From assembly GCF_900187405.1 (NCBI RefSeq), contig NZ_LT896716.1, forward strand, positions 186,001 through 250,000: 64,000 bases of DNA. Reading direction: 5' to 3'. A program made the translations under genes and the position numbers. The notes beneath the pieces were generated by a model. It did not search any database. It worked only from the letters and a program-made list of their open reading frames with translations, and was not told where the DNA came from. Position 1 is the stretch's first letter. The number at the start of each line of letters is the position of its first letter. Of this stretch, positions 1 through 64,000 are shown piece after piece. Origin of the DNA: Geobacter sp. DSM 9736 (GTDB taxonomy: Bacteria > Desulfobacterota > Desulfuromonadia > Geobacterales > Geobacteraceae).

Positions 1-1008
1 AGCGATGCACTCAGGAATGTCGCCTCCCTTGCCAAGGAAATCGCTTCGGGGAACCTGACGGTGCAGGTCAAGGAGCGCTCGGAGCAGGATGAACTGATGC
101 AGACGCTGGCGGCAATGGTGGCGCGGCTCGCGGCTGTTGTGGCGGAGGTGAAGCAGGCGGCGGATAACGTTGCATCGGGAAGCCAGGAGCTGTCGTCCAG
201 CTCGGAGATCATGTCCCAGGGGGCAAGCGAGCAGGCCGCCGCCGCGGAGGAGGCTTCCTCTTCCATGGAAGAGATGTCTTCAAACATCAAGCAGAACGCC
301 GACAACGCCCACCAGACGGAGAAGATCGCCATCAAATCCGCGACGGATGCACAGACCGGCGGGCAGGCGGTCCAGGAGACCGTCCATGCCATGAAGCAGA
401 TCGCCGACAAGATTACCATCATAGAAGAGATAGCGCGCCAGACCAATCTTCTGGCCCTGAATGCAGCCATCGAAGCGGCTCGGGCCGGTGAGCACGGGAA
501 GGGATTCGCCGTAGTGGCTTCAGAGGTTCGCAAGCTGGCGGAGCGGAGCCAGGTGGCTGCAAGCGAGATAATCGAGCTTGCCGGAACTTCGGTCGAGGTC
601 GCCGAATCGGCGGGCGGGTTGCTGGCGAGGATCGTGCCGGACATCCAGAAGACGGCCGAGCTAGTGCAGGAGATTAGTGCTGCGAGCCGGGAGCAGGATT
701 CCGGGGCGGACCAGATAAACAGGGCCATTCAGCAGCTCGATCAGGTGATCCAGCAGAATGCGTCCGCTGCCGAAGAGATGGCTTCAACCGCCGAGGAACT
801 CTCATCCCAGGCTGAGCAGCTGCAGGAGGTGATTTCCTTCTTTACGATCAGCGAGCAACTCTCATCAGCGAAAGCTCCTGCCCGGCCCGCCAAGGCTACT
901 GCTCCCGCAAAACAGCAGGTTAAAGCTGCAAAGGCCAAGAAGGCCGTAGGGACCGACCTCAGGCTGGAGGATAATGACTCGCAGGATGGAGAATTTGAAA
1001 AATTCTGA
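1..1008 (+). CDS. Methyl-accepting chemotaxis protein, 3' part only
   Basis: The reading frame is open from the first base, so the gene begins upstream of the window. It is in frame with [18 protein letters not shown], a HAMP-type end, before the conserved signalling domain. The domain carries the hairpin-tip signature [20 protein letters not shown] near nt 440-500, which contacts CheA and CheW. Flanking segments rich in Glu, Gln and Ala match methylation helices. The protein ends EFEKF after a flexible Ala/Lys/Pro linker; the same kind of ending is found on the next two receptors and fits a CheR-tethering pentapeptide. The signalling domain is nearly identical to those at 1155 and 4061, indicating paralogues from local duplication. 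The ligand-binding part is not visible. Confidence 0.93.
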
Positions 1009-1049
1009 GATGGCAGGCTGATCATAAAAATACGTTCTATAAAATATTT

Positions 1050-1077
1050 TAAAGTGATTTCCCCGACGCGGCGATGA
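1050..1077 (+). promoter_or_regulatory. Possible sigma-28 (FliA) promoter
   Basis: TAAAGTGA at 1050-1057 and GGCGATGA at 1070-1077 resemble the FliA consensus TAAAGTTT/GCCGATAA at six of eight positions each. The spacer is 12 nt, one longer than usual. It lies about 78 nt upstream of the chemoreceptor start at 1155. Motility-class control would suit the gene. Confidence 0.35.
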
Positions 1078-1154
1078 GGAAGAACATATGAGGATATATG
1101 AATCCTCACCGTGCGCTGTCTATAGCGCCTCACATTATCTGGAGGAGGGGAACA

Positions 1155-3323
1155 ATGAAGTTCAATGACTACCGGATCGGAACAAGACTGGCTATCGGCT
1201 TCGGGGTGGTGCTTCTGCTTTCATGCTCTCTTACAGCCCTAGGCGTAACCGGCATGTCGAAGATCAATGCCAGCCTCGAGCGTATCGTCAATGTGAACTA
1301 CGAAAAAATAAAGCAGGCCAACTATTCCATGACTGCCATAAATGGTCTCGTGACCTCGATACAGCGGATGATGGTGACGACGGACCGTGAGGCGAAACTG
1401 GAGGAGAAGGCGAACATAGACAACATGCGCGGGAGCTACAAGGCGGCCATGGACAAGCTGGAAAAGCTGGAGGTCCAGGAAGAGGGCAAAAGGATGATCG
1501 CCAACGTCAAGAGCGCCCTCGAAGCTGCCAAGAAGGCCAACAATGAGGTAATCGAGCTTTCCCTTGCCGGTAACAATGCGCAGGCTGTCAGCGTCTTCGT
1601 CAAGGAGGCCGCACCGCTGGACAAGAAGATCGAGGAGGCCTTCATCGCCCTGGTGAAGTACAACGAGGGGCGGATGGACCTCCGTCACCAGGAAGCCCTG
1701 AAAACTTACTCCGGCACCCGTACGCTGAATTTCATCATCGCATCTATTTCTCTTCTAATAGGCATCGTTATTTCCTATTTCATCACCCGCAGCATCACCC
1801 GGCCCGTCGGAGCACTGGCCGCCGCAGCAGACCGGATGGCAATCGGCGACGTGAGCGTCGATGTCGCTGTCGAGTCGAAGGACGAAATAGGAAATCTCGC
1901 CCACTCCTTCAAGAACATGGTGGAGAACATCAAGCAGTCTGCCGGGGCGATGGAGCGTATCGCCAAGGGTGACATGACGGTACAGGTAACCGCCAAGTCG
2001 GACAAGGACGTTCTGGCACAGAGCATGACGGCGGTCGTCGCGGCGCTGCAGAGCCTTATCGCCGAGGCGGGGATGCTCACCGAGGCCGCCGTGGCCGGGA
2101 AGCTCGACGTGCGCGGCGACGGGGAGAAATTCAGCGGTGGTTACCGGGAAATAGTTCTCGGCGTGAACAAGACCCTGGACGAGCTTATCCGTCCCCTGCG
2201 CGTTGCAGCCGATTATGTGGACCGGATCAGCAAGGGGGACATTCCCGGAAAAATCACCGACAACTACAATGGCGACTTCAATGCCATCAAGAACAATCTG
2301 AACGATTTAATAGATGCGATGAACAATGTAACGCGGATGGCCCAGGACATAGCGGGAGGCAATCTGCTGGTAGAGGTGCGGGAGCGCTCGGCGCAGGACG
2401 AGCTGATGCGGGCGCTGGCGCAGATGGTTGCAAAGTTGAGCGATGTGGTAGGCGAAGTGAAGGAGGCGGCCGACAACGTTGCATCGGGAAGCGAGCAGCT
2501 CTCTGCCGGGTCGGAGCAGATGTCCCAGGGTGCCAGCGAGCAGGCTGCTGCTGCCGAGGAGGCTTCCTCCTCCATGGAGCAGATGTCCTCCAACATCCGG
2601 CAGAACGCGGACAACGCGCTGCAGACGGAAAAGATCGCGGTAAAGTCTGCCACCGATGCCCAGGAAGGGGGGCAGGCGGTTGCGGAAACGGTTCAGGCGA
2701 TGCGGGATATCGCCGAAAAGATATCCATCATCGAGGAGATCGCCCGGCAGACCAACATGCTTGCGCTGAACGCAGCCATCGAAGCTGCACGGGCAGGTGA
2801 GCACGGAAAGGGCTTTGCCGTGGTGGCTTCCGAGGTACGCAAGCTTGCCGAGCGGAGCCAGGGTGCGGCCGCCGAAATAAGCGAGCTCTCGGCTTCAAGC
2901 GTTGAAGTGGCCGAGCGGGCCGGTGAGCTGCTGGCGAAGATGGTGCCGGACATCCAGAAAACATCGGAGCTTGTCCAGGAGATCAGTGCAGCGAGCCGCG
3001 AACAGGATACGGGCGCGGAGCAGATCAATAAGGCTATCCAGCAGCTGGATCAGGTCATTCAGCAGAACGCCTCGGCCGCCGAGGAGATGGCGTCCACCGC
3101 CGAGGAGCTTTCATCGCAGGCCGAGCAACTGCAGGAGGCCATCGCTTTCTTCAAGACCAGAGACGTCACGACACGGGGGGAGAAAACATCGCGGAAACGG
3201 ACGGTGAAAGCGGCGGCTGCTCCTGTGCAACCTGCCCCTGTTCGGGCAAAGAAGGCCGTCGGCCATGATCTCAAACTGGATGAACTGTCCGACTTTCATG
3301 ACGGGGATTTCGAGAAGTTCTGA
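1155..3323 (+). CDS. Methyl-accepting chemotaxis protein
   Basis: Transmembrane chemoreceptor of 722 residues. The start at 1155 is chosen because GGAGGAGGGG lies just upstream and the first residues, [12 protein letters not shown], lead straight into TM1 (about 10-32). Earlier in-frame codons lack such a ribosome site. A helical periplasmic domain of about 155 residues, like the 4HB family, is followed by TM2 (about 191-212), a HAMP domain and further HAMP-like repeats. The CheA/CheW-binding tip [20 protein letters not shown] lies near 530-550, and the protein ends DGDFEKF. It sits between another receptor and cheW and is probably co-transcribed with cheW. The ligand is unknown. Two distinct stretches after TM2 (about 213-430) suggest a HAMP array rather than one HAMP. 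Confidence 0.95.
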
Positions 3324-3345
3324 TCAGTATAACTGGGGGTGAAGC

Positions 3346-3855
3346 ATGAACGAAGAAGCATCGGAAACGAATTGCCAGTACCTGACCTTCCTTCTGGATG
3401 GGGAGATATTCGCACTCGATATTTCGCAGGTGCGGGAGGTGCTGGATTTCTCTGCTGTGACCAAGGTACCTCAGACGCCCGATTTCATGCGCGGGGTGAT
3501 CAATCTGCGGGGGAACGTGGTGCCGGTGGTGGACATGCGGCTGAAGTTCGGGATGGAAACCGCCGAGCGCACTGTCAATACCTGTATTATCATCGTCGAG
3601 GTGGCGGTGGACGGGGAAACGACGATCCTCGGCGCAATGGCCGATTCGGTCCAGGAAGTGCTCGAGCTCGAGTCGGCGCAGATAGAGCCGCCCCCCAGAA
3701 TCGGAACGAGGCTCAACACCGAGTTCCTGCGGGGTATGGGAAAGAAGGAGGATCGCTTTGTGATGATCCTCGACATCGACAAGGTTTTCTCCTCTGAAGA
3801 TCTCGCCTCGGCGGGAATAGTTCCGGATGGCACGGAGGAGGCTGTGAACGGATAA
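3346..3855 (+). CDS. cheW: Chemotaxis coupling protein CheW
   Basis: CheW scaffold of 169 residues linking receptors to the CheA kinase in the cytoplasmic signalling array. Typical CheW features are visible: CQYLTFLLDGEIFALDI at the N-terminus, a VREV motif, and MRGVINLRGNVVPVVDMR near residues 45-62, the segment that contacts receptor and kinase. The start follows GGGGGTGAAGC, 22 nt after the preceding receptor gene, so the two are likely one operon. No CheA or CheY is seen in the window, so these partners must be encoded elsewhere, perhaps upstream. An intrinsic terminator follows. Confidence 0.96.
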   Translation: MNEEASETNCQYLTFLLDGEIFALDISQVREVLDFSAVTKVPQTPDFMRGVINLRGNVVPVVDMRLKFGMETAERTVNTCIIIVEVAVDGETTILGAMADSVQEVLELESAQIEPPPRIGTRLNTEFLRGMGKKEDRFVMILDIDKVFSSEDLASAGIVPDGTEEAVNG

Positions 3856-3877
3856 CGGTTCATGACAGGCATGGAAA

Positions 3878-3921
3878 GAAGCGGGGCAGTCTGCCGTCAC
3901 GGGGGCTGCCCCGCTTCTTTT
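3878..3921 (+). terminator. Intrinsic terminator after cheW
   Basis: Perfect 12-bp stem GAAGCGGGGCAG / CTGCCCCGCTTC (3878-3889 with 3906-3917) followed by TTTT. It separates the mcp-cheW unit from the next receptor, which has its own promoter-like sequence. Confidence 0.85.
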
Positions 3922-3965
3922 CGCGCGTTTCTACGGATACACATTTCGCATCAGGAAAATCGTAA

Positions 3966-3992
3966 TCAAGTTGTGAAAATCCGGGACGATAC
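3966..3992 (+). promoter_or_regulatory. Probable sigma-28 (FliA) promoter
   Basis: TCAAGTTG, an 11-nt spacer, then GACGATAC match the FliA elements TAAAGTTT-N11-GCCGATAA at 12 of 16 positions with exactly the usual spacing. It lies between the terminator after cheW and the receptor gene at 4061, where a promoter is expected. Confidence 0.5.
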
Positions 3993-4060
3993 GCTACATG
4001 AACAATAGCGTTACAGCACTAGCCAGAGCTGTGATGGAAAAAGGGTCAGGGGGATACGAC

Positions 4061-6151
4061 ATGAGGCTTCTGAAAGACATGAAGATCGGCGCGAAGATAT
4101 TCGGACTGGTGCTGGTGATGCTTGCATTGATGGCGGTATTGGCAGGATTTTCGGTCAAGGCTTTGAACAGCATCGGGATGGAGATCAAGGAAATCGCCGA
4201 AGAGGACATAGCCGTATCCAAGGCGGTGACGGAAGTCGGGGTCCTGCAACTGGGGCAGATGGTGCTCTTTGAAAAGGCGCTGAGACTGGGGGCGGTTGGG
4301 GACCGGGAAGGGGTGAGGCGGGTGGAGGAGGAATTCGCCAAGCTCGCACAGGGCGCGGATGCGGAGATAGCCAAGGCTGAGAAGGTGGCTGCCGCAGCCG
4401 CCAGAGCTGCATCAAACCCCGTAAAGCAGAAGGAGTTCCAGGAACATCTGGAGAAACTCAAGGTCCTCGAAAAGGAGCATGGCGATTTCGACCATCACGC
4501 GATTCAGGTGATGGATCTGCTGAAAGAGGGGAGAAACGGCGCTGCCGCCGGTCTTTCCGGGAAGGTCGAGCAGGAGGGTGAGCATCTTGATCATTCTATA
4601 GAGGCTTTCCTGAAAAAGGTCGAGCAGGGCACCGATGAGTCGATAAAGACAGCGGAGCAGGACGAGCAGAACGCGGTGAAGATGATGGCGGGCGTCGCCG
4701 TGGTAGCGCTGCTTCTCGGGGTGCTTGTCGCCATTCTGGTAATCCGTAGCATTACGAGGCCTGCCCGGACAATACTCCAGGTTGCCACCGGCATCGCAGC
4801 CGGAAAGCTGGATGATGAAATAGACATCCATCAGAAGGACGAGATGGGGCAAATGGCGGATGCCTTCCGCAGCATGCAGGGCACCATCCGCAACTTCGCG
4901 GGAGAGACGGGACGTCTCATAGAGGCCACGAAGGAGGGAAAGCTCGACACCAGGGGCGATGTCTCGTCGTTTCAGGGGGGATGGGGAGATCTCGTTAAGG
5001 GGGTCAACGATCTTATCGACGCGTTCGTCTTACCCATCCGGGTAACGTCCGACTATGTCTCCAGGATAAGCGTCGGCGATATTCCGCAACCTATAACGGA
5101 GAACTACAGGGGTGATTTCAACGACATAAAGAACAGCGTCAATTCACTCATCGAATCCACGCAGTCGATGACTTCCCTTGCCAAGGATATTGCCGGTGGG
5201 AACCTTATGGTTTCGGTTAGGGAGCGTTCGGCAAAGGACGAGCTGATGCAGGCACTGGCGTTCATGGTGAAGAAGCTGAACGAAGTGGTGACCGAGGTGA
5301 AATCGGCGGCCGACAATGTGGCTGCGGGGAGTCAGGAGCTATCTTCAGGTTCGGAGGAGATGTCCCAGGGGGCCAGCGAGCAGGCCGCCGCTGCCGAAGA
5401 GGCATCCTCCTCGATGGAGCAGATGTCTTCCAACATCCGTCAGAATGCGGACAATGCCATCCAGACCGAAAGGATCGCCCTCAAATCTGCCGGCGACGCC
5501 AAAGAGGGAGGAGAGGCGGTCGCGAAAACGGTGCATGCCATGAAGGAGATCGCGGGCAGGATTTCCATCATCGAGGAGATCGCCCGCCAGACGAACCTTC
5601 TGGCGCTCAACGCGGCCATAGAGGCGGCACGGGCCGGGGAGCACGGAAAAGGCTTTGCCGTAGTGGCTTCCGAGGTGCGGAAGCTTGCCGAGCGCAGCCA
5701 GAAAGCTGCGGCGGAAATCAACGAAATGTCCGCCTCCAGCGTGGAAGTGGCCGAGCGGGCAGGGGAACTGCTCGATCAGCTCGTGCCGAGCATACAGAAA
5801 ACCGCCGAACTGGTGCAGGAGATCAGCGCCGCTAGCAAGGAGCAGGATTCCGGTGCGGAGCAGATAAACAAGGCGATCCAGCAACTCGATCAGGTAATCC
5901 AGCAGAATGCCTCCGCTTCCGAAGAGATGGCCTCCACAGCGGAAGAGCTCGCCTCCCAGGCCGAGCAGCTTCAGAGCACCATTGCTTTTTTCAGGGTCGA
6001 AGAGGGTATCAGGGCCGAGAGGCGATCCTCTCCGAAGAAGCCTGTGGAGAAGACCGTGAAGAAGCCGGTGGTGGAGAAGAAGGTGGTCGGGCATGACCTC
6101 GATCTCGGCGAGAGGCAGGACTCGGTAGATTCCGACTTCGAGAAGTTCTGA
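4061..6151 (+). CDS. Methyl-accepting chemotaxis protein
   Basis: Chemoreceptor of 696 residues. The start at 4061 is preferred over in-frame codons further upstream because AAGGGTCAGGGGG precedes it and [14 protein letters not shown] leads into TM1 (about 10-32). The periplasmic region (about 33-200) is helical, Glu/Lys/Ala-rich and resembles 4HB domains; TM2 spans about 206-228. HAMP and HAMP-like segments follow, then the signalling hairpin with [20 protein letters not shown] near 509-528. The C-terminus is DSDFEKF. Its signalling half is nearly the same as the receptors at 1 and 1155, while the sensory half differs, so the three probably feed one pathway with different inputs. The next gene is cheR. 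Confidence 0.95.
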
Positions 6152-6230
6152 TACGGACGGCACGGAGCGCGGCTAAATCCCCCCCGATTCGTGCCGATAT
6201 GAGAAAAAACACACGGCTTAGGAGTGACCC

Positions 6231-7094
6231 ATGTCGGAATCCCTCGCCCGCCAGGATGGCAGCATCACCCTTACGCGGGACGACTTTTCAAGGTTGAGCG
6301 AATTCATCTACAAGGAGTGCGGCATCAAGATGCCTCCGGCGAAGAAGACGATGCTCGAAGCGCGTTTGCAGAAGCGGCTGCGGGTGCTCGGGATGCCCAC
6401 TTTCAAGAAGTACTGCGATTACCTGTTCAGCAGTGAAGGAATGCAGCAGGAACTCGTGCAGATGATCGATCTCGTAACCACCAACAAGACCGATTTCTTC
6501 CGTGAACCTGATCATTTCGATTACCTTACTAACCATGTCCTTCCGAAGTGGATGGAGGAGCGTGGCGGGAACGGCAGGCGGCTCATGATCTGGAGCGCCG
6601 GCTGTTCCACTGGGGAGGAGCCGTACACCCTCGCCATGGTGCTGGAGGAGTTTGCCGAGAACTGGCCCGGCTTCAGCTACCAGTTGCTGGCAACGGACAT
6701 CTCTACCCGTGTCCTTGAAAAGGCGAAAACTGCGATCTATGACGAAGAGAGGGTAATTCCCGTTCCGATGCCCCTAAAACGTAAGTATCTCCTCCGCAGC
6801 AAGGACAGGGCTGCGGGCTTGGTGCGAATTGTCCCGGAGCTGAGGAGCAAGGTAAGTTTCCGCAGGCTCAATTTCATGGACAGCAGCTTCGGAATCAGGG
6901 AGCACATCGATATTATCTTCTGCCGAAACGTCATTATCTACTTTGACCGGCCAACGCAGAAAAACCTCCTCTCCCGGTTCATCGATCAGATGCACCCCGG
7001 AGGGTACCTGTTCATGGGGCACTCTGAGACGCTGAACGGGCTCGATCTCCCACTGCTCGCAGTGCATCCGACCGTGTACCGGAAACCGATATGA
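6231..7094 (+). CDS. cheR: Chemotaxis protein methyltransferase CheR
   Basis: SAM-dependent glutamate methyltransferase of 287 residues that methylates receptor signalling helices for adaptation. Recognisable motifs are the N-terminal helical domain, TNKTDFFREPDHF near residue 87, SAGCSTGEEPYTLAM (SAM-binding loop) near 124, and FCRNVIIYFD near 227. It begins at an ATG after TAGGAG and its stop overlaps the cheD start by four bases (ATGA), indicating translational coupling. The neighbouring receptors end in [DE]FEKF, which could be the docking peptide for this enzyme. Substrates are inferred to be the local receptors. Confidence 0.97.
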   Translation: MSESLARQDGSITLTRDDFSRLSEFIYKECGIKMPPAKKTMLEARLQKRLRVLGMPTFKKYCDYLFSSEGMQQELVQMIDLVTTNKTDFFREPDHFDYLTNHVLPKWMEERGGNGRRLMIWSAGCSTGEEPYTLAMVLEEFAENWPGFSYQLLATDISTRVLEKAKTAIYDEERVIPVPMPLKRKYLLRSKDRAAGLVRIVPELRSKVSFRRLNFMDSSFGIREHIDIIFCRNVIIYFDRPTQKNLLSRFIDQMHPGGYLFMGHSETLNGLDLPLLAVHPTVYRKPI

Positions 7095-7612
7095 GTTCTT
7101 CGGGCGAGGAGGAGATTCCGCAGTTTTATCTGAAGCCGGGGGAGATGTATCTCGGAGAGAGTCCCGCGGTCGTTTCGACGCTCCTCGGTTCCTGCGTGTC
7201 GGTGGTGATGTACAGCCGCCGGCGGAAGATCGGCGCGATAAGCCACTCGCTCCTGCCCGTCAACAGGGGAAAGGGAGCGTGCACCTGCACCGACCGATGC
7301 ACGGAAGGGTTCAGGTATGTCGAATGCTCCATCCACCGGATGCTCAAGAGTTTCCTTAGCTGCAATATCCCCCGGGGTGAGATAGAGGTAAAGGTATTCG
7401 GCGGCTCCGACATGTTCACCTTCGACACGCAGTCCGCGACTGTCGGAAGGCAGAACATCGATACCGCCATGCGCATCCTTGAGGCGGAGAATCTTCAGGT
7501 TCACGTCTCAGACGTGGGGGGGCAGAGGGGACGGAAGCTCTTTTTCTATACCCACACCGGAGAGGTGCTCCTGAAGAGGTTGAACGACAAGGAGAGTCTC
7601 GATTGCCGGTGA
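7091..7612 (+). CDS. cheD: Chemoreceptor glutamine deamidase CheD
   Basis: CheD family, 173 residues. It deamidates specific receptor glutamines to methylatable glutamates and in other bacteria also interacts with CheC. The catalytic Cys lies in [10 protein letters not shown] (about Cys35) and the His in ISHSLLP (about His52), as in the family. The N-terminus overlaps cheR by 4 bp and the C-terminus runs a few bases into the region upstream of cheB. No cheC is seen nearby. An internal Cys-rich stretch (CTCTDRC, about residues 63-69) is less usual. Confidence 0.96.
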
Positions 7613-7644
7613 TTTGCCGGAATGCCGGTCAAGGAGAAGCGAAT

Positions 7645-8712
7645 TTGCCGCAAAAAGTCCGTGTGCTAATAGTTGATGATTCGGCGGTCGTGCGCCAGAC
7701 CATGGCGGACATTCTGGCTTCTGATCCTCATATCGAGGTGATGGGAACCGCCACGGATCCTTTCGTTGCCGCGGAGCGGATACGGCACGAGGTTCCCGAC
7801 GTTATAACTCTGGACGTCGAGATGCCCCGCATGGACGGGCTGACGTTCCTCCAGAAGATCATGAGCCAGCACCCGATTCCGGTGGTGATGTGTTCGAGCC
7901 TTGCCGACGGGGGGTCTGAAACGGCGCTGAAGGCGCTGGAATACGGGGCGGTGGAGATCATTCAGAAGCCGAAACTGGGAACCAAGCAGTTTCTGGAAGA
8001 ATCCAGGGTCCGTATCTGCGATACGATCAAGGCGGCAGCCCATGCACGCATCAGGAGGATCTCAGCCCGAAGCCACCAGGTGCAGCCCAAGCTGACGGCG
8101 GACGTCATCATGCCCAAAGCCACCAACAAGGCGATGATCCAGACCACCGAAAAAGTGGTGGTGGTAGGCGCCTCCACCGGCGGCACAGAAGCGCTGCGGG
8201 TATTTCTCGAATCATTTCCTGCAGATTCTCCCGGGATCGTCATAGTGCAGCACATGCCGGAAGGGTTCACCCGCGCCTTCTCGGAACGGCTAAACGGCCT
8301 GTGCCGAATCACCGTCAAGGAAGCCGAGGATAACGACACCGTGGTTCGAGGCAGGGCGCTCATTGCTCCCGGCAACCACCACCTGCTTCTCAAGAGGAGC
8401 GGCGCCCGTTACTATGTCGAGGTAAAGGACGGCCCGCTGGTCTGCCGTCACCGCCCCTCGGTGGACGTCCTTTTTCGATCCGCTGCGCGTTATGCGGGGA
8501 AAAACGCTGTCGGGGTCATCATGACCGGAATGGGGGACGACGGTGCTCGCGGGATGAAGGAGATGAAGGAGGCAGGCGCATCGACCATCGCCCAGGATGA
8601 GGCGACCTCCATCGTTTTCGGTATGCCTCATGAAGCCATCAAGCTGGGTGGTGTCGACCTCGTTCGACCGCTGAAGGCTATCCCGGCGGAAGTTCTCAAG
8701 TTCTGCTCCTGA
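7645..8712 (+). CDS. cheB: Chemotaxis response regulator / protein-glutamate methylesterase CheB
   Basis: Two-domain adaptation enzyme of 355 residues with an N-terminal receiver and a C-terminal methylesterase that removes receptor methyl esters. The receiver has VDDSAVVRQ and [10 protein letters not shown] (phosphoacceptor about Asp57). The esterase shows the family triad: Ser in [10 protein letters not shown] (about 177), His in QHMPEGFTR (about 203) and Asp in [10 protein letters not shown] (about 296). A TTG start at 7645 is chosen because AAGGAG lies 8 nt upstream and [11 protein letters not shown] follows at once. A TTG at 7603, overlapping cheD, is the alternative. Last gene of the chemotaxis block; no strong terminator is seen after it. 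Confidence 0.96.
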
Positions 8713-8844
8713 TCCCCCTTTCCCCTTCCGGTTACCGGCAGCCTCCCAGGATTCCTGCCTTGACACGTCCTTTCCTTTTGATGTAACTTCATACGTCCCG
8801 CCGCTGCAAGGGACATACTTCAACCAGTCGAGCCCTTGTTTTCC

Positions 8845-9606
8845 ATGAAGATAACTGCGGTAATCCCTGCCAGATTCGCTTCCACCCGTTTCCCAGGAAA
8901 AGCTCTCGCCGACATCATGGGAAAGCCAATGGTCCAGCACGTCTACGAGCGCACGGCACGGGCATCCCTAATTTCCGATGTCGTCGTCGCCACTGATGAT
9001 AAACGTATCGCGGATGCCGTCCGGGCATTCGGCGGTCGGGTGGAAATGACGTCGCCGGACCACGAGACCGGGACCGACCGGCTAGCGGAGGTTGCCGGGC
9101 ACCTCTCCTCGGACATTGTCGTAAATGTCCAGGGTGACGAACCTCTCATCGAGCCGGGCATGATCGATGAGGCCGTCATGCCCCTCACCCTAGATCCTGG
9201 GATTGTGATGGGGACGCTCAAGTCCCGCATCAGGACACTCCACGATTTTCTGAGCCCCAATGTGGTGAAGGTTGTGACTGACGCGGAGGGATTCGCTCTC
9301 TACTTCTCCCGTTCGCCGCTGCCGAATTTCCGCGATAAGTGGAACGATCTGAAGGACGAGGCCTTCGCCTCCGGCAAGCTCCTCTGCTACAAGCATGTGG
9401 GACTCTATGTGTACCGCCGGGAGTTTCTCCTGAAGTACGCACAGATGCCGCCTACTTTTCTGGAGATGGCGGAAAAGCTGGAACAGTTGAGGGTTCTCGA
9501 ATCCGGATACCGCATAAAGGTTGTGGAAACCCTGCACGAATCGGTGGGAGTCGATGTTCCCAATGATCTGGAAAAGGTGCTGGAGAGACTGAACAGCAGC
9601 AAGTAA
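8845..9606 (+). CDS. kdsB: 3-deoxy-manno-octulosonate cytidylyltransferase (CMP-KDO synthetase)
   Basis: KdsB, 253 residues, activates KDO with CTP to CMP-KDO for lipid A-KDO assembly in the cytoplasm. Signatures are [15 protein letters not shown] at the N-terminus (nucleotide-binding loop), [17 protein letters not shown], and [13 protein letters not shown]. The ATG at 8845 is used rather than a TTG nine bases earlier because [10 protein letters not shown] is the family N-terminus. It leads a run with pyrG (supplies CTP), kdsA, kdsD and kdsC, so the complete route from ribulose-5-phosphate to CMP-KDO is encoded within 5 kb. Confidence 0.97.
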
Positions 9607-9616
9607 AGATATAACG

Positions 9617-11301
<1,685 letters not shown>

Positions 11302-11310
11302 GGAACTGTC

Positions 11311-12129
11311 ATGGTCAAGGAAATCACCATCGGAAAGGTCAGAATCGGGGGGGGGCGGCCGCTCATGCTCGTCGCCGGCCCATGCGTCATCGAGAACGAG
11401 GCGGCTACGCTGCGCTGCGCCGAGCGGCTCATGACGATCTGCAACGGGGTGTCTATCCCCCTCATCTTCAAATCCTCCTACGACAAGGCTAACCGGACCT
11501 CCGTTACCGCATTCCGCGGCCCGGGGATGAAGGAAGGGCTGCGGATACTCGAAAAGGTGAAACAGTCCCTCGGGGTGCCGGTCCTTTCCGATATCCACTC
11601 TATCGAGCAGGTGCAGCCGGCTGCCGAGGTGCTAGATGTCATGCAGATCCCTGCGTTCCTCTGCCGTCAGACCGATCTTCTCGTGGCGGCGGCAAATACC
11701 GGGCGGGTGATCAATGTCAAGAAGGGGCAATTTCTCGCCCCATGGGACATGGAAAACGTCGTAGGTAAGCTGGTGGGTTCCGGTAACGACAATGTGATCC
11801 TTACCGAGCGTGGAGTCTCCTTCGGTTACAACAACCTTGTGACCGACATGCGGAGTCTTCCGATCATGCGCAGCTTCGGCTACCCGGTGATATTCGACGC
11901 CACCCACAGCGTGCAGCTTCCCGGTGGAAAAGGTACTTCCTCCGGCGGCCAGCGCGAGTTCGTGGAGTACCTTTCACGGGCAGCGGTTGCCACCGGCATT
12001 GATGGAATCTTCATGGAGGTTCATGAGGAGCCGGACAAGGCCCTCTGCGACGGGCCGAACTCTGTCAAGCTCGATGACCTGCCGGCGCTGCTCAAGAAGC
12101 TGAAGGCGATAGACGCAATTGTCAAATGA
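11311..12129 (+). CDS. kdsA: 3-deoxy-8-phosphooctulonate synthase
   Basis: KdsA, 272 residues, condenses phosphoenolpyruvate with arabinose-5-phosphate to KDO-8-phosphate. Family motifs are [11 protein letters not shown] near the N-terminus, [51 protein letters not shown] and [12 protein letters not shown]. It begins nine bases after pyrG and so is coupled to it. Eight bases after the stop comes a 120-bp repeat element with strong internal hairpins, which may mark the transcript end or divide the kds genes into two units. Confidence 0.98.
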
Positions 12130-12137
12130 CCTTCCGG

Positions 12138-12258
12138 AGGCTGTTGAAAAACAGCCATCTCTCCGCCGTCCTCGAAAGCCGCCTTGTGCGGCGTAGCGCG
12201 GCTACGCCTCCGTGGGACTTTCTGCGGGTGCGACGATCTGACTATTTTTGAACAACCT
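12138..12258 (+). repeat. 120-bp repeat element, copy 1 (nested inverted repeats)
   Basis: Near-identical to 28650-28771. The ends are imperfect inverted repeats (AGGCTGTTGAAAAACAG at the left; TATTTTTGAACAACCT at the right). Inside are GCCGC-CTTGT-GCGGC and GCGTAGC-GCG-GCTACGC hairpins. No coding potential beyond a short spurious frame. It resembles a MITE or palindromic intergenic repeat and follows kdsA in the same orientation as copy 2 follows uvrA. No target duplication is obvious. Confidence 0.85.
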
Positions 12259-12326
12259 GAGATGTTCAATGATCTTCTATGCTAAATCTCTGCAGTTGAA
12301 CACAGAACTCAAAAGACGGAGCAGTT

Positions 12327-13292
12327 TTGATACTTGAAGATGCGCGAAAAGTGATACGGGTGGAAGCGGAAGCGCTCATGGCGCTGGCCGATTCCATCAA
12401 TGGCGAGTTCGAGAAGGCAGTACGCCTGATCCTGTCGTCACGGGGACGTGTCGTCGTCACCGGGATGGGAAAGTCCGGACTAATCGGCCAGAAGATCGCC
12501 TCCACGATGGCGTCCACGGGAACTCCCGCCTTTTTTCTCCACCCGGCAGAGGGTATCCACGGGGACCTCGGCATGATCATGAAGGGTGACGTAGTTCTTG
12601 CAGTTTCCAACAGTGGCGAGACTGAAGAAGTGGTCCGTATCCTGCCGATCGTCAAGCGGCTTGGTGCGAGCCTCATCTCGATGGCGGGCAATCCCTCCTC
12701 CACGCTTGCCAGGGCTGGGGATGTGTTTCTCGATATTTCGGTGAAAGAAGAGGCATGCCCGCTCGGACTTGCCCCGACTGCTTCGACGACGGCCACCCTT
12801 GCAATGGGTGACGCCCTGGCGGTCGCCCTCCTTCTGGAACGGGGATTCAGGGCGGAGGATTTCGCCCTCTTCCACCCCGGCGGCTCCCTTGGAAAGAAGC
12901 TGATCCTGAAGATCGAGGACCTGATGCACGTGGGAGATGCGATTCCTCTCGTCGGCCGAGAGGTGCTGATGCGCGACGCCCTTTTCGAGATCACCGCCAA
13001 GAGGCTCGGTGTAACCGGCGTCGTCGACGAGTCCGGCGCCCTCATCGGCGTCATTACCGACGGCGACCTGCGACGGGCGCTGGAGAAGGGGCTCGACATC
13101 ATGAACCTCTCCGCAGCGGACCTGATGACCCTCCGCCCCAAGCGGATCAGCCGCCACGAACTCGCCGCCAAGGCCCTTCAACTGATGGAGCAGCATTCCA
13201 TCACCTCCCTCTTCGTCTTTGAAAAGGACGATTCCCACCAGCCGGTGGGGGTGATACATCTCCATGACATTCTGAAAGCGGGTATCGCGTGA
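12327..13292 (+). CDS. kdsD: Arabinose-5-phosphate isomerase
   Basis: KdsD/KpsF/GutQ family, 321 residues, interconverts ribulose-5-phosphate and arabinose-5-phosphate, the first step to KDO. An N-terminal SIS sugar-isomerase domain (VVVTGMGKSGLIGQKIA; SNSGETEEVV) is followed by the HPGGSLGKKL segment typical of the family and two CBS domains (about 205-321). The likely start is TTG at 12327 with GACGGAG about 5 nt upstream. The gene overlaps kdsC by 4 bp (GTGA), so the two are translationally coupled. It lies 68 bp after the 120-bp repeat. Confidence 0.96.
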   Translation: MILEDARKVIRVEAEALMALADSINGEFEKAVRLILSSRGRVVVTGMGKSGLIGQKIASTMASTGTPAFFLHPAEGIHGDLGMIMKGDVVLAVSNSGETEEVVRILPIVKRLGASLISMAGNPSSTLARAGDVFLDISVKEEACPLGLAPTASTTATLAMGDALAVALLLERGFRAEDFALFHPGGSLGKKLILKIEDLMHVGDAIPLVGREVLMRDALFEITAKRLGVTGVVDESGALIGVITDGDLRRALEKGLDIMNLSAADLMTLRPKRISRHELAAKALQLMEQHSITSLFVFEKDDSHQPVGVIHLHDILKAGIA

Positions 13293-13852
13293 GCACTTTC
13301 GAGCAGGTGCCTTCTCCCGGCGAAGTCGCACATTCGCTGTATGCACACGTCAAAGACATCAAGCTCCTCCTCCTCGATGTGGATGGCGTCCTGACCGACG
13401 GCCGGATCATCTACGACTCGAATCGGATCGAGAGCAAATTCTTCAACGTAAAGGACGGTCACGGCATAAAGATGGTCCAGCGGGCGGGAATCGAGGTGGG
13501 AATCATCTCCGGTCGCGAATCGATGGTGGTGGCGAACCGGGCGCAGGAACTGGGCATCACCTGTGTCTATCAGAAGGCCCTGGACAAACTGACCCCGTAC
13601 CTTCGGATACTTGCGGAGAAGGGGCTGGAGGATTCCCAGGTCGCTTTCATGGGTGACGACATCATCGACGTTCCAGTGATGCGGAGGGTGGCATTTGCCG
13701 CGGCTCCTGCCGACGCCCTGGACTATGTGCTCCCGTATGCTCACTTCGTCGCCAGAAACCGTGGCGGATGGGGGGCCGTGCGCGAGGTGTGCGACCTGAT
13801 TCTCAAGGGACAGGGCAAATGGGAGGAGATAACGGCGAAGTACTTCGCCTGA
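13289..13852 (+). CDS. kdsC: 3-deoxy-D-manno-octulosonate 8-phosphate phosphatase
   Basis: KdsC, 187 residues, HAD-superfamily phosphatase releasing KDO from KDO-8-phosphate. HAD motif I is LLDVDGVLTDG (about residues 32-42), followed by motif II around IISGRES and motif IV GDDIIDVPVM. The GTG start overlaps the kdsD stop. A good intrinsic terminator follows at 13903. In many relatives lptC, lptA and lptB come next; here the following genes are an unrelated cytochrome operon on the opposite strand. Confidence 0.96.
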   Translation: MSTFEQVPSPGEVAHSLYAHVKDIKLLLLDVDGVLTDGRIIYDSNRIESKFFNVKDGHGIKMVQRAGIEVGIISGRESMVVANRAQELGITCVYQKALDKLTPYLRILAEKGLEDSQVAFMGDDIIDVPVMRRVAFAAAPADALDYVLPYAHFVARNRGGWGAVREVCDLILKGQGKWEEITAKYFA

Positions 13853-13902
13853 AGGATCAGGGCTGGCCAGGGCCACAAATACACCGTAATTATCATTTCG
13901 AC

Positions 13903-13936
13903 AAAAGGCCTCCTTCATAGCAGAAGGGGGCCTTTT
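13903..13936. terminator. Bidirectional intrinsic terminator
   Basis: AAAAGGCCTCCTT (13903-13915) pairs with AAGGGGGCCTTTT (13924-13936). The A- and T-tracts at both ends let it serve the kds genes (+) and the cytochrome operon (-), which converge here. Confidence 0.8.
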
Positions 13937-13980
13937 GCGTGCCGGCTGCCGGTTTTGCATCGAGGACTCGCCGGCTTAGC

Positions 13981-14775
13981 TCAATCCCGTCCCAGAACTT
14001 CCAGCAGCTCTTTGAACTCTGAATTCTTCACCGGCACGGGTTTCATCATGGCATGTGGCCGCACGAGCCGCGGGTTGTGCAGCCACTTTTGTAACCTCTC
14101 CACGTTCCAGGGTCTGTCGTTTTCGAAGGTGGCAGGATAGAACCGGCTTAGGAGGCCGGAGAGATTGGGACCGATGTCACCTTCCCCCTGGGGGCCATGT
14201 CTGGAAGTGAGTGCCCGGTGGCAGGCGCCGCATTTCCTGGCAAATATAGTAGACCCCGCACCCTCTTTCTTGCGGAAACGCAGCACAAGCGGCAGGTCGG
14301 TTGTCCCGGCGGCTGCTCGTTTTGCCATGATCGCGTTCACGATGTCGGCTGCGTTTTCCCGGTTCAGACGGAAGTCGGGCATGTTTTCTGCCGGGTGGAG
14401 GATCGACTCCTCCAGGGCCAGCGGGTGGCGGTGGGCTGAAACGCGGTCCAGGTCGCCGGAGAGGCGGTTGCCGGTTTTGCCCGAGGTGTGGCAACGGCGG
14501 CAGGCGAGGGTCTCGATCAGCTTCGAGCCGCGGGCTACTGCGGGGGAGTTCCTGATGTGGTGGCGGGCCAGCCGTCCTGCGACCAGGTTGTCATGTGCGA
14601 CCTGCTTCCGCGTAGTGCGGTCGTTGCCGCCATGGCAGGAGTTGCAGGTACCGTGGTCGGCATGGTGGGCGCGGTGGCATGTGAGGCACATGGCCCTCCG
14701 CGCTGCCGTCGCTTCTCCTGCGGAAACGGAAACTGCGACAAGCACCCCTATGGCAAGACGAATTGCAGCGACCAA
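13981..14775 (-). CDS. Tetrahaem c-type cytochrome of a bc-type complex
   Basis: Exported cytochrome of about 264 residues with four CXXCH sites: CLTCH, CNSCH, CRRCH and CGACH. The start is taken as TTG at 14775, preceded by AGGGGTG and giving a signal peptide (VAAIRLAIGVLVAVSVSAGEA); the open frame extends further upstream inside the neighbouring gene. The C-terminal part, with CGACH and a later HAMMKP segment, looks like a monohaem class I domain with a Met ligand, fused after a small three-haem module. It overlaps the subunit IV gene by 28 bp and is last in the operon. Likely electron acceptor from the Rieske/b subunits. Confidence 0.8.
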   Translation of the reverse strand: MVAAIRLAIGVLVAVSVSAGEATAARRAMCLTCHRAHHADHGTCNSCHGGNDRTTRKQVAHDNLVAGRLARHHIRNSPAVARGSKLIETLACRRCHTSGKTGNRLSGDLDRVSAHRHPLALEESILHPAENMPDFRLNRENAADIVNAIMAKRAAAGTTDLPLVLRFRKKEGAGSTIFARKCGACHRALTSRHGPQGEGDIGPNLSGLLSRFYPATFENDRPWNVERLQKWLHNPRLVRPHAMMKPVPVKNSEFKELLEVLGRD

Positions 14776-15167
14776 TTCGCACCCCTGAAGAACATTGCAA
14801 GTATGGTAAGAAGCAGAATCACCGAAAACAGGCTCAACGTCGCTGTACTCACCGCACGCTGGTCCGGCGGCAGCCACCGGGCCTTCTCCGAGGGCCCGGA
14901 GAGGGGCAGCCAGGGGAGGAGAAAGAGGGCCACGGCTGACAGCAGAACCAGGTTTATCAGGTATTTTGAATAACTTACCAGTTCCTGTATCCAGAGGAGG
15001 AACCAGGCTGATTTTACCGGGTTCGGAACGCGCGCAATGTCCGCCTGTTCCTGGAGAGGGGCAGGGATAACGAGCCCCAGCAGCAGTACAGCCATAGCGA
15101 AGACAGACAGCGATCGCCGTATCAGCCGGAAGAATCTGGGAGAGCTCCTGATGTAGCCGCGATTCAC
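14748..15167 (-). CDS. Cytochrome b C-terminal domain (subunit IV-like)
   Basis: Membrane protein of 139 residues with three predicted helices, near residues 16-35, 67-88 and 108-128. NPVKSAWFLLWIQEL occupies the place of the PEWYF quinol-site motif of subunit IV and cytochrome b C-terminal halves; the exact motif is changed (AWFLL). It overlaps the b6-like gene by 4 bp. Together they form a split cytochrome b as in b6f-type complexes, expected to sit in the inner membrane at the Qo site. The divergent motif could affect quinol binding or simply reflect a distant family. Confidence 0.75.
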   Translation of the reverse strand: MNRGYIRSSPRFFRLIRRSLSVFAMAVLLLGLVIPAPLQEQADIARVPNPVKSAWFLLWIQELVSYSKYLINLVLLSAVALFLLPWLPLSGPSEKARWLPPDQRAVSTATLSLFSVILLLTILAMFFRGANWSLQFVLP

Positions 15168-15802
15168 AAGTATGGCAGCACCCCCTTGTTCTTCCTGATC
15201 CGGTAGAAGTGAAGCAGTGAAAGGAGGAGGAGCGCCAGCGGCGTGACGGCGACGTGGAGCACGTAGAACCTCAGGAGAGACAGGCTTTCACCGACGCCGT
15301 CGGGAACCAGCAGTGCCTTTACCGAGGCCCCGAACGGAGCTGCCTCCACCAGCTTCATCCCCGTTTCGGTTGCCCAGAGCGCAAGCTGGTCCATGGGAAG
15401 AAGGTACCCGGTATAAGCTTCGAGCAGCGCGAGGCAGAGTAGCAGGCACCCGATCACCCAGTTAAGCTCTCTCGGCTTGCGGTATGCACCCGTCAGCACC
15501 ACGCGCAAGGTGTGGAGGAAGATCAGAATGAGGAGGAGATGGGATGCGAGCCGGTGCACGCTCCGCAGATACTTTCCCCCCCGGACCGCCTCTTCGAGAA
15601 AGAGGATCGAGGGGAATGCCCGGTCCGGTGTCGGCTGGTAGTAGAAGAGGAGCAGCAGCCCCGTCGCGCCCAGAATCAGCAGGGCACTGAAAGCCAGCCC
15701 GCCCAGGCAGAACGTATAGGTGAGACGGAGATTCTTCTCCAGCACTACCCGGGGAAACAGATGTCGCAGGAATTCTCTGAACATGTTCTGATAAGCGTGC
15801 AC
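15164..15802 (-). CDS. Cytochrome b6-like subunit
   Basis: Integral membrane dihaem cytochrome b N-terminal domain, 212 residues with four helices. Helix pairs carry candidate haem-b histidines: RSVHRLASHLLL and LHTLRVVL in the middle, and YVLHVAVTP plus LLHFYRIRK near the end, with the b6-type spacing. A Tyr/Gly-rich YTGYLLPMDQLALWA segment corresponds to the conserved loop before the cd helix of cytochrome b. The GTG at 15802 is the chosen start (GGAG ten bases upstream); an ATG at 15784 is possible. It lies between the Rieske gene and subunit IV. Confidence 0.85.
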   Translation of the reverse strand: MHAYQNMFREFLRHLFPRVVLEKNLRLTYTFCLGGLAFSALLILGATGLLLLFYYQPTPDRAFPSILFLEEAVRGGKYLRSVHRLASHLLLILIFLHTLRVVLTGAYRKPRELNWVIGCLLLCLALLEAYTGYLLPMDQLALWATETGMKLVEAAPFGASVKALLVPDGVGESLSLLRFYVLHVAVTPLALLLLSLLHFYRIRKNKGVLPYL

Positions 15803-15919
15803 CTTGGCCGGACTCCCGTCCGTTCGGTTGCTCCTCGTTGGCGGACCTGAACTGTTGTCCTTCCTTTCAGGTATGTCCTGACACGATTGCAGCTGCCTGT
15901 GTCACTTATTGTTGCTCCA

Positions 15920-16315
15920 TTATGAAAGCAGGATGATGAAGCCCTGACCGGATATTTCCACGCGATGCCGCTTCAGGGGCCTGTCCGCCGGACCCCTGAT
16001 CACATTCCCCTCCCGGTCGAATCTGCTGCCGTGGCAGGGGCAGACGAGTTCGCCGGGGGTAACGGAGACGGTGCATCCTAGATGCGTGCAGACGAGTTCC
16101 AGGGCATGGAGGCTCTCGCCGCTTCGTATCACAGCCATTCTGGCCTGCCGGTACACCAGGGCTCCCTCGGGCGGTACCTCCGCCTTCGGCAGAACGAGCC
16201 GCCGCTGACGCAGTGGCATCCTGGGAGTGAGATAGCGGTGCAGGAGAAACAGGCCGGCGATGAAAGCGATCAGCGTGCCGAGAAAATTTCTCCGCGATCT
16301 AGCAGCAGTTTCCAT
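15920..16315 (-). CDS. Rieske [2Fe-2S] protein
   Basis: Rieske subunit of 131 residues. The cluster ligands are in CTHLGC (about 78-83) and CPCHGS (about 94-99), the classic two-Cys two-His pattern with the disulfide cysteines. The N-terminus has ARSRRNFLGTLIAFIAGLFLL, a twin-arginine-type signal and membrane anchor, as usual for Rieske proteins. It overlaps the upstream 10-haem cytochrome gene by 46 bp and lies 117 bp before the b6 gene. With b6 and subunit IV it defines a quinol:cytochrome c oxidoreductase. Confidence 0.93.
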   Translation of the reverse strand: METAARSRRNFLGTLIAFIAGLFLLHRYLTPRMPLRQRRLVLPKAEVPPEGALVYRQARMAVIRSGESLHALELVCTHLGCTVSVTPGELVCPCHGSRFDREGNVIRGPADRPLKRHRVEISGQGFIILLS

Positions 16316-17517
16316 TTTTCGACATAGGCCTTTCTGTAAGCCGGGCTTCTTGCCGTCATGGCTCCGTAGCGGCTTTCAGGAAGATAGCCGCCATTGGTCA
16401 CCCGCTGTCCTTTCCTGTCCCAGAAGGAGTCGAGACTCATCCCATCCTCCTTGAGCCGGTATATTCGGTGCTCCTTCTTTTCCAGCAGGAATCGCCGCGG
16501 ATTGTCGTGGCATCCTTCACACATCACAGTTCCACGACGGACCGTATGCGGGAAAAATGCTTTCCACTCCGCCGCCAGCAGACGGTTTTCACGTCCTACA
16601 GCCCTGTCATGGTCTATCTCCGTTGCGTAAGCAATAAACTGGGGGCGGATCGGGCTGACCCTTCCGGCTTCGTTAAGACCCAGGGGGGGCGCATCCTGCT
16701 TTTTGAGATATGCGCTCTTCACATATTCCTGATCGTCTCCCCGCAGGTCGTACTCTTCACGGGAGGGGCTGTTCCTGAAGCGAAGGTAGAAGGTGCCGTA
16801 CTCCTGTGCTCCCCAAGCGGAATGGCAGGCATAGCATTCCAGCCGGGAGAGATGCGCGGGAATCCGGTGCTCTATTACGTTACGGTCGACCCGGTGGCAG
16901 TCGCGGCACCCTTTGGCGCTCCTCATCCCTGAAACCAGGCTCATCATAGTGTGACAGTCGCGGCACTGAAGCCCCGCTTCGAAATGAACGTCCGGTACCA
17001 TTTTCAAAGACGTTTCTCCGAATACCTCGGGCCCCCGCTGGTAGCGCATGTGGTCTTCCCGCGGCGCAGTTCCCCGATATTCCCCTCCGACGAAATACCC
17101 CTTATGGCATGGGGCACACGACGAGTCTGCGGGTTTAACGATGGCGTGCTCTTCCTCTCCGTGGCAGTCGAGGCAGCCCTTTATGTGGCACGAGTCGCAT
17201 TTTTTCTCGAAAAAACGCCCATCGGCCGCCCCCCAGGTGCGTTCGACAAACCTGCGCTCGGAGGCGCGGGTTCCCATGGAGTGGGAAAAGAGCGCCGCAT
17301 ATCCCTGGTGGCAGCCGGTACATCCTTTCCCCTCATTCGCCCTGAGTCCCGGCTGACCGAGGGTGTCGGACTCGGAAAGGTGACAGGAGAGGCAGGGGAG
17401 TTGGGAATGTTTTCCCCGCACCGTAACCTTGTGGCAGACCGTGCAGGTTTCTCCCCCGTGAGCCGTGGCGCTAGCGGCGATCAAGCAGACGGCGATGAAG
17501 AGTATCTTCAAGTGCAC
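16270..17517 (-). CDS. Decahaem c-type cytochrome
   Basis: Exported cytochrome of 415 residues with a signal peptide (MHLKILFIAVCLIAASATA) and ten CXXCH motifs: CTVCH, CLSCH, CTGCH, CDSCH, CLDCH, CAPCH, CRDCH twice, CYACH and CEGCH. The last 90 residues lack haem sites. It shares style with the 12-haem protein encoded upstream (an LGLNEAGRVSPIRPQ block here against LALNQRGRISPVTPG there), so the two are probably paralogues. It overlaps that gene by 47 bp and the Rieske gene by 46 bp. Likely a periplasmic electron-transfer partner of the bc-type complex. Confidence 0.9.
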   Translation of the reverse strand: MHLKILFIAVCLIAASATAHGGETCTVCHKVTVRGKHSQLPCLSCHLSESDTLGQPGLRANEGKGCTGCHQGYAALFSHSMGTRASERRFVERTWGAADGRFFEKKCDSCHIKGCLDCHGEEEHAIVKPADSSCAPCHKGYFVGGEYRGTAPREDHMRYQRGPEVFGETSLKMVPDVHFEAGLQCRDCHTMMSLVSGMRSAKGCRDCHRVDRNVIEHRIPAHLSRLECYACHSAWGAQEYGTFYLRFRNSPSREEYDLRGDDQEYVKSAYLKKQDAPPLGLNEAGRVSPIRPQFIAYATEIDHDRAVGRENRLLAAEWKAFFPHTVRRGTVMCEGCHDNPRRFLLEKKEHRIYRLKEDGMSLDSFWDRKGQRVTNGGYLPESRYGAMTARSPAYRKAYVEKWKLLLDRGEIFSAR

Positions 17518-19342
17518 CGAAATCCAGTTCCTTTCGATAGATCGGGTCTGCCGGCCTGTCGTGGCAGATGAGGCATGTGTTGACCGCCAATGTCCGGCTG
17601 ACTTCCCGCTGGTTCAGCGGTCGCGAATGCTCCCGGGTGATCGCGGACCAGGCTGTGATCTTTCCCCCCCGCATGGTGAGAAAGCCGTCTAGAGGCTTGG
17701 ACTCAGACTTCTCACAGAGCATGGTGCTCTCTATCCCCCTCGACGAGGCGACGTGCTGCCCGAATCCGAGGAACGCAGGGTTGCCGTGGCATTCCATGCA
17801 GCCGATGGCGCGTTTTCCCGTGTTGTGGGAGTAAAAGGGGGCGAACCGGAGCTGCTGCTTTCCCTTGAAGCGAGCGATGTACTCGTTCCTGCTCCGCGTG
17901 CCGTCCTCTTCGATCACAGTTACGAAGGTCTGGCAACCGGGGGTGACGGGGGAAATCCGTCCCCGCTGGTTGAGAGCAAGGGGGAACGGGTATAGCGCCC
18001 TGTAGTCTTCCGTTTCGCTGAATTCTCCCGGGGTTTCCTTTTTCAGAATGAAGTCGGTTGCTGTGGCGGAGCGGTCGTAGGTAGTGTGGCAGCCGTAGCA
18101 TTGCACGACGGTGCGGGAATGGCAGGTGAAGCATTCGAGCCTCTCGTGGCCATGTACCGCATGTTCCGGTGTCCCGGTTATCACCTTGCTGGTGAATACC
18201 TTGCCGCTGCGCTTCCCGAGCACCTTGACGCGCCCTCCTTCGTACCAGACGTTGGAGTAGGGACGGCCCTTCGTGGTCAGAACCATTTTCCTGCCCGCTT
18301 CCATGCGGAACCGGTACTGCTTCGATTCCCGCACCGCCTCCTCGTTTTCCCGTACGATGGGTTTGTACCGGGGGGGCGCAGTGGGGGAGCCGTGACAGTC
18401 TTCGCAGCCGATTTCAGTCTGGAGGTACATGTTTCGGTAGGAGTAACTGTCCCCCATGATGTCGCGCGACGTGTGGCAGTCTATGCAATCCATGCCGGCG
18501 GCGAAATGGACGTCCGGGACAATATGCGTCAGATTTCTCCCGCCGCTCGCCATCACTGGGCCGGGGAGGCCGTTGCGCGTGGGGACCATCCCGTTGTTCC
18601 CGTCATAGAGACCCTGATATGAAAATGCGATCCTTCCGCTGCGGCTGTGGCAGCGGGAGCAGACATCGTTGCCCGGAAGACCCGTCATCCGGTGGCTGGC
18701 TGAAGCAGGCCTTTTCCCTTGCACGGTCGTATCTTCTCCACGGTATGTGGAAATGTCGTTGAAGGGGAAATGACAGGCCGCGCAGCCGGAGGCGTGTCCC
18801 GCGGTGTGCGATTCTCCGTTCTCGGTGCCTATGTGGCAGCGGGAGCAGAACTTTCTATAAAGCTCCCCCGACAGGTTCTCCAGTTCGGCTACCGGGCGGT
18901 ATTCCAAAGAGTTTCCTCCTGCATCAAAGGCTTTTCCTCCCCGGGCGGAATAGCTCCGTCCATCATCTCCTTCCCATGAAAGCTGAATATTGCGGATCAT
19001 TCCGGCATTGGTGAACATGATGGTCGAGCGTACCCGCTCCAGCTGATAGCGGTGGCAGCGGCCGCAGGTCTCCTCCCAGTGCGCCGGGTCCGACGGATTG
19101 CGTGGACCGTGCATTCCCTGATGCGCCTTTTTGCCCGTGGCGGCACTGGGTACCCCACCATGGCAGGCGGTGCAGGAGCGATGGGTAGGGGAGACCTCTT
19201 CAAGGCGGCTGTGGCAGGATATGCACGTCTCTGTCTTCGTGCCGCATCCGCCCACCCACAGCGGGAGGCCAGCGAGAAGAATCATCCGTAGCGCAGTGGA
19301 CGCGAACCGTGTTGCCCGAGTCAGAAGGTGCATCGCCGGCAC
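17471..19342 (-). CDS. Dodecahaem c-type cytochrome, probable lipoprotein
   Basis: Large exported cytochrome of 623 residues and first gene of the bc-type operon. Twelve CXXCH motifs are visible (CISCH, CTACH, CGRCH, CSRCH, CAACH, CSRCH, CIDCH, CEDCH, CFTCH, CYGCH, CMECH, CLICH). The N-terminus has a hydrophobic segment ending LPLWVGGC, a plausible lipobox, so it may be lipid-anchored. Either GTG 19342 or ATG 19333 could be the start. It resembles the following 10-haem protein in its middle and C-terminal parts. Two large multihaem subunits beside a Rieske/b pair recall the Cbc-type menaquinol-oxidising complexes known in Geobacter; the exact subtype cannot be fixed here. Confidence 0.88.
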   Translation of the reverse strand: MPAMHLLTRATRFASTALRMILLAGLPLWVGGCGTKTETCISCHSRLEEVSPTHRSCTACHGGVPSAATGKKAHQGMHGPRNPSDPAHWEETCGRCHRYQLERVRSTIMFTNAGMIRNIQLSWEGDDGRSYSARGGKAFDAGGNSLEYRPVAELENLSGELYRKFCSRCHIGTENGESHTAGHASGCAACHFPFNDISTYRGEDTTVQGKRPASASHRMTGLPGNDVCSRCHSRSGRIAFSYQGLYDGNNGMVPTRNGLPGPVMASGGRNLTHIVPDVHFAAGMDCIDCHTSRDIMGDSYSYRNMYLQTEIGCEDCHGSPTAPPRYKPIVRENEEAVRESKQYRFRMEAGRKMVLTTKGRPYSNVWYEGGRVKVLGKRSGKVFTSKVITGTPEHAVHGHERLECFTCHSRTVVQCYGCHTTYDRSATATDFILKKETPGEFSETEDYRALYPFPLALNQRGRISPVTPGCQTFVTVIEEDGTRSRNEYIARFKGKQQLRFAPFYSHNTGKRAIGCMECHGNPAFLGFGQHVASSRGIESTMLCEKSESKPLDGFLTMRGGKITAWSAITREHSRPLNQREVSRTLAVNTCLICHDRPADPIYRKELDFGALEDTLHRRLLDRR

Positions 19343-19597
19343 TATACCCTACTTGCAAGCAGGCAGGCAATTTGATTCCGTCAGCATCATATAAAAAATT
19401 TGATATATGCCACGGAATATATCGTGCATAGAAAATACTTAAGCTTTTCTTTTTTTGTTCGATGAGAAGCTGGAGATTGTAATCGATGGGTTTTTCAGCG
19501 GTTGCGATGGCAGCCCCTGCCTGAGAGGCTGCCCTGCCTCCGCGAACTCACGGCCACCTGCAGCAAAATAACCGCAACGACATCTAAAGGAGGAGAC
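19343..19597. other. Divergent intergenic region
   Basis: 255 bp between the cytochrome operon (-) and the rhodanese gene (+). An AT-rich segment around 19380-19455, including GATATATGCCACGGAATATATC, probably holds promoters for one or both sides. No sigma-54 or FNR-type site is convincing. Confidence 0.4.
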
Positions 19598-20968
19598 ATG
19601 AACTGCAAGAGTATGACGGCAGTCCTGGCGGCAATGATTGCCTTTGCCGGCCACGCTGCAGCCGACCAGGCGGCCCCCCCGGCAAAACCCGGCAATGCCA
19701 AGATCTGCACCAACTGCCACAAGCCCGACACGAATAACCTGCGCGGTCACTGGGAGAGCGTCGCGATGAAATCATCGTCGATCCAGCTCAAAATCGACGA
19801 CCGCTCCGAAATTCTTCGCTTCGACAAGGGGAAGGTTCAGGTGCTCAACGCTCCCGAGAAGGGGGACACGGAGAAGATGCTCCGCAGCATCAAGAAAGGG
19901 CATGAGGTACGTATCGAGTTCACCGAGAAGGATGGCGTGAAGTACGCTTCGGTGGTCGCCTCCAAACCCCCCATCAAGCTTTCCCCCGAGGAAAAGATAG
20001 CCCTTCCGGAGGTCGAGAAGCTCGTGGCGCTTGGGCCGCAGAAAGGGAACTACCTTCTTTTCGATTCACGCCCCGCGCCCCGTTTCAAAGAGGGGTCGAT
20101 TCCGACTGCGGTTTCGCTGCCCTTCCCCGAATTCGACAAGAATATCGACAAGCTTCCCCAGGACAAGAGCACGCCGATCATCTTCTACTGCAGCGGCATC
20201 ACCTGCAACATGAGCCCCGGCTCGCAGAAGAAGGCGAAGGCGCTGGGATACACCAACATCAAGGTTTTCGTGGAAGGGATGCCGGCGTGGCTCTCCAAAA
20301 ACTACGGCGTCGTAACGGCTCCTGCCATGAAGGACGCTTACAAGGACATCCCGTATGTTCTGCTCGATGCCAGGCCCTCCGCCGCTGCTGAAAAGGGTTT
20401 CATAAAGGGAGCGGTGACATTTCCTGCTGCCGACGACAAGGCGCTGAAGCTTCTGCCGAAGAAGGAGATGAAAGCCCCTGTGATCGTGTACGACGAGGAT
20501 GGAAAAGGGAACGCTGCTGCCGTGGCCAAGGGGATCGTCAAGGCCGGTTATACCAACGTGTTCGTCCTGACGGAGGGGCTTGCCGGCTGGAAGAAGGCTC
20601 AGCTTCCGGTTGAGACTGGAAAGCTGGCCGCCAAGGTCACATATGTACCCAAGCCCAAGCCGGGTGAATTCCCCATGGAAGATTTCAAGAAGCTTATCAC
20701 CTCGATTCCAGCAGGTACCGTGCTGGTCGATGTGCGCAATCCTGACGAACTGGGTGACGGCATCATCAAGGGCGCGGTCAACATTCCAGCTGACAGGATC
20801 GATCAGCATCTATCCGAGTTCAAGGATAAGAGGGTGATCGCCTACTGCAATACCGGAACCCGTGCAGAGATGGCGTATCACGCCCTGAAGGCGAAGGGCT
20901 TCACCAACGCCTTTTTCCTCAACGCGAAAGTCGATTTCGATGAGGGAAAACCTGAAATAAGCAAGTAG
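19598..20968 (+). CDS. Exported monohaem / triple rhodanese-domain protein
   Basis: Exported protein of 456 residues. The start at ATG 19598 follows AAAGGAGGAGA and gives a signal peptide of about 22 residues. One CXXCH (CTNCH, about 37-41) is followed by a region of about 90 residues, then three rhodanese-like domains. Domain 1 (about 135-240) has Cys in YCSGITCNMS. Domain 2 (about 245-345) has no active-site Cys (YDEDGKGNAA). Domain 3 (about 360-450) has Cys in YCNTGTRAEM. Rhodaneses carry sulfane sulfur; haem plus two potentially active domains suggests periplasmic sulfur or redox chemistry. Substrate unknown. A terminator follows. Confidence 0.88.
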   Translation: MNCKSMTAVLAAMIAFAGHAAADQAAPPAKPGNAKICTNCHKPDTNNLRGHWESVAMKSSSIQLKIDDRSEILRFDKGKVQVLNAPEKGDTEKMLRSIKKGHEVRIEFTEKDGVKYASVVASKPPIKLSPEEKIALPEVEKLVALGPQKGNYLLFDSRPAPRFKEGSIPTAVSLPFPEFDKNIDKLPQDKSTPIIFYCSGITCNMSPGSQKKAKALGYTNIKVFVEGMPAWLSKNYGVVTAPAMKDAYKDIPYVLLDARPSAAAEKGFIKGAVTFPAADDKALKLLPKKEMKAPVIVYDEDGKGNAAAVAKGIVKAGYTNVFVLTEGLAGWKKAQLPVETGKLAAKVTYVPKPKPGEFPMEDFKKLITSIPAGTVLVDVRNPDELGDGIIKGAVNIPADRIDQHLSEFKDKRVIAYCNTGTRAEMAYHALKAKGFTNAFFLNAKVDFDEGKPEISK

Positions 20969-20987
20969 CCGAAGCGTTGCCGCAAAC

Positions 20988-21034
20988 CGAAGGGGCGCCG
21001 TCTGCATGTCAGACGGGGCCCCTTCGCGTTTTAT
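20988..21034 (+). terminator. Intrinsic terminator after the rhodanese gene
   Basis: CGAAGGGGC..GCCGTCTG (20988 onward) pairs with CAGACGG.GGCCCCTTCG (to 21026), followed by CGTTTTAT. The stem is long and GC-rich. Confidence 0.85.
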
Positions 21035-21118
21035 ATGCGCAGAAAATACTGTAGAATCCGCTCCATTGGCCGAACATATTCCTGTAGTTTGTTTGCAGGA
21101 ATGAGGGGGGGCTCTGAC

Positions 21119-22753
21119 ATGAAGTGGTTCGCAAACAGGACTATCGGAACAAAGCTTTTGATCGGGTTCGGCCTGCTGGCCCTTACCACTCTTATAATCG
21201 GGTTCATCGGAATCGGCAGCCTGAGGAGATCCACAGCTTCCGGTACGCAGATGTATGAGCTGAATACCGAACCTCTCGGCCACCTCGGACGTGCAGGTAT
21301 GACTATCCAGAGGTCTCGCGTCAACATTCGCGGCATGCTCCTCGACGACAGTCAGGAACGTATGGAGGCTAATGCCGCAACTATAAGGAAAAACGACATC
21401 CTCCTGGAGAAGGATCTTGAACATGCAGCGGAAGCGATGATCGACCTCTCCACCAGAGAGGAGTTCAATAATCTGAAATCCGTTCTGGCCGGCTACCGTC
21501 CCGTGCGCGAGAAGATCATTTCCCTTGCCCTCGCAGGAGAGCGGGACGAGGCACTGGATTTGATGCGGAGCGAAGGGCTTGATTACGAGAAGCAGCTCGA
21601 TGCATCCATCAATAAGCTGCTGGAGCTGAAGATCGATCTGGCGAAAGAGAACAAGGAGAGGAGTAGCCTAACTGCAAGCCGGGTGATGTTCCTGAACATG
21701 ATGTTCGTCGGTCTTGGTGTGGCACTGGCTGTTGGACTCGGGATCTTCATCTCCCGGATGATAACGGCCCCTCTGTCCAAGGTCGTCGAACTGGCCACCG
21801 CCATCGCGGAGGGGGATCTGACCCGGACCCTGGACCTGCGGAGGAAGGATGAGGTGGGCCGGCTGGCGGATGCCATGAACATCATGGTGGAAAAGCTGCG
21901 TTCAATTCTGCTGCTCCTTTCCAAAGAAAGCAGACAGGTAGCCGATAGCGCCGGACATCTGACCTCATCGGCGGCACAGATAGCTAACGGAACAGAGGAG
22001 GTGTCGGCCCAGGCTGTAACTTTGGCGGCAGCCGGCGAGGAGATGGCGGCTACTTCCAACGATATAGCCGTCAGCTGCAGCAGGGCTGCTGAAGAGGCTA
22101 AGGATGCCGGCTCTTCGGCCGTCAAGGGTGCGGAGGTGGTCAAAGAGACCGTTGCAGGAATGGAACGCCTGGCGGGAAGGGTACGCGAAGCTGCGGCCAC
22201 AGTCGAGCGCCTTGGGGCCGGCTCCGACAGGATCGGCAGCATAGTTCTCACTATAGAAGACATCGCCGACCAGACGAATCTCCTCGCACTCAATGCAGCC
22301 ATCGAGGCAGCCAGGGCGGGTGAGCAGGGGCGTGGTTTCGCAGTCGTGGCGGACGAGGTGCGGGCACTTGCCGAGCGTACCGCCCGGGCGACCCGTGAGA
22401 TCAGCGCCATGATCAGGGACATTCAACGGGATACCAGGTCGGCGGTAGTGTCCATGGATGAAGGAGTGAAGGAGGTCGAGCGGGGAACGAACGAGGCGGA
22501 GTCATCGTCACGGGCGCTTGACGAGATCCTTTCCCAGATCGACGCGGTGACGGTGCAGGTTAATCAGATAGCTACCGCCGCCGAGGAGCAGACTGCCACC
22601 ACGGGCGAGATTGCCGGCAATATTCAGCAGATCACGCAGATCATCGCCGAGACCTCCCGTGGAACCCAGGAGACGGCGTCGGAGGCCCAAGAGCTGGCGC
22701 GTCTGTCCGGGGAACTGCGCAGCGTGGTTGAGCAATTCAAGCTGGCGTCGTAG
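21119..22753 (+). CDS. Methyl-accepting chemotaxis protein (different class)
   Basis: Chemoreceptor of 544 residues with a single HAMP domain. ATG 21119 follows AGGGGGGG and begins [14 protein letters not shown] into TM1 (about 9-31). The periplasmic part (about 32-187) is helical and 4HB-like; TM2 spans about 190-210 and HAMP follows. The signalling tip is [21 protein letters not shown] near 382-402, and the flanking helices differ from the three che-cluster receptors. It ends VEQFKLAS and lacks the FEKF tail, so it likely works with another signalling array or without tethered CheR. It stands alone between terminators. Confidence 0.94.
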
Positions 22754-22782
22754 CCGGCGCGAACTGACTCCTTTTCGACAAG

Positions 22783-22822
22783 CAGGGGGCTCCGGTCTGG
22801 TACCGGGGCCCCCTGTTCTTTT
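22783..22822 (+). terminator. Intrinsic terminator after the orphan receptor
   Basis: CAGGGGGC (22783-22790) pairs with GCCCCCTG (22808-22815), with an inner CCGGT/ACCGG helix, then TTCTTTTTTC. Typical Rho-independent terminator. Confidence 0.88.
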
Positions 22823-22927
22823 TTCTCCGGACATTGTACACTTTACCGAGCAAACAGACTTTTCGATAGAGATGTCATACCAGACCAACGGCGGCCCCGA
22901 AAGGCGCCGCTTTTTTTCGGATACGCA

Positions 22928-25900
22928 ATGAAAAACCATACTGATTCTCAAGAAAAAGAGACCGGCGTCATCGCCATACGCGGGGCGCGTCAGAACAACC
23001 TAAAGAACCTGGACATAGATCTTCCTCTTGGCGAGCTCATCGTCGTTACCGGCGTTTCCGGCTCCGGGAAGTCCTCACTTGCCTTCGACACAGTTTATGC
23101 GGAAGGACAGCGCCGCTACGTCGAAACATTCTCCCCCTACGCGCGGCAGTTCCTGGAGAGGATGGACCGCCCGGCGGTTGACCGGATAGAGGGCATCCCC
23201 CCTGCCATCGCCATCGATCAGACCAACCCGGTCCGCACCTCCCGCTCCACCGTCGGGACCATGACGGAGCTGAACGACCATCTGAAGCTCCTCTTTGCAC
23301 GTGCGGCCAGGCTTTTCTGTCGTGGGTGCGGCCGGGAGGTGCGCCGAGACACCCCCGAAAGCATTGCGGAGCAGATACTTTCTCGTGCCGAGGGGGAGCC
23401 CCTTCGCCTTGTTGTCGCATTCACCGTCACCGTTCCCGCAAATTTCGGTGCCGACGAAGTCGAGGGTTTTCTAGCTTCACAGGGATACGTGCGTATCCTT
23501 CGAAGGGACGGGAACACCATCGAAGTGATCCAGGACCGTATCGTCGTATCGGAAAAGACCCGGGGCCGACTTGCCGAGGCCCTGGAGACAGCGCTCCGGG
23601 TCGGGAAGGGGCAGGTGGCGGTGCATCTGGTGACCGGAGCCGGGGATGCCGGGACGGATACAGGAGAAACGCTGCGCTTCTCCGCCGATCTCCACTGCCC
23701 CGACTGCGACATCCACTACGGCGATCCCACGTCCAACCTCTTTTCGTTCAATTCCCCGGTAGGGGCGTGCGACACCTGCCGCGGCTTCGGGCGGGTGATC
23801 GGCGTCGATTACGGGCTTGTCATTCCCGATGGCGCAAAGACACTCGGTGACGGCGCCATCCGGCCATTCCAGAGTGGAAGTTACGGCGAGTGCCGGGACG
23901 ATCTCGTGAAGTATGCCAGAAGACGGGGTGTTCCCATCGATGTGCCGTGGCGGGACCTTGAGGAGGAGCATAGGCAGTGGGTCATCGATGGGGAGGGCTC
24001 CTGGGACGAGGGGGTATGGTACGGGGTGCGCCGCTTTTTCGAGTGGCTGGAGACGAAGGCGTACAAGATGCACATTCGCGTCCTCCTCTCCAAGTACCGC
24101 GCCTACAATGAGTGTCCCGACTGCATGGGAGCCCGCCTGAAGCCAGCCTCACTCCTGTGGCGGATCGGCGGGAGAGACGCCGCGGATATACTCCCGCCGC
24201 AACAGCGGTTCATGCCGGAGGGCGTTACGGACGAGGTGTTCCGCAGGCTGCCCGGCCTTACGATACACGACGTAATGCTCCTCCCGATCTCCCGAAGCCG
24301 TGATTTTTTCCGGACTCTCCTCCTCCCGGCGCCATTGGACGAGGCGGCGGAGCTTCTGCTCAGGGAGGTGAGGACCCGCCTCGACTACCTGTGCGACGTG
24401 GGGCTTCCGTATCTGACCCTCGACCGTCAGTCGCGTACTCTCTCGGGAGGCGAGGTGCAGCGGATCAATCTGACGACGTCACTGGGGACCTCCCTGGTGA
24501 ACACCCTGTTCGTCCTCGACGAACCTTCCATCGGCCTCCATCCCCGGGATATCGGCAGGGTAATAGGTGTTCTGGAGCGGCTGCGGAATGCCGGAAACTC
24601 ACTCCTCGTCGTGGAGCACGACCCGCAGGTGATGCTGGCGGCGGACCGGATACTGGATATCGGGCCGGGGCCGGGGGAGCAGGGAGGGGAGGTCATCTTC
24701 TTCGGTGACCCGGCGGCTCTTCTGGGGGACCGGCAGTCGTTGACGGGGCGGTATCTTTCCGGCGAAAGGAGGGTTGGATCCGGTGTGGACCTGACTGCTC
24801 CGGCAAAGGGGAAGGCACATTCTACGGCAACACGCGACGCGGGGTGGATCGAGGTTGCGGGGGCGGCCGCCAACAACCTGAAGGGAATCGACGTCCGCAT
24901 CCCCCTGAACCGCTTGGTCTGCATAACGGGAGTCTCCGGCTCGGGAAAGTCCACACTGGTGGAGGATGTCCTGCACCGGGGGCTCCTGAAAGCCTTCGGA
25001 AAGCCGACGGAGGCACCTGGAGAGCATCAGGGGATCAGATTCCTCTATGGTGACGGAAAACGGAAGGTTCATCCGATGAACGCAGCGCTGCCCGATCTGC
25101 CGGTGGAATACGCAGTGGGAGAGGTGGTCATGGTGGACCAGTCCCCCATCGGCCGCACCACCCGCTCCAATCCAGCCAGCTACGTCGGCGCCTTCGACTC
25201 CATCCGGAAGCTCTTTGCGGCTGAGCCACTCGCCAAGGAGCGCGGCTATACCGCCGGGACCTTCAGTTTCAATTCGGGGAACGGCCGCTGCCCCACCTGC
25301 GGGGGAAACGGATTCGAACATGTGGAGATGCAGTTTCTCTCCGACGTCTACATCCGCTGTCCCGACTGTGACGGCCGCCGCTATCGTGAGGAAGTTCTGG
25401 AGATCTTCCTATTTCCCCCGGGGGGAGGCGAGGGGAGGTCGGTGGCTCGGGTCCTGGATATGACCGTCTCGGAAGCTGTCGCCTTCTTTGCCGGATGCCG
25501 CGACGTTCTACGCGCCCTGGAACCCCTGGAGGCCGTTGGCCTCGGGTATCTCCGCCTAGGCCAGCCGGTTCCCACACTTTCGGGGGGGGAGGCACAGCGG
25601 CTCAAGCTGGCCGGGCATCTGGCGGAGGCCTCCCGGAGGCGGAAGGGGACGCGATCCCTCTTCCTCTTCGACGAGCCGACCACCGGCCTGCATTTCGAGG
25701 ATATAGACCGCCTTCTTTCGGCGCTGCGGCGCCTGCTGGACGAGGGGGATTCTGTGGTGGTGATCGAACACAACCTGGACGTAATCGGCGCGGCGGACTG
25801 GATCATCGACCTGGGCCCGGAGGGGGGGGACGGGGGGGGCGAGGTTGTTTGCGCAGGGACTCCGCAACAGATTGTCGCCTGCGCCGAAAGCCACACCGGA

Positions 25901-28648
25901 ACCTCTTTGAAGGAGTACGCCGATCAACTCAAGGTGCTTCGCGCAGCACCCAAAAGGAACCGGGGGCGGAGCGGAGCGTCGTCAACGGGCGGAGCAAGGA
26001 CAGCGGTTGGTTTGCACGACCAAAGAGGCATCGAAATCAGGAAAGCAAGGGAGCACAACCTTCGCAACATCGACATCACTATCCCTCGGGAGAAGTTCAC
26101 CGTAATCACCGGCGTCAGCGGGAGCGGGAAGAGCACCGTCGCCTTCGACATTCTCTTTGCTGAGGGGCAGCGGCGTTATCTAGAATCTCTCAACGCCTAC
26201 GCCCGGCAGTTCGTGCAGCCATCCTCACGCCCGGATGTGGATGCGGTGACGGGCATTCCTCCAACGGTGGCGATCGAGCAGCGGACGAGCCGCGGGGGGA
26301 GGAAGAGCACCGTCGGAACCATGACCGAGATCCACCATTTTCTGCGGCTTCTCTTTGTGAAGCTCGGTGTGCAGCACTGCCCGGAGTGCGACATCCCGAT
26401 CACGCCGCAGACTCCCGACGCCATCGTGGCCCGCCTTCTGAAAGAGTTCCGGGGGAAGCGGGTCACGCTGCTTGCTCCCCTGATCACAGCGCGTAAAGGG
26501 TACTACACCGACCTTGCCAAATGGGCCGCCGGGAAAGGGTTCAATCATCTTCGGGTCGACGGTGCGCTCCTCCCCACCGAGCCGTGGCCACGCCTCGACC
26601 GTTTCAAGGAGCACGATATCGAACTGCCGGTGGGGGAGGTGACCGTATCGGCGCGTGGGGAGAAGGAGTTGCGGGGGCTGGTCGATCTGGCGCTTCTATA
26701 CGGGAAGGGGCTCGTGAAGGTGGCGGTGACGCTTTCACGAGCCCCTGCTCCGCCCGAACTTCTTTTCTCCACGAAGCGCGCCTGCCCTTCCTGCAGCAGG
26801 AGCTTCCCCGAACCCGATCCGCGCCTCTTTTCGTACAACTCGAAGCACGGCTGGTGTCAGAAATGTTTCGGCACCGGGCTTCTTATAGCCGGGTTCGATG
26901 CGGAGCAGACCGGTGAAGAGATCTGGTGGAACGAATGGTGGGAGGGGGAGGAGCGGACATGTCCGGAGTGCGGCGGGGCGAGGCTTCGGCCCGAGGCTTT
27001 GGCCATACGTTTTCGGGAACGGTCGATTGCCGACTACTCGGCGCTTCCCGTTGAGGTTGCGGAAGAGGAGTTCCGGTCGCTGAAGCTCCAGGGGCGGGAG
27101 GGGGAGATTGCACGTGACATCCTCTCGGAGCTGCGTTCGAGACTCGCTTTCCTGCGGGAAGTGGGGCTGTCTTACCTGTCGCTGGACCGCGCGGCCCCGA
27201 CCCTTTCGGGAGGGGAGGCCCAGCGGATACGGCTTGCCGCGCAGCTGGGATCGAACCTGCGGGGAGTCTGCTACATTCTCGACGAGCCGACCATCGGGCT
27301 TCATCCCCGGGACAACCGGATGCTCCTGGACACTCTGGCAAAGCTGGAGGGGAAGGGGAACACGGTGGTGGTGGTCGAGCACGACGAGGATACGATCCGG
27401 CGGGCCGAACATCTCATCGACCTGGGACCGGGTGCGGGGGTAAATGGTGGATATATCGTCGCGGAGGGAACTTTGGATGATATTACCGCCTCCCCCGATT
27501 CGCTTACCGGCAGGTTTCTCGCGGAGCCGCTTCGGCACCCGATCTTCGAGCGGCGATCTCCGCTCGCTCCTGAGGAGCCCCGGTTACGGGTCCTGGGTGC
27601 CACGCTTCACAACCTCAAGGGAGTAGACGCGGAGTTTCCGCTCCGCCGGCTAGTCTGCGTCACCGGAGTGTCCGGGAGCGGGAAGAGCACCATAGTCCGG
27701 AACGTGCTTCATGACAACCTGAAGAATCTCGTGGGCAAGAAGGCGGAGGTGAAGGCGGCCCCGCTTAGGGGATGTGCTGAAGTCACCGGCTCCGAGGCGA
27801 TAGGGCGAGTCCTGGAAGTGGATCAGACCCCTATCGGAAAAACCCCCAGGTCCTGCCCCGCGACCTACGTAGGGTTTTGGGACGACATCCGCAAGCTCTA
27901 TGCGGGGACTCCTGAGGCGAGGATGCACGGCTACACCGCTTCCCGCTTCTCCTTCAACGTCAAGGGGGGGCGGTGCGACGAGTGCGAAGGGCAGGGGGTG
28001 AAGACGATCGAGATGAGCTTCCTTCCCGACGTGAAGGTGTCGTGCGAGCGATGCGGGGGAGGACGGTTCAACACGGAGACGCTGGTGGTCCGGTACCGTG
28101 GAAAGAGCATTGCGGAAGTCCTCGCCATGAGCGTGGACGAAGCTCTCCTCTTCTTCCAGGCTCATACTGCCATCAGAAGGCCGCTTCAGCTGCTCCAGGA
28201 CGTGGGCCTCGGTTATCTGACTCTGGGGCAGCAAAGCCCGACCCTTTCGGGAGGGGAGGCGCAACGGATCAAGCTCGTTACGGAACTTGCCAAGGCGCGG
28301 GAGGAAGCGGCCTCCGGCGAGACAATGAAGACTCGTCGTTCCCCTGCCGCCTCGGCCGCTACTCTCTATATCCTCGACGAACCGACCATCGGGCTTCACA
28401 TGGCGGATGTGGAAAAGCTCGTGCGGGTGCTCCATCGCCTCGTCTCCGCGGGGAACAGTGTGATCGTTATCGAACACAACCTCGACGTGATCGCGGAGGC
28501 CGACTGGGTGATGGACCTCGGTCCTGAGGGGGGTAGCGGCGGGGGTAGGATCGTCCTGCAGGGGACGCCGGAAGAGGTGGCGAGGGGGGATTCACATACG
28601 GCACGGATTGTGGCGGAGTTTCTCGCGGAGCGGGGTAGGAGTTTCTAG
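22928..28648 (+). CDS. uvrA: Tandem (double-length) excinuclease ABC subunit A
   Basis: UvrA-family ATPase of 1906 residues, twice the usual length (about 940). Each half is a full UvrA. There are four Walker A motifs, all GVSGSGKS[ST], near residues 39, 667, 1062 and 1579, and four LSGGE[AV]QR signatures near 505, 884, 1427 and 1773. Zinc-module cysteine pairs occur in both halves (for example CPTCGG with CPDCDG, and CDECEG with CERCGG). UvrA recognises bulky DNA lesions and loads UvrB. In the usual enzyme two copies dimerise, so one chain here may act as an internal dimer. Fused UvrA is known in chlamydiae and some other bacteria. The halves are clearly diverged, so this is not a recent duplication. 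A separate normal UvrA may exist elsewhere. Confidence 0.93.
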
Positions 28649-28649
28649 G

Positions 28650-28771
28650 AGGTTGTTGAAAAACAGCCATCTCGCCGCCGTCCTCGAAAGCCGCCTTGTG
28701 CGGCGTAGCGCGGCTACGCCTCCGCGTGGGCTTTCTGCGGGTGCGACAATCTGACTGTTTTTGAACAACCT
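28650..28771 (+). repeat. 120-bp repeat element, copy 2 (nested inverted repeats)
   Basis: Near-identical to 12138-12258, starting one base after the uvrA stop. Ends AGGTTGTTGAAAAACAG and CTGTTTTTGAACAACCT are inverted repeats with one mismatch. GAAAGCC/GGCTTTC, GCCGC/GCGGC and GCGTAGC/GCTACGC helices nest inside. The bases TCGTTTTTTT follow, so this copy may also end uvrA transcripts. Confidence 0.87.
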
Positions 28772-28879
28772 CGTTTTTTTAACCTTCTCTATGGATTACA
28801 TTGCGAAAGTTAAACTCTTGCGAGCCGGCCCGTAGTGGTGGTTCAACATGCTTCCGACACGAGTTTTCTCCTCAGCCTG

Positions 28880-29299
28880 CTAGTGGAATTCCTCGCCGGT
28901 GGCGGTCATGACAAGTTTGCCGTGCTTCACCCCCTTGACCCCGATCAGCTCATCCGCGATTTTCTTTATCTCCCTTGCTTTTCCGCGCACCACCAGCACT
29001 TCGAGGCAGTTATGGGCATCGAGATGGACGTGGAGCGCAGAAATTATCTGGTGATGGTAGGCGTGCTGATGCTCGGTCAGTTTGTCTGAAAGGTCCCGCA
29101 CATGGTGGTTGTACACGAGGGTCACAGTCCCCACCATCTGTTCCTCGTCATCTTCCCGTTTCCCCTCTATCAATGATGCCCTGATAAGATCGCGGAGCGC
29201 TTCCGAACGGGTTGCGTAGCCTTTCTGCTGGATAAGCCGGTCAAAGTTCTGCAGAAGCTTCGCATCGATGGAGATGCCGAATCGGATCAGTTCACTCAT
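28880..29299 (-). CDS. nikR: Nickel-responsive regulator NikR
   Basis: Ribbon-helix-helix repressor of 139 residues. The N-terminal DNA-binding part ([20 protein letters not shown]) is followed by an ACT-like nickel domain. The metal ligands of the family are present: His of [11 protein letters not shown], the HVH pair, and Cys of HNCLEVLVV. The ATG at 29299 is used; a longer frame runs back into the transporter ATPase gene. It overlaps the cbiO stop by 8 bp, so it is the last gene of the nickel transport operon. It probably represses that operon when nickel is sufficient; candidate half-sites lie at 33965-34047. Confidence 0.95.
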
Positions 29300-30149
29300 T
29301 GGTGTTGCCCCCTTGGCACGGGATGTCGGACTGTTCTTCGAGATGCCGATGAAAGGCGACGTGGACGTGGCGGTGATGATGGCTCCGGCCGCCATGTATG
29401 TGACGGTGTTCATGGATCAGGTTGGTCCGTAGCAGCAGGTCCTCGTCTGATAGGATTTCCGACGCCGCTCCGATTTTTTCTATCCGGTGATCTTCCGACA
29501 TCAGGGCCACGTGCATATCGAGGTCGGCTACCAGATTCAGGTCGTGGGTTGCGAGGATTATGGTCTTGCCCGCCTCGTTCAGGGAAACCAGCAGGTCGAT
29601 GAGGAATGATTGCGTACGGGGATCGAGCCCGTTCGTCGGTTCGTCCAGCAGCAGCGCCTCGGGGTTCATGGTGAGGACGGAGCCGATGGCCACACGCTTC
29701 TTTTCTCCGCCGGACAGCATATAGGTGGGGCGGTCCGCATGGTTCTCCATGCCGAGCATCTTGAGGACTTCGAAGGCTCTCTGCTCCGCCTCTTCTTCGC
29801 TGATCGACAATTGCAGCGGGCCGTACAGCAGCTCGTCCAGCACGGTAGGGCAGAAGAGCTGCACATCGGAATCCTGGAAAACATAGCCGACCCTCTCCCT
29901 GAAGAAGCGTAGAAACCCTTCCTGCCGGAGGGTTTCCTCGGTGAGGGGATAGCCTCTGAAGGTGATGCCGCCGCTTGCCGGAAATATGAGGCCGTTCATG
30001 AGCTGGAGCAGCGTCGATTTTCCGCATCCGTTGGCGCCGATGACGGCAAAACGCTGGCCGGCGCCGATTTCGAGATTGACCCCCGCCAGAGCGGGAATCG
30101 TATCCAGGTACCGGTAATTGATCTGTTTCAGCGAGAAGAGCGGGTCCAT
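29292..30149 (-). CDS. cbiO: Nickel/cobalt ECF transporter ATPase
   Basis: ABC ATPase of 285 residues powering a group I ECF nickel or cobalt importer. Walker A is GANGCGKST (about 38-46), the signature LSGGEKKR, and Walker [12 protein letters not shown]. The ATG at 30149 begins [14 protein letters not shown]; an upstream extension is not supported. The C-terminus is strikingly His-rich: the last 35 residues carry [18 protein letters not shown] and FHRH, enough to bind several metal ions. Its neighbour nikR and this tail favour nickel, so NikO would also be a fair name. It follows the CbiQ gene by 11 bp. Confidence 0.92.
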
Positions 30150-30160
30150 CGTATTCCCTT

Positions 30161-31087
30161 TCACGCCGCCAAAATAAGGGCGGCAGCCAGAAGCGAGATG
30201 CCAAAAGCCAGGCGATCGCGTGAGCTGAGAGGGGGGAATGGCTGCAGCACTCTCTTGTTTTCGAGCCCCCGGGAGATCATTGCCTTGTAAATTTCGAAGC
30301 AACGCAGCCGGCTTTTGTGAAAGAGTGCGGCAATGCGGCCCGCAGCCCAGCGCCTCGAATGCCTGCCGTCCATTCTCCCCAGGAGACGGCTTTTCTTCGC
30401 CAAGTGCATGTCCAACACGGTGCGGCTGAAGGTAAGGACATAGTTGTAGGAAAGAATGATCACCACAACGAAGCTTTCCGGAACACGAAGCACACGCAGC
30501 GCCTTGATCAGCTCGGGAAAGGAGGTTGTATGCAGCACCAGCATCGAAAGGGCAACGGAATTGCCGATGCGCAGGGTCAGCAGACCCATGCCCTGGAGAC
30601 CCTCGCGGGTCACGCCGATGGTGGAGGGGATGCGGTACTGCCAGAAATGATGTTCATGCTGCAGGTGGATCAGAGGTAACAACAGTTCCCCGTCACCGAA
30701 CAGATTCAACAGCGACGGCAGGGGGATCAGCACGCCGAAAAGCAGTGCTGCCCAGCCCGCTTTCCTGAAAAAGGGGAAGGGATCGAGTCTGGAGGCGGCA
30801 ACCAGCAGGAGAGTGATGAGCAGGATAGCTCCCTGCGGCATGAAGGTCCGTTTGATACTCACCACCACCAGGAAAAGCACCAGAAAGAGGACTTTGACCC
30901 GCGGATCGATCGGCTGCAACAAGCCGCGCCGCCGGGAAGATTCCCAGTGAATGTAGCTGTTCCGGATCAGCTCGGCGAGATGATGAATTCCCTTTTCCAG
31001 GATCTGGGTCCTGACCGTCCTGGAGGAGGATGAAGGCGCCGCGGCTGTTGCGCCTTTAGTAAGAAAGGTGGGGAGCGGCTGCATCAA
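30161..31087 (-). CDS. cbiQ: ECF transporter T component (CbiQ/NikQ)
   Basis: Integral membrane coupling protein of 308 residues connecting the ATPase to the substrate-binding CbiM. Several hydrophobic helices are visible (about 65-130, 180-215 and the last 15 residues). The family coupling region is present, with ...RGLENKR as the AR-x-type motif near residue 277. A His-rich loop, HLQHEHHFWQ (about 141-150), could help capture metal. The first 55 residues are polar, longer than usual for CbiQ; the start could be either of the two adjacent ATGs. It lies 6 bp after the barrel gene. Confidence 0.9.
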   Translation of the reverse strand: MMQPLPTFLTKGATAAAPSSSSRTVRTQILEKGIHHLAELIRNSYIHWESSRRRGLLQPIDPRVKVLFLVLFLVVVSIKRTFMPQGAILLITLLLVAASRLDPFPFFRKAGWAALLFGVLIPLPSLLNLFGDGELLLPLIHLQHEHHFWQYRIPSTIGVTREGLQGMGLLTLRIGNSVALSMLVLHTTSFPELIKALRVLRVPESFVVVIILSYNYVLTFSRTVLDMHLAKKSRLLGRMDGRHSRRWAAGRIAALFHKSRLRCFEIYKAMISRGLENKRVLQPFPPLSSRDRLAFGISLLAAALILAA

Positions 31088-31093
31088 TTTTAC

Positions 31094-32065
31094 CTAGAAG
31101 TACAGGGTGAGTGCCGTTATCAGGCGGAATTTCTCCAGACCTTCGGCGCCCTGCTGGAGCTGCTCCTCGTTCAGGCTCCTGGCAACCGGCAGCTTGACCA
31201 GTATGCCCAGGTTCGCGTTCTGCAGCGACGGCAGGGAAAACCTGATGCCGGGAGAGAGATACAAAATATCTCCGCCTGTCCCTTCAAGTCCAACGCCATT
31301 TTCACGGTCGCGCTCCAGGTGGAGGTAGTTCAGTTCGAGAATGCCGTCTACCCTGGAAACAAAAAGGTTGTCGTTGCCGTACAGTTCGTAAACGCCTGCC
31401 AGATTTCCCCGCACTTCGGAACCGAACTGAAAATTATCTCGCTCGGTGAAGATGTCGGTGCTGAGCTCTGCATTCATTGTCAAGGGACCGAAAGCGCGGG
31501 CTGCCGCTATTCCCAGCGTGTATGAAGGTGCTCCGAAACCTGTCTGCATTCCGGGGTCGAGGGTCCCGTCATTCAGCGCCTCGTTGTGGTCTCCGGTGGG
31601 GATGCTCGCCATTGCCGAAACGGTGAGCCATGTTCTGTCGCCCAGAGATTCCATGGACATGGCGGAATCCTTCTCGGTGTTGCGTGAGAACCCTGTTGCA
31701 GGGTCATGGTGAAAGCCGTAAGTGAACTGCAGCTTCACGTCGGACAGCCCGGCGTTGGAGCCGTTGCCCTCCGTGCGCTTCACGTAATACGGGACGATGA
31801 AAGTGCCCATGAGCGCAGGGGTGAAGCCGTAGCTGAAGTTGGCGTTAAGGAAGGTGAAGGATGATTTGTCTTCCGGAGCGTGTACTCTCCTCCATTCCAC
31901 CTGCTCGGCCCGAACGCCGGTAACGAACGCCCCCTCGGGCAGCGTCAGCGGAGAGCTGGTTTCGATGGGGCTGCCGGGGCCGAAAGCGAGCGTGACCCCG
32001 CCATGGTGGGCCGAAGCGGTTGCCGGGACCAACATAAGAGCAAGTAGTGCAATCAGTTCCTTCAT
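31094..32065 (-). CDS. Predicted outer-membrane beta-barrel protein in the nickel operon
   Basis: Exported protein of 323 residues with a clear signal peptide (MKELIALLALMLVPATASA) and a mature start AHHGGVT. The rest alternates hydrophobic and polar residues with Gly and aromatic positions (FSYGFTPALMGTFIVPYY; SPGIRFSLPSLQ) and ends in TALTLYF. A terminal Phe and amphipathic strands are typical of outer-membrane barrels. I do not recognise the exact family; it recalls MetA-pathway-type barrel proteins. Its place between the NikL-like gene and cbiQ suggests a role in nickel or cobalt passage over the outer membrane, which is inference only. Confidence 0.7.
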   Translation of the reverse strand: MKELIALLALMLVPATASAHHGGVTLAFGPGSPIETSSPLTLPEGAFVTGVRAEQVEWRRVHAPEDKSSFTFLNANFSYGFTPALMGTFIVPYYVKRTEGNGSNAGLSDVKLQFTYGFHHDPATGFSRNTEKDSAMSMESLGDRTWLTVSAMASIPTGDHNEALNDGTLDPGMQTGFGAPSYTLGIAAARAFGPLTMNAELSTDIFTERDNFQFGSEVRGNLAGVYELYGNDNLFVSRVDGILELNYLHLERDRENGVGLEGTGGDILYLSPGIRFSLPSLQNANLGILVKLPVARSLNEEQLQQGAEGLEKFRLITALTLYF

Positions 32066-32093
32066 CGTGCTCTCCTGTTAATTGCAGTGAATA

Positions 32094-32552
32094 TCAAATG
32101 CGGGGAGGTGTTTCCTTCTTCCTTGACGCCACAAAACCATAGATGCCGAAAATGCCGATGATCAGGCTGATGCCGGTGACATACTTGGTGTAGGCGGCCA
32201 CCATAGGCTTGCTGAACCCTTCAAGGCCTAGCGCCTTGTCCACTTTGATCTCGGTCGTTACCCCATGGAAGCCGTGGGTGGACTCGCCCCACACCTGCAG
32301 TTTCCATATTCCGGGACGGTCGGGAACGAACCCGACATAGCCGTTTTTGTCGGTGCGTCCGGTCTGGTGAGGTTCTTTATCTCCGGGTCCGTACAGCTCG
32401 TACTGGGAGTAAACGGCAGCGTCCTTTTCCGAATAGTATGCGCGGACTGCCATCCCCTTCTGCTCGACATGATAATTGATCGAATGGGGCAGGGCGGGGG
32501 TGGCGCTCAAGAGCAGGAGCGCCAGCGTAATGGGAAGTCTTAGCGGCCTCAT
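32094..32552 (-). CDS. NikL-like membrane-anchored periplasmic component
   Basis: Protein of 152 residues with an N-terminal signal (about 1-23), a beta-rich periplasmic domain (YELYGPGDKEPHQTGRTDKNG; IWKLQVWGESTHG) and a C-terminal helix (about 120-143) followed by SRKKE. This N- and C-anchored layout with an Ig/transthyretin-like domain matches NikL-type accessory proteins of ECF nickel transporters. His residues after the signal (PHSINYH) may bind metal. It overlaps the CbiM-fusion stop by 4 bp, so it is translated with it. Confidence 0.75.
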   Translation of the reverse strand: MRPLRLPITLALLLLSATPALPHSINYHVEQKGMAVRAYYSEKDAAVYSQYELYGPGDKEPHQTGRTDKNGYVGFVPDRPGIWKLQVWGESTHGFHGVTTEIKVDKALGLEGFSKPMVAAYTKYVTGISLIIGIFGIYGFVASRKKETPPRI

Positions 32553-33919
32553 CTGTTCACCTCGAAGGTCAGGGTCGTCGTAGTTGCTGCGTAATCGGCA
32601 TCCGGGTCGTTCCTGATCGGGTCGCGCCTCTCTACGGTATAGATCTGGCGACCTTTCTTCAGCGTCACATTAATCGTTCCCTCTCCGTCGGTCTGACCTA
32701 TCTTGTCGTGGTCTCCCTCCACGGGTGCTCCCGCGTACGGCTTTCCGTCGAAAAGGACCTTGAGTGGCAGGGTGTCACCCGCCTTCATGTCGAGCGGATT
32801 GCGAATCGGCACGATATCCAGTCTCAGCCCTTCCACAGGTTTCAGCGCAGCTTCGCCTGCGGATACTATCGATTTGGAGTAATGGTAGGCTTTGAACGAC
32901 TCGATGGGGCGCGTTGCCTTGCGCTTTGGGAGATTCTTCAGGCCGTATATCGTCTTGGACCAGTAGCCGCTCTCCAGGTCCGCCAGGATCAGGCAGGCCT
33001 TGCCTGAAGGATGGATCAGCATCGCCTTTGACCGGACCTCCTTTTTGAAGTCCAGCTGCACCCCTGCGGCATTGTAGACTGTGACCCTCTTCACTTTCGC
33101 GGGATCGTACTCCAGTCGCTGCTCACGATGGCCATAGACTACAGCGTAATGCTTCCCCATCCTCTCAATCCAGTAGTCGTGTGCCGAAGCTGCCGCCGCA
33201 CCCATGCACAGAGCGGCCGCAAATAAGGCAACCAGTTGCGCTCCCCCTTTCACGGCAACCCCCTTCTTTGTGAGAAATGCCAGCACCAGCGCGGTGACAG
33301 TCGCTTCCAGGATGCCCACCATGGTGAGGTGCGGCAGCATTGTAGCCGGGATGGCTACTTCCAGCGGAAAAGGAAAGTATCCGCTTCCAGGCTTGTCGCC
33401 GTAGATCAATGGTTGCAGCCCTAACATCGCCGCGGTCGACAGTGCGCCGAGGTTTGTGGCAAGGTAGGCTGCCACCGCCCCTGCAACGGCGGAAACCGTA
33501 GTCCCCTGTTCACCCCATCTTGTTGCTGCACCCACAATCAGACGGTAGATGGCGGAGCCGCACAGCGCTCCGATGACCGCGACATTGAAGCAGTTTGCAC
33601 CGATGGCCGTAATGCCCCCGTCCCCCATCACGATCGCCTGAATCATCAGCGAAACGGAAACGGCGACAATCGCCGCCCATGGCCCCAGGAGGATCGCCAC
33701 AAGAGTTGTCCCTGAAATATGGCCGGTCGTTCCTCCGGGAAGGGGTAGAACGAACATCATCGCAACCAGGCTGAAAACGGTTCCCATTGCAAGATAGGGA
33801 ACTTCGGCCGTCTTGACGGTCAGCTTCACTTTCCGGGATGCATAGCCCCAGATCGGCAGCATTCCGGCCCAGCAGGCGCCGTAGGTGACAGGGCCGAGAT
33901 ACCCGTCCGGTATGTGCAT
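32549..33919 (-). CDS. cbiM: CbiM/NikM substrate-binding component fused to a DUF4198-type domain
   Basis: Fusion of 456 residues. Residues 1-225 form the membrane S component CbiM: MHIPDGYL at the N-terminus, LPLPGGTTGHISG near 58-70, and GDGGITAIGANCFN. The native N-terminal Met-His is part of the metal site in NikM structures, which fixes the start at 33919, after AAGGAG. After a signal-like helix (about 226-245) comes an exported domain of about 210 residues of DUF4198 type (AHDYWIERMGKHYAVVYGH), as in NikK periplasmic helpers. The operon order then runs NikL-like, barrel, cbiQ, cbiO, nikR. Nickel is the likelier substrate because of nikR. Confidence 0.9.
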   Translation of the reverse strand: MHIPDGYLGPVTYGACWAGMLPIWGYASRKVKLTVKTAEVPYLAMGTVFSLVAMMFVLPLPGGTTGHISGTTLVAILLGPWAAIVAVSVSLMIQAIVMGDGGITAIGANCFNVAVIGALCGSAIYRLIVGAATRWGEQGTTVSAVAGAVAAYLATNLGALSTAAMLGLQPLIYGDKPGSGYFPFPLEVAIPATMLPHLTMVGILEATVTALVLAFLTKKGVAVKGGAQLVALFAAALCMGAAAASAHDYWIERMGKHYAVVYGHREQRLEYDPAKVKRVTVYNAAGVQLDFKKEVRSKAMLIHPSGKACLILADLESGYWSKTIYGLKNLPKRKATRPIESFKAYHYSKSIVSAGEAALKPVEGLRLDIVPIRNPLDMKAGDTLPLKVLFDGKPYAGAPVEGDHDKIGQTDGEGTINVTLKKGRQIYTVERRDPIRNDPDADYAATTTTLTFEVNR

Positions 33920-33964
33920 GGGTTCTCCTTGCGGTCTTGATGGCCGCATACGAAAAACAAAATA

Positions 33965-34047
33965 GTGCTACCGCAACATATAATAATCCGGTCGAATGTA
34001 CGACTGAAATCTGTCGAGTGTGTTACAAAAATGCTTAGTCGTGCTAC
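33965..34047 (-). promoter_or_regulatory. Candidate NikR operator half-sites
   Basis: Three GTGYTAC heptamers on the + strand: GTGCTAC at 33965, GTGTTAC at 34020 and GTGCTAC at 34041. The last two are separated by exactly 14 bp (21-bp period, two helical turns). From memory, deltaproteobacterial NikR sites are built of GTGTTAC/GTAACAC halves; here the pair is direct rather than inverted. It lies 46-128 bp upstream of the nickel operon. Confidence 0.45.
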
Positions 34048-34113
34048 TGGCGCATGAGTATCATGATTTTATAATTTGTTCAACTTAATTTAATTTCTCC
34101 CGGGGGGTCTGCA

Positions 34114-34141
34114 AACAAAAAACCCCTCCGTCTGGAGGGGC
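34114..34141 (-). terminator. Intrinsic terminator of the molybdoenzyme operon
   Basis: On the minus strand, CCCCTCC-AGAC-GGAGGGG is followed by TTTTTTG. It lies 25 bp after the stop of the small Lys-rich protein gene. Confidence 0.88.
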
Positions 34142-34165
34142 TCTTTTGCCATAGCGATGGCAGGA

Positions 34166-34390
34166 TCAGCAGCCGGCGCTTTCCTTCTTTTTTGCTTTCT
34201 TTGCAGCCGGCTTTTCGGCGTCCTTCTTTTCAGCTCCTGCTGCCTCTTTCTTCTTTTTCTCTTTTTTAGCGGGCTTGGCCTCGGCGGCTGCGTCCTTTTT
34301 TTCCGCAGGCTTCGCTTCCTCGGCGGCTGCGAGCCCTGAAAGGCTAAGGGTGAGCAGAGCTGAGGCGAACAGTACGGCAAGTCGTTTCAT
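34166..34390 (-). CDS. Small Lys/Ala-rich exported protein ending in Gly-Cys
   Basis: Predicted precursor of 74 residues: a signal peptide (MKRLAVLFASALLTLSLSGLAAA) and a mature part of about 50 residues made almost wholly of Lys, Ala and Glu (KKEKKKKEAAG, KPAAKKAKKK) ending ESAGC. The ATG at 34390 follows GGAGGGAAAAC. Low complexity limits family recognition and no function is known. It is the last gene before the terminator and follows the iron-sulfur subunit by 84 bp. Another small exported protein of the operon (40092) also ends AGC. The single terminal Cys could be a thiol, haem- or metal-contact or lipidation site; this is speculative. Confidence 0.7.
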   Translation of the reverse strand: MKRLAVLFASALLTLSLSGLAAAEEAKPAEKKDAAAEAKPAKKEKKKKEAAGAEKKDAEKPAAKKAKKKESAGC

Positions 34391-34474
34391 GTTTTCCCTC
34401 CTGGTTGGAATGAGGATCTGCACCGGGGTGCGATACCGTTTATTATCACGTTTCTTCCTGCGTTTCCACAGATG

Positions 34475-35191
34475 TTAAAGAAGATACACGACCATCGGCT
34501 TCGTTCCCAGTTCCTCCCGGTAGCGGAAGGTGTTGGGGCGGGAGCTTACCTTCGCGATGAGGCTCTGGGGGTCGTTGAGGTCTCCGAAGTAGGTGGCGTG
34601 CCCGAGGCAGGTGGACGTACAGCGTGTCAGTTCCCCCTTTTCGATACGGTGAACGCAGAAGTGGCACTTGCGGGCGTTTCCTATGGGAGAATGCCAGTGG
34701 CTCTTCCTTTTGAAGGTCTTGCCGTACTCCCCTGAGTTTTCGACTTCGTACGTCTCCCTCTTCATATCCCCGGTGAAGTAGCGTCCAACGTCCGCTGATC
34801 GCGCACCGTAGGAACAGGCGACGATGCAGTAGCGGCAGCCAATGCACTTCTTGTAGTCGATATAGACGATCCCGTCGTCGCGGACGTATGTAGCTGTCAC
34901 CGGGCAGACCGGTGTGCAGGTGGGATTCTCGCACTGCATGCAGGGGCGCGGCAGGTACCGCATCGACGTGTTGGGGAACTCGCCGGTCTCTTCCTCCTTC
35001 ACCGGCCGGTAGTGGATATCTGGAGGCGTGAGGTTTTCCGACATGCAGCCGGTGGTGCAGGCATGGCAGCCGATGCACTTCTTCAGGTCGATGGCCATCG
35101 CCCAGCGGCGCTGGTTGCGCGGTTTCTTGAGTGCCCGCTGCAGGTCTTCCCGCATGATGTCAAGAATATCTTTACCTTCGAACTGTTCCAT
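34475..35191 (-). CDS. 4x[4Fe-4S] ferredoxin-type subunit of a molybdoenzyme
   Basis: Iron-sulfur electron-transfer subunit of 238 residues of the DmsB/PsrB/NrfC type. Four cysteine groups are seen: CIGCHACTTGC, CMQCENPTCTPVCP, CIGCRYCIVAC, and the split CHFCVHR..CTSTC. No Tat or Sec signal is visible, so it is probably carried with the Tat-exported catalytic subunit. It starts at ATG 35191, two bases after the NrfD gene ends. Expected role: relay between the membrane quinone subunit and the molybdopterin subunit. Confidence 0.93.
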   Translation of the reverse strand: MEQFEGKDILDIMREDLQRALKKPRNQRRWAMAIDLKKCIGCHACTTGCMSENLTPPDIHYRPVKEEETGEFPNTSMRYLPRPCMQCENPTCTPVCPVTATYVRDDGIVYIDYKKCIGCRYCIVACSYGARSADVGRYFTGDMKRETYEVENSGEYGKTFKRKSHWHSPIGNARKCHFCVHRIEKGELTRCTSTCLGHATYFGDLNDPQSLIAKVSSRPNTFRYREELGTKPMVVYLL

Positions 35192-35193
35192 TA

Positions 35194-36351
35194 TCAGTTG
35201 ACCTCCTTGGCGGGGTGGGGATCGAAGACGCCGGAGCGGTTGAATATGCTGTAGACTGCCGTGACCAGAGAGGCCGAAGCGACGACCACCAGGTATTCAT
35301 AGATTGACGGCGAGTAGTGCACCACCTCCGGCATCTCGTAGACCCGGAATACCGGAATCTTGAAGGCCCCTATGACGAGGTCGTTGCGCGCCTTCAGTTG
35401 CGTGACCATGATGAAGATGCCTACGAACATCAGCCAGTTCGGTCCCTTCCCGACTTTGAGCAGCAGATACGGAATGATGATCACGATGACGATTCCGAAA
35501 ACGAAGCTGTTGATGAGGGTAAGAGAGAATACTTCCGACCCCGCCATATGCCCGGTCAGCCCGACGGTGGTGCGCCAGAAAGTGAGTATCAGGGCGAGGC
35601 CGAGGCCGATTTTCAGCAGCACGACGAACGGAGAAAGGTGATAGTCGGCGTTGAGATTCTTCCGTTTCACGGTACGGGCGGCGATGACGGTGGTAAGGGC
35701 GCATCCGGTCAGAAAGGCGATGAAGAGGAAGTAGATCGGCATGATCGCACTGTAGTAGTAGACGCGGGAGCTGACCGTCCCGAGGAGGCTGCCCAGTGTG
35801 CTGTGCGTTATCACTGCGGTGAAGAACGCACCCCACATCACCCTGTTCGAGTGCCGGTGCGTCTGGATGTTGATGTACTCTTTCGTGATGATCAGGACGT
35901 AACAGGTGTACCAGACCGCCATCCAGAACATCGGCGATTTCGGGTTGGGCGACAGCAGGAAGTTGTACATCCGGTCGATGCGCCCCATCTCCGTCGCCAG
36001 CGAGAAAAAAGCGGCGACAGCTGTAATGATGCCGATGAATATGATCCGGGAGGCAAAGGGGCGGTATTTCTCCTCAAAGAAGACGTGGCCGAAGAAATTG
36101 ACGAAGGTGCAGCCAGTGGAGAGGAGCGCGAAGTAGATGTAGGTGGATATCTGGAGCCCCCACGGGACCAGGTTGCTCGTGTTGATGGTCTTGGCATGCC
36201 CCTGGATGAAAATGGTGGCTATGGCGTAGAAGCCGACGACGAGCCCGATCAGGGAAAGATAGAAAGGGATTCCCCCCTTCCCCTTGAGAACATCGGAAAA
36301 CGCCTTCGACAGTCTTTCCCTGTCGGGGAAAACGACACCGGAAAATTGCAT
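35194..36351 (-). CDS. NrfD/PsrC-type membrane quinone-interacting subunit
   Basis: Polytopic membrane protein of 385 residues, about nine or ten hydrophobic helices. Typical NrfD features include the conserved LSTGCTFVNFFGH and LATEMGRIDRMYNFLLSPNPKSPMFW-type segments (about 80-150), which form the quinone pocket in this family. It starts two bases after the catalytic gene and ends just before the ferredoxin gene, so the three are tightly co-translated. It would exchange electrons with menaquinone. The direction, quinol oxidation or quinone reduction, cannot be read from sequence. Confidence 0.92.
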   Translation of the reverse strand: MQFSGVVFPDRERLSKAFSDVLKGKGGIPFYLSLIGLVVGFYAIATIFIQGHAKTINTSNLVPWGLQISTYIYFALLSTGCTFVNFFGHVFFEEKYRPFASRIIFIGIITAVAAFFSLATEMGRIDRMYNFLLSPNPKSPMFWMAVWYTCYVLIITKEYINIQTHRHSNRVMWGAFFTAVITHSTLGSLLGTVSSRVYYYSAIMPIYFLFIAFLTGCALTTVIAARTVKRKNLNADYHLSPFVVLLKIGLGLALILTFWRTTVGLTGHMAGSEVFSLTLINSFVFGIVIVIIIPYLLLKVGKGPNWLMFVGIFIMVTQLKARNDLVIGAFKIPVFRVYEMPEVVHYSPSIYEYLVVVASASLVTAVYSIFNRSGVFDPHPAKEVN

Positions 36352-36352
36352 G

Positions 36353-38548
36353 CTATCCCTCCTTCACGATCTTGACGAAGTTTGACCTCATTCCGGTTCC
36401 CCCCATCAGAGGGTCGATGGTGTACTTCGCCAGCATTTCCTCGTCGCCGATCCCTTTGTTGTCGGCCCGGGTCATCCCTTTCGAGCGAACTCCGAAACCG
36501 TGAACCATGTAAACGCAGTCTGGGCGAAGCCGCTGCGTCAACCTTACCTTGATCCTGCCCGGCGACTTGTATCCCGCCTGGTTCTCCAGCCGGACGTAGT
36601 CCCCGTCCCGCAGCCCCAGCTCCTTCCCTTTCACTGCGCTTACCCATACGGAGTTCTCCGGCGTGAGGTCGGTGAGCATGAAATTGTTGGTGGTCCGGGA
36701 GAATGTGTGGAGGGGTGATCGCCCGAAGAGGACCCTGAAAAAGCCTGACGGTGCCTGCTCGTGCTGCGTGTACCTGGGCACCGGATCGAATCCCTTCTCG
36801 GCCAGCTGCGCTGAATGGAGCTCTATCTTTCCCGAGGGGGTTTCAAAGGTGGGCTGGTTGAGTGGCGTGATGTAGGGGGCGGATGTCCCGGGGACTTTCA
36901 CCACCCCCTTCTCCTTCAGCTCGGCATAGCTTATTCCTGCCGCCTCGCAACGTTTTGCCAGATACTCCTCCCCATCCTTCCATGGGAAGTACGCTTCGAG
37001 CCCCATTTTTTTTCCAAGCTCCTTCGTAATCCACCAGGACGGCTTACTCTCCCACATCGGGTCTATCGCCGGTTGGCGGATGGCTACCTCGAACTCCTTG
37101 AATTTTCCGAGGCTGAGGGTGTCGTGGCGCTCGAGATAGGTGCATTCGGGGAGGACTACATCCGCCCATTTCACGATGTCGGCGGGAAGAATGTCAATGG
37201 CGACGAGAAGGTCCAGGTTGTTGATCGCCTTGATCGTCTCTGCCGTGTCGGGCATGGTCTTCATCAGGTTGCAGCCGTAGACGAGCCATCCCTTGATCGG
37301 GTGCGGCTCACCCGTGATGGCCGCGGTCCGGATGGAGGTTGTGGTCTGGGAGAGGGCGAAGGGGTAGGCGCCATCCAGTGCAGGCAGATCCTCGCGGTGC
37401 TCGGGGTACTCCGGCAGGCCTGGATATTCGGGAACCTTCCCGCTTGCCGGCAGGTAGATTCCGCCGGGCCTTCCCCAGCTGCCCAGAAGCGCATTCAGGA
37501 GAGCCACGGCGCGGCTTCTCTGGGCATCGTCGCCGTACCAGGCGCTGAATCGCCCGCCCGATATGATGACGTTCGGCTTGTGGGCCGCCAGTTCGCGGGC
37601 GACATTGACGATGGTCGCAGCAGGTATGTCGGTTTCCTTCTCGGCCCACTCGGGGGTGTAGTCCTGCACGGCTGCTTTGAGCTCGGGAAGTCCCATGGCA
37701 TATGCCTTAAGATACTCCGCGTCGTACAGCTCCTCGTTTACAATGACCCTGATCCAGGCCAGGAGAAGCGCCAGGTCGGTGGCCGGGCGAATGGGGAGCC
37801 AATGGTCGGCTTTCCCGGCGATGTTGGAGAGTCGGGGGTCTACCACGCAGAGCTTGGCCCCTTTGTTCAGCCCATGAATGAGATCCTGAACCTGGCTGTT
37901 GTGGGCGTTTTCCCCGAGGTGGCACCCCAGGAGGACGATGTATCTGCTTTCGCTGAAGTCGTAGAATTCGGGGGAGCCCAGTTCGGTGCCGAAGGTCATT
38001 GTAAAGCCGACGTCGCGGGGACCGCGGCACTGCGCGAAGGAGGGAGCGGTGTAGTAGGGGCTGCCGTAGGCTTTGAGGAGATGCTTCCAGAAAGCGCCTC
38101 CGGTGCCGTGGGAGAAAAGCGCCACCGCTTCCGGCCCGTATTTTTCCCTGATTGCCTGGAGCTTTCCTGCTACGACGCCGAGCGCTTCGTCCCAGCTGGC
38201 ACGCTTCCATCTCGGCTCCCCGCGCTTTCCGGTATTGATCAGGGGAAACTTGAGGCGATCAGGGTCGTACAGGGAGCCGAGAGCGGCATTACCCCGGCCG
38301 CAGAGACGGCCTCGTCCCCGTTCGCTCAGCGGGTTTCCATCGACCTTTATCACCTTGCCGTTTTCGACTTTGGCGACTAGCCCGCAGTTCCAGAAACAGA
38401 GCTCGCAGAACGTGGGGACTTTTTTCAGCTCTTCGTTACCTGTTTCTTCCGCCCATGAGAGGACGGTTTGGGGCACTTTGGCTGCGGTGAGTCCTATTGA
38501 CGCAGCGCCCGATATTTTCAGGAACGATCTGCGGGTGAACCTGGGCAT
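36353..38548 (-). CDS. Tat-exported molybdopterin oxidoreductase, catalytic subunit
   Basis: Molybdo-bis(MGD) enzyme of the DMSO-reductase superfamily, 731 residues. The start at 38548 follows GGAGG and gives a Tat signal, TRRSFLKISGAASIGL. A [4Fe-4S] site lies at CELCFWNC (about 48-55) with the fourth Cys in GRLCGRG. The probable Mo ligand is the Cys of SFAQCRGPRD (about 175). The size, the Cys ligand and the PsrB/PsrC-type partners fit the polysulfide/thiosulfate reductase branch, but arsenic, selenium and other oxyanion enzymes share this architecture. The octahaem cytochrome and porin upstream are unusual companions. Substrate unknown. Confidence 0.9.
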   Translation of the reverse strand: MPRFTRRSFLKISGAASIGLTAAKVPQTVLSWAEETGNEELKKVPTFCELCFWNCGLVAKVENGKVIKVDGNPLSERGRGRLCGRGNAALGSLYDPDRLKFPLINTGKRGEPRWKRASWDEALGVVAGKLQAIREKYGPEAVALFSHGTGGAFWKHLLKAYGSPYYTAPSFAQCRGPRDVGFTMTFGTELGSPEFYDFSESRYIVLLGCHLGENAHNSQVQDLIHGLNKGAKLCVVDPRLSNIAGKADHWLPIRPATDLALLLAWIRVIVNEELYDAEYLKAYAMGLPELKAAVQDYTPEWAEKETDIPAATIVNVARELAAHKPNVIISGGRFSAWYGDDAQRSRAVALLNALLGSWGRPGGIYLPASGKVPEYPGLPEYPEHREDLPALDGAYPFALSQTTTSIRTAAITGEPHPIKGWLVYGCNLMKTMPDTAETIKAINNLDLLVAIDILPADIVKWADVVLPECTYLERHDTLSLGKFKEFEVAIRQPAIDPMWESKPSWWITKELGKKMGLEAYFPWKDGEEYLAKRCEAAGISYAELKEKGVVKVPGTSAPYITPLNQPTFETPSGKIELHSAQLAEKGFDPVPRYTQHEQAPSGFFRVLFGRSPLHTFSRTTNNFMLTDLTPENSVWVSAVKGKELGLRDGDYVRLENQAGYKSPGRIKVRLTQRLRPDCVYMVHGFGVRSKGMTRADNKGIGDEEMLAKYTIDPLMGGTGMRSNFVKIVKEG

Positions 38549-38562
38549 GCACACCTCCAAAA

Positions 38563-38641
38563 GGCAGGTTGAGGTTAAGGTTGAGGTTAAGGGAATCACT
38601 TAACCTCAACCTGTGAGAATAGCGAACGGAGACCTCAACCT
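38563..38641. repeat. GGTTGAGGTTAA hexamer inverted repeat
   Basis: CAGGTTGAGGTTAAG (38563-38577) is perfectly complementary to CTTAACCTCAACCTG (38601-38615). A second direct copy of GGTTGAGGTTAAG (38575-38587) and a further ACCTCAACCTG near 38632 add to it. It lies between the octahaem and molybdoenzyme genes, ending about 20 nt before the latter's ribosome site. The style is the same as the repeat at 9617-9683. Confidence 0.75.
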
Positions 38642-38655
38642 GAGTTTAATTTTTT

Positions 38656-40020
38656 TTACCAATCTTCCTTCTGCTTCTCGGCCAGCTTCTCGAAGTAGAC
38701 AGCCGGGCTCGTGAGACGCAGGATTTCATAGTCGGAGTAGCCGAGGGCCTTGAAGTTGAGGACTCCGTTGGCCGCGTGGCAGTTCTCGCATGTGAGTGCT
38801 TTCTTCTTCGTTACCAGGTGGCTTATGGAGAAGTAGATGGTCTGCCATCCCGGAACGGGTTTGTATTTCTCGATGCCCAGGGTCTTCGCTGCCGAAGCTA
38901 TGCCTGCGAGGGTGTCCCCGGTAGCCATCGGCTGGGCAAAGTCCATTGCGAGAAGCTGGCCGGTATACTCGTCGTAGTAACCTTTCCCCAGGTACATCTT
39001 GAAGGGGTATATCTTGCTTGCCTTGTCGGTCCTGCTCCCTTTCGGGCCGATGAGATGCGGCATGTTTTCCACCGTCTTGTTGTACCAGGCATAGACCGGG
39101 ACGTTCTCGTTGACCTCTTTTCTAAGGGTGGTCGGCTCGTAGAACTTGTCGCTACCCATCTCCCACTTGGTGAAATCCTTGGCGAAGGCTCCGCCGGTGC
39201 GGGGAATGTGGCATGTCTCGCAGGCGATCCTGGCGGTATGCCGGTTGTAGTCGCTGTCTTTGTGCGGCTTGTCGCCGTGACAGTCGAGGCAGGAGACCCG
39301 GACGCCGTCGTTGGCCCAGTTGTTGGGGTCGTAACCCGTGGGAATCTTGTGGTCCTTGGCCTTGTGGCAGTCCACACAGACCATTTTTTTCGCGGCGTGG
39401 ACGTCGTATTCCTTCGTGAAAGCGAATCCTCTCTTTACGAGAACGCCTCCTCCCGCGGATTCATGACAGACCATGCAGTTCTTTATCCCGGGTTTGCCCA
39501 CCGACATGGCGGCTTTAACCGTCCGGTCCTGCCCCATCACCACCTCTCCCTTTTCGTTTTTCGAGAGTTTCCTAAGGCGAAAATCGTAGTCGGAGGAGTG
39601 GCAGACGAGGCAGTCTATTGCTGCTTCCGCTTCGGGACCAGTGCTTCCCACCCCCTGCAGGTGATTCCCCGGGTGGCAGCTGCTGCACCCGGTAATCTTG
39701 GTTTTACCTGCGGCATTTTTCGGAGTTTCCTTCAGGTCATTGACGATGTCGTTCCCGTTGCAGAAGGTGTAGACGCGGTTCTTCATTCCGTATTCTTTGT
39801 TCGGGTCCAGGTTGTCCACATTGGCAACTTTCGAAGCATGGTTCCAGTGGACGGTATCGAGGAATTTTCGGGCGGTGCCGGGGTGGCATTCCTCACAGGT
39901 GGCCGGGCCCTTGTAGCCGTTCTTCTCAATGTACTCCTTACCCGGGTGTTCCGCGGTAAATGCGGTGCTCGCAACGAGAAGCGCTGCCGATGCCGCGATC
40001 CAACGATATGCCGGTTTCAT
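38656..40020 (-). CDS. Octahaem c-type cytochrome
   Basis: Exported cytochrome of 454 residues with a signal peptide (MKPAYRWIAASAALLVASTA). Eight CXXCH sites: CEECH, CSSCH, CLVCH, CMVCH, CVDCH, CLDCH, CETCH and CENCH. No CXXCK or longer variant motif is seen, so all haems probably have His-type ligation; the last haem is 130 residues away from the seventh. Octahaem families include tetrathionate, nitrite and hydroxylamine enzymes, but this one shows no obvious catalytic signature of those. In the operon it may carry electrons between the molybdoenzyme and the outer membrane. Confidence 0.88.
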   Translation of the reverse strand: MKPAYRWIAASAALLVASTAFTAEHPGKEYIEKNGYKGPATCEECHPGTARKFLDTVHWNHASKVANVDNLDPNKEYGMKNRVYTFCNGNDIVNDLKETPKNAAGKTKITGCSSCHPGNHLQGVGSTGPEAEAAIDCLVCHSSDYDFRLRKLSKNEKGEVVMGQDRTVKAAMSVGKPGIKNCMVCHESAGGGVLVKRGFAFTKEYDVHAAKKMVCVDCHKAKDHKIPTGYDPNNWANDGVRVSCLDCHGDKPHKDSDYNRHTARIACETCHIPRTGGAFAKDFTKWEMGSDKFYEPTTLRKEVNENVPVYAWYNKTVENMPHLIGPKGSRTDKASKIYPFKMYLGKGYYDEYTGQLLAMDFAQPMATGDTLAGIASAAKTLGIEKYKPVPGWQTIYFSISHLVTKKKALTCENCHAANGVLNFKALGYSDYEILRLTSPAVYFEKLAEKQKEDW

Positions 40021-40091
40021 CTCCCTGCCTTTCTTTCGACCCGCCTGGTGCGGGTGCTCGGTGAGACGCTCCTGTGCGGGCGCCTTTTTTC

Positions 40092-40415
40092 TCAGCAGCC
40101 CGCCGTCTTTTTGAAGATCAGGCTGATGTTCTGCCCCTCTTTCGTTTCGTACTTGCAGCGGATCTCGTCCCCTTCGACGATACGGTTGTCCTTGAACTTG
40201 TCGAGGGTAAGCTCGTCGTTGACGACGACAGTGACAAGTTCATCGGTTTTGTTGTCTTTGAGGACGATGGTGGCCGTTTTGGCGTCTTTGCCGGCGACCT
40301 CGATCTTGGTGATGACGCCTACCATCTTCACCTCTTCCGCATGAGCAATGTTGCCGTAGGAAATGCCGAGGGCAATGAGGGTGACGAAAGTAAAAACGCT
40401 TACCAGCTTCTTCAT
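40092..40415 (-). CDS. Small exported OB-like protein ending in Ala-Gly-Cys
   Basis: Precursor of 107 residues with a signal peptide (MKKLVSVFTFVTLIALG...AHA). The mature part of about 80 residues is beta-rich (VGVITKIEVAGKDAKTATIVL; IVEGDEIRCKYE) and ends KKTAGC. It resembles small exported beta-barrel/OB-type proteins such as DUF5666 members, but I cannot name a family with certainty. It lies between the porin and octahaem genes, with a strong hairpin between it and the porin. Start ATG 40415 follows AAGGAGAAGAAC. Confidence 0.75.
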   Translation of the reverse strand: MKKLVSVFTFVTLIALGISYGNIAHAEEVKMVGVITKIEVAGKDAKTATIVLKDNKTDELVTVVVNDELTLDKFKDNRIVEGDEIRCKYETKEGQNISLIFKKTAGC

Positions 40416-40448
40416 GGTTCTTCTCCTTATACGGTGACGCTGTTTGTA

Positions 40449-40471
40449 GGCGGGCGCATGATGCGCCCGCC
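40449..40471 (-). promoter_or_regulatory. Intercistronic hairpin
   Basis: A perfect 11-bp stem, GGCGGGCGCAT / ATGCGCCCGCC, with a one-base centre, lies 8 nt after the porin stop and has no T-tract. It probably protects the upstream message or partly limits read-through. Confidence 0.7.
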
Positions 40472-40478
40472 CGATGGA

Positions 40479-42173
40479 TCAAAATTTGACTTCGAAGGTA
40501 GCGTAAATGTTCTGCGCGGTTTTCAGCGGGGTGAGGAGTTGCATTTGCTGGCCGTTCAGGCTCGATATCTTGACGGGAGCTCCGACCCAGTTGTTGCTGC
40601 CGGTGTACTCGAAGTCGTAATACTGGTAGCCGACCTTGAAGAAGGTCTTGGACAGGTATGAGGAGATCGGCTTCAGGTTGAGATCCTGGATGAGGTAGCC
40701 CTCGTAGACGTTGCCTCGGGTTCCCGCCTTGGCGGTCCACATGTCGTCTGCGGCAGGTGCGAATGTGATCCAGTTCTTGGAGCCGTGGTTGTATTCCGCG
40801 CCGATCTTTGTCCCGGTCGGCAGGTCGTAACGGGCACCTACGTACGTGGCCCAGCCGGTTTTGTCACTGGGGGCTTCGGGGTTGAAGAAAGAGCCGGTCA
40901 TGAGCCCCTGGAACCCTGCATTGGCGGAGACATTGTCGTTTGGATGGGTCACGCTGAGACCGAACTCCGCGAACACATTAAGATTGCCGGGGCCCACCTT
41001 CTTGAGGGTGCTCAGGACGCCGGTGCCGAACCAGTCGATGTCCCCGAGATTGACGCTGGGTGCGGTATCGCCGAAAGCGGAGCTCCGCATCTCCGGAAAG
41101 TCGAAGATATTGAAGCCGCGATTCCACTGGAGATGAATACGGAGCGGGTCGGTGTCGACCGGGACGATTGCTACCCCCAGCATGTCGGTGTCACGCAGCG
41201 TATTGCCTGCCGGGTTCTCGATGCCTGAATCGAAGCCCCGCCCGTAGCATATCTTTCCGTACGCGCCCGGAAGAGCCTCGATGTCGGGGGCCCATCCCAG
41301 GGTCATGCCGTCGAAGGCGTAATCCACCAGCAGAGCTGGGGTTCCGCCGTTGCCGGGGCGCTCTGTATTGAGACGGAGGTGCTCCGGTATTCCATTGGTG
41401 GAGGGACGGCGACCGACTGAAAACCATACCGGCTCGTCGCCTATGTTTGCCCAGGTAGCATACGCCCGATCGACGTTGACGTAGTCGGAGGAGGGGATAT
41501 GGCCGAGGGTGCCGTCGAAGACCCCTACCCGGTCCGCGAAATAGGGATTCCCGCTGCCGGTGACTGCAGCATCGGTGTTGGACCCGAAGGTTTTGTACAT
41601 GAGAAGACGGACGTTCACAGTTACATCCTGGGTTGCTTTCGCATGCAGGTCGAGACCAAGGCGATTGGTGTAAAGGGTATCGTTCTTCGGCTTGTAGGAT
41701 GGGGTCTGTTGAGCGAATGCGAAAAGCCCTCCGGGGTTGGCCGGATCGAGAAGTCCGCCGGGAGCGCCGTGGGTTGCGAGGAAGGTGTTGGCGGCGCTGT
41801 AGGTCGTGGCGTTCCTCATGGCAGACTGGAAGTTCATGAAATTAGCCACCGCTGGCCCGAATAGAACGGGGTTGCCCGCGAAACCAAGGTTCATCTGGTC
41901 CTGGGCGAATGAGAAAGTTCTGTTCACGTCGATATAGGGGGCTGTTTTTCCCCGCAGGCTGTCCACCCGGAACCGGTAGTCACCGCCGATGGTGAGCCAG
42001 CGGTTGAGGGATTTCTCCTGCTCCTTCTTTGTCTGCTGCTTAAGTGCCTCCACTTCCTTCGACAGTGCATCCAGCTTTTGCTGGAGGTCCTGGTCCGCGG
42101 CCTGTGCCGCAAACGGCAGTGCCAACCCGGCGGCGAGGGTGCCGGTCACGATGGTGCGAATAGTTGCTCGCAT
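40479..42173 (-). CDS. Outer-membrane porin-like protein with coiled-coil N-terminus
   Basis: Exported protein of 564 residues. A signal peptide (MRATIRTIVTGTLAAGLALPFAAQA) precedes a coiled coil (DLQQKLDALSKEVEALKQQ), then a long beta-rich region with GGDYRFRVDSLRG, many Gly/Asn/aromatic residues and a terminal ATFEVKF strand. This layout (SLH-like or coiled-coil start plus barrel, terminal Phe) fits the DUF3373 family of Geobacter-type putative porins. It is the first gene of the molybdoenzyme operon; AAGGAG lies upstream. It may be a channel or a barrel hosting cytochromes, which cannot be judged here. Confidence 0.8.
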   Translation of the reverse strand: MRATIRTIVTGTLAAGLALPFAAQAADQDLQQKLDALSKEVEALKQQTKKEQEKSLNRWLTIGGDYRFRVDSLRGKTAPYIDVNRTFSFAQDQMNLGFAGNPVLFGPAVANFMNFQSAMRNATTYSAANTFLATHGAPGGLLDPANPGGLFAFAQQTPSYKPKNDTLYTNRLGLDLHAKATQDVTVNVRLLMYKTFGSNTDAAVTGSGNPYFADRVGVFDGTLGHIPSSDYVNVDRAYATWANIGDEPVWFSVGRRPSTNGIPEHLRLNTERPGNGGTPALLVDYAFDGMTLGWAPDIEALPGAYGKICYGRGFDSGIENPAGNTLRDTDMLGVAIVPVDTDPLRIHLQWNRGFNIFDFPEMRSSAFGDTAPSVNLGDIDWFGTGVLSTLKKVGPGNLNVFAEFGLSVTHPNDNVSANAGFQGLMTGSFFNPEAPSDKTGWATYVGARYDLPTGTKIGAEYNHGSKNWITFAPAADDMWTAKAGTRGNVYEGYLIQDLNLKPISSYLSKTFFKVGYQYYDFEYTGSNNWVGAPVKISSLNGQQMQLLTPLKTAQNIYATFEVKF

Positions 42174-42691
42174 ATGCTCTCCTTTCCGTATGAATTGTGC
42201 TGCGTAATGTATCGGTTCGGCTTTATATCTTTTTAGAAAAATATATCCAGGGGAAGATATCGGACGGAAAATATATAGTGAAAAGCAAATATTGTGCCCT
42301 TGCTATATGGGCTACAGTCCGGCCACTTTCAGAAATGCATCTTTTTGGATATAGCGAAAATGCTGTATTAGGGTGTTATTTGGCGGAGGGTGATGTGTCT
42401 TATGCGTATTTCATCCTTTAGTGAAAATTTTGGCTGTCGGGAAGGGAGTAAGGGGGGCTGTCGCCGGAGCACCGGCCTGCTGCGGATGTTGGTAGGGTGA
42501 GGCGGTGACTGCTGCCGGAGGTGGTCCTCATCTTGCAGATATTAAAATCCGGCTGTACGGGCGTCATCAAATTCTCCCGGGGTGCCCCGGTCTGCTTGAT
42601 AATTCCGGACCTGCCCGTACGGGCCTATTTTTGCTAATTATTATTTTTTTATTAAAACTGTTGACGGTCTGCTACTGGGGGAGAAATAAGC
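42174..42691. other. Divergent intergenic region, 518 bp
   Basis: AT-rich between 42200 and 42430, with repeated AAATATAT-like words, probably containing the promoter of the porin operon (-). From 42550 there is a structured, terminator-like element described separately. A 74-codon frame at 42197-42421 has no ribosome site or recognisable sequence and is not called. Confidence 0.5.
42555..42629 (+). promoter_or_regulatory. Structured leader element with terminator-like end
   Basis: GTACGGGC (42555-42562) pairs with GCCCGTAC (42613-42620); ATCAA (42566-42570) pairs with TTGAT (42596-42600); CCGGG/CCCGG forms an inner stem (42577-42590). The 3' arm also forms the alternative hairpin GCCC-GTAC-GGGC followed by CTATTTTT. 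It lies 63-137 nt upstream of the response regulator gene. No known riboswitch class is recognised. Confidence 0.5.
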
Positions 42692-43117
42692 ATGGCTGAA
42701 GAACCCGACGGCGGCTCAAACCCCCTGCGCATCCTTTTGGTGGAGGACCATCCGGACGATGCGCTGCTGACGATTCTCGCACTGAAAAAACAGAGGCTGG
42801 AGAAAGTGACGGTACTGAATGACGCGTTGAAAGCTCTCGATTATCTGGTGCAGGGAGGCTTGAAGCCGGAGGAGAGGGCAGTGCTTCCGGACCTTATCAT
42901 TGTAGATCTGAAGCTGCCGAGGATGGACGGCTTCGATTTCATCGAGAGTATCAGGAAGTACGAGGATATAGGCCGCATCCCCCTTGTGGTGTTAAGCGCG
43001 TCAAGCTCGGACAAGGACAGGGAGCGGTGCCGCGAACTCGGAGTTGATGGATACCTGACCAAGCCGCTCGATATCGGCGAGCTGAACCGGGTGCTGGAGA
43101 AGGTCAAGTTGTGCTGA
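42692..43117 (+). CDS. Single-domain response regulator (Rcp1-like)
   Basis: Receiver-only protein of 141 residues. Acidic pocket in LLVEDHPDDALL, phosphoacceptor Asp in LIIVDLKLPRMDG (about Asp70), Ser in VVLSASSS and Lys in YLTKPLD. The ...EDHPDD... start and the longer alpha2-beta3 segment (KALDYLVQGGLKPEE) resemble Rcp1-type regulators that pair with phytochrome or hybrid kinases. No output domain and no adjacent kinase, so it acts by protein contact. GGGGGAGA lies before the ATG. The next gene starts 25 bp on. Confidence 0.93.
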   Translation: MAEEPDGGSNPLRILLVEDHPDDALLTILALKKQRLEKVTVLNDALKALDYLVQGGLKPEERAVLPDLIIVDLKLPRMDGFDFIESIRKYEDIGRIPLVVLSASSSDKDRERCRELGVDGYLTKPLDIGELNRVLEKVKLC

Positions 43118-43142
43118 TGGGGAGTAGAGGAGGGGCGTGCCG

Positions 43143-43346
43143 ATGAACGAGGATCTTGCAACCCTGAGCCACGAGGAACTTATTCAGGTGAGCTGTCTGG
43201 TGTGCAAACTGCTGAAGTGGGACAACCTCATGACCTGGGACGAGGCATTGCGACAGGCTTACCACCAGGTGGTCGAGGAGAGCGAGTGGAGGAAAGGGCA
43301 GGCAATGCAGAAAACCTTATCCGGCTGCTGCGATTGCAGGAGCTGA
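43143..43346 (+). CDS. Small Cys-rich protein of unknown function
   Basis: Predicted cytoplasmic protein of 67 residues starting at ATG 43143 with AGAGGAGGGG upstream; a GTG six bases earlier is too near that site. It has five cysteines: CLVC near residues 18-21 and CCDC next to the C-terminus (GCCDCRS). No transmembrane segment. I do not recognise a family. Two cysteine groups could bind zinc or an iron-sulfur cluster. It follows the response regulator and is probably co-transcribed with it. Confidence 0.6.
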   Translation: MNEDLATLSHEELIQVSCLVCKLLKWDNLMTWDEALRQAYHQVVEESEWRKGQAMQKTLSGCCDCRS

Positions 43347-43371
43347 GTGGCCGGTCGTTGCCCCTCCCTTT

Positions 43372-44250
43372 CTAGTTCCCTTCCATTCTGCTTCCCCTGA
43401 GTCCCTGCTCCAGAGTTGGATACCGCAGCACCACCCCGAGCCGTTCCAGCATTTTTCTGTTATCGAGGCAGCGGGATTCGCTGAAGTAGGAGAGAAGCAG
43501 CGGGTTCATAACCCCTCCCGCTTCCTTCCGGGTAACCTGGGGCGGACGGATCAGCCCGAAGAAGTCGGCGACGGCATTAAAGTAGTGTGTCATGGTAGTG
43601 CACTCACCGTCACTGACGTTGAATATCTCTCCTGCTTCACCCTTTTCCGCGGCTGCAAGGCATATTGTCGCCAGATCCTCTGCATGGACCCGATTCGACA
43701 GAGGAGATTCGTTCTCGCGCAACACCGGATTTCCGCTCTCTATGTGCGGTATTGGGAGTCTTCCAGGCCCATAGATGGCGCTTACGCGCAGGATCACAAC
43801 CGGCACGTTCCGCTCCCTGCCCCACTCAAGAAGATACCGTTCCGCATCCAGCCTGCGTTTCCCACGGGGAGTCAGGGGGGCGGGCGACGCTGTTTCGTCA
43901 ACCAGTGCACCTCCACAGTCGCCGTATACGCCGCTGGTGCTCATGTATATCAGCTTTGCCGGTTCCTTCCCTTTTCCGACGGCGGCACAGAATGTCCTGA
44001 CCCGCGGATCAAGAAGTCCTCCGCCCGGAGGGGGCGCAAGGTAGTACACCATGGCTCCTCCCGTTGGAAGAGATGGGAGCGATTCCGGGTCATCCAGGTT
44101 ACCGCGCACTACCCGGACTCCCTCCTGCTCAAGCTGTGCTGCCCGCTCTTCATTCCTTACCATGCCGAAAACTTCATCACTACTTGCCTGTGCAAGGCGT
44201 GCTATCCGGGCTCCGACATAACCGCAGCCGATGATGAGGGTTTTTCCCAT
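43372..44250 (-). CDS. NAD(P)-dependent epimerase/dehydratase family protein
   Basis: Extended short-chain dehydrogenase-like protein of 292 residues. The N-terminal Rossmann motif is LIIGCGYVGARIARLA (GxGxxG variant). The catalytic-site Ser-Thr and Tyr lie around STSGVYGDCGG, and the expected YxxxK seems degraded. LRVSAIYGPGR near 155-165 is the usual conserved block. Closest to the YeeZ-type SDR group of unclear substrate. Start ATG 44250. It sits downstream of the NERD protein gene with an 81-bp gap and may share its transcript. Confidence 0.85.
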   Translation of the reverse strand: MGKTLIIGCGYVGARIARLAQASSDEVFGMVRNEERAAQLEQEGVRVVRGNLDDPESLPSLPTGGAMVYYLAPPPGGGLLDPRVRTFCAAVGKGKEPAKLIYMSTSGVYGDCGGALVDETASPAPLTPRGKRRLDAERYLLEWGRERNVPVVILRVSAIYGPGRLPIPHIESGNPVLRENESPLSNRVHAEDLATICLAAAEKGEAGEIFNVSDGECTTMTHYFNAVADFFGLIRPPQVTRKEAGGVMNPLLLSYFSESRCLDNRKMLERLGVVLRYPTLEQGLRGSRMEGN

Positions 44251-44331
44251 CTCCCTGCTCCTTGTTGTTATTTCTCCAGGTTTTCGGCTCCTTGCTCCCT
44301 GGCTCTCCGTCTCTGGAATTTCATCCTGGAT

Positions 44332-45870
44332 TTATGCGGGGCCTATCTCCCGCCCCCTGATCAGGTTCTCTATCTGTCGAGGGGAAGGGCGCTTGCTGAA
44401 TGCGTTGTTACGTCGGGCTGCCGCCTCGATGTTCTCAAGTGTGGCTACGAGCCGGTCAAGAGTCGCAATTCTGTAGAACCTGCCTATCTGCCCGCCGATG
44501 CGGGAAAGATCGGTGCCGGCAGGAAACACGATGACCCCGTAGACGGGGATGTTCCAGGAGCCTCGCTTCTGCACGATGCGCATGAGGCTCATGCAGTACT
44601 CGTTTACCTGATGGTAAGGGTTGTCCCCCCAGAGACTCAGGATTTCACGCCGTTCTCCGCCGCTGACCGCGTGCCATTTGTCGTTCGCAAAATCCCCGTC
44701 AGACTCGATCACGCCGCTGTAATTCTTGGCCTCGATTACGATGAGGCACTCCTTGCTGATGACGATGCAGTCGGTGAACTGGCTGTGGCTTTTACCCGCC
44801 GAGACATTGAAGCTGTTGATGATGCGCCAGTCTCCGCGGGTGTGTTTCGGGCTGCGGAAGACATGTTCGAACAGCTTCTGCTCCAGCACGTTGACATGCG
44901 CCGTAGACGCCGGCTGCGAGGAAGGGGTGCGGCTGACGGTCTCAAGAGCTGCGATCTTGTTCCGCAGCAGGTCCATTTCCAGTTTTGTCTGGTCGAGTTC
45001 CGCGGTCAGCTTCTCCTGCTGCTCCCGCTTCGCCTCTTCAAGCTCCTTTACCATCGATGCCGTGAGCTGCTGGTATTCGATGTCGTTCTTGACCCGCTGC
45101 TCCAGCTCCTTTATGCGATCGAGGTACAACTCGAACTGCTTTGTGGTGAAGCGGTCCTGTTCCTCCAGTTGCGCGTTTTTTTCCTCAAGAAGCTTGAGGT
45201 TCGTTTCGGCATTGCTGATGAGTTCGTGTTCCCGCTGCCGGGCATTGTGCATCTGGATACGCCGCACGCGGAGCAGCAGTTCAACGATCATCCAGACAAG
45301 TATTCCACCCAAGAGACAGAAGGCCATTATTTTCCGGTACTGTTTCCAGGGCCCGATGTTCTTGAACGGAGACCTCAGCCATTCTCCGTAGTCCTCGTCG
45401 AAATTCATGGGAAGGTTCTTGAGCACGTAAAGGCGCGCGATGATCTGCACCGGGGAGGAAGCCGTTGCCGATACCGGTGTGGCTCCTTCCAGCAGGATGT
45501 ACTGCGCTTTCTTCAGGTCTTTTTCCGTTGGAAATTTACGCCACTCAAGGTTCGGGCTGGAGGAGTAGAGGATCTTCTGGTCAGGGCATTCACGGCCGGT
45601 CGAAGTGCAGTCTGTTATGACGAAACCGAACATGCCGAAGTTGCTGTCGAGCACGTTCTGAAGCGCTACTATGTCGTTCATCAGCAGATAATATGAAAGA
45701 CGGGTGCGCAACTGGTCGGAAAGAAAATTGAGGTCGGCGGTGTGGACCTTGAAGAGCGCTTTATTGTAGTTCTGGTCGTAATACTCCTTGGCGAGCGGCT
45801 TTGCGAGAAGGACCGCAGGGAGCAGAAAGACGATGCTGCGCAGCAATGCTGTGAGGAGGAATTTTACCAC
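44332..45870 (-). CDS. Membrane-anchored NERD-domain (nuclease-related) protein
   Basis: Protein of 512 residues. TM1 (about 6-24), an extracytoplasmic domain (about 25-178) shaped like a sensor domain, then TM2 (about 180-200). A coiled coil follows (about 205-310: ELISNAETNLKLLEEKNAQL and onward), and a C-terminal NERD domain (about 330-450). The nuclease-like motif is seen as Asp in FTDCIVISKE followed by IVIEAKNYSG, the E-x-K of PD-(D/E)xK enzymes. NERD proteins are poorly characterised. Sensor plus coiled coil plus nuclease-like output is uncommon and may couple an outside signal to nucleic-acid processing. GTG start. Confidence 0.8.
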   Translation of the reverse strand: MVKFLLTALLRSIVFLLPAVLLAKPLAKEYYDQNYNKALFKVHTADLNFLSDQLRTRLSYYLLMNDIVALQNVLDSNFGMFGFVITDCTSTGRECPDQKILYSSSPNLEWRKFPTEKDLKKAQYILLEGATPVSATASSPVQIIARLYVLKNLPMNFDEDYGEWLRSPFKNIGPWKQYRKIMAFCLLGGILVWMIVELLLRVRRIQMHNARQREHELISNAETNLKLLEEKNAQLEEQDRFTTKQFELYLDRIKELEQRVKNDIEYQQLTASMVKELEEAKREQQEKLTAELDQTKLEMDLLRNKIAALETVSRTPSSQPASTAHVNVLEQKLFEHVFRSPKHTRGDWRIINSFNVSAGKSHSQFTDCIVISKECLIVIEAKNYSGVIESDGDFANDKWHAVSGGERREILSLWGDNPYHQVNEYCMSLMRIVQKRGSWNIPVYGVIVFPAGTDLSRIGGQIGRFYRIATLDRLVATLENIEAAARRNNAFSKRPSPRQIENLIRGREIGPA

Positions 45871-46079
45871 GACCTGTTCCTGGAGGAGTGAGTGCGACTG
45901 TTCGTTAATAGCGGATGCGAGGGCTCATGTCAAGGCAATGCCTGCCGTGGCATACTCCTCATCGCATCAGCCGTTTCCTGATAACGTTTGCTGCTGCTCA
46001 TAGGGAACAAATAATATTTTTCCCCTTGAACAACATTCTTCACCATGATAAAGTCCAATCATTCATTAGTAAAAAGTTT
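45871..46079 (+). promoter_or_regulatory. Promoter region before the tandem riboswitches
   Basis: About 200 bp without a gene. TTGAAC at 46026-46031 with GATAAA at 46047-46052 is the best sigma-70-like pair; the spacing is 15, slightly short. It would start transcription just before the first aptamer. The rest shows nothing clear. Confidence 0.35.
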
Positions 46080-46192
46080 CCGATACACGACAATACTAAA
46101 CCATCCGCGAGGGTGGGACGGAAAGCCTAAGGGTCTCACGAAGACAGCCGGGTCGCCGAAATATCGCGAGGATATTCGGCCCCGGCTTTTTT
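46080..46192 (+). promoter_or_regulatory. GEMM-I riboswitch 1 with terminator
   Basis: Aptamer features are ACGACAATACTAAACCATCC, the GCGA tetraloop, GGGACGGAAAGCCTAAGG and AGCCGGG, the GEMM-I cyclic-dinucleotide fold. The ACAATAC sequence in the ligand pocket, instead of the CACAGGGC-type, matches the Geobacter GEMM-Ib group selective for 3',3'-cGAMP. AGCCGGG..GCCGAA / TTCGGC..CCCGGCT followed by TTTTTT forms a terminator sharing the aptamer's 3' strand, so ligand should permit transcription. Confidence 0.9.
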
Positions 46193-46274
46193 GTACCCCG
46201 AACGTGGAGAATTCATAGATAAACAAGGTTGCGCAGGAGCGTCAATCGCCGGCAAGAGCGGCGACAGCAAGGGT

Positions 46275-46387
46275 GGTACACGATAATACTCAACCATTCG
46301 CGAGAATGGGGCGGAAAGCCTAAGGGTCTCACCGAGACAGCCGGGTTGCCGAAATATCACGAGGATATTCGGCCCCGGTTTTTTTTG
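46275..46387 (+). promoter_or_regulatory. GEMM-I riboswitch 2 with terminator
   Basis: Second copy, very similar: CACGATAATACTCAACCATT, a GCGA loop, GGGGCGGAAAGCCTAAGG, then GCCGGGTTGCCGAA and TTCGGCCCCGGTTTTTTTT. It lies 82 nt after copy 1, in series with it, and 97 nt before the lipoprotein start. The compensatory change CATCCGCGAGGGTG to CATTCGCGAGAATG supports a maintained stem. Confidence 0.9.
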
Positions 46388-46483
46388 TGCCGGGGAGGGT
46401 AAACATGTCGCTGCCGGAGACGGCAGGGACGGAAACCATGGATCCTCAGGTTCCATCGGAAAAAGAGTAAGACGGAGGTAAGA

Positions 46484-47641
46484 ATGAAAACGAAGAATGT
46501 GGTACTCTCAATCGCGGTTCTGGGCCTTGCGGTCGCCATAAGCGGGTGCGGCAGCAGTGGAGGAGGAGTTTCCCTTTCCGGCGGAGCCGCGACTTCCGGC
46601 CAGCAGACCCCTGCTGCTGATTCCACCGCAGGTACTGCCACAGCGGCCGTCCAGGCGGGTAAAACCATCTATGATGGCAGGTGTGCGGGGTGCCACAAGC
46701 TGGGGAGCTACGATACGACCGGTTCCTACATGGATCTGATGGGTACGGGGAACAACATTGAAGCCAAATTTTCCGGCTCCCACAACGGCATCACTCTGGC
46801 CGCTACCGAATCGCGGGATGTCAGGGCTTTCATAGATGTAAATTCCGGCATTGCTCCAGCTCCCGCGGCTGATCCGACGCCCGATGCCCCAACCTCGCCG
46901 GCACCGGCTGCCGGCACCCCCCAGCCCGCAACGAGCACCAACGGAAAAAACCTCTACGACGGCAGGTGTGCCGGTTGCCACAAACTCGGGAGCTATGATG
47001 CCGCCGGGTCTCCTGAGCTTGCGGGCAAAGGAAGCGCGGTGACAACCAAGCTCGCCGCTTCCCACATGGGTATCACCCTTGCCGCCACAGATGTGGCCGA
47101 CATCAGGACATTCATCGAAGCGAACTCTGCGAGCCCAGCTCCGGCCCCCGTTGTTACTACGCCGCCCGTACCGGTCCCGGTTTCTCCCCAGGAGCCGGCA
47201 TCCACGCCAACACCTGCTCCGGCTGCGCCTGCCGGGAAGGCTTCGTTCGACAGCAAATGTGCAGGATGCCATTCCTTCGCGACCCTTTCCGGCAGGGGTA
47301 ACCTCGTCGCATCCAAATTCCCGGTAGCGGGGGCAGCTGGGCATAACGGCATCACACTCTCGGCAACAGAGATAACCGATATCAGGTCCTACCTCGATGC
47401 CCCGGCTGCCGGCCAGCCCGCTTCTCCGTCGGCACCGGCGCCGGTTGTCCTTGATGGTCAGACGCTCTACGCAAACTACTGCGCCCTGTGCCACGGATCA
47501 CTCACCAGATCGGACATCAGGGGAGAATCCGCAAGCGATACCCAGTCCGCCATCAACAGAAACAAGGGAGGGATGGGGACAGCCACGCTGAAGAGCCTTA
47601 CCATCACCCAGTTGGAAGCCATCGCAAACGCGCTGAGGTAG
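46484..47641 (+). CDS. PgcA-like lipoprotein with four monohaem c domains
   Basis: Exported lipoprotein of 385 residues. The signal peptide ends in the lipobox ISGCGSS (Cys22). Four monohaem domains have CAGCH near residues 67, 163 and 260 and CALCH near 333. They are joined by long Pro/Ala/Thr linkers. Domains 1 and 2 share YDGRCAGCHKLGSYD, so they are recent duplicates. The design matches PgcA of Geobacter, an extracellular cytochrome with three haem domains and repetitive linkers, used in reducing iron oxides. Here there are four haems. It is controlled by the two GEMM riboswitches upstream; ACGGAGGTAAG is the ribosome site. Confidence 0.9.
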   Translation: MKTKNVVLSIAVLGLAVAISGCGSSGGGVSLSGGAATSGQQTPAADSTAGTATAAVQAGKTIYDGRCAGCHKLGSYDTTGSYMDLMGTGNNIEAKFSGSHNGITLAATESRDVRAFIDVNSGIAPAPAADPTPDAPTSPAPAAGTPQPATSTNGKNLYDGRCAGCHKLGSYDAAGSPELAGKGSAVTTKLAASHMGITLAATDVADIRTFIEANSASPAPAPVVTTPPVPVPVSPQEPASTPTPAPAAPAGKASFDSKCAGCHSFATLSGRGNLVASKFPVAGAAGHNGITLSATEITDIRSYLDAPAAGQPASPSAPAPVVLDGQTLYANYCALCHGSLTRSDIRGESASDTQSAINRNKGGMGTATLKSLTITQLEAIANALR

Positions 47642-47668
47642 TAGCGCTTCGCTGATGCGGGACAACAA

Positions 47669-47693
47669 GAAGGGGCTGCTGAGCAGCCCCTTC
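47669..47693. terminator. Shared convergent terminator
   Basis: GAAGGGGCTGC-TGA-GCAGCCCCTTC, a perfect 11-bp stem with GTTATTT on the right and a short A-rich stretch on the left. It serves the lipoprotein gene (+) and perhaps the GHKL gene (-), whose stop is two bases away. Confidence 0.85.
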
Positions 47694-47694
47694 G

Positions 47695-48870
47695 TTATTT
47701 CTTCGATGTGTCACGGCTGTCCGGCATTTCGGCCAGCGCGTCGAGGAGAGCTCCCACGATGGGTTTGATCCGATCATCGCTCAGGCCGTAACCCGACAGC
47801 AGCACTTTTTCCATTACCTGCTCCCCGTAGATCTTCCGCGCTTCCGGCAGGGCCGCCAGCCTTTCTGCTATCTCCTTCTTTAGGCGTGACCGGGCAAGCC
47901 CGAGGTCGTGGCGGAAAGATTTGAGAGCCTCCCTTCGGAGGTGCTCCGCCGCCCATTGCTCCACAACCCGATATCCCTTGCTGTTTTCCACGAAAGCTCC
48001 CCAGTCGGCTGTCGTATCGTCGGCGAGTCCGTCGGCTTCCACTTCGCCGTAGATCTGCCGCAGCAGCCCCAAGGGTAGTTCTTCGTCCTGCTCAAGTCCG
48101 AAAAAGCCCGGGCGGCCTACGATTTTCCCTCCCACCCGTACTGCTACTCCGAAGCTCTTGAGTTTCTGTCTACGGTCCACGATCTTGAACCGCAAACGGA
48201 CAGGGCCTGCGTCGGGAAGTTCGGCATCGAGCTGAAAGCCCGTGCCGGGAATGTCTTCCATATCGACAAGAGTGCCGTTTACATGGATATGGAAGTCGCG
48301 CTGCCTTCCGTACTCGATGGTGAGCAGTTCCTTGAGTTTCTCCGGGCTCGGGAAGGAGAGGTTCTGATTCAGGTCCGAGAGGGTGATCGTCGTGCCATGG
48401 TCGGAGGGATCGCAGGGGACGGTGTTGATGAGCAGGTCGAACTGCTCCAGGTCCATGTCTGCTGCGAGGAGGTCATGGCGTGGAATCGTGAGGTAGGTTG
48501 CGGTACCTGCCGCCCGGGTTTCCAGCTGCATGATGTCCGCTGCCATGAGACCTGCGAACTTGCCGATCCCCTTGCGCCCCTTCACCCGGCGGTTCTTCCA
48601 GGAGGTGAGGTCCCCCAGGGAGGAGCGCCGGTCACGCGCCACCGTAAGGTACTCCCGGCGCACTTCACGCTCGTCCATCCCGATGCCGTCATCCCTGATG
48701 ATGATCGGGTCGCTGGTAAGCGGTTCAGGAAGCTGGATCCAGACGTTCTCCGCGTCGGCGTCCCACGCATTGTCCACCAGTTCCTTCAGCGCGTGCTCCG
48801 TCGAGCGGTACGTTTCGCCCAGCAGCATTGCCAGCCGCGGATCGATCTTGAAGTGTGCGGTCTGGATCAT
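47695..48870 (-). CDS. GHKL-type (Hsp90/MORC-like) ATPase
   Basis: Stand-alone GHKL ATPase of 391 residues. N-box ELVDNAWDADA (about 30-40), G1 box DDGIGM (about 60-65), and G2 box GRKGIGKFAG (about 98-107) are all intact, so ATP binding is expected. The C-terminal half (about 210-391) is not a histidine-kinase, gyrase or MutL domain I can name; its end is helical (RSRLKKEIAERLAAL). No HisKA or phosphoacceptor is seen. MORC-like ATPases of this kind occur both alone and in defence loci. It may be co-transcribed with the CDF gene 46 bp upstream. Function unknown. Confidence 0.82.
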   Translation of the reverse strand: MIQTAHFKIDPRLAMLLGETYRSTEHALKELVDNAWDADAENVWIQLPEPLTSDPIIIRDDGIGMDEREVRREYLTVARDRRSSLGDLTSWKNRRVKGRKGIGKFAGLMAADIMQLETRAAGTATYLTIPRHDLLAADMDLEQFDLLINTVPCDPSDHGTTITLSDLNQNLSFPSPEKLKELLTIEYGRQRDFHIHVNGTLVDMEDIPGTGFQLDAELPDAGPVRLRFKIVDRRQKLKSFGVAVRVGGKIVGRPGFFGLEQDEELPLGLLRQIYGEVEADGLADDTTADWGAFVENSKGYRVVEQWAAEHLRREALKSFRHDLGLARSRLKKEIAERLAALPEARKIYGEQVMEKVLLSGYGLSDDRIKPIVGALLDALAEMPDSRDTSKK

Positions 48871-48916
48871 GGGCAGCCTCTTTCTGCACGTTCCACCGTT
48901 CTCTTCATTCTACCCC

Positions 48917-49816
48917 CTAAAGGCGTATCAGATCTTCATGCTGCTCTTCGTGCGGATTGATATGGATCATGACGTCACCCACGTTCGGAAATTTCTCGAA
49001 TATCAGCCGCTTGACGTGGGTAGCAATGGCATGGGAGTTTTTTACCGTCATCTCAGGGTCCATGTCCAGCTTCAGGTCCACGATTACATATTGGCCGGAT
49101 CTGCGTGCCTTGATCTCGTGGACATGCTCCACTCCCTCCACCCCTTCCGCGAGGAGGGTTATCGCACTGACCAGTTCCTGCGAGGGGAGGGCGTCCATAA
49201 GGTCGTGTGCCGCGGAGCGAAAGGTTACCCAGCCTATATGAAAGATGAATAACGATGTGATGCCGGCAGCTATCGGGTCCATTGCGCCGAAGCCGAAAAA
49301 GGCGGCAGTGACGCCGATCAGGGTGGCGATGGAGGTGAGCGCGTCTTTGCGGTGGTCTCTGGCGATAGCTATGATCGCCGGACTTTCGAGGCGAGCCCCC
49401 TTTCGGATCGAATAGCGGAAAAGCCACTCCTTCGTGATGATTGTCAGAAGTGCGGCGGCTACCGCAACGAATCCCGGTGTTTCATGTCCACCCAGAATGA
49501 TCGACCGGGCGGAGCGGTACAGGATTCCGGCGCCGGTGCCGAAGATGATGATCGACACGATCACGGCCGAGATGCTCTCGGCTTTTCCGTGGCCGTAGGG
49601 GTGCTCCTCATCGAAGGGCTTGCGGCCTATGCGCAGCGCGACCATCGTCGAAAATATGGCGATAAAGTCGCATGCACTCTCTACGCCGTCGGCAAGGACG
49701 GCTTCCGATCTTCCAAAATAGCCGGCAAGAATCTTCCCGGTCATGAGGAGCGCGTTGACCAGGAAGCCGATACGGATGACCTGCTCGGCTTCTCCGAAGC
49801 GTTCATTGCGCTGCAT
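48917..49816 (-). CDS. Cation diffusion facilitator (CDF) efflux transporter
   Basis: CDF-family metal/proton antiporter of 299 residues with six predicted helices and a cytoplasmic C-terminal domain. Metal-site residues occur in ADGVESACDF (about 42-51) and HPYGHGKAE (about 72-80). Helix 5 has DHRKDALTS. The C-terminal domain has HVHEIKARRSG and a His-rich end, NPHEEQHED. Likely substrates are Fe, Mn, Zn or Co, which cannot be told apart here. It lies between recJ and the GHKL gene, with short gaps. Confidence 0.94.
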   Translation of the reverse strand: MQRNERFGEAEQVIRIGFLVNALLMTGKILAGYFGRSEAVLADGVESACDFIAIFSTMVALRIGRKPFDEEHPYGHGKAESISAVIVSIIIFGTGAGILYRSARSIILGGHETPGFVAVAAALLTIITKEWLFRYSIRKGARLESPAIIAIARDHRKDALTSIATLIGVTAAFFGFGAMDPIAAGITSLFIFHIGWVTFRSAAHDLMDALPSQELVSAITLLAEGVEGVEHVHEIKARRSGQYVIVDLKLDMDPEMTVKNSHAIATHVKRLIFEKFPNVGDVMIHINPHEEQHEDLIRL

Positions 49817-49864
49817 CGAAACCTCCGGAAGAGAGAAGAGGGTGCCGTCCCCGAATCAACTTCA

Positions 49865-51592
49865 TCAGAGGGCATCTCCTTCCTCGGCTGGCCGGATGTC
49901 CTTGAGGCGAAGCTGAAGGCCCTGGCGGCCGTTCCAGACGTTCTTCTGCAGGGTGAAGGCGATATCGGCGCATCCCTGCGTTCCCCATTCCCCCGCCATG
50001 TTGAATCCTATAGCCTCGAACGTGCGTCCCCCGGCCGCAACCCGCAGTTTAAGGTGCGATTCCTTGAGAATACGCCGTTCGGCGATCTTCACCCTTCGCA
50101 GTGCGAAGACCGGCTCAGGATTTCCTGCTCCGAAAGGTGCGAGATGCTCCATCTGATCCGCCAGATCAAGGGTAATGTCAGTCGGATCGAGTTCCGCATC
50201 GATGTTTATTTCCGGTGTGAGATCCTCCTCGGACAGGGAACCGGCCGCCACCTGATCGAACATCTCGACGAACGCTTCCAGGGTCGCTTCGTCGATGGTC
50301 AGCCCGGCGGCATATTTGTGCCCTCCGAACTTGACCAGGTGCTCGGAGCAAGCGTTGAGGGCGTCATGGAGGTGGAAATTCGGGATGCTTCGTCCGGAGC
50401 CGCGGCCGCTTCCTTCCTGGAGAGCGATGAGAACGGTGGGCCGGTAGAAGATGTCAACGATACGGGAGGCTACGATGCCGATAACCCCCGGATGCCATGC
50501 CTCGGAGGAGAGTACGATGCTTTTTCTTCCCGAGGCGGCTCCGTCTTGCACCATGGCAAGAGCCTGGCGAAGGATTTCCTGCTCGATGGCCTGACGTTCC
50601 GCATTGCTTCTGTCGAGATCCAGCGCTATCTGGGCAGAGCGGGCCGCATCCCGGCTAAGCAGCAGTTCCACCCCCAGGGCGGCGTCTTCCAGTCTGCCTG
50701 CGGCGTTGAGGCGAGGGGCGAGACGGAACCCGACGCCGCCGCAACTCACTGCGCCGGAAATCCCGGCTACCCTTTTCAGCGCTTCTACGCCTGGCCTCGT
50801 CGTCCGGGACAGCTGTATAAGACCATGACGGGCGAAAATACGGTTTTCATCTATGAGTGGAACTATGTCGGCAATGGTTCCGAGAGCGACGAGGTCGAGG
50901 AATTCGCGCAGGTTCGGTTCAGTAACGGAGCCGAAGAAGCCGAGCTCCCGCAGGCGGCTGCGCAGCGCGATGAGCAGGTTGAAGGCGACTCCGACCCCTG
51001 CGAGTTGCTTGAAGGGGAAACGGCAGTCCGGGTGGAGCGGGTTGACGAGAGCCAGCGCCTCGGGGAGCTTCGCCGGGGGAGTATGATGATCGGTGATGAT
51101 GAGGTCGAGGCCGAGATCCTTGCAGAGAGCGGCTTCGGACACTGCGGTTATTCCGCAGTCAACGGTCACTATTATCCGGGCGCCCCGGGCGGCTACGGCC
51201 TCTATTCCATCGGCGGCAAGCCCGTATCCTTCTTCGAGGCGGTGGGGAATGTAATAGAAGCAATCGAGGCCGACGGCACGAAAGAAGCCTATGAGCAGGG
51301 CAACGGAGGTAATACCGTCCACGTCGTAATCGCCGTAGACGCACACCCTCTCTCCGCGGGCAATCGCCGTCGTCAGCCGCTCCACTGCCGCTTCCATGCC
51401 GTGAAGCAGGAAAGGGTCGTGGAGTTCCCCCAGCGCTGCGGAGAGAAAGAGGTTGGCTCTGTCGGGGTCCGAAATTCCCCTGTTCAGGAGAATTCGTCCT
51501 AGCAGGGGGGGGATTCCCGTACTGGTCAACCGGTCGATATCGGCCCGGTCGGGGTTGCGTATGTTCCAGCGTCTTGCGATCACCGGTTTCAT
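49865..51592 (-). CDS. recJ: Single-stranded-DNA exonuclease RecJ
   Basis: 5'-3' ssDNA exonuclease of 575 residues acting in recombination and mismatch repair. DHH motifs are YGDYDVDGITSVALL (about 82-96), VDCGITAV, and IITDHHTPP (about 165-173). The DHHA1 motif is GGHKYAAGL (about 423-431), and an OB domain follows. Length and motif order fit a full RecJ. Start ATG 51592, upstream of which lies the TPR gene by 67 bp. It overlaps no neighbour. Confidence 0.97.
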   Translation of the reverse strand: MKPVIARRWNIRNPDRADIDRLTSTGIPPLLGRILLNRGISDPDRANLFLSAALGELHDPFLLHGMEAAVERLTTAIARGERVCVYGDYDVDGITSVALLIGFFRAVGLDCFYYIPHRLEEGYGLAADGIEAVAARGARIIVTVDCGITAVSEAALCKDLGLDLIITDHHTPPAKLPEALALVNPLHPDCRFPFKQLAGVGVAFNLLIALRSRLRELGFFGSVTEPNLREFLDLVALGTIADIVPLIDENRIFARHGLIQLSRTTRPGVEALKRVAGISGAVSCGGVGFRLAPRLNAAGRLEDAALGVELLLSRDAARSAQIALDLDRSNAERQAIEQEILRQALAMVQDGAASGRKSIVLSSEAWHPGVIGIVASRIVDIFYRPTVLIALQEGSGRGSGRSIPNFHLHDALNACSEHLVKFGGHKYAAGLTIDEATLEAFVEMFDQVAAGSLSEEDLTPEINIDAELDPTDITLDLADQMEHLAPFGAGNPEPVFALRRVKIAERRILKESHLKLRVAAGGRTFEAIGFNMAGEWGTQGCADIAFTLQKNVWNGRQGLQLRLKDIRPAEEGDAL

Positions 51593-51659
51593 GCCATGCC
51601 CCGTGGTATCATTGCCGGGCCGGGAACGAAAAATCCCCGGCCGGAGCCGGGGATTCTCT

Positions 51660-52229
51660 TCACTTCAGGCCTCCGCCGCTTTTCAGCTGCTCTATCATTC
51701 CCCTGATCTGTTGTGCCTGAGGGCTGGAGGAGTCGACGGCAAGAAACCGGTTCCAGGCGGCTATGGCCTTGTCCGGCTGGTTCAGGTCGGTCGCGTAGAC
51801 GATGCCGATGTTGAAGAGGCTCTGCACATGCTTCGGATCTATCTGCGCCGCCTTCTCGAAGTTGGCGATAGCTTTGTCGTACCAGCCTACGTTCTTGTAC
51901 ATCACTCCCTGGTCGGTGAGTACGTTGGGGTTGTTCGGCTGAAGTTCGAGGGCTTTGCCGTAGGCGGAAATCGCCTTCTGGGGCTGGTTTGTGTCGAAAT
52001 AATCGTTGCCGAGCTGGACCCATGCCTGAACGTTCTTCGGATCCTGCGCGACGATCTTTTCCGCTTCGGTTATCCGTTGCTGGACTTCGGCCGGTGAAGT
52101 GGCCGGCATGGCATTGCCCACCGGCGCGGCCGGTTCTTTGCTCTTGTTGGCGACGCCGAGCACGAGGACCGTACCGAGTATACCTACAAGCAGTGCGATG
52201 ACGACGTAAAGCATATTTTCCTTGTTCAC
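51660..52229 (-). CDS. Membrane-anchored TPR-repeat protein
   Basis: Protein of 189 residues with an N-terminal membrane anchor (MLYVVIALLVGILGTVLVLG) and an extracytoplasmic domain of about four TPR units (EAEKIVAQDPKNVQAWVQLG; AISAYGKALELQPNNPNVL; AIANFEKAAQIDPKHVQSLF; AIAAWNRFLAVDSSSPQ). TPRs mediate protein contacts; the partner is unknown. It follows secF by 12 bp and probably shares its transcript, which makes an accessory role in export or envelope assembly possible. Confidence 0.88.
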   Translation of the reverse strand: MNKENMLYVVIALLVGILGTVLVLGVANKSKEPAAPVGNAMPATSPAEVQQRITEAEKIVAQDPKNVQAWVQLGNDYFDTNQPQKAISAYGKALELQPNNPNVLTDQGVMYKNVGWYDKAIANFEKAAQIDPKHVQSLFNIGIVYATDLNQPDKAIAAWNRFLAVDSSSPQAQQIRGMIEQLKSGGGLK

Positions 52230-52241
52230 GAAATCTCCTCC

Positions 52242-53150
52242 TTAAGCTTTTGCTTTTGCGCCACGGTTCTCGAGTATTACCACTACCGGGCTCGCAACGA
52301 AAATTGACGAGTAGGTTGCCACGACGACTCCGACGACGAGGGCGAAGGCGAAGTCATGGATGACTTCACCGCCGAAGAGGAAAAGGGAGAAAGCCGCCAG
52401 AAATGTGGTGATGGAGGTGATGACGGTCCGTGATAGTACCTCGTTGATGCTCTTGTTGAAGATTGACGGCAGCGATTCCTTCAGGTTCTTATGGAGGTTT
52501 TCCCGGATCCTGTCGAAGACCACGACCGTGTCGGTAAGCGAGTAGCCGGCGATTGTGAGGACCGCGGTGATCAGCAGGAGATTGACCTCCTTGTCGAGGA
52601 CGAAGAAGACCGCAATCATGGCCAGGACGTCATGGGTGGTAGATACAACGGCGCCTACACCGAACTTGAAGTCGAAACGCCAGGCGATGTAGATGATGAT
52701 GCCGATGAGCGAGATAACGACTGCAACAAGCGTGTCCTTCCTGAGTTTATCCCCGATGGAGGGGCCGATTTCGGTGGAGCTCTCTACTACGAAGCTGTTG
52801 CCGGGCATTTCCTGCTTGAACACACCCTCTATGGTTTCCGCTACCTTCCCCGTTGCGAGGGTGGTCTTGCCGACCTTGATGAGGAGTTTGTTACCCTCCT
52901 TTATCTCCTGGAGGTTAGCTTCCTTCAGGTTGTGCTTTGCAAGGGCTTGCCGGGCCTGCTCGATGCTTACCGGCTGGGCGAATTTCAGCTGGACCGACGT
53001 GCCGCCGGAGAAGTCGATCCCCATGTTGGCGGTACCGAGTGCAATCTGGATTATCCCGATGATGCCGATGATGCTGATGATACCGGAGATGATGAAGGAG
53101 ATATTCTTCATTCCTATGAAATCGATGTTGGTCTTCTTGAGCAGTTCCAT
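52242..53150 (-). CDS. secF: Protein-export membrane protein SecF
   Basis: SecF, 302 residues, six transmembrane helices, partner of SecD using proton-motive force to complete Sec export. Typical features are GIDFSGGTSVQLKF in the first periplasmic domain, the ITAVLTIAGYSLTDTVVVFDRIREN block (about 195-220), and the C-terminal NEVLSRTVITSITT segment. It begins 10 bp after secD ends. The secD-secF-yajC arrangement is conserved across bacteria. Confidence 0.97.
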   Translation of the reverse strand: MELLKKTNIDFIGMKNISFIISGIISIIGIIGIIQIALGTANMGIDFSGGTSVQLKFAQPVSIEQARQALAKHNLKEANLQEIKEGNKLLIKVGKTTLATGKVAETIEGVFKQEMPGNSFVVESSTEIGPSIGDKLRKDTLVAVVISLIGIIIYIAWRFDFKFGVGAVVSTTHDVLAMIAVFFVLDKEVNLLLITAVLTIAGYSLTDTVVVFDRIRENLHKNLKESLPSIFNKSINEVLSRTVITSITTFLAAFSLFLFGGEVIHDFAFALVVGVVVATYSSIFVASPVVVILENRGAKAKA

Positions 53151-53160
53151 TCAACCCTCC

Positions 53161-54759
53161 CTATATGCTCAGTCTCTTTACACCACGCGACAGGAACCAG
53201 TCGTAGATGACTCTGGTGGCGACCAGCGCGGTGAAGAGATTGATGATGATACCAAGGCTCAGCGACACCGCGAAACCCTTCACGGGCCCGGTGCCGAACT
53301 GGAAGAGGACGGCCGCGGTTATGAGTGTGGTGACATGGGAATCCATGATGGTGAGAAACGCTTTGTCATATCCGGCATCCACTCCTGCCGCCGGGGTCTT
53401 GCCGAGCCGTAGCTCCTCCCGGATACGCTCGAAGATGAGGACGTTGGAGTCGACCGACATCCCCACGAGCAGGACGATTGCCGCGATGCCCGGAAGAGTC
53501 AGCGTTGCACCCAGTGCGGCAAGGGCCCCCATCAGGTAGACGATGTTGAGGACCATGCCCGCATTGGCGATCAGGCCCGACAGCTTGTAGTAGATGGCCA
53601 TGAAGACTACGACGAGAGCCACACCAACAAGTCCGGCGATGAGCCCCTTGTTGATCGAGTCCTGGCCCAGCGATGGCCCTACGGTCACATTCTGGATAAT
53701 GTTGACCGGTGCCGGGAGGGAGCCTGCACGAAGCACTATGGCGAGGTCTGCGGCTTCCTTTTCGGTGAAGGAGCCGGAGATCTGGGCGCTGCCGCCGGAA
53801 ATGCGCTCCCGGATGACCGGGGCGGAGTAGATGTTGTTGTCGAGAACGATGGCGAAACGTTTGCCCACGTTGGCAGCCGTGATCTGGTCGAAGAGGCGGG
53901 CGCCGGTCGAATTGAATTCTATGGCAACGTAAGGCTGGTTGAACTGGGAGTCGATCCGTACCTGTGCGTCTGTGAGAAGGTCGCCGGTAATTATCGCCTT
54001 GCGCTTGACGACCAGAGGGTTTTCGGAAACCGCGCCGGTGGTGGGATCCACCCTCTTTTCCATGAGGAGTTCATCATCCTCGGGGATCGTGCCGGGGGTG
54101 GCGCCGATGGGATTGATGCTTTCATCCACCAGCTTGAACTCCAGCCGCGCCGTCTTTCCAATCAGCTCGATGGCGCGCTTCGGGTCCTTTATGCCCGGAA
54201 GTTGAACCACGATGTGATTGATTCCTTCCCGTTGGATGACAGGTTCGGAAACTCCGAACTGGTCTATCCTGTTACGGATAGTTTCGAGCGCCTGGGCAAC
54301 TGCCTTGTCCTTGCGATCCTGGGCCGTCTTTTCGTTCATCCTGAGCTGAAGGGTTATAAAGCCCCCCTGTTCTCCCTGCGGGAGCAGTTCGAGCTCCGGG
54401 TATTTCTTCTTAACCAGCTGCTGTACGGTGTCGGCGGTTCCTTTGTCGTAGAGGGTCATCTCTACCCGATCTCCTCCCGCTTTCCCGATACGCTTGAAGC
54501 GGAGGTTCTGGGCGCTGAGCGAGTCTTCAAGGTCGCCGGCGATCAGGTCGAGAGCACCTTCAACCGCCTTCTCGGTTTCAACCTCCATCACCAGGTGGGT
54601 ACCACCCTGGAGGTCGAGCCCCAGATGGATTTTGTCCTTGGGGAGGAGCCCTTTCCACCAGGAGGGAAGAGGGGAAACCAGGGTAGGGACAAGATAGAGG
54701 CAGGAAATCATTAAAAACAGGAAAATCAGTGAAGCGCGCCAGGTTAGGCCCTTGGACAT
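53161..54759 (-). CDS. secD: Protein translocase subunit SecD
   Basis: SecD, 532 residues, large periplasmic P1 domain and six helices. HLGLDLQGGTHLVMEV (about 44-59) is the family signature, followed by NRIDQFGVSEPVIQ and DSNVLIFERIREELR near 458. The start at 54759 is set by AAGGAG 9 nt upstream and the MSKGLTWRAS lead-in to TM1; the longer open frame is not needed. It is upstream of secF and downstream of yajC. Confidence 0.97.
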   Translation of the reverse strand: MSKGLTWRASLIFLFLMISCLYLVPTLVSPLPSWWKGLLPKDKIHLGLDLQGGTHLVMEVETEKAVEGALDLIAGDLEDSLSAQNLRFKRIGKAGGDRVEMTLYDKGTADTVQQLVKKKYPELELLPQGEQGGFITLQLRMNEKTAQDRKDKAVAQALETIRNRIDQFGVSEPVIQREGINHIVVQLPGIKDPKRAIELIGKTARLEFKLVDESINPIGATPGTIPEDDELLMEKRVDPTTGAVSENPLVVKRKAIITGDLLTDAQVRIDSQFNQPYVAIEFNSTGARLFDQITAANVGKRFAIVLDNNIYSAPVIRERISGGSAQISGSFTEKEAADLAIVLRAGSLPAPVNIIQNVTVGPSLGQDSINKGLIAGLVGVALVVVFMAIYYKLSGLIANAGMVLNIVYLMGALAALGATLTLPGIAAIVLLVGMSVDSNVLIFERIREELRLGKTPAAGVDAGYDKAFLTIMDSHVTTLITAAVLFQFGTGPVKGFAVSLSLGIIINLFTALVATRVIYDWFLSRGVKRLSI

Positions 54760-54859
54760 ACGACATGCTCCTTTCGCTATGGTCGAACCGGCCTGAGCCT
54801 TCAAGCAAGCTCGTTTCGGCAAAGAGATCGATGCTCACCCGCCTGAGCGGGTGGCAGGC

Positions 54860-55180
54860 TCAGCTTTTTTTCACCACGCTGGCGACGTGTCCCTTGTTGA
54901 ACTTGACGTTCACTCCGGTGGAGATTTCGAGCGTAACGACATCTCCTTCGAGGGAGGTCACCTTTCCGTGCATACCGCCGGCGGTGATTACCTGGTCTCC
55001 CTTCTTGAGTGAGTCGAGGAGCGCCCGGTGTTCCTTGGCTTTCTTCTGCTGGGGGCGGATGAGGAGAAAGTAGAAAATCGCGAACATCAGGACCAGCGGC
55101 ACCAGGTTGAGCAGCGCAGACTGGCTGCCGCCGCCGGTGCCTCCTGGGGGTGCTGCCATTGCAAAAGCCAAACCTAACAT
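54860..55180 (-). CDS. yajC: Preprotein translocase subunit YajC
   Basis: YajC, 106 residues, single membrane helix (LVPLVLMFAIFYFLLIRPQQKK) followed by a cytoplasmic domain (GDQVITAGGMHGKVTSLEGD). It associates with SecDF. The ATG at 55180 is chosen over an in-frame TTG seven codons earlier because GGAGG lies 8 nt upstream. It follows tgt by 134 bp. Confidence 0.96.
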   Translation of the reverse strand: MLGLAFAMAAPPGGTGGGSQSALLNLVPLVLMFAIFYFLLIRPQQKKAKEHRALLDSLKKGDQVITAGGMHGKVTSLEGDVVTLEISTGVNVKFNKGHVASVVKKS

Positions 55181-55314
55181 AGTGAAGACCTCCGGACTCA
55201 AGAATTACCGGGCCATGCAGGGAGACGCCGTATGCGGGTTCTCCTCAATGGACCGGGTGTGTAGGTTGAAGTATAAAGCTGTATCACTGCACGGCAACTG
55301 CTGCCGCTAAGCAC

Positions 55315-56451
<1,137 letters not shown>

Positions 56452-56491
56452 TTACTGCGGTCGAGGGGCCGCATTGCCCCTCGATCTTTGG

Positions 56492-57520
56492 TTACTCGAT
56501 GAACATGGCATCGCCGTAGCTGAAGAAACGGAACTGCCGCTCCACTGCCTGCGCGTATGCCTCCAGCAGAAAATCCTTGCCGGCAAAGGCGGAAACGAGC
56601 ATGAGCAGCGTGGACTTCGGCAGGTGAAAGTTCGTGATAAGCGCGTCTACGATCCTGAACCGGTAGCCGGGATAGATGAATATGTCCGCTTCCGTCTCGC
56701 CTGGCACCAGCACTCCGGCCTCATCGCTTGCGTGCTCCAGCGCCCGGCACACTGTGGTCCCCAGCGCCACGACACGTCCGCCTTTTCGGCGCGTCTCCGC
56801 GACTGCATCTGCCGTAGCTATAGGAATACTGCATAATTCCCGGTGCATCCGGTGCTCCCGGATGTCGTCCACGCGCACGGGCAGAAAGGTTCCCAGCCCT
56901 ACGTGGAGGGTGACGGAGGCAATCGCTATTCCGCGGGCGACCAGTTCGTTCAGAAGCTCCGGTGTCATGTGCAGCCCGGCTGTGGGGGCTGCTACAGCTC
57001 CCCTGTTCCGACCGAAGACAGTCTGGTACCGCTCCTGGTCGAGGTCAGCCGAGGAACGCCTGATGTAAGGGGGGAGCGGCATCTGCCCAGCCCGATCAAG
57101 CCATTCTTCGAATCCTTCTTCAGGGGAAAAGGCTACCCTCCAGGTTTCATCCTGCCGTTCCACTACCTGTGCCGTAACCCCGTGAGGCAACCGTATCATC
57201 TGGCCGGGGCGAGGTGATTTCGATGCCCTGAGGAGGCACTGCCACACCTCCCCTGGCCCTGCGAGCCGCCGCACGAGAAATATCTCGGTTCGGCCGCCGC
57301 TCTCCTTGCTCCCTATGAGCCGCGCGGGTATGACCCGGGTATCGTTGAGGACGAGCAGGTCACCCGGGCGCAGCAGCGAAACGATTCCCGAAAAGACGGT
57401 TTCGGTCACCGTTCCATGGCTTCTTCGAAGAACGAGCAGTCGCGCGGCGTCCCGACGGGAAAGCGGTTCCTGGGCGATCAGTTCCGGAGGCAGCTGATAA
57501 TCGAAGGTATCGAGATGCAC
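56492..57520 (-). CDS. queA: S-adenosylmethionine:tRNA ribosyltransferase-isomerase
   Basis: QueA, 342 residues, adds the epoxycyclopentane ring from SAM to preQ1 in tRNA. The N-terminal [28 protein letters not shown], and [18 protein letters not shown] (about 148-165) are strong family blocks; VGLGTFLPV and [13 protein letters not shown] support it. It starts 4 bp after the SpoIID-like gene's stop. With Tgt it forms the last two base-modification steps of queuosine synthesis apart from QueG. Confidence 0.97.
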
Positions 57521-57524
57521 GGTG

Positions 57525-58634
57525 TCAGTCGGCCGTCAACCTGCTCATGCGGACTCCCGGGTAATAGTAGGAAAGTATTTCCCGGTAGTCGAATCCGTCG
57601 GCTGCGCGCTGCTTCGATCCCCATTGGCAGAGCCCTACTCCGTGGCCGTAGCCGTTACCGGAAAATGATGCGTTCTCCGCGGAGGTCCTTACCTCGAAAT
57701 TGGTGCTCTTGATTATGGTGGAGCCGACAGCCATGCGAAACTTGCCGGCAGGGACGACCTGCCGTCCTCTGGAAGTCACTAGGATAACCTCGCCGAGCCT
57801 GCCGCTCCTGTTTCTGCTTCCCGACACGATTTCCTTGATTCCTGCGCCAGGGATGCCCGCAGCATTAAGCTGCGTTTCTATCCTGCTTAGTGGAAGCACC
57901 TGCTCCCACCGGGCTGAAGGAGCGGTAGTGCAGTATCTGCATTCCACCCCCTTGAGGTATGGGAGCGAGGAGCCCCAGACATTCTCCGCCGCTTCGGTAT
58001 GCCCGCCGCAATTCGAGTGGTAGAAGGCCCGTATTACATTGCCGTTGTATGTAAGAATCTCACCGGCAGTCTCTTCGACACCACGTGCGGCACGGCTGTC
58101 CTCGCTGTCCGATCCGTCATATACCTGGTCCATGATGCTCGATTCCAGGTCGTAAAGCGGATTTCTGCGCGTTCCCTTCTGGTAAACGGCATAGGAGCGG
58201 GCAATCACGGCCTGAGCTTTCACTGCCTCAATAGGCCACTGAGAGGAAATCTCGCTGTTGATCAGACCTACAAGGTATTCTTCGAGCGGGAGCTCGTTCA
58301 CGACCAGGATCCCCTTGGCGTCGGGGAGGCATTCGATGGTGCCCCGGTAGCGCTTACCATTCACAAGTACATAAACGGGTGCGGACGCGACAAGGGACCC
58401 TACATGGCGGCCATTCACGGACAGGCCTTCCCTGGTCCTCCTTACTTCCAGCGGGTAGGAAAGACGAAGGGGATCACCCTTTCCGTCGGTTGCCAGAATT
58501 CCCGCCCCATCCACCCGCAGAACTTCGACCCCCTTCGAGATGGCTACTCTGATCATTTCCGGTTGCAGAGCCGCACGGGCCACCAGGGAGGGGATGAATG
58601 CCAGCGCCAGAATGAGAAGTAACCATCTTTTCAC
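57525..58634 (-). CDS. SpoIID/LytB-domain protein
   Basis: Exported protein of about 369 residues of the SpoIID/LytB family. The start is taken as GTG at 58634, after AAGGA, giving the signal [17 protein letters not shown]. An ATG at 58670 is possible. [20 protein letters not shown] (about 115-134) and [14 protein letters not shown] match the conserved catalytic block with its glutamate. The C-terminus has [11 protein letters not shown]. SpoIID is a peptidoglycan lytic transglycosylase. In a non-sporulator it probably helps cell-wall remodelling or division. Confidence 0.88.
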
Positions 58635-58670
58635 ACGGAGATCCTTGTCAAAACTGGACGATGAAATCAT

Positions 58671-59026
58671 AAAAATACACGCGAAGTCAATGTATTTAAT
58701 GCCGGACAGGGGGCGGAGCTTGGCAAGTGAATTGCTACAATGTCATATTCTGCCAAAGGGCGCTAGAAGAGCCGGTAGTCCGAAGAGAAACCGGATGTTC
58801 AGGATTCGGAAGTGTGTCGCTCGTTTTGTCACGGTATCCGGAAGAGCAAAACCCTTGTGTCTCGCCAACCTCCGTTATCATACATTTTACAATAAGTGAA
58901 ACTTAATTCTATCAGAGGCGGGGCGGCGGCTCTGGTTTACAGGCACTATTAGTCAGGGTTAATCGTCAAAGCGCTGTACTTTGTCTGTGATATGCAGTAG
59001 GCTGCGCATTCGCATAGCGGGAGACG
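58671..59026. other. Divergent intergenic region, 356 bp
   Basis: Lies between the SpoIID-like gene (-) and the HD-GYP gene (+). CCGGT..ACCGG (58772-58794) is a small hairpin, and an AT-rich segment lies near 58880-58910. I see no convincing promoter, tRNA or named RNA. Confidence 0.35.
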
Positions 59027-61105
59027 ATGAATTCACTGAAAGTAAAAATACTTGGATTGATTACTGCCATAGCGCTTCTGATAATAGCAGCTTCGGCATA
59101 CATCAATGTCCAACAGCAGAAGCATCTGACTACGGATATAATCGAGCGTGATGCACAGGTTTTGACCGAAACCATCAGAACTGCAATCGCCGATGTCATG
59201 CGCAGTGGTCATCACGCCGATGTGCGCAGTATCTTTTCACGCATCCGTTCAGAGAATCACATCCGTTCCCTGCGTATCGTGAACCAGGAAGGCGTGGTCC
59301 TCAACTCCGCCGTGGCGGGGGAGATCGGCGCCATCACTCCCAGCAGGGAGCTGAAAGAAATCCGCTCGGGCAACCACGAGCGCGTTCACAACATGGCAGG
59401 GACTCGCGTCTACCACAGCCTTACCCCCATCTACAACGGTCCCCATTGCAGTGGCTGCCATGACCCTGCACGAAAGGTTCTGGGTGTCCTAGAACTGGAA
59501 ATGTCGCTGGATTACGTCAACGATTTCTTCCAGGAGGGGCGTAGGTTCATTCTCGTGACTACCTCCGTCCTGGTCCTTCTTCTCGTTGCCTGTGTTTTTC
59601 TCTTTCTTCACATCTATGTGGACAAGCCGGTGAGGCAGATGGTTCGTGCAATGACCCAGGTGGAGGAGGGAAACCTGCACGAGCAGCCGGTGATTACGAG
59701 CAGTCAGGAGATGAACCTGCTCACCACGCACTTCAACCGGATGATCGAGCGGCTTAAGAGTCTTGTGGAAACCACCGTGGAGAACGAGGTGCAACTTGCC
59801 AAGGCGGAAGATAAGCTGGCACACCATTACGAGATCCACCAGATGAACCATAAACTGGCCGAGCAGATAAAGGAGATCGAAAACCTCAATATAATTCTGG
59901 AGGAGCGTATCGAGGAGATTGAGGGAGCAAACTACAAGATAGCCGATCTGGCGGGTGAACTGGAGGACAAGAACTATAACCTGGAAAAAGCTGTGGCAAA
60001 ACTTTCCACCCTCTACAAGGTTGGCCTGGGCATCAACTCGATCATTGAGCTGGACAAGCTGTTCAACCTGATCGTGCGCACTACCATGGAGACTCTGCAG
60101 GCACAGATCGGTTACATAGTCCTCTACACTCCTAAGCAGGGGGTGCTTAGAATAAAGGCGCTCCACGGCCTGAACGATGTCTCCCCGGACGCTCACCTGC
60201 TGCCGATGCAGCCTTCAGGAGTGGCGACCTGGGTGATCAACAACCGGAAGCCGCTGCTGATCACCGACATGAAGGATGCACCCGGGTTCGACCGGTTCAG
60301 CGTGCTCGGTTACGAACGGAAGACCCTGGTTGCGGCACCCCTCATTGCCAAGGACGGGATTATCGGTACCATTACTGTGGTCAACAAGGTGGATAATTCG
60401 ATTTACAATAACGAAGATCTGGAACTATTGACCACGATAGCTGCACAGGCAAGCATCGCCATCACCAATGCAAAACTGTACGATGAGCAGCAGAGGACCT
60501 ACATGAATACGATCCACGCCCTCGTCTCGGCCATCGAAGCAAACGACAGTTACACACGCGGTCACTCCGAGCGGGTGACCCGCTACAGCCTGAAGCTGGC
60601 CGCGAAGCTCGGCCTTTCCGAAGAGCGGATGAAGATCATCGAGCGTGCAGCTATCCTCCACGATATAGGAAAGATCGGTATTAATCTCGCCCTTCTCAAC
60701 AAGCAGGGGCTCCTCACACCCGAGGAGGTGCGCGAGCTGCAGCAGCATCCCGACATAGGGATGAAAATTCTCGAGCCGATCGAATTTCTCCACGACGTTC
60801 GCCTCTGCATAGGTCAGCATCATGAAAGGTTCGACGGACATGGGTACCCGCACAGCCTGAAAGGTGACCAGCTGCTCCTCGAATCGAGGATACTTGCGAT
60901 AGCCGACGCTTTCGACGCCATGACTTCCGACCGGCCGTACCGAAAGGCCCTCAGCATCGAAACCGCGGTCGAGGAGCTGAAAAAGAACAGCGGCGGGCAA
61001 TTCGACCCCGACCTCGTTCGCCATTTCATCCAGACTATAGGATGCGATTCAATGCTTGCCGGTTCCCCCGGTGATTCGGCCTTTATTTCCACATCCGCCG
61101 CCTGA
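59027..61105 (+). CDS. Haem-sensing HD-GYP cyclic-dinucleotide phosphodiesterase
   Basis: Membrane sensor of 692 residues. TM1 (about 7-26), a periplasmic domain with one c-type haem site (CSGCH, about 141-145; context NGPHCSGCHDPARK), TM2 (about 174-197), HAMP, a coiled coil (about 255-330), GAF (about 335-495) and a C-terminal HD-GYP domain (about 495-668). HD-GYP residues are intact: ILHDIGKIGI (about 545-553), QHHERFDGHGYP, ILAIADAFDAMTSDRPYRKA. HD-GYP enzymes hydrolyse c-di-GMP; some also hydrolyse 3',3'-cGAMP. A haem in the periplasmic sensor suggests that redox state or a gas controls the output. ATG 59027 follows GGGAG. Confidence 0.93.
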   Translation: MNSLKVKILGLITAIALLIIAASAYINVQQQKHLTTDIIERDAQVLTETIRTAIADVMRSGHHADVRSIFSRIRSENHIRSLRIVNQEGVVLNSAVAGEIGAITPSRELKEIRSGNHERVHNMAGTRVYHSLTPIYNGPHCSGCHDPARKVLGVLELEMSLDYVNDFFQEGRRFILVTTSVLVLLLVACVFLFLHIYVDKPVRQMVRAMTQVEEGNLHEQPVITSSQEMNLLTTHFNRMIERLKSLVETTVENEVQLAKAEDKLAHHYEIHQMNHKLAEQIKEIENLNIILEERIEEIEGANYKIADLAGELEDKNYNLEKAVAKLSTLYKVGLGINSIIELDKLFNLIVRTTMETLQAQIGYIVLYTPKQGVLRIKALHGLNDVSPDAHLLPMQPSGVATWVINNRKPLLITDMKDAPGFDRFSVLGYERKTLVAAPLIAKDGIIGTITVVNKVDNSIYNNEDLELLTTIAAQASIAITNAKLYDEQQRTYMNTIHALVSAIEANDSYTRGHSERVTRYSLKLAAKLGLSEERMKIIERAAILHDIGKIGINLALLNKQGLLTPEEVRELQQHPDIGMKILEPIEFLHDVRLCIGQHHERFDGHGYPHSLKGDQLLLESRILAIADAFDAMTSDRPYRKALSIETAVEELKKNSGGQFDPDLVRHFIQTIGCDSMLAGSPGDSAFISTSAA

Positions 61106-61228
61106 CGCTCAATCCCCTGCTCCTTGCCCGCTTCGCCCGGACCTTGCCCGAGTTCCACAAATCGTGTATACCATCTATGGTCATGGTCATGCCGGTGAGA
61201 TGTTTTTCACCGGTCCAGGAGTCTCTCG

Positions 61229-62191
61229 TTGCCTAACCTTCTCGACGTACAGGGCCTTTCGGTCCACTTCAGGCTGTCCCGTGGCATACTCAAAGCCGTG
61301 GACAGGATCGACCTCTCGCTGCAGAGGGGGGAAACACTCGCCCTTGTGGGGGAATCGGGGTGCGGCAAAAGCATGACTGCCTACTCGCTCATGCGCCTCG
61401 TGCCTCCTCCGGGAGAGATTTCCGCGGGGAAGATACTGTTCGACGGTACCGATCTGCTGGGCCTTACGGAGGAAGAGATGCGCAGGCTGCGTGGAGACCG
61501 CCTCGCCATGATATTCCAGGAGCCCATGACCTCTCTCAATCCGGTTTTTACAATCGGAAAGCAGATTGCCGAAGGGTTGCGGCTGCATCGCGGCGTTTCA
61601 AGAAATGAGGCGCGGCAGGAAACGCTTAAACTTCTGACCCAGGTAGGCATTCCTTCAGCGGAACGTCGCCTGGATGACTACCCACACCAGTTGAGCGGAG
61701 GGATGCGCCAGCGGGTGATGATCGCCATGGCGCTCGCCTGCCGCCCGCAGCTTCTCATTGCGGATGAACCTACCACCGCACTTGACGTAACGATCCAGGC
61801 CCAGATCCTCGAATTGCTCGATCGCCTGAAAGAAGAGAGAGGCACGGCCCTGATTCTCATCACCCACGACCTGGGCATCGTCGCGGAGCACACGGACCGG
61901 ACGGTGATCATGTACGCGGGCCGGATCATGGAATCGGCTCCCACCCGGGAGTTGTTTGAAAACCCGCTTCACCCCTACACCGAGGGGCTCCTCAATTCGC
62001 TGCCGCAAGCCGCGAAGCCGGGAGAGGCGCTGCGGACCATCCCGGGCCACGTGCCAGACCTTCTCGCCGGGCTTCCCGGCTGCGGGTTCTGCGACCGCTG
62101 CACTGACAGGCAATGGCTTTGCAGGGGGGAGGAACCACCCATGAAGGAGGTCAGCCCGGGCCACATGGTCCGCTGCTGGAAATTTGCATGA
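61229..62191 (+). CDS. Oligopeptide/dipeptide ABC transporter ATPase (OppD-like)
   Basis: ATPase of 320 residues. Walker A GESGCGKS (about 41-48), signature LSGGMRQRV, Walker [13 protein letters not shown]. The C-terminal oligopeptide tail ([30 protein letters not shown], possible Fe-S-type cysteines as in OppD/DppD) is present. TTG at 61229 follows AGGAG by 7 nt. It overlaps the next gene by 4 bp (ATGA). Binding protein and permeases are not beside it. Confidence 0.93.
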
Positions 62192-63159
62192 ACCCTCTTC
62201 TGCAGCTTAATGACCTGCGAAAACATTTTTCCGTCCATTCCACCTTCGGAGCGCCTCAAGTTCTCAGGGCGGTGGATGGTGTGACCCTCTCACTGGGGGA
62301 AGGTGAAACTGTCGGCCTTGCCGGCGAGTCCGGGTGCGGAAAATCTACCGTGGCAAAAATCGCCATGGGGCTGGTGCCGCCGACTTCGGGCTCTGTTCTG
62401 TTTGAGGGAAAACCCCTTGCTGAAATGGGAAAGCGGGAGCTGGCTTCCTTCAGGAAAAGCACCCAGATGATTTTCCAGGACCCGTTTTCATCCCTTAATC
62501 CGCGCATGAGAGTCGGAGAAATCATCGGCGAGCCCCTCGCTATCCACGGAATCGCAGCCGGAGCAGCCCGGCACGAACGGGTTGTTCAGCTCATGGATAA
62601 GGTGGGGCTCCCGGCGGAGCATTACCGGAGGTATCCCCACGAGTTTTCAGGGGGGCAGCGCCAGAGGATAGGCATCGCACGCGCCCTTGCCGTGAATCCA
62701 CGCCTGCTGATTGCAGATGAGCCCGTATCGGCCCTGGACCTTTCGATCCAGGCGCAGATTATCAATCTCCTGAAGGATCTGCAGGCGGAGCTCAGGCTGT
62801 CGTACCTTTTCATAGCTCACGATCTGTCGGTTGTCCGCCACGTGAGTGACCGGATCGCGATCATGTACCTCGGCAGGATTGTCGAGACGGCAGTAACGGA
62901 TCAGCTCTTCTCCCGCTACCAGCATCCCTACACGGAAGCGCTCCTCTCCGCGGTGCCTCTTGTCGGTCGGGCAGCGCCCAAAAAGAGGATCATCCTGCAG
63001 GGGGAGCTCCCTTCACCGTTGTCGCCACCTTCCGGGTGTCCCTTCCACACACGCTGTCCGTATGTACAGCCCCCCATTTGCACCGAAATTCACCCTCCAC
63101 TGGAAGAGAAAAAGCCGGGACACTTCGCAGCCTGCCATTTCAGCAACGACCTCTTTTAA
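62188..63159 (+). CDS. Oligopeptide/dipeptide ABC transporter ATPase (OppF-like)
   Basis: ATPase of 323 residues. Start ATG 62188 overlaps the OppD-like stop. Walker [10 protein letters not shown], signature FSGGQRQRIGIA, Walker B LLIADEPVSALD, and the C-terminal tail with SPPSGCPFHTRCPY and CTEIHPPLE. Together with the previous gene it forms the two-ATPase motor of an Opp/Dpp importer. No OppA/B/C genes occur in the window, so the permeases must be encoded elsewhere or be shared. The promoter of the next gene starts 12 bp after its stop. Confidence 0.93.
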   Translation: MNPLLQLNDLRKHFSVHSTFGAPQVLRAVDGVTLSLGEGETVGLAGESGCGKSTVAKIAMGLVPPTSGSVLFEGKPLAEMGKRELASFRKSTQMIFQDPFSSLNPRMRVGEIIGEPLAIHGIAAGAARHERVVQLMDKVGLPAEHYRRYPHEFSGGQRQRIGIARALAVNPRLLIADEPVSALDLSIQAQIINLLKDLQAELRLSYLFIAHDLSVVRHVSDRIAIMYLGRIVETAVTDQLFSRYQHPYTEALLSAVPLVGRAAPKKRIILQGELPSPLSPPSGCPFHTRCPYVQPPICTEIHPPLEEKKPGHFAACHFSNDLF

Positions 63160-63170
63160 TCATTATAGGG

Positions 63171-63199
63171 TTGACAGCATTAGTGTTCTTGCATATAAG
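63171..63199 (+). promoter_or_regulatory. Strong sigma-70 promoter
   Basis: TTGACA (63171-63176), a 17-nt spacer, then TATAAG (63194-63199). A near-consensus promoter for the ArsR-type gene. Confidence 0.8.
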
Positions 63200-63206
63200 G
63201 CACTTA

Positions 63207-63216
63207 ATAAGCTTAT
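63207..63216. promoter_or_regulatory. Palindromic operator candidate
   Basis: ATAAGCTTAT, a perfect 10-bp palindrome 7 bp after the -10 box, in the place where an autorepressor would block transcription of the ArsR-type gene. Confidence 0.5.
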
Positions 63217-63236
63217 GTTGAAAAGGGAGAGACCCT

Positions 63237-63512
63237 ATGGAATTCGAGAAGGAAAAGTATCTGGAAGGGGAGGCAGAGGTTCTGAAAGTGCTCGGGCATC
63301 CTATCAGACTCAAAATCGTTGCAGGACTCTGTGAACGTGAATGTAACGTAAAGCATATCTGGGAGTGCCTGGGGCTTCCTCAAGCCACAGTGTCCCAGCA
63401 TCTGGCGCTTTTGAAGAACAAGCGGATCATAGAAGGGAAACGCGACGGAGTGGAAGTCCACTACACTGTCATCCATCCTCTGGCCCGTCGTATCGTAAAC
63501 ATCATTTCCTGA
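63237..63512 (+). CDS. ArsR-family transcriptional regulator
   Basis: Winged-helix repressor of 91 residues. Helix-turn-helix: LPQATVSQHLALLKNKRII (about 49-67). The wing is GKRDGVEVHYTVIHP. The N-terminal LGHPIRLKIVAGLC is the typical ArsR start. Cysteines at about 32, 36 and 44 (CERECNVKHIWEC) could bind metal or sense redox, but the usual ArsR CxC pair is not present. It probably controls itself and perhaps nearby genes. ATG 63237 after GGGAGAG. Confidence 0.92.
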   Translation: MEFEKEKYLEGEAEVLKVLGHPIRLKIVAGLCERECNVKHIWECLGLPQATVSQHLALLKNKRIIEGKRDGVEVHYTVIHPLARRIVNIIS

Positions 63513-63664
63513 CAACCCACAGGTACCATGCCGACGGCAGGATATGCCACCAGCGCCTTCCACTAACACCCGGTGGAGATATTAAAAAAACCCGCTGCTT
63601 CGCCCTAACACAGTGGTTTAACTGTGGTTAACGGAGAAAGGTCGTGTGCCGTACTGCGCTCTTT

Positions 63665-64000
63665 TTAGAAAGAGGACCGGAGTGCGAGGTGAAAGGCGAC
63701 ATCGGGGGATGTGCCGACAACGAGGATATCTTCCGAGACGCCGATATCCAGGGCTGTATTGCCGGTGATCCCGAAGGTCACCCCCCCCAGCCACTGAAGG
63801 GTGGTTATCCCCAGTTCGTGGAGGGAGCTGTTCCGGTAAAAAGGTGAATGGGCGTAGAACTGTGACTTCAGGACGAACCAGTCCACCGGGCTCCACCCCA
63901 GGCCGATGGAGCCGAAACCCGCCACCTGGCGCCGCATATGGGAAAGCACATCCCCTTTAGCGGTCACTACTCCTCCTGCCGCACCGAAAAGGCTGATACG
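63665..64000 (-). CDS. DUF3187-like outer-membrane protein, 3' part only
   Basis: The frame runs off the right edge of the window, continuing upstream as RISLFGAAGGVV before TAKGDVLSHM. The visible 111 residues show amphipathic strands (WSPVDWFVLKSQFYAHSP; GGVTFGITGN) and end SPDVAFHLALRSSF, a terminal Phe typical of outer-membrane barrels and the characteristic ending of DUF3187 proteins. The rest, including the signal peptide, lies outside. It converges with the ArsR gene, 152 bp away. Confidence 0.6.
   Translation of the reverse strand, partial: RISLFGAAGGVVTAKGDVLSHMRRQVAGFGSIGLGWSPVDWFVLKSQFYAHSPFYRNSSLHELGITTLQWLGGVTFGITGNTALDIGVSEDILVVGTSPDVAFHLALRSSF

Follow-up and report, generated by a model that had tools for sequence, protein, structure and literature searches.

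The leader at positions 46080–46387 of the 64,000-nucleotide stretch of Geobacter sp. DSM 9736 DNA analyzed here (the window) raises the question of which messenger it reads and what is gained by placing two riboswitches in series before a single cytochrome gene. In G. sulfurreducens, pgcA (GSU1761) is driven by a cGAMP-responsive GEMM switch (PMC5732950), and serial units are known both for cGAMP and for c-di-GMP riboswitches (PMC6456294, PMC9481103). Two aptamers with A at position 20, an overlap of each P1 stem with a terminator, two hairpins with T-runs, a cytochrome gene and two Hypr-serine GGDEF domains were observed, and it is highly probable that the leader is a homotypic tandem of two GEMM-Ib (3',3'-cGAMP) riboswitches that exerts ON-type control of a PgcA-like cytochrome.

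A comparison of the 64 kb window with 4227 Rfam families returned two matches to RF01051 (c-di-GMP-I/GEMM-I), at 46085–46160 (copy 1; 45.9 bits, E 8.4e-6) and 46278–46353 (copy 2; 45.4 bits, E 1.2e-5). Both lie on the + strand, both exceed the gathering score of 35 bits and are thus members of the family, and they were the sole Rfam matches at or above the gathering threshold in the window. By alignment, a P1 stem is formed between 46081–46085 and 46162–46166 in copy 1 and between 46274–46278 and 46355–46359 in copy 2, giving aptamers with P1 at 46081–46166 and 46274–46359 (+ strand). With a full aptamer and a separate platform in each of its two units, the leader has the architecture of a serial two-platform riboswitch; the pair of GEMM-I aptamers described in the initial annotation was thus recovered in place. 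The stems had also been described as covarying. Among the nine aptamers of this backbone in the host genome, five base pairs were changed on both sides (against a mean of 2.0 in 500 shuffles, none of which reached 5), two of them in P1 and three in P2; no pair of P3 was changed on both sides, so that the description is supported for P1 and P2. In the same nine aptamers, 93.7% of the cells were paired against a shuffle mean of 91.9% (reached by 7 of 500 shuffles), while slid partners, used as a control, gave at most 47.7%; P1 as drawn was paired in only 75.6% of its cells.

The ligand was assigned from base 20 (Vc2 numbering), which was taken to be position 11 of RF01051. According to the Rfam match and the alignment, this base is A at 46095 in copy 1 and at 46288 in copy 2; both copies carry the A instead of G of the GEMM-Ib subclass and should therefore prefer cGAMP, which agrees with the cGAMP-selective subclass suggested earlier, as judged from sequence. 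The exchange A20G is reported to convert a cGAMP aptamer into a c-di-GMP aptamer (PMC6456294). Position 20 has been described as a selectivity factor that sets a preference and is no hard filter, and a title cited in the same paper attributes c-di-GMP binding by cGAMP switches to adenine protonation (PMC9262584). The 13 RF01051 matches of the host genome comprise nine with A20, three with G20 (one of which, L013, scores under the cut-off) and one with C20, as read from the simple position in the match. Two further host sites were observed: a GEMM-I aptamer with C20 (L002 1501–1587, minus strand; C1:2815505–2815591) before a six-CxxCH cytochrome, which we take to resemble OmcS, and a second homotypic A20 tandem (L010/L012; C1:986948–987233) before a gene for a lipoprotein with, by eye, an L,D-transpeptidase-like domain.

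The host genome also encodes candidate enzymes for the ligand. Its 20 GGDEF matches carry Asp (16) or Ser (2) at the selectivity site, the motif being unreadable in the remaining two. The Ser-bearing, Hypr-type domains belong to a REC-GAF-GGDEF protein with the motif GGDEY (L068), the gene of which adjoins a gene taken by eye for hisS, and to a HAMP-GGDDF protein (L073); the two correspond in pattern to G. sulfurreducens GacA and GSU1937 (PMC8835794). Given the A20 aptamers and the Hypr-serine GGDEF domains, cGAMP is very likely to be both made and read in this organism.

Each aptamer is followed by a strong hairpin that runs into a T-run, as had been proposed in the initial annotation. Terminator 1 (46146–46192, + strand) consists of a 42 nt hairpin at 46146–46187 (−25.7 kcal/mol, z −4.25; none of 200 shuffles as good) and six T at 46187–46192, the first of which is paired. 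Terminator 2 (46339–46386, + strand) consists of a hairpin at 46339–46380 (−22.4 kcal/mol, z −3.64; again none of 200 shuffles) and eight T at 46379–46386, the first one or two of which fall within the hairpin stretch. These fold figures, like the model and Fisher figures below, take no account of kinship. The common design that had been attributed to the two terminators holds as regards the hairpin and T-run; however, the CCCGGCT ending is absent from the second, which closes with CCCCGGTT. Since a simple consensus terminator scan listed neither hairpin, the terminators were called from the folds and the competing pairings. In both units the 5' terminator arm overlaps P1 and the 3' strand of P3; in unit 1 it consists of the 3' strands of these two stems.

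At aptamer length, the best fold is more stable than the consensus aptamer fold without ligand by 5.1 kcal/mol in unit 1 and 10.1 kcal/mol in unit 2, and once the terminator has been transcribed the difference is 26.5 and 24.2 kcal/mol, respectively; the energy model thus does not prefer the consensus aptamer fold even at aptamer length. Compared with shuffles, the aptamer-length fold of unit 1 is no better (z −0.11), and that of unit 2 has a z of −1.90. As the aptamer fold is not favoured even early, the ligand would have to act during RNA synthesis. This is the measured mechanism of the pilM GEMM-Ib switch of G. metallireducens, where binding occurs within a narrow window of transcript lengths and is lost when the terminator, which sequesters the ligand-pairing C, takes up C75; pilM is treated as a single switch in that paper (PMC9262584). 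In the proposed mechanism, cGAMP would stabilize each aptamer including P1, and P1 and P3 would then withhold the strand from which the terminator builds its 5' arm. In the absence of cGAMP, transcription would end after unit 1, or after unit 2 if unit 1 has been read through; with cGAMP, both terminators would be passed and the cytochrome would be made. Such a leader resembles the GSU1761 switch, in which a cGAMP-type aptamer and a terminator with ON behavior precede PgcA, although two switches are present here instead of the one described there, and the encoded protein has four CxxCH motifs instead of three (PMC6456294, PMC5732950). It also resembles the tandem before GSU2885 (omcAHG) of G. 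sulfurreducens, in which two serial cGAMP switches are separated by termination (PMC6456294). In a G. sulfurreducens tandem, no RNA is detected by the second switch when gacA is deleted (PMC6456294). The gene served by the GSU2885 tandem is a different one, and the ordered copies described below are not discussed in the relevant parts of that paper.

A promoter-like site, TTGAAC-17-TAAAGT, in which a TG stands one base upstream of the −10 hexamer, was read by eye at 46026–46054 (+ strand) and may serve the leader; it is absent from the output of a consensus promoter scan. A promoter in the spacer between the units (46193–46273) would allow unit 1 to be bypassed; the consensus scan, which also missed the proposed site, listed no + strand promoter there.

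The next gene (46484–47641, + strand) encodes a predicted lipoprotein c-type cytochrome of 385 amino acids, and the cytochrome gene expected downstream is therefore present. The protein has Pfam matches to Cytochrome_CBB3 and Cytochrom_C and four CxxCH motifs at residues 67, 162, 259 and 333. Its phmmer matches 8qk0, 8qjg and 8qj6 (E 7e-15 to 4e-10) are domains III, II and I of G. sulfurreducens PgcA (PMC11520253), and a fourth match is 6btm (E 3.6e-4). Together with P/A-rich linkers and a lipobox-like ISGC read by eye, the monohaem CxxCH modules resembling PgcA domains I–III suggest a protein of the PgcA type. Between terminator 2 and this gene lies a possible upstream ORF of 21 codons (46405–46470, + strand; MSLPETAGTETMDPQVPSEKE), which is preceded by the stretch GGGGAGGG, ends 13 bases before the cytochrome start and could encode a leader peptide. 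Elsewhere in the window, genes for a multihaem cytochrome, a small protein and a DUF3373 protein stand in a row at 38656–42173, perhaps, at a guess, as a porin-cytochrome conduit.

Matches to the window cytochrome were found in 17 of the 57 related genomes searched (18 of 58 when the host is counted), 38 in all. Seventeen such places from 16 genomes were read, seven of them picked with a nearby switch already known; a GEMM-Ib switch was located upstream on the same strand at 12 of the 17, as a tandem in seven of these 12, and no switch was found at the other five, two of which (L116 and L117) are cut by a contig end. In L113 (1368–1644), the Rfam variants c-di-GMP-I-UAU and c-di-GMP-I-GGC form a doublet about 700 bases behind a GEMM-Ib switch.

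The two window copies differ at a pair of coupled bases. In a comparison set of 105 GEMM-Ib-backbone aptamers (nine from the host and 96 from relatives, two A20G copies included), Rfam positions 34 and 81 (columns 39 and 76 of alignment A2), which lie outside the RF01051 secondary structure, co-vary as G-U (61), A-C (31), A-U (5) and G-C (2) in the 99 aptamers that could be scored by motif (Fisher 3.7e-18, kinship ignored). The counts look like those of a wobble pair that can also take the isosteric A-C form. Copy 1 of the window carries A-C and copy 2 carries G-U. The notion that copy 1 has a defect in its A-C mismatch at the foot of P3 was rejected, because C at that site goes with A at position 34. 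Seven of the eight tandems before related cytochrome genes, the window included, have A-C first and G-U second (the exception is G020), compared with one of the 34 other arrays of this backbone (Fisher 2.3e-6, kinship ignored); each of the two groups includes one mixed array with A20G, the genomes are non-independent, and transfer from one lineage to another might likewise produce this order. Over the eight tandems, copies of the same rank are more alike than copies of different rank, to a degree reached in two of 128 label flips, the observed one included. As the eight tandems are spread over two families of the order (f1 and f3), the cytochrome tandem probably predates the split between the families, unless it was transferred between lineages.

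Whether both units contribute must be considered in this light. If unit 2 were a spare copy from a recent duplication that adds nothing, copies in one array should be close kin, and in general they are slightly so: the mean identity within arrays is 0.85 compared with 0.80 for random pairs, and the nearest relative of 19 of 93 copies lies in the same array. However, the window copies are 0.83 identical and neither is the nearest relative of the other among the 105, so that recent duplication was judged unlikely for them; furthermore, the rank pattern is preserved across two families, and A20 and a terminator are present in both units. A spare copy is thus very improbable, and the two units seem to be old and to have been kept distinct. 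A more tentative proposal, which we regard as possible but would not favour, is that they are not redundant, their different affinity or speed giving a two-step response, or one of them mainly setting basal termination. The order preserved in seven of eight cytochrome tandems, the stronger terminator of unit 1 (−25.7 versus −22.4 kcal/mol) and a P1 that differs between the copies would fit such a division of labor, whereas common descent alone would preserve the order, and both the G-U and the A-C form are common among the aptamers compared.

For two units that act independently, the benefit of doubling can be modeled. Two hyperbolic units in series gave an apparent Hill coefficient of 1.12–1.19, raised the EC50 2.0–2.4 fold and squared the fold induction. 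The initial annotation had expected a sharper response, since transcription must pass both units; the series logic itself stands, but the model predicts only a slight sharpening. With the fold induction squared and so low a Hill coefficient, the main benefit of the doubling is likely to be this squared induction, and hence a tight OFF state and not a sharp switch.

The setting of the window tandem was surveyed in 21 related genomes, chosen for contiguity and for the size of the match list (150) and not at random. Their 401 RF01051 matches, those under the family cut-off included, formed 54 arrays (matches within 450 bases on one strand), namely 50 doublets, three triplets and one quadruplet. 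By base 20 these read AA (37), AAA (1), AAAA (1), GG (4), AG (8), AAG (2) and an unclear CA (1); the L124 doublet, whose first match has 31.1 bits and an odd sequence, lies within the 54 and in no class. The second cGAMP tandem of the host (L010/L012) and a mixed array of the host are outside the 54. One array (L132; G004:C1:3033428–3034088) was observed to have four A20 riboswitches in series. All-A20 arrays account for 39 of the 54, and tandem cGAMP switches have been published for G. sulfurreducens; the arrangement in the window is not unusual. It is a further example of a known design with a mechanism that is already understood.

Ten of the 54 arrays are mixed (L125, L133, L139, L144, L147, L156, L162, L168, L176 and L177), and the A20 units stand first in all 11 when that of the host is added; in our judgement they represent four or five origins (the fibronectin-type leaders of f1 and f3, G040, G017 and G030). 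An A20 unit followed by a G20 unit, as a two-input leader would have, is thus found elsewhere in the host genome but not in the window, where both units have A20. In the host mixed array (C1:1681420–1681668), an A20 unit with its own terminator-like stretch (L007 1501–1577) is followed 83 bases behind by a G20 unit (L007 1661–1749), which is the strongest GEMM-I match of the host (C1:1681580, 71 bits). That one aptamer of the window itself senses c-di-GMP, making the leader a two-signal gate, might be suspected from this host array (L007/L001) and from mixed arrays before PgcA-related genes of three other species; with A20 and the GEMM-Ib backbone in both window aptamers, it is extremely doubtful, and the homotypic cGAMP tandem is retained for the window.

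The second unit is a full c-di-GMP-type aptamer in eight of the ten mixed arrays and in the host one. The genes behind them mostly appear to encode secreted proteins with fibronectin-III-like domains. Pfam fn3 matches of 25.9–42.8 bits (curated cut-off 25) were obtained behind the G001, G005, G008, G051 and first G053 arrays; the secreted protein behind the host array has a dockerin match and a weak fn3 match of 20.2 bits, under the cut-off, and the gene behind the G040 array has no Pfam fn3 match. By eye, similar genes follow the G014 and second G053 arrays, the Pfam scan having covered the other arrays. The second platform looks like Shine-Dalgarno sequestration in the host, G001, G008, G014 and G040 arrays, in which the pairing was reached by 2, 0, 2, 4 and 0 of 300 shuffles, respectively. 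The pairing is weak in G005 (40 of 300) and no better than chance in G051 (47 of 300) and the two G053 arrays (25 and 70 of 300); in these last three, a GAAACAG..CTGTTTC pairing ends in nine T and appears by eye to be a terminator.

The other two mixed arrays (G017 and G030) have a GEMM-Ib copy with a natural A20G as their second unit. The G017 and G022 leaders are orthologous, and their second aptamers are identical over 76 bases save base 20. A pattern search found 11 A20G copies in ten of 141 genomes of the order, the host included (L178–L188). In three species of one genus (G030, G063 and G067), a lipoprotein gene is preceded by a common A-then-G tandem. The lipoprotein gene of G030 belongs to the matches of the window cytochrome, and those of G063 and G067 encode proteins with a similar N terminus. 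In G036 and G057 an A20G copy precedes a lipoprotein gene, with an A20 copy about 1 kb upstream; the lipoprotein gene of G036 lies near a match to the window cytochrome. Two A20G copies stand in a row in G088, and L184, L185 and L186 (the last cut by a contig end) have no A20 copy in the stretch read. Several of the A20G copies precede lipoprotein genes of the PgcA-related kind. Sequence comparison thus suggests that a tandem before a PgcA-related gene has become mixed in three species of one genus through a natural A20G, a change that was once engineered in the laboratory.

These arrays bear on published surveys. Tandem c-di-GMP-I riboswitches have been counted as 347 doublets and 12 triplets and described as serial independent units with 'pseudo-cooperative' behavior, as may also hold for the window tandem, but the counts do not appear to be split by base 20 and the units are taken as having one ligand (PMC9481103). 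Similarly, c-di-GMP tandems were reported to be enriched in Thermodesulfobacteriota, with identical ligands expected (PMC12452182). As RF01051 covers both cGAMP and c-di-GMP aptamers, a survey at the family level counts mixed arrays as same-ligand doublets. GEMM switches have been linked with fibronectin-III genes in Geobacter (PMC13194489, PMC2996986), and mixed-ligand examples combine AdoCbl with c-di-GMP or with c-AMP-GMP; the table of gates in that survey contains no cGAMP/c-di-GMP pair (PMC9481103). Such a pairing was not found in the portions of the literature searched, PMC7266159 included, although the two founding 2015 PNAS papers might mention one.

Taken together, we consider it fairly probable that the window tandem shows, in its one-ligand state, a leader that its order-mates make into a two-signal gate. 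In such a gate a cGAMP-type unit would be followed by a c-di-GMP-type one. The latter would be a full GEMM-Ia aptamer in leaders that mostly serve secreted fibronectin-III-like proteins, or a natural A20G GEMM-Ib copy in leaders of cytochrome genes, PgcA-related ones included, so that surface proteins would be made only at the right combination of messengers. Since the second aptamers of G017 and G022 differ solely at base 20, the proposed natural change of ligand is directly testable. The window itself would add one more surface cytochrome to those under cGAMP control, and its OFF state is probably tight. For specialists, the interest lies in mixed arrays of one order and in a natural A20G before the same kind of cytochrome gene. 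In G. sulfurreducens, cGAMP is reported to favour Fe(III) oxide particles and c-di-GMP electrodes (PMC6456294), and the choice between these surfaces would be made directly at a leader that responds to the two messengers.
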